Positions 1 through 10,259 of a stretch of 10,259 bases of DNA are shown piece by piece. A program made the position numbers and the translations under genes. The DNA lies in assembly GCA_002007315.1 (NCBI GenBank), contig LNZQ01000064.1, positions 1-10,259 on the forward strand, written 5' to 3'. Every line of letters begins with the position of its first letter. Position 1 is the first letter of the stretch. This stretch comes from Epulopiscium sp. Nele67-Bin004 (lineage in GTDB: Bacteria > Bacillota_A > Clostridia > Lachnospirales > Cellulosilyticaceae). The notes beneath the pieces are model-generated. The model was given only the letters and a program-made list of their open reading frames with translations, was not told the origin of the DNA and searched no databases.

Positions 1-635
1 TTGGCCTCTATGAGTATAATAGACTACCACAGGGCCTTTGCAACAGTCCAGGTTCCTTCATGAGGCTCATGACATCCATCTTCGGTGACCAGAACTACAC
101 TAGTCTCCTCTGCTACCTTGATGACCTCCTTATCTTTGCACCATCTGAGGAGTTAGCCCTTGAAAGACTTGAAATGGTGTTCAACCGCCTGCAAACCCAT
201 GGCCTCAAACTCGCTCCAAAAAAATGTCACCTTTTGAGAAGGAAGCTGAGGTTCCTGGGCCATATAATCACTGAGAATGGTGTGTCCACCGATCCAGAGA
301 AGGTTGAGGTTATAACAAGTCTTACAGAGAAAGACCTCATGATGGAGGATGGGTGTACTCCCTCTCCTCGGAAGTTAAGATCAGTTCTGGGCATGTTCAA
401 CTACTACAACCACTTCATTGAAGGCTTTTCCACCCTTGCAGGACCACTATATAAGCTAACATCTGAACCCAAGTCCAAGCCCCGTTCCAAGCGCCCAAAG
501 TGGCACAAGTTGTCTCCTGCTGACTGGACTACAGAGTGCCAGGAAGCCTTCCAGTCTCTGAAAAAGGCTATTTTGGACACTGTGGTGCTGGCTCACCCAG
601 ATTTCAACAAACCCTTCATTTTGTCTGTTGATGCT
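1..635 (+). mobile_element. Ty3/gypsy retrotransposon fragment (reverse transcriptase to start of RNase H), vertebrate type
   Basis: The frame is open from base 3 through the left edge of the window. It reads as the palm and thumb of a Ty3/gypsy reverse transcriptase: an LPQGLCNSPGSF motif (usual form LPFGL.NAP..F), the catalytic YLDDLL (the YxDD box), HGLKLAPKKCHL, FLGHII, then LGMFNYYNHFIEGFS and AGPLYKLT of the connection region. The RNase H region begins with TECQEAFQSLKKAI and stops at FILSVDA, the first catalytic Asp. No integrase, gag or LTR is present. Wording and codon use resemble fish gypsy elements, and the segment is visibly richer in G+C than the bacterial sequence that follows. 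Similarity ends around 632-640, inside the RNase H fold, where the reading frame runs on into a bacterial kinase. I infer host contamination joined by assembly or amplification. True integration is possible but less likely. Confidence 0.85.
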
Positions 636-1682
636 ATCGAAAATGAGAGTTTGGAAGATATTTTTTGTACTGTCATAGCAATTACAAAAACTATCAATAA
701 ATACCATGAGGCAGGATATTTATACTTGGATATAAAACCAGCTAACATTTTAAAAATTCCAGAAACACCTGATATTATTATGTTATTTGATTTCGGGACT
801 GTTGTAAAAAAAGAATTCGTTCAACAAGGGGAACTGTTTAGTTTTTCAGAAAACTGGGCACCTCCAGAAATTAAAAAAGCAAGCTTTGCAAAAATTTGTG
901 AGGCATCAGATTTATATTTTATTGGAAATGTATTGTTAAGTCGAATTAGGGGGAGTAGCATTCAGTCTTGGGACTACGTTAGATTTCCAAATATAGATTT
1001 TAATTCACCAATACTTGATACAGCACCACCTGTGCTTATTAGATATTTGAAAGAAATTTTTGCTAAAACATTATGCAATATACCTAGAAAACGTTATCAA
1101 ACAGCAACTGAACTTGAACAAATACTTAATAAAGCTTTACCTTTTACGAAGCTTGATTGTCAATACATAAAGTCAAATTTCGTATATACAAATACAAATT
1201 TCATTGGGCGTACAGAGCTGTTAGTACAAATTAAACAAATATTTGAAGCTCAAAATGCATTGTTTTTGCGGGGGTTTGGGGGTATTGGCAAAAGTAGTGT
1301 GGCAAAAAAATATGCTAGTATAGCCGACTACAACTCGGTAACTATGCTGTCATATACGACATCTATTTTTGATTGTATATTAAACGATGATGAATTTATA
1401 ATTGAAAACTTTGAACGTGACGAAAGTGAGTCAGATGGAGACTATTACAAACGAAAGCTTACTCAAATAAATAAACTTGCAGACGACAATACTTTGATAA
1501 TTTTAGATAACTTTGACGTTGAGGAAGATGAACATTTGATAGATTTATTAGACTGTGGTGCAAAAGTGCTTGTTACAACTAGATGTGATTATTCGGATTA
1601 TGATTTTATGCAAATTGATGTTATGGAGTTTGAAACTATAGATGAGGCAGAAAAACTCTTTTATGCAAACAAACAAACATGA
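636..1682 (+). pseudogene. Protein kinase (N-lobe missing) fused to NB-ARC/STAND ATPase, 5' part of a broken gene
   Basis: This is the C-lobe of a Ser/Thr-type protein kinase followed by an NB-ARC nucleotide switch. Visible kinase residues are the catalytic loop YLDIKPANIL (Asp at 729-731, Lys at 735-737, Asn at 744-746), DFG at 789-797 and an APPE version of the APE motif near 858-869. The Gly loop, VAIK Lys and helix-C Glu are absent because the N-lobe is replaced by retrotransposon sequence. A linker beginning FIGRTELL leads to Walker A GFGGIGKS (1272-1295), Walker B TLIILDNFD (1491-1517) and a sensor-like VLVTTR (1566-1583). The frame ends at TGA 1680-1682, but the same frame continues beyond it with the rest of the NB-ARC module. 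Kinase-STAND-TPR proteins are typically ligand- or partner-triggered switches in bacterial signalling, and some STAND proteins act in phage defence. The specific trigger here is unknown. There is no native start codon in the window. Confidence 0.8.
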
Positions 1683-3962
1683 TATTTACAATCAGAATAT
1701 ATTGCTCAAATAGTCGAGCTTGTGCAAAGACACCCTATGTCTGTTGAGCTCATATCTAAATTTATGAGAATGACAAAAGTTACGCCAAAGCAAGTGTTTG
1801 AAAGATTGTGCAAAATACAAGGAATTGCACTTCTAAATGGTGTACCCATTAAACAGCGTAAAGATAAAAAGCTTAACAACAAAATTATTATCGGTCACAT
1901 TAGTGCTATTTTTGTAATTGCAAAACTAAAAGAAATAGAAAAAGAAATTTTGGCGAGCATGTCGGCATTTTCTATTACAAGATTTAATAAGACAAGCATT
2001 ATAACTTGGTTAAAACTTGACGATACTACACCGTTTGAAAAGTTAATTACTATGGGGTGGGTACAGCTTGACGGAGATAAAGTATCGTTACACCAAATTA
2101 TAGTTGACCTTATATATAAGGAAGAAACTCCAACAACCGACAATTGTAAAAATATTGTGACCTATATGAGTAAAGTTCCTGAAACTATGAGAGGTATGAA
2201 TTCATATAAACGAAAACAAGTTGTACAGCTATGTAAAATATTTGGAAGTCGTATTAAAGGAAGTAGTGTCGATTTATTTAATTTTTATGTTGCTTGTGTT
2301 TTTAGATGTGGAGAGCAGTTTTCCGACCAATGTTTAGCTAAAGCGGGTAAAATTATTTTGGATGTTGATAGCCAAATCCAATTTTGGATAATAAAAACTA
2401 CTTTTTCTTTAAGGTACAAAGAAACTTTTAGCTTGAAAAACTACAAGAAAGCTGTCGCACTTGCCAAGCAACATTATAATGATTATAGTTTGGCTACTGT
2501 ATGTTTTGATATAGTTAACCGACTTCTTAACGCTGACTCAGAGTTGTATTATATAGAAGATAAAGATGCCCGATATTGCAAACAACTAATTGGAGAGTTG
2601 TTTGCGAAAATTGTTGATTTAGTTGACCCGATATTATACCAAAAATTTTATACTAAGGTGTGCGATAGTGCTGTTGAATTTTATGGTGGATATTTATATT
2701 TATGGATAGGTGACTCTGATAGTGAGCAGGAGTGGCACTATTCAAATTTAAGGACACAAGCTAACGACAGACGGTTTACTCTTGGTTGTATGGATTGGAT
2801 CGATGGGGCAAAAGTGTATGAGCAAAAAGGCGACTTTGAGTCGGCAATAAAATATTATGAGATGGCGATTGAAGAAGAAATGTATCATGCGTACCCAGGC
2901 TTAATTAAGTTGTATATACAACTGGGGGATACGGCAAAAGTTGATGAAATTATAAATCAGTATATAAATTGTTATGATGATACAGATAAAATTAAACCTA
3001 TGCATGAAGTTGCGATGCTCGATAAGAAAAATACTGTTGAGTGGTTATTGAAATGTGAAACTCTGATGGACGAAACTAGTAAGTATAGTGTGTTGGTTCG
3101 TATGAAATTGTATGAACTAACAGGGGATATGGCTTATTTTGAGCAGGCGTATATGGCATATCAAAAAATATCGCTTGATGAGTTAGTGTTTTTCGAAATA
3201 GAAGACTTTATGCCATTTTTTGAAGAAGTGGTTAATAAAATTGGTGATACTTCGGCTGTCGTTGATGCATATAAATGGCTTGGGAATATCGCAGACAACG
3301 GGCTAAATCCTGAACTGGCAAGCAAGAATTTTTATGAGGGATACAAACTTGCAGATGAACACTTTGGCGAATACGATATAAGGACAGTTGAACTGTTGGC
3401 TAAATATTTGGAGTCGAATTATGAAATAGATAAATCGTTGCACGAAAAATGTCACTTTGAATTGCTGGCTGTTGAAGATACGTTTGAGCAGTGGCAACAC
3501 GTTAGCAAGTTGTATGAATGTCTACAAGATTATAAACAGGCGATTAAGTATGGGAAAATTGCTATAAATTTTTCGACTGATGACAACGAAAAACGTTATA
3601 CATTTGAACAGTTGGCTATGTTTTATGAGTATTTGGGCGATATAGAAAATTATGTGATTATGATTAAAGAGGCAATGACTATTAGCGGCGATGTGTGGCA
3701 AGGATACTTGGATATTGGACAGGCGTATATGCGACAAGAAGACTATGAAAATGCCGAATATTATTTATTAGGCGAGAAAAATATGATAGACAAAAATACA
3801 ATATTAGACTTATGTTACGAAAATAAAGACGATAACGAACAAATTATTATAGATATTTTAGTAAAATTAGAAGAAATATATCAAATTTATGGAGATGTTG
3901 ATAAATTTGATACGGTTAAATTGTGCATAAATTGTATAAATAAATCAGAGTTTGAAATTTAG
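1683..3962 (+). pseudogene. NB-ARC C-terminal half plus TPR repeats, 3' part of the kinase-STAND gene
   Basis: It lies in the same frame as the kinase/Walker part and is separated from it only by TGA 1680-1682. If reinitiated, the first available start is GTG 1722, which has no convincing ribosome binding site, so I treat this as the continuation of one gene. It opens with a GLPL-like segment (RHPMSVELISKFM, Pro at 1734-1736), then a winged-helix region with MGWVQLDGDKVSLHQIIVDL, where LHQ sits in the place of the MHD motif. The rest is helical repeat. Clear TPR units include AKVYEQKGDFESAIKYYEMA (about 2809-2870), SKLYECLQDYKQAIKYGKIA (about 3502-3561) and QAYMRQEDYENAEYYLL (about 3721-3771). 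TPRs usually sense a ligand or partner in STAND proteins. With the TGA read as a sense codon, the bacterial part would be about 1,100 residues plus the lost N-lobe. The in-frame stop could be a real nonsense mutation or a base error. Confidence 0.78.
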
Positions 3963-3977
3963 GATTGAAAAAAGTTA

Positions 3978-4014
3978 GTGTAATTCTCGGAAACTTTTTT
4001 TGATGTAGTATAAT
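3978..4014 (+). promoter_or_regulatory. RiPP operon promoter with shared GTGTAATTCTNGGAAACTT box
   Basis: The box GTGTAATTCTCGGAAACTT lies at 3978-3996, followed after exactly 12 nt by a TATAAT -10 element at 4009-4014. No TTGACA-like -35 is present at the usual distance, and the box covers that place. The same box with one base change (position 11, C to A) occurs at 6284-6302, again 12 nt before TATAAT, so it is probably a specific activator or alternative -35 site. The transcript leader to ATG 4041 would be short, about 20 nt. A weak A/T-only inverted repeat (3968-3976 with 3992-4000) overlaps the box and might act as a terminator for the upstream gene, but it has no GC stem. Confidence 0.65.
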
Positions 4015-4040
4015 GATATGTAAGGAAAGGAGGAAGTAAA

Positions 4041-4250
4041 ATGAATATGGAAGCAATGTTTGAAGGAGCAGGTAAATTATTTAATCATGCAACTAATAAA
4101 TTGGAACAGACAGTCAAAGAAAGATTACGTAAGTTTACAAATGATGAATTGATAGATAAATATGTAGAGTTAACATCAGATCCAGATGTACACCCTAATA
4201 CTATCAATATTGTTGAAGAGGAAATGAGAAGACGTAGATTAAGATTTTAG
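4041..4250 (+). CDS. Small charged protein of unknown function, first gene of the RiPP operon
   Basis: A 69-residue protein that I do not recognise. The start is set by a strong AAAGGAGG site at 4026-4033, seven bases before ATG 4041. It is predicted helical and highly charged: KLEQTVKERLRKFTNDELIDKY in the middle, a possible turn at SDPDVHPN, then a basic tail EEEMRRRRLRF. There is no Cys, no signal peptide, no membrane segment and no YxxPxL leader, so it does not look like another precursor of the type found downstream. It is the first gene after the shared-box promoter and ends 11 nt before the radical SAM gene, so it is transcribed with it. It could be a regulator, chaperone or partner of the maturase, or self-protection, but nothing in the sequence decides between these. 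Confidence 0.7.
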   Translation: MNMEAMFEGAGKLFNHATNKLEQTVKERLRKFTNDELIDKYVELTSDPDVHPNTINIVEEEMRRRRLRF

Positions 4251-4261
4251 GGGTATATTAA

Positions 4262-5305
4262 ATGAAAGATTATGTAAAAATGACACAAAATATTGATGAA
4301 AAAGCTTTGGAAAAAGAATTAGCATCAATTAAACAGTTACAAGAACAAGGTGAACATCCTATATCTTATGATTTGCCTATTACATTACAATTTGAGTTGA
4401 CAGAAAATTGTAATTTAAAATGTAAGCATTGCTATAATTCGTCAGGAATTACTACACATAAAGATAGAATGACACCTGAAAAATGGATAGAATTTAGTAA
4501 ATATATCGTAGATTTAGGTGGTATATTTCAGTGTATAATATCGGGGGGAGAGCCGTTATTATTGGGAGATAAATTGTTTGAAATAATGGATATTTTGCAC
4601 GAAAATGGAACTTCATTTGTTATGATATCTAACGGATTTTTATTAACTAGTGAAATTGTAAAAAAATTAAGTAAATATCGTTTTATGTGGTTTCAAATAT
4701 CTATCGATGGAGCAACTCCTGATTACCATGATGATTTTAGAGGAGTTAATGACAGTTGGGCACGAGCCACTAATGCTGCATATGAAATTTCAAAAGCAGG
4801 TATTCCACTAACGATAGCACATTCAATTAGTAAACAATCAGTTAAAGAAATTGATGAAATGTGCGAACTTGCATACAAACTTGGAGCAAGCAATTTAATT
4901 TTAGGTGAAATTACTCCAAGTGGACGAGCAGTAGAAAATCAAGATATTTTATTATCTATGGAAGATAGAAATATGATATTACAAAAAGTTAACGAAAACG
5001 TTGTTAACTATCAAGGGAGAATGCAAATTCAACGATCATCTAAAACTAAACTTCAACTTAAGAAGTATCAAGGGACTCCAAACGGTGGGGCTATTATTCG
5101 CCCAAATGGAGATATAAGATTAGATTGCATGACTCCATTTATAATAGGAAATGTGTTGGATAATGATTTTAATGAGATTTGGAAAGAAAAATCTGCATCT
5201 TGCTGGCATAATCCTATGATATATGATTATATAGAAAATATAGATGCTGAATATGATGCCAACAAAGAACATCAAAACTATATAGATAAAGATGTCTTAA
5301 TTTAA
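4262..5305 (+). CDS. Radical SAM peptide maturase with degenerate SPASM C-terminus
   Basis: A 347-residue radical SAM enzyme of the PqqE/SPASM-related kind, acting on a ribosomal peptide in the cytoplasm. The cluster motif CNLKCKHCY supplies Cys50, Cys54 and Cys57 for the SAM-binding 4Fe-4S centre. SGGEPLL at residues 94-100 is the SAM-contacting GGEP motif, and VMISNGFLL and FQISIDGA are the expected core strands. The C-terminal part keeps the SPASM frame (RPNGDIRLDC, IGNVL, FNEIW) but has only Cys289 and Cys314. The first CxxG is replaced by TPNGG and the final Cys cluster is missing, so auxiliary clusters may be reduced to one or none. The start at ATG 4262 follows a modest TAGGGG site and leaves 11 nt after the previous gene. 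The adjacent PqqD-like protein and two precursor peptides mark it as the modifying enzyme. The reaction (C-C link, epimerisation or other) cannot be told from sequence. Sactionine chemistry on the core is unlikely because the cores have no Cys. Confidence 0.88.
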   Translation: MKDYVKMTQNIDEKALEKELASIKQLQEQGEHPISYDLPITLQFELTENCNLKCKHCYNSSGITTHKDRMTPEKWIEFSKYIVDLGGIFQCIISGGEPLLLGDKLFEIMDILHENGTSFVMISNGFLLTSEIVKKLSKYRFMWFQISIDGATPDYHDDFRGVNDSWARATNAAYEISKAGIPLTIAHSISKQSVKEIDEMCELAYKLGASNLILGEITPSGRAVENQDILLSMEDRNMILQKVNENVVNYQGRMQIQRSSKTKLQLKKYQGTPNGGAIIRPNGDIRLDCMTPFIIGNVLDNDFNEIWKEKSASCWHNPMIYDYIENIDAEYDANKEHQNYIDKDVLI

Positions 5306-5324
5306 TGCTTAGGAGGATAAACGC

Positions 5325-5516
5325 ATGAAAAAAAGTTATTCAATTCCAAAACTAGGAAGTTTAGAAAGAACTACAGCAGGAGTTGTTCCGTTAGCTGCAA
5401 TGGCTGGGTCGGTTGCAGGATACGCAGTTGGTAAAGCAGTTAAACAAGCGTTTGAGGCTAGACCAACAAATGAAGTTTATAATTCTCTTAAAAAAGTTGA
5501 GGGAATATATGCATAG
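5325..5516 (+). CDS. RiPP precursor peptide A (YxxPxL leader, Ala/Gly-rich core)
   Basis: A 63-residue peptide with a consensus AGGAGG site at 5311-5316, eight bases before ATG 5325, the strongest in the operon, as expected for an abundant precursor. The leader has Tyr5-x2-Pro8-x-Leu10, the kind of motif that PqqD-like RRE domains recognise in lasso-peptide and other leaders. It is followed by Gly19-Val-Val-Pro22, which lines up residue for residue with the second precursor. The presumed core is small-residue rich and zipper-like (AAMAGSVAGYAVGKAV), with a charged tail that contains Tyr52 and Tyr62. There is no Cys. The tail is longer and more mixed than in precursor B, so the two mature products probably differ. 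The stop overlaps the next gene by 8 nt, indicating coupled translation. The cleavage site is not known, though the Gly19 region is a candidate. Confidence 0.78.
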   Translation: MKKSYSIPKLGSLERTTAGVVPLAAMAGSVAGYAVGKAVKQAFEARPTNEVYNSLKKVEGIYA

Positions 5517-5802
5517 TTATATAAATAAAACAGAAAAACTAGTGCCTTGTTGTACTTATATAAAAATGAGAGAAGATAACGATTTTCTTATAGTTATAAA
5601 TGAAAATCTTCAAATAGAGCATTTATCGCAAGTTGCTAAAGATTTTTATATGAATGTTGATGGTACAAAAACTATAGAAGAAATAAATCAATTGTTAGTA
5701 CAAGAGTATGATGTAGACTACAGTGTCTTACAAAATGATATGTTAATTTTTGTTAAAGACTTACAATGGAAAAAACTAATAACTTTAAAGGAGAAAATTT
5801 AA
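5509..5802 (+). CDS. PqqD-like RiPP recognition element protein
   Basis: A 97-residue PqqD-family protein, which binds the leader of a precursor peptide and presents it to the radical SAM enzyme. Typical features are the FLIVINENLQIEHLSQVAKDFYMNVDG segment, giving a winged-helix strand pair then helix, TIEEINQLLVQEYDVD, and the closing helix FVKDLQWKKLI. An upstream in-frame ATG at 5413 exists, but that extension would run inside precursor A. I chose ATG 5509 because it has GAGGG at 5499-5503 and yields the normal PqqD length with an 8-nt overlap, a common arrangement for translational coupling. Two adjacent Cys (residues 14-15) near the N-terminus are unusual for the family. It ends 2 nt before the second precursor. 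Sitting between two precursors with matching leaders, it probably serves both. Confidence 0.82.
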   Translation: MHSYINKTEKLVPCCTYIKMREDNDFLIVINENLQIEHLSQVAKDFYMNVDGTKTIEEINQLLVQEYDVDYSVLQNDMLIFVKDLQWKKLITLKEKI

Positions 5803-5804
5803 TT

Positions 5805-5957
5805 ATGAAAGCTTATAAAAAACCAAGTTTAACACGTAAACCAGAAGAATTCCAAGGAATTATTCCAGCAGCAATTGCAGCAGCATCAACGGCAGCATCA
5901 GTTGCATCAGCAGCAGCGGCGGCAACAACAGCGAGTACTTTAATGGGTAGAAAGTAG
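5805..5957 (+). CDS. RiPP precursor peptide B (YxxPxL leader, poly-Ala core)
   Basis: A 50-residue peptide starting at ATG 5805, ten bases after AAAGGAGA (5787-5794), which lies inside the end of the PqqD gene. An upstream in-frame ATG at 5766 would put 13 PqqD-overlapping residues before the leader and is unlikely. The leader carries Tyr4-x2-Pro7-x-Leu9, then Gly18-Ile-Ile-Pro21, with the same spacing as in precursor A (Tyr to Leu 5, Tyr to Gly 14, Tyr to second Pro 17). The core is almost only Ala, Ser, Thr and Val, with a MGRK end. There is no Cys, Trp, His or acidic residue after the GIIP, and the leader's Tyr4 is the only Tyr, so the possible chemistry is narrow: unactivated Ala/Val/Ser/Thr/Ile carbons, or stereocentre inversion. 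The mature form may be a hydrophobic, membrane-active helix. It is the last gene of the operon, with a terminator about 95 nt downstream. Confidence 0.78.
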   Translation: MKAYKKPSLTRKPEEFQGIIPAAIAAASTAASVASAAAAATTASTLMGRK

Positions 5958-6049
5958 TAATTAAGAATTAGTTAATAGTAAAATGATGCTGCACACATAG
6001 CAGATGAAATAAGATAAGTTTTTAGTTTGCTTGTGGCAGAATATAATTT

Positions 6050-6078
6050 AGGGAGTGGTGAAAACTGCTCTCTTTTTT
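6050..6078 (+). terminator. Rho-independent terminator of the RiPP operon
   Basis: The arm AGGGAGTGG (6050-6058) pairs with CTGCTCTCT (6065-6073) over 9 bp including G-U wobbles, with a 6-nt loop, and is followed by a T run to 6078. The stem is base-for-base the same as the one at 9783-9806; only the loop differs. Confidence 0.8.
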
Positions 6079-6280
6079 GTGTGCCCCCATTTTTACAGCA
6101 GCGTGTGTCTTTGTTAATTTTAGTCAAAATATAAAACTTTTATTGTTGCATAATTATATAAAAATCGAATACAAGTGTGTTTATACTTCTAAAACGGGCA
6201 CAAAGTCCCAAATTTAAGACAGTAGATTTGTATATAATTTGTAAAAGTAAATCTAATTTTAAACTTTAGTATAAAAATCT
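6079..6280. other. AT-rich intergenic spacer without recognised gene
   Basis: No ORF with a credible ribosome binding site and no tRNA is visible on either strand. The only structure noted is a small GGGC-ACAAA-GTCC-type hairpin near 6195-6208 and a loose AGATTT/AAATCT inverted repeat near 6226-6256. Neither matches a riboswitch I know. Together with 5958-6049 and the promoter region, it makes the roughly 470-nt gap between the RiPP and nuclease operons. Confidence 0.5.
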
Positions 6281-6282
6281 AT

Positions 6283-6320
6283 AGTGTAATTCTAGGAAAC
6301 TTATTACACTTTGGTATAAT
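6283..6320 (+). promoter_or_regulatory. Nuclease/stalk operon promoter with shared box and 8-nt inverted repeat
   Basis: The box GTGTAATTCTAGGAAACTT (6284-6302) matches the RiPP promoter box at 18 of 19 positions, with the same 12-nt gap to TATAAT (6315-6320). Here the -10 is extended (TGG before TATAAT). This copy also forms a perfect inverted repeat, AGTGTAAT (6283-6290) and ATTACACT (6303-6310), separated by 12 nt. The second arm is not present in the RiPP promoter, so the conserved element is the box rather than the palindrome. The leader to ATG 6431 is about 105 nt. Confidence 0.65.
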
Positions 6321-6349
6321 GTTAATTGTGGAGGAGATACAGAAAATAG

Positions 6350-6388
6350 ATGATTTCTATTTCGATTTCTATTTTGATTACTTTTTGA
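6350..6388 (+). other. Possible 12-residue leader peptide over 12-nt tandem repeats
   Basis: ATG 6350 opens a short frame reading MISISISILITF and a TGA, 13 nt after a GGAGGAG stretch (6330-6336). The DNA beneath is a tandem repeat GATTTCTATTTC (6352-6363), GATTTCTATTTT (6364-6375) and a decayed third unit to 6387. A second overlapping frame from GTG 6328 also stays open to TAG 6409-6411. The spacing is long and the repeat alone could create these frames, so translation is uncertain. Confidence 0.25.
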
Positions 6389-6430
6389 AGAAGACTAAGA
6401 TAAGGTCATAGATACTAGGAGGATACAGTT

Positions 6431-7609
6431 ATGCAAAATATTACAGTTGAAGAATGGAACAGTTTGGTAAAAGAATGTAACGGTGATGAACAAAAGGCTA
6501 CAGAGTGCCTTGATTCATATATCACAGCACTTGCAAGCGGAGTATTAGCAAGTGAGGCAATTACAACAAGTATTAAAAATGCTGGGTTGTATAACAAAAT
6601 GGCAAATAATTTATCTCACTACAACACTATGCGTGGTGGCACTAAAGGTTTTAAAGGCTTTGTGTTTGAAGAACTTCATGCAACGCAAGCAACTATTAAC
6701 GGACAGGCAACACAAGTTATCGCCAATAATGGTATTGCTGATTTTTATATATTAGATGCTGACGGCGGGACAACTTTAGCTCAAGCAAAAGTAGGGTACA
6801 AAACAGGTAAAGTTGATTGGGATGCATATGGTGATCAAACTATTGTTATTGATAAAGGCAATCAACAATTAATTGATAGTGCAAAAGCAGCTGGAAAAAA
6901 TGTAATTGAATCTGACATTTCTGCAAAACAAGCAGAGGCATTGTCTAAAGCTATGCAAATGGAAACAAAAATTACAGGTAAGCCTAATTCTACAATAGTA
7001 ACTAAAGGTTATTCAACTGCAAAAACTGTAGGACAAGCACACAATGCAGGTATTCAAGCAGGAATAAAAGGTGCACAATTTGGAGCAGGTATGAGTATAG
7101 GAGCAAATATTGTTGATGTTGCAAATGGGGATAAAGAATTTTCGGAAGCGGCTGAAGATGTTGCTGTTGATACGGTTGTTTCAGGAGCGACAAGCTATGC
7201 CGTTGGTGCAGCATCTTCAATAGTTGGAAGCACAGCAGTTGGAGCAAAAGCAATAGGGGCAGCATCTGGTGCAGTATCAGGAGTATCATCAGTCGCAACA
7301 GGAGCAGCAACAATGGCAGCAAATTCAGCGGTTGGAAGTGCAGCAATCGGAGCGGCATCAGCAACAACAGCGGCAGTAACAGGTGCAGCTACAGCAGCAA
7401 CGACAGCAATTACAAGTACAGCAGTTGGAGGAGCAGTTGCAGGAGCGGCTACAGCAGCAGGAGCGGTAGCAACAGGGGCAGCCACAGCAACAGTCGCTGC
7501 AATTGGAAGCACAGCAGTTGGAGCAACAGCTCTTGCGGCAGCACCAGTAGTAGTAACAGGAGCTGTTATTGGTGGTATAGCAAAAGGAATATCAGGGTGG
7601 TTTAGATAA
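6431..7609 (+). CDS. Putative Mrr-like nuclease domain fused to long Ala/Gly zipper tail
   Basis: A 392-residue protein with AGGAGG at 6417-6422 before ATG 6431. Residues 1-60 are a helical, mixed-charge head. Residues 70-145 contain KGFVFEELHA (Glu80/Glu81), NGIADFYIL (Asp104) and TTLAQAKVGY (Gln118-x-Lys120), in the order and spacing of the PD-(D/E)xK superfamily. The D...QxK form is the one seen in Mrr-type restriction domains, so a metal-dependent DNA or RNA cleaving activity is plausible. From about 250 to 386 the protein is almost only Ala, Gly, Val, Thr and Ser, with repeated GSTAVGA, GAATA and AVGGAVAGA motifs resembling glycine zippers, ending in GGIAKGISGWFR. The tail could insert in or cross membranes, or form a tight coiled packing. 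No classical signal peptide is seen. It is first in its operon, 19 nt ahead of a secreted stalk protein. A toxin or competition effector fits, but this is inference from motifs. It could also be a phage-derived structural or lysis protein. Confidence 0.6.
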   Translation: MQNITVEEWNSLVKECNGDEQKATECLDSYITALASGVLASEAITTSIKNAGLYNKMANNLSHYNTMRGGTKGFKGFVFEELHATQATINGQATQVIANNGIADFYILDADGGTTLAQAKVGYKTGKVDWDAYGDQTIVIDKGNQQLIDSAKAAGKNVIESDISAKQAEALSKAMQMETKITGKPNSTIVTKGYSTAKTVGQAHNAGIQAGIKGAQFGAGMSIGANIVDVANGDKEFSEAAEDVAVDTVVSGATSYAVGAASSIVGSTAVGAKAIGAASGAVSGVSSVATGAATMAANSAVGSAAIGAASATTAAVTGAATAATTAITSTAVGGAVAGAATAAGAVATGAATATVAAIGSTAVGATALAAAPVVVTGAVIGGIAKGISGWFR

Positions 7610-7628
7610 ATAAGAGGAGGAGAAACAA

Positions 7629-8057
7629 ATGAAAAAACTAGCATTAACTTTATTAGCATTCACACTAACAACACAAACGATACTTGCATCGGATTTCAAC
7701 TTAATTATTAACGGTGAAGTATCAACAACAGCATCACCAACGCAACAAAACGGTACAACGTTAGTACCAGTGCGATTTGTGAGCGAACAACTGGGCGGAC
7801 AAGTGAATTGGGACGCCGCAACAGAAACGGTAACTATTACAAGAGATGGGGTGGACATAGAGCTTAAAGTTGGTAGCACAAATGCCAAAATTAACGGGCA
7901 ATCGTCAACACTTACACTAGCACCAACAGTGCAAAACGGCACAACGATGATACCACTAAGATTTGTTTCGGAGGCGTTGAACGTGCCTGTTGATTGGGAC
8001 GCAGATACAAGCACGGTGCTTATAAATTCGGATAAAGCAGACTTGGCGAAGTTGCCA
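7629..8057 (+). repeat. Direct repeat unit 1: stalk-domain module
   Basis: The first 429 bp of the stalk gene recur at 8880-9308. I count about 18 base differences by eye, roughly 96% identity, mostly silent, with 4 amino-acid changes. The match begins at the start codon and stops abruptly after the LAKLP codons. Confidence 0.9.
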
Positions 8058-8534
8058 CCTAAAACTGCACAAACGCAAGGTTTTGATGCAATAACAATGT
8101 TAGATTATAAGTTTCCAAACTCAGAAAAAATATTCGATACGTTTAAAGAACACAGCATATCTCATAATTTAGTTGCAACTGGTAGTCGTGACTATTACAA
8201 TGCTTATGAATTAAGTGGCGATGGGTTTAGTGCACTAATGTACTTTGATGAAGCTACAACACCACCAATAGACCCTTTGGCTATAACATATATACAAGTA
8301 AACGAGGGTATAGTTGATGGTATAGTTATTGGCGAAACTACTGTACAGGAAGTGTTTGAAAAATATGGATACCGTGGGTCGTTAGGTCTATCAGAAATGG
8401 ATGGTACTTATGATGTTATATATAGCCTAATTGAGTTTAACGATATGTATATATCAATGTTTGTATCAGGAGAAACAGATAGTCCAACTACAAAGGTTAA
8501 GAAAGTAAGCTTGAAATTTACACCATATTTATAA
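7629..8534 (+). CDS. Secreted stalk-domain (copper amine oxidase N-like) protein, copy 1
   Basis: A 301-residue exported protein with a strong GAGGAGGAG site just before ATG 7629. Residues 1-20 form a signal peptide (MKK, a hydrophobic stretch, ILA-SD cleavage). Residues about 22-135 are two halves of the Cu_amine_oxidN1/stalk fold: FNLIINGE with NGTTLVPVRFVSEQLGG and WDAATETVTI, then INGQ with NGTTMIPLRFVSEAL and DWDADTSTVLI. This module is common in clostridial cell-surface and secreted proteins, where it probably serves as a scaffold. After a short linker, residues 152-301 are a different domain that contains DGIVIGETTVQE (residues 230-241) and ends YISMFVSGETDSPTTKVKKVSLKF. That domain shows faint similarity to the C-terminus of the second copy. 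No catalytic motif is recognised. The N-terminal 143 codons are almost identical to those of the copy at 8880. Confidence 0.85.
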   Translation: MKKLALTLLAFTLTTQTILASDFNLIINGEVSTTASPTQQNGTTLVPVRFVSEQLGGQVNWDAATETVTITRDGVDIELKVGSTNAKINGQSSTLTLAPTVQNGTTMIPLRFVSEALNVPVDWDADTSTVLINSDKADLAKLPPKTAQTQGFDAITMLDYKFPNSEKIFDTFKEHSISHNLVATGSRDYYNAYELSGDGFSALMYFDEATTPPIDPLAITYIQVNEGIVDGIVIGETTVQEVFEKYGYRGSLGLSEMDGTYDVIYSLIEFNDMYISMFVSGETDSPTTKVKKVSLKFTPYL

Positions 8535-8553
8535 GAAATTTGGGGAATGAATT

Positions 8554-8847
8554 ATGGTTCAATTAATTGGTTCAATTATTATATTATATTTTGGGTGGAA
8601 AGTTTTTACTATAGGTATTGGGATTTTAGCAGGAATGTTTAGTGTTCTATGGTGGATCGTTTCTCCGTTGTATAAGATTATATGGTGGGTAATATCTTCT
8701 ATTTTAAAGATAATAAAGTATATAAGGATAGCCTTTATGTATTTAAAAGAAAAATTTTTCTCTAAATTAGATATATTTTTTAATACAGATTTAGAAGTAT
8801 TAGCTGATATCGAGTTAATATCAGAAATGTTACAGATTATATGTTGA
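8554..8847 (+). CDS. Small Trp-rich membrane protein
   Basis: A 97-residue protein that I do not recognise. Residues 4-30 and 30-50 are strongly hydrophobic (IGSIIILYFGW, IGIGILAGMFSVLWWIVSPL, IIWWVISSILKII), suggesting two or three membrane passes. A basic stretch (KIIKYIRIAFMYLKEKFF) and an acidic tail (NTDLEVLADIELISEMLQ) follow. The start ATG 8554 has only a weak TGGGGA site, and it sits 19 nt after the first stalk gene and 32 nt before the second. It lies between the two near-identical stalk modules. The position beside a putative nuclease/zipper protein would suit an immunity or anchoring role, but the sequence gives no direct sign of that. Confidence 0.65.
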   Translation: MVQLIGSIIILYFGWKVFTIGIGILAGMFSVLWWIVSPLYKIIWWVISSILKIIKYIRIAFMYLKEKFFSKLDIFFNTDLEVLADIELISEMLQIIC

Positions 8848-8879
8848 AAATCAAATTAAAATAAAAGGGGACAAGGCAA

Positions 8880-9308
8880 ATGAAAAAACTAGCATTAACT
8901 TTATTAGCATTCACGCTAACAACACAAACGATACTTGCATCGGATTTTAACTTAATCATTAACGGTGAAGTGTCAACAACAGCATCACCAACGCAACAAA
9001 ACGGTACAACGTTAGTACCAGTGCGATTTGTGAGCGAACAACTTGGTGGACAAGTAGATTGGGACGCTACAACGGAAACGGTAACTATTACAAAAGACGG
9101 GGTGGACATAGAGCTTAAAGTGGGTAGCACAAACGCCAAAATTAACGGGCAATCGTCAACACTTACACTAGCACCAACAGTGCAAAACGGCACAACGATG
9201 ATACCACTAAGATTTGTTTCGGAGGCGTTGGACGTGCCTGTTGATTGGGACGCAGATACAAGCACGGTGCTTATAAATTCGGATAAAGCAGACTTGGCTA
9301 AGTTGCCT
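8880..9308 (+). repeat. Direct repeat unit 2: stalk-domain module
   Basis: Second copy of the 429-bp module at 7629-8057, in the same orientation, 822 bp after the end of the first. Recombination between the copies would delete the membrane protein gene and swap C-terminal domains. Confidence 0.9.
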
Positions 9309-9770
9309 GAAAAGCCGTTTGATATTGGGAAAATTATAGTCAACTCTAAAGATGACGATATGTTGTATTTGTATATATTCGAGGCACTTGGAGAGAACGG
9401 TGCAAGTAGTGCGGTAGTAGAGTCATCGTATGATAATACCGAAAGTATGATTGCAGTTATTGGGAAAAATATAAATGCAAATATGTTTTTCCATAATAAT
9501 AGCTCTCTTATAGGTTGGATGGAGCTTTACGCTGGTTCAATGTTTAATGGTGTTGAAGTCGGCAAAACAACTTTGCAAGAAGCTAAAAGTCTTTTAGGCG
9601 GGACAGTTAAAGTAGAGGATATTGATGAAATGAATTGGGTGCATTTTATAGAACTAGACTTAGGAGAAATTTCAATTATAATGTGGGGCGAAACATCAGA
9701 TTCAAATTCTGTAGTTGAACGACTAAGAGTAGGGTTTGATTCACCATTGCAACCAATTAGAACAAATTAA
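8880..9770 (+). CDS. Secreted stalk-domain (copper amine oxidase N-like) protein, copy 2
   Basis: A 296-residue paralogue of the protein at 7629. The signal peptide and both stalk halves differ at only four of the first 143 residues (N60D, A64T, R72K, N118D). The upstream spacer does not match, so the homology starts at the ATG; the ribosome site here is AAGGGGA. From residue 144 onward the sequence is unrelated at a glance: EKPFDIGKIIVNSKDDD and a Glu/Ser/Asn-rich globular region. It does keep NGVEVGKTTLQE (residues 223-234) and a closing ISIIMWGETSDSNSVVERLRVGF, which line up with the corresponding parts of copy 1. The C-terminal domains are therefore probably distant relatives that diversified while the stalk was kept uniform. 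The function of the C-terminal domain is unknown. This is the last gene before a strong terminator. Confidence 0.85.
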   Translation: MKKLALTLLAFTLTTQTILASDFNLIINGEVSTTASPTQQNGTTLVPVRFVSEQLGGQVDWDATTETVTITKDGVDIELKVGSTNAKINGQSSTLTLAPTVQNGTTMIPLRFVSEALDVPVDWDADTSTVLINSDKADLAKLPEKPFDIGKIIVNSKDDDMLYLYIFEALGENGASSAVVESSYDNTESMIAVIGKNINANMFFHNNSSLIGWMELYAGSMFNGVEVGKTTLQEAKSLLGGTVKVEDIDEMNWVHFIELDLGEISIIMWGETSDSNSVVERLRVGFDSPLQPIRTN

Positions 9771-9782
9771 TGGATTAATATT

Positions 9783-9812
9783 AGGGAGTGGCGTAGGCTG
9801 CTCTCTTTTTTT
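9783..9812 (+). terminator. Rho-independent terminator after the stalk operon
   Basis: AGGGAGTGG (9783-9791) pairs with CTGCTCTCT (9798-9806) around the loop CGTAGG, followed by a T run to 9812. The stem is identical to the terminator at 6050-6073 while the loop differs. Confidence 0.85.
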
Positions 9813-9943
9813 GTAAAAAAATATATTTTATGTGTATAAGCCAAAACTAAGTTGTCAATAATCTAATTACTAATATAGAAGATATTTTTATGATTATAAG
9901 ACAAAGAACAACCCCTAAAATTCTAAACTAATCCTCACAATCC

Positions 9944-9972
9944 TTGAATACTTGACAGCATTATGTTATAAT
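9944..9972 (+). promoter_or_regulatory. Sigma-A promoter of aspS
   Basis: TTGAAT (9944-9949) and a consensus TATAAT (9967-9972) are separated by 17 nt. The nearby TTGACA at 9952-9957 is only 9 nt from the same -10 and so cannot be its -35. The leader is about 40 nt, with a modest AAGAAGTGA-like ribosome site before ATG 10018. Confidence 0.7.
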
Positions 9973-10017
9973 CACTTTGTTTATATAAATTAAGAATATA
10001 AGAAAGAAGTGAAAAAT

Positions 10018-10259
10018 ATGCAATCAAGAACACATAATTGTAATGACCTTCGTAGCGAACATATCGGACAAAATGTAACGCTAGTAGGTTTTTATGAAAA
10101 TCTGCGTAAAGTGTCAAAAAATCTAGGATTTCTAGTGCTTAGAGATTTTTACGGTACAACACAAATCGTTATTGAAAATGAAGAAATGATGGACAAACTA
10201 GGCGAGCTTAACACAGAGTCTACACTACAATTTAACGGAGTTGTTAGAGAACGTTCTAG
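10018..10259 (+). CDS. aspS: Aspartyl-tRNA synthetase, N-terminal part (runs off the window)
   Basis: Eighty codons plus two bases are visible, with no stop before the edge. The sequence is the N-terminal OB-fold that binds the tRNA anticodon: SRTHNCNDLRSEHIGQNVTLVGF, a strand pair at GFLVLRDFYGTTQIVIE and the closing VVRERS. This matches the bacterial AspRS/class IIb synthetase opening RTH.C..L....G..V.L.GW...R...G..F..LRD..G..Q.V, in the form found in clostridia, with NLRKVSKNLG in place of the usual RRDLGG. The enzyme charges tRNA-Asp in the cytoplasm. The catalytic domain lies beyond the window. It has its own promoter and follows a terminator, so it is a housekeeping gene bordering the accessory region. 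Confidence 0.88.
   Translation, partial: MQSRTHNCNDLRSEHIGQNVTLVGFYENLRKVSKNLGFLVLRDFYGTTQIVIENEEMMDKLGELNTESTLQFNGVVRERS

Follow-up and report, generated by a model that had tools for sequence, protein, structure and literature searches.

A compact putative RiPP operon encoding a radical SAM enzyme, a separate PqqD-type RRE and two small peptides with a shared leader pattern

Proteusin epimerases are described as carrying the radical SAM (rSAM) cluster only, Cys372 being the one Cys that is strictly conserved across almost 70 PoyD homologs, and EpeE as carrying two clusters and using Cys223 (PMC8326336). The same source describes auxiliary clusters in the C–C cross-linking enzymes PqqE and SuiB, where they are reported to be essential for modification. 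The auxiliary cluster of SkfB is held by Cys351, Cys385, and Cys387 (PMC6231123), and TvgB converts Val to cyclopropylglycine in TVGG repeats (PMC9062424). YxxP is reported as a recognition motif of lasso leaders (PMC12710340).

Here, we describe a stretch of 10,259 nucleotides, hereafter the window, that encodes an rSAM enzyme, a PqqD-type RRE, and two candidate precursors, A and B (Table 1). Like the window rSAM, PoyD-type enzymes possess a lone rSAM cluster and a single additional Cys that is strictly conserved (PMC8326336); aliphatic residues are among their modified core residues, as we propose here. They differ in that the window RRE is a separate protein, and in that the leaders are of a short YxxP type rather than nitrile-hydratase-like proteusin leaders; moreover, PoyD is described as leader-independent, whereas the window system includes an RRE. 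PoyD was not among the rSAM fold matches listed, an absence that is evidence for neither side. EpeE/YydG, described with two clusters (PMC8326336), contrasts with the window rSAM, in which auxiliary ligands are not conserved; it matched the window rSAM in sequence at only 4.9e-4, and many other rSAM folds ranked higher. SkfB has a fused RRE and, according to PMC6231123, the three-Cys auxiliary cluster, whereas the window has a separate RRE gene and the ligands are not conserved. The PqqE/PqqD system likewise pairs an rSAM enzyme with a stand-alone RRE, which belongs to the same Pfam family as the window RRE, but PQQ chemistry joins Glu and Tyr, neither of which occurs in B beyond the leader. 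Lasso leaders served by a discrete RRE share the YxxP motif with A and B, although neither a cyclase nor a protease was found in the operon and B lacks a ring-closing acidic residue.

Table 1. Features of the putative operon (positions in the window)
Feature	Position	Strand	Remarks
69-aa ORF	4041..4250	+	separated from the rSAM gene by 11 bases
Radical SAM peptide maturase, 347 aa	4262..5305	+	CxxxCxxC spanning residues 50-57; twitch-like C-terminal region
Precursor A, 63 aa, A-like sub-family	5325..5516	+	Shine-Dalgarno AGGAGG
Leader pattern of A: YSIPKLGSLERTTAGVVP	5337..5390	+	pattern scan
PqqD-type RRE, 97 aa	5509..5802	+	PF05402 4.8e-08, 33.6 bits, cutoff 23.4
Precursor B, 50 aa, B-like sub-family	5805..5957	+	Shine-Dalgarno AAGGAG; P0126 one residue apart
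Leader pattern of B: YKKPSLTRKPEEFQGIIP	5814..5867	+	pattern scan
Intrinsic-terminator-like hairpin downstream of B	6050..6073	+	10 pairs, then T run

On the plus strand, the 69-aa ORF is followed by the rSAM gene, precursor A, the RRE gene, precursor B, and the terminator-like hairpin. The preliminary description had placed the rSAM gene upstream and the two precursors on either side of the PqqD-like RRE, and the ORF coordinates agree with this arrangement. The ATG of the RRE gene overlaps the stop codon of A. The mechanical ORF list begins B at 5766 (63 aa); we preferred the last 50 codons, from 5805, because the AAGGAG Shine-Dalgarno sequence precedes this start and P0126, the database relative of B, starts at the same Met. 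From this layout, we infer that the five ORFs form a compact, co-transcribed RiPP operon. The 69-aa ORF, which possibly lies on the same transcript as the rSAM gene, matched no Pfam family at cutoff, nothing in NCBIfam at E <= 1, and no PHROG at E <= 0.01. Three terminator-like sites, one of them within the rSAM gene, were found on both strands of 3800-6600 against 0.5 (sd 0.8) in shuffles, and promoter-like sites showed no excess (12 against 16.2 in shuffles). No protease, transporter, or cyclase was found among the five operon ORFs, and the Pfam scan of 10 window ORFs revealed neither a lasso cyclase nor a protease, as had been stated from the sequence earlier.

The rSAM enzyme matched PF04055 at 90.5 bits (cutoff 29.5), and its match to the SPASM family PF13186 fell under the cutoff (19.2 against 21.5). 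None of the 25 NCBIfam models shown of 86 matches (E <= 1) reached its cutoff, the best scoring 123 bits of 500, and its PHROG matches were confined to general rSAM or unnamed entries, with no match for the other seven proteins submitted. Database searching yielded 884 relatives at E <= 1e-20, of which the best 120, query included, were listed; the others in this list were 51–61% identical to the query. Among the fold matches listed for the rSAM model, SkfB was the closest. Alignment of 108 close relatives showed that Cys50, Cys54, Cys57, and Cys289 (codon at 5126-5128) were invariant, and that Cys91 was present in 103, whereas Cys201 (84/108) and Cys314 (77/108) were not fixed. In a profile alignment, Cys351 of SkfB fell on Asp288, which adjoins Cys289, and Cys333 fell on position 271, which is Cys in 2/108 relatives; a Cys within 250-288 occurred in eight of the 108 and a CxC after 289 in one. 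The auxiliary-cluster (SPASM/Twitch) ligand positions were thus not conserved across these relatives, and, as judged from the alignment, the conserved Cys residues outside the cluster motif, Cys289 and Cys91, are candidate hydrogen-atom donors.

Next to this enzyme lies an RRE domain, with the PF05402 match of the RRE and the PF04055 match of the enzyme both above cutoff; a model of the RRE folded from a single sequence was of low quality (pLDDT 50.4) and was not used. The proposal that A and B share Y-x2-P-x-L-x8-G-[VI]-[VI]-P held exactly, with Y5, P8, L10, G19, and P22 in A and Y4, P7, L9, G18, and P21 in B, and with Tyr-Gly and Tyr-Pro distances of 14 and 17 in both. This strict pattern, which was picked after seeing the data, had exactly two occurrences when all six frames of the window were scanned, at 5337 and 5814; the 99 other loci, comprising 997,310 bases of similar G+C content (0.37 against 0.35), contained none. 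YxxPxL alone was found 246 times in the same 997,310 bases (approximately 2.5 per window length) and twice in the window, and is so common that it is uninformative by itself; the strength of the observation therefore rests on the full post-hoc pattern and the gene order. The first 25 residues of A and B have seven identities at the best offset, a modest similarity that was reached by 321 of 20,000 residue shuffles. When an A-like profile built without B was compared with B by hhalign, only the leader was aligned (25 columns, E 1.4e-4, probability 52%). Outside the window, four matches to a looser form of the leader were set aside: three lay in frames that are long or extend beyond the locus edge, and one in a Met-less 39-residue frame. 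An RRE-binding-type motif was present as YxxPxL in A and B and as YxxP in P0126 and in all five A-like relatives. The adjoining rSAM enzyme, RRE, and leader motif support the earlier view that this is an operon of the RiPP type whose two precursors have an RRE-type leader in common.

A database search with A found one relative besides A, P0122 (E 0.019, 38% identity). A profile that combined A and P0122 with the N-terminal 23 residues of B retrieved seven rows from 1437 candidates: A, P0122, P0126, and P0123, P0124, P0125, and P0127, the last four at E 4.8e-17 to 0.093. The match with P0126, which is identical to B in 49 of 50 residues, was expected because the B leader is in the profile. The relatives fall into two sub-families, five A-like (P0122-P0125 and P0127, the latter named as from a Selenomonadaceae MAG) and one B-like (P0126). 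Common to the A-like relatives were YxxP, [VIL][VIF]P, an Ala-rich stretch of variable length, GYA[VI]GR, and a basic tail. The exact leader pattern was found in two of the seven rows, A itself and P0126, and A, B, and P0126 have Tyr and Pro 17 residues apart, against 16 in four of the A-like relatives and 18 in the fifth. The fixed leader ruler that had been proposed is thus local.

The cores had also been called Cys-free and Ala-rich. A and B indeed contain no Cys, and the exclusion of thioether chemistry holds for these two peptides, but three of the five A-like relatives (P0122, P0123, and P0124) end in a Cys or have one adjacent to the C-terminus. Ala enrichment was strong in B (48% after Pro) and only modest in A (22%). 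Core B consists of A, I, S, T, V, L, M, G, R, and K only, and therefore contains neither Cys nor aromatic residues; it has no acidic residue, and no Tyr follows the leader. Both peptides have hydrophobic, Ala/Gly-rich segments. GxxxG marks helix pairing in two-peptide bacteriocins, and this motif was present at GYA[VI]G in all six A-like proteins, A included, and absent from B. A and B may represent two-component peptides, with distinct A-like and B-like forms that were seen together in the window locus alone.

Because the rSAM enzyme has one invariant additional Cys and no conserved cluster ligands, and because the core is aliphatic, the best fit among the chemistries considered was RRE-guided peptide epimerisation with Cys289 as the hydrogen donor, a reading that we put forward tentatively by analogy with described epimerases. 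As suggested by the protein families, the PqqD-type RRE would bind YxxPxL of both leaders and pass each peptide to the rSAM enzyme, which would have kept a twitch-like fold and lost the auxiliary Fe-S cluster ligands. The enzyme would take alpha-hydrogens from Ala, Val, Ser, Ile, or Thr located past the [VI]P boundary; a hydrogen atom would then be returned by a thiol of the protein, most probably that of Cys289, leaving D-residues, as has been suggested for PoyD and EpeE. Genes outside the operon would have to provide leader removal and export, and both products would be hydrophobic membrane peptides that may act in concert. Several points weigh against epimerisation: EpeE is far from the nearest fold, Cys91 is also nearly invariant, the GYAVGR block suggests a site-specific change, and known epimerases, as far as the sources cited describe them, appear to be leader-independent, whereas an RRE is present here.

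A different, perhaps new, modification of aliphatic, Ser/Thr, or Lys/Arg residues by an RRE-guided rSAM enzyme (an ether or C–C cross-link, dehydrogenation, or a cyclopropane), possibly around the G-[RK] common to A-like proteins and B, is a serious competitor that we hold with some doubt. The most conserved post-leader block of the A-like proteins lies around GYA[VI]G[RK]xxK, B terminates in TLMGRK, and the formation of cyclopropylglycine from Val by TvgB (PMC9062424) indicates that cores devoid of Cys and aromatic residues are open to modification by rSAM enzymes; however, the auxiliary clusters that PqqE and SuiB are described as needing (PMC8326336) have no conserved ligands in the relatives of the window rSAM, and B has no Tyr past the leader. 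It is unlikely that A and B are small membrane proteins rather than RiPP precursors, with another substrate for the PqqD/rSAM pair: although their hydrophobic Ala/Gly-rich segments, GxxxG in A, and a linkage to the window rSAM known from one locus would suit this explanation, two otherwise unlike ORFs flanking the RRE gene share leader similarity, and the stop codon of A overlaps the RRE start.

Having no Cys, aromatic, or acidic residue, core B fails the tests for lasso, thioether, and splicing chemistry. The YxxPxL leader and discrete RRE do recall lasso systems, for which YxxP is a reported motif (PMC12710340), with a cyclase and leader protease encoded elsewhere in the genome; this is very improbable, given that the 10 ORFs scanned included neither enzyme, that B has no Asp or Glu past P21 for a macrolactam, that the first Glu after Pro in A is residue 44, 22 residues on, and that A scored 12.4 bits on a cyanobacterial lasso model with a cutoff of 33. 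A sacti- or ranthipeptide (thioether) system is scarcely credible, despite the closeness of the sactisynthase SkfB among the fold matches listed and the C-terminal Cys of three A-like relatives, since A and B are without Cys and the auxiliary-cluster ligands are not conserved. A PQQ system was rejected because NCBIfam cutoffs were missed (PqqE 102.2/381.35 and PqqD 25.9/46 bits). The splice motif in spliceotide cores is YG, and a spliceotide was rejected because neither A nor B contains it.

The rSAM enzyme and A/B-type precursors were seen together in the window locus only. Scanning genome contigs with the single rSAM sequence (12 stretches) gave one 28%-identical locus, titled Candidatus Bathycorpusculum. 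No match was found in viral contigs with the single rSAM sequence (17 stretches) or the precursor profile (29 stretches); a 36-row rSAM profile gave 78 viral loci with 20–41% identity over best segments, which were judged too distant. Three plasmid records matched the rSAM enzyme at about 29% identity; in the incomplete gene tables of two of them, different rSAM genes were annotated but neither a PqqD nor a small precursor. Phages gave no match. Among 200 genomes around G001, 20 had a match at E <= 1e-40, in 22 places; 21 of these fell within open frames 474-752 residues long and the other within a frame of 329, and given these lengths against the 347 aa of the window rSAM, they were judged to be outside its family. 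The literature matches listed gave no description of this rSAM/precursor family in titles or abstract starts; it may possibly be listed already in the figures or files of PMC9062424, which show further unreported pathways, in PMC12710340, PMC7470986, PMC8326336, PMC6231123, or PMC10352776, in the JACS 2022 rSAM RiPP atlas, or in the RadicalSAM.org paper. That the locus represents an undescribed RiPP class, in which twitch-fold rSAM epimerases without auxiliary clusters work with a separate PqqD-type RRE to produce two-component D-residue membrane peptides, one nearly pure Ala/Ser/Thr/Val and one with GYAVG[RK], is a speculative and rather improbable proposal. The rSAM enzyme has many relatives and met no NCBIfam cutoff among the 25 shown of 86 matches, yet clear candidate substrates adjoin it. 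With one enzyme, one RRE, and two peptides, the system is small and testable, and it allows one to ask how a twitch-fold rSAM enzyme whose auxiliary-cluster ligands are not conserved acts on a core free of Cys and aromatic residues.

Several further features of the window were observed. The ORF at 1-1682 encodes a retroelement-type reverse transcriptase and RNase H (PF00078 and PF17919), followed in frame, from about base 675, by a protein kinase and NB-ARC match; the contig is probably chimeric, with retroelement sequence joined to bacterial sequence near 640, 3.4 kb away from the operon. At 1680-1722, an in-frame TGA lies between the kinase/NB-ARC ORF and a TPR ORF that shares its frame, perhaps reflecting a split gene or a sequence error. 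The 392-aa ORF at 6431-7609, with a long Ala/Gly/Thr-rich C-terminal half, had no Pfam or NCBIfam family at cutoff and no PHROG at E <= 0.01. The ORFs at 7629-8534, which carries PF07833, and 8880-9770 are a partial duplication: 136 of the first 140 residues are identical, against only 11 of the next 157 without realignment. The hairpins at 6050-6073 and about 9784-9812, the second identified by eye, are very similar (AGGGAGTGG...CTGCTCTC) and close both gene groups. At 10018-10259, an aspartyl-tRNA synthetase-like N-terminus was recognised by eye, truncated at the window end.
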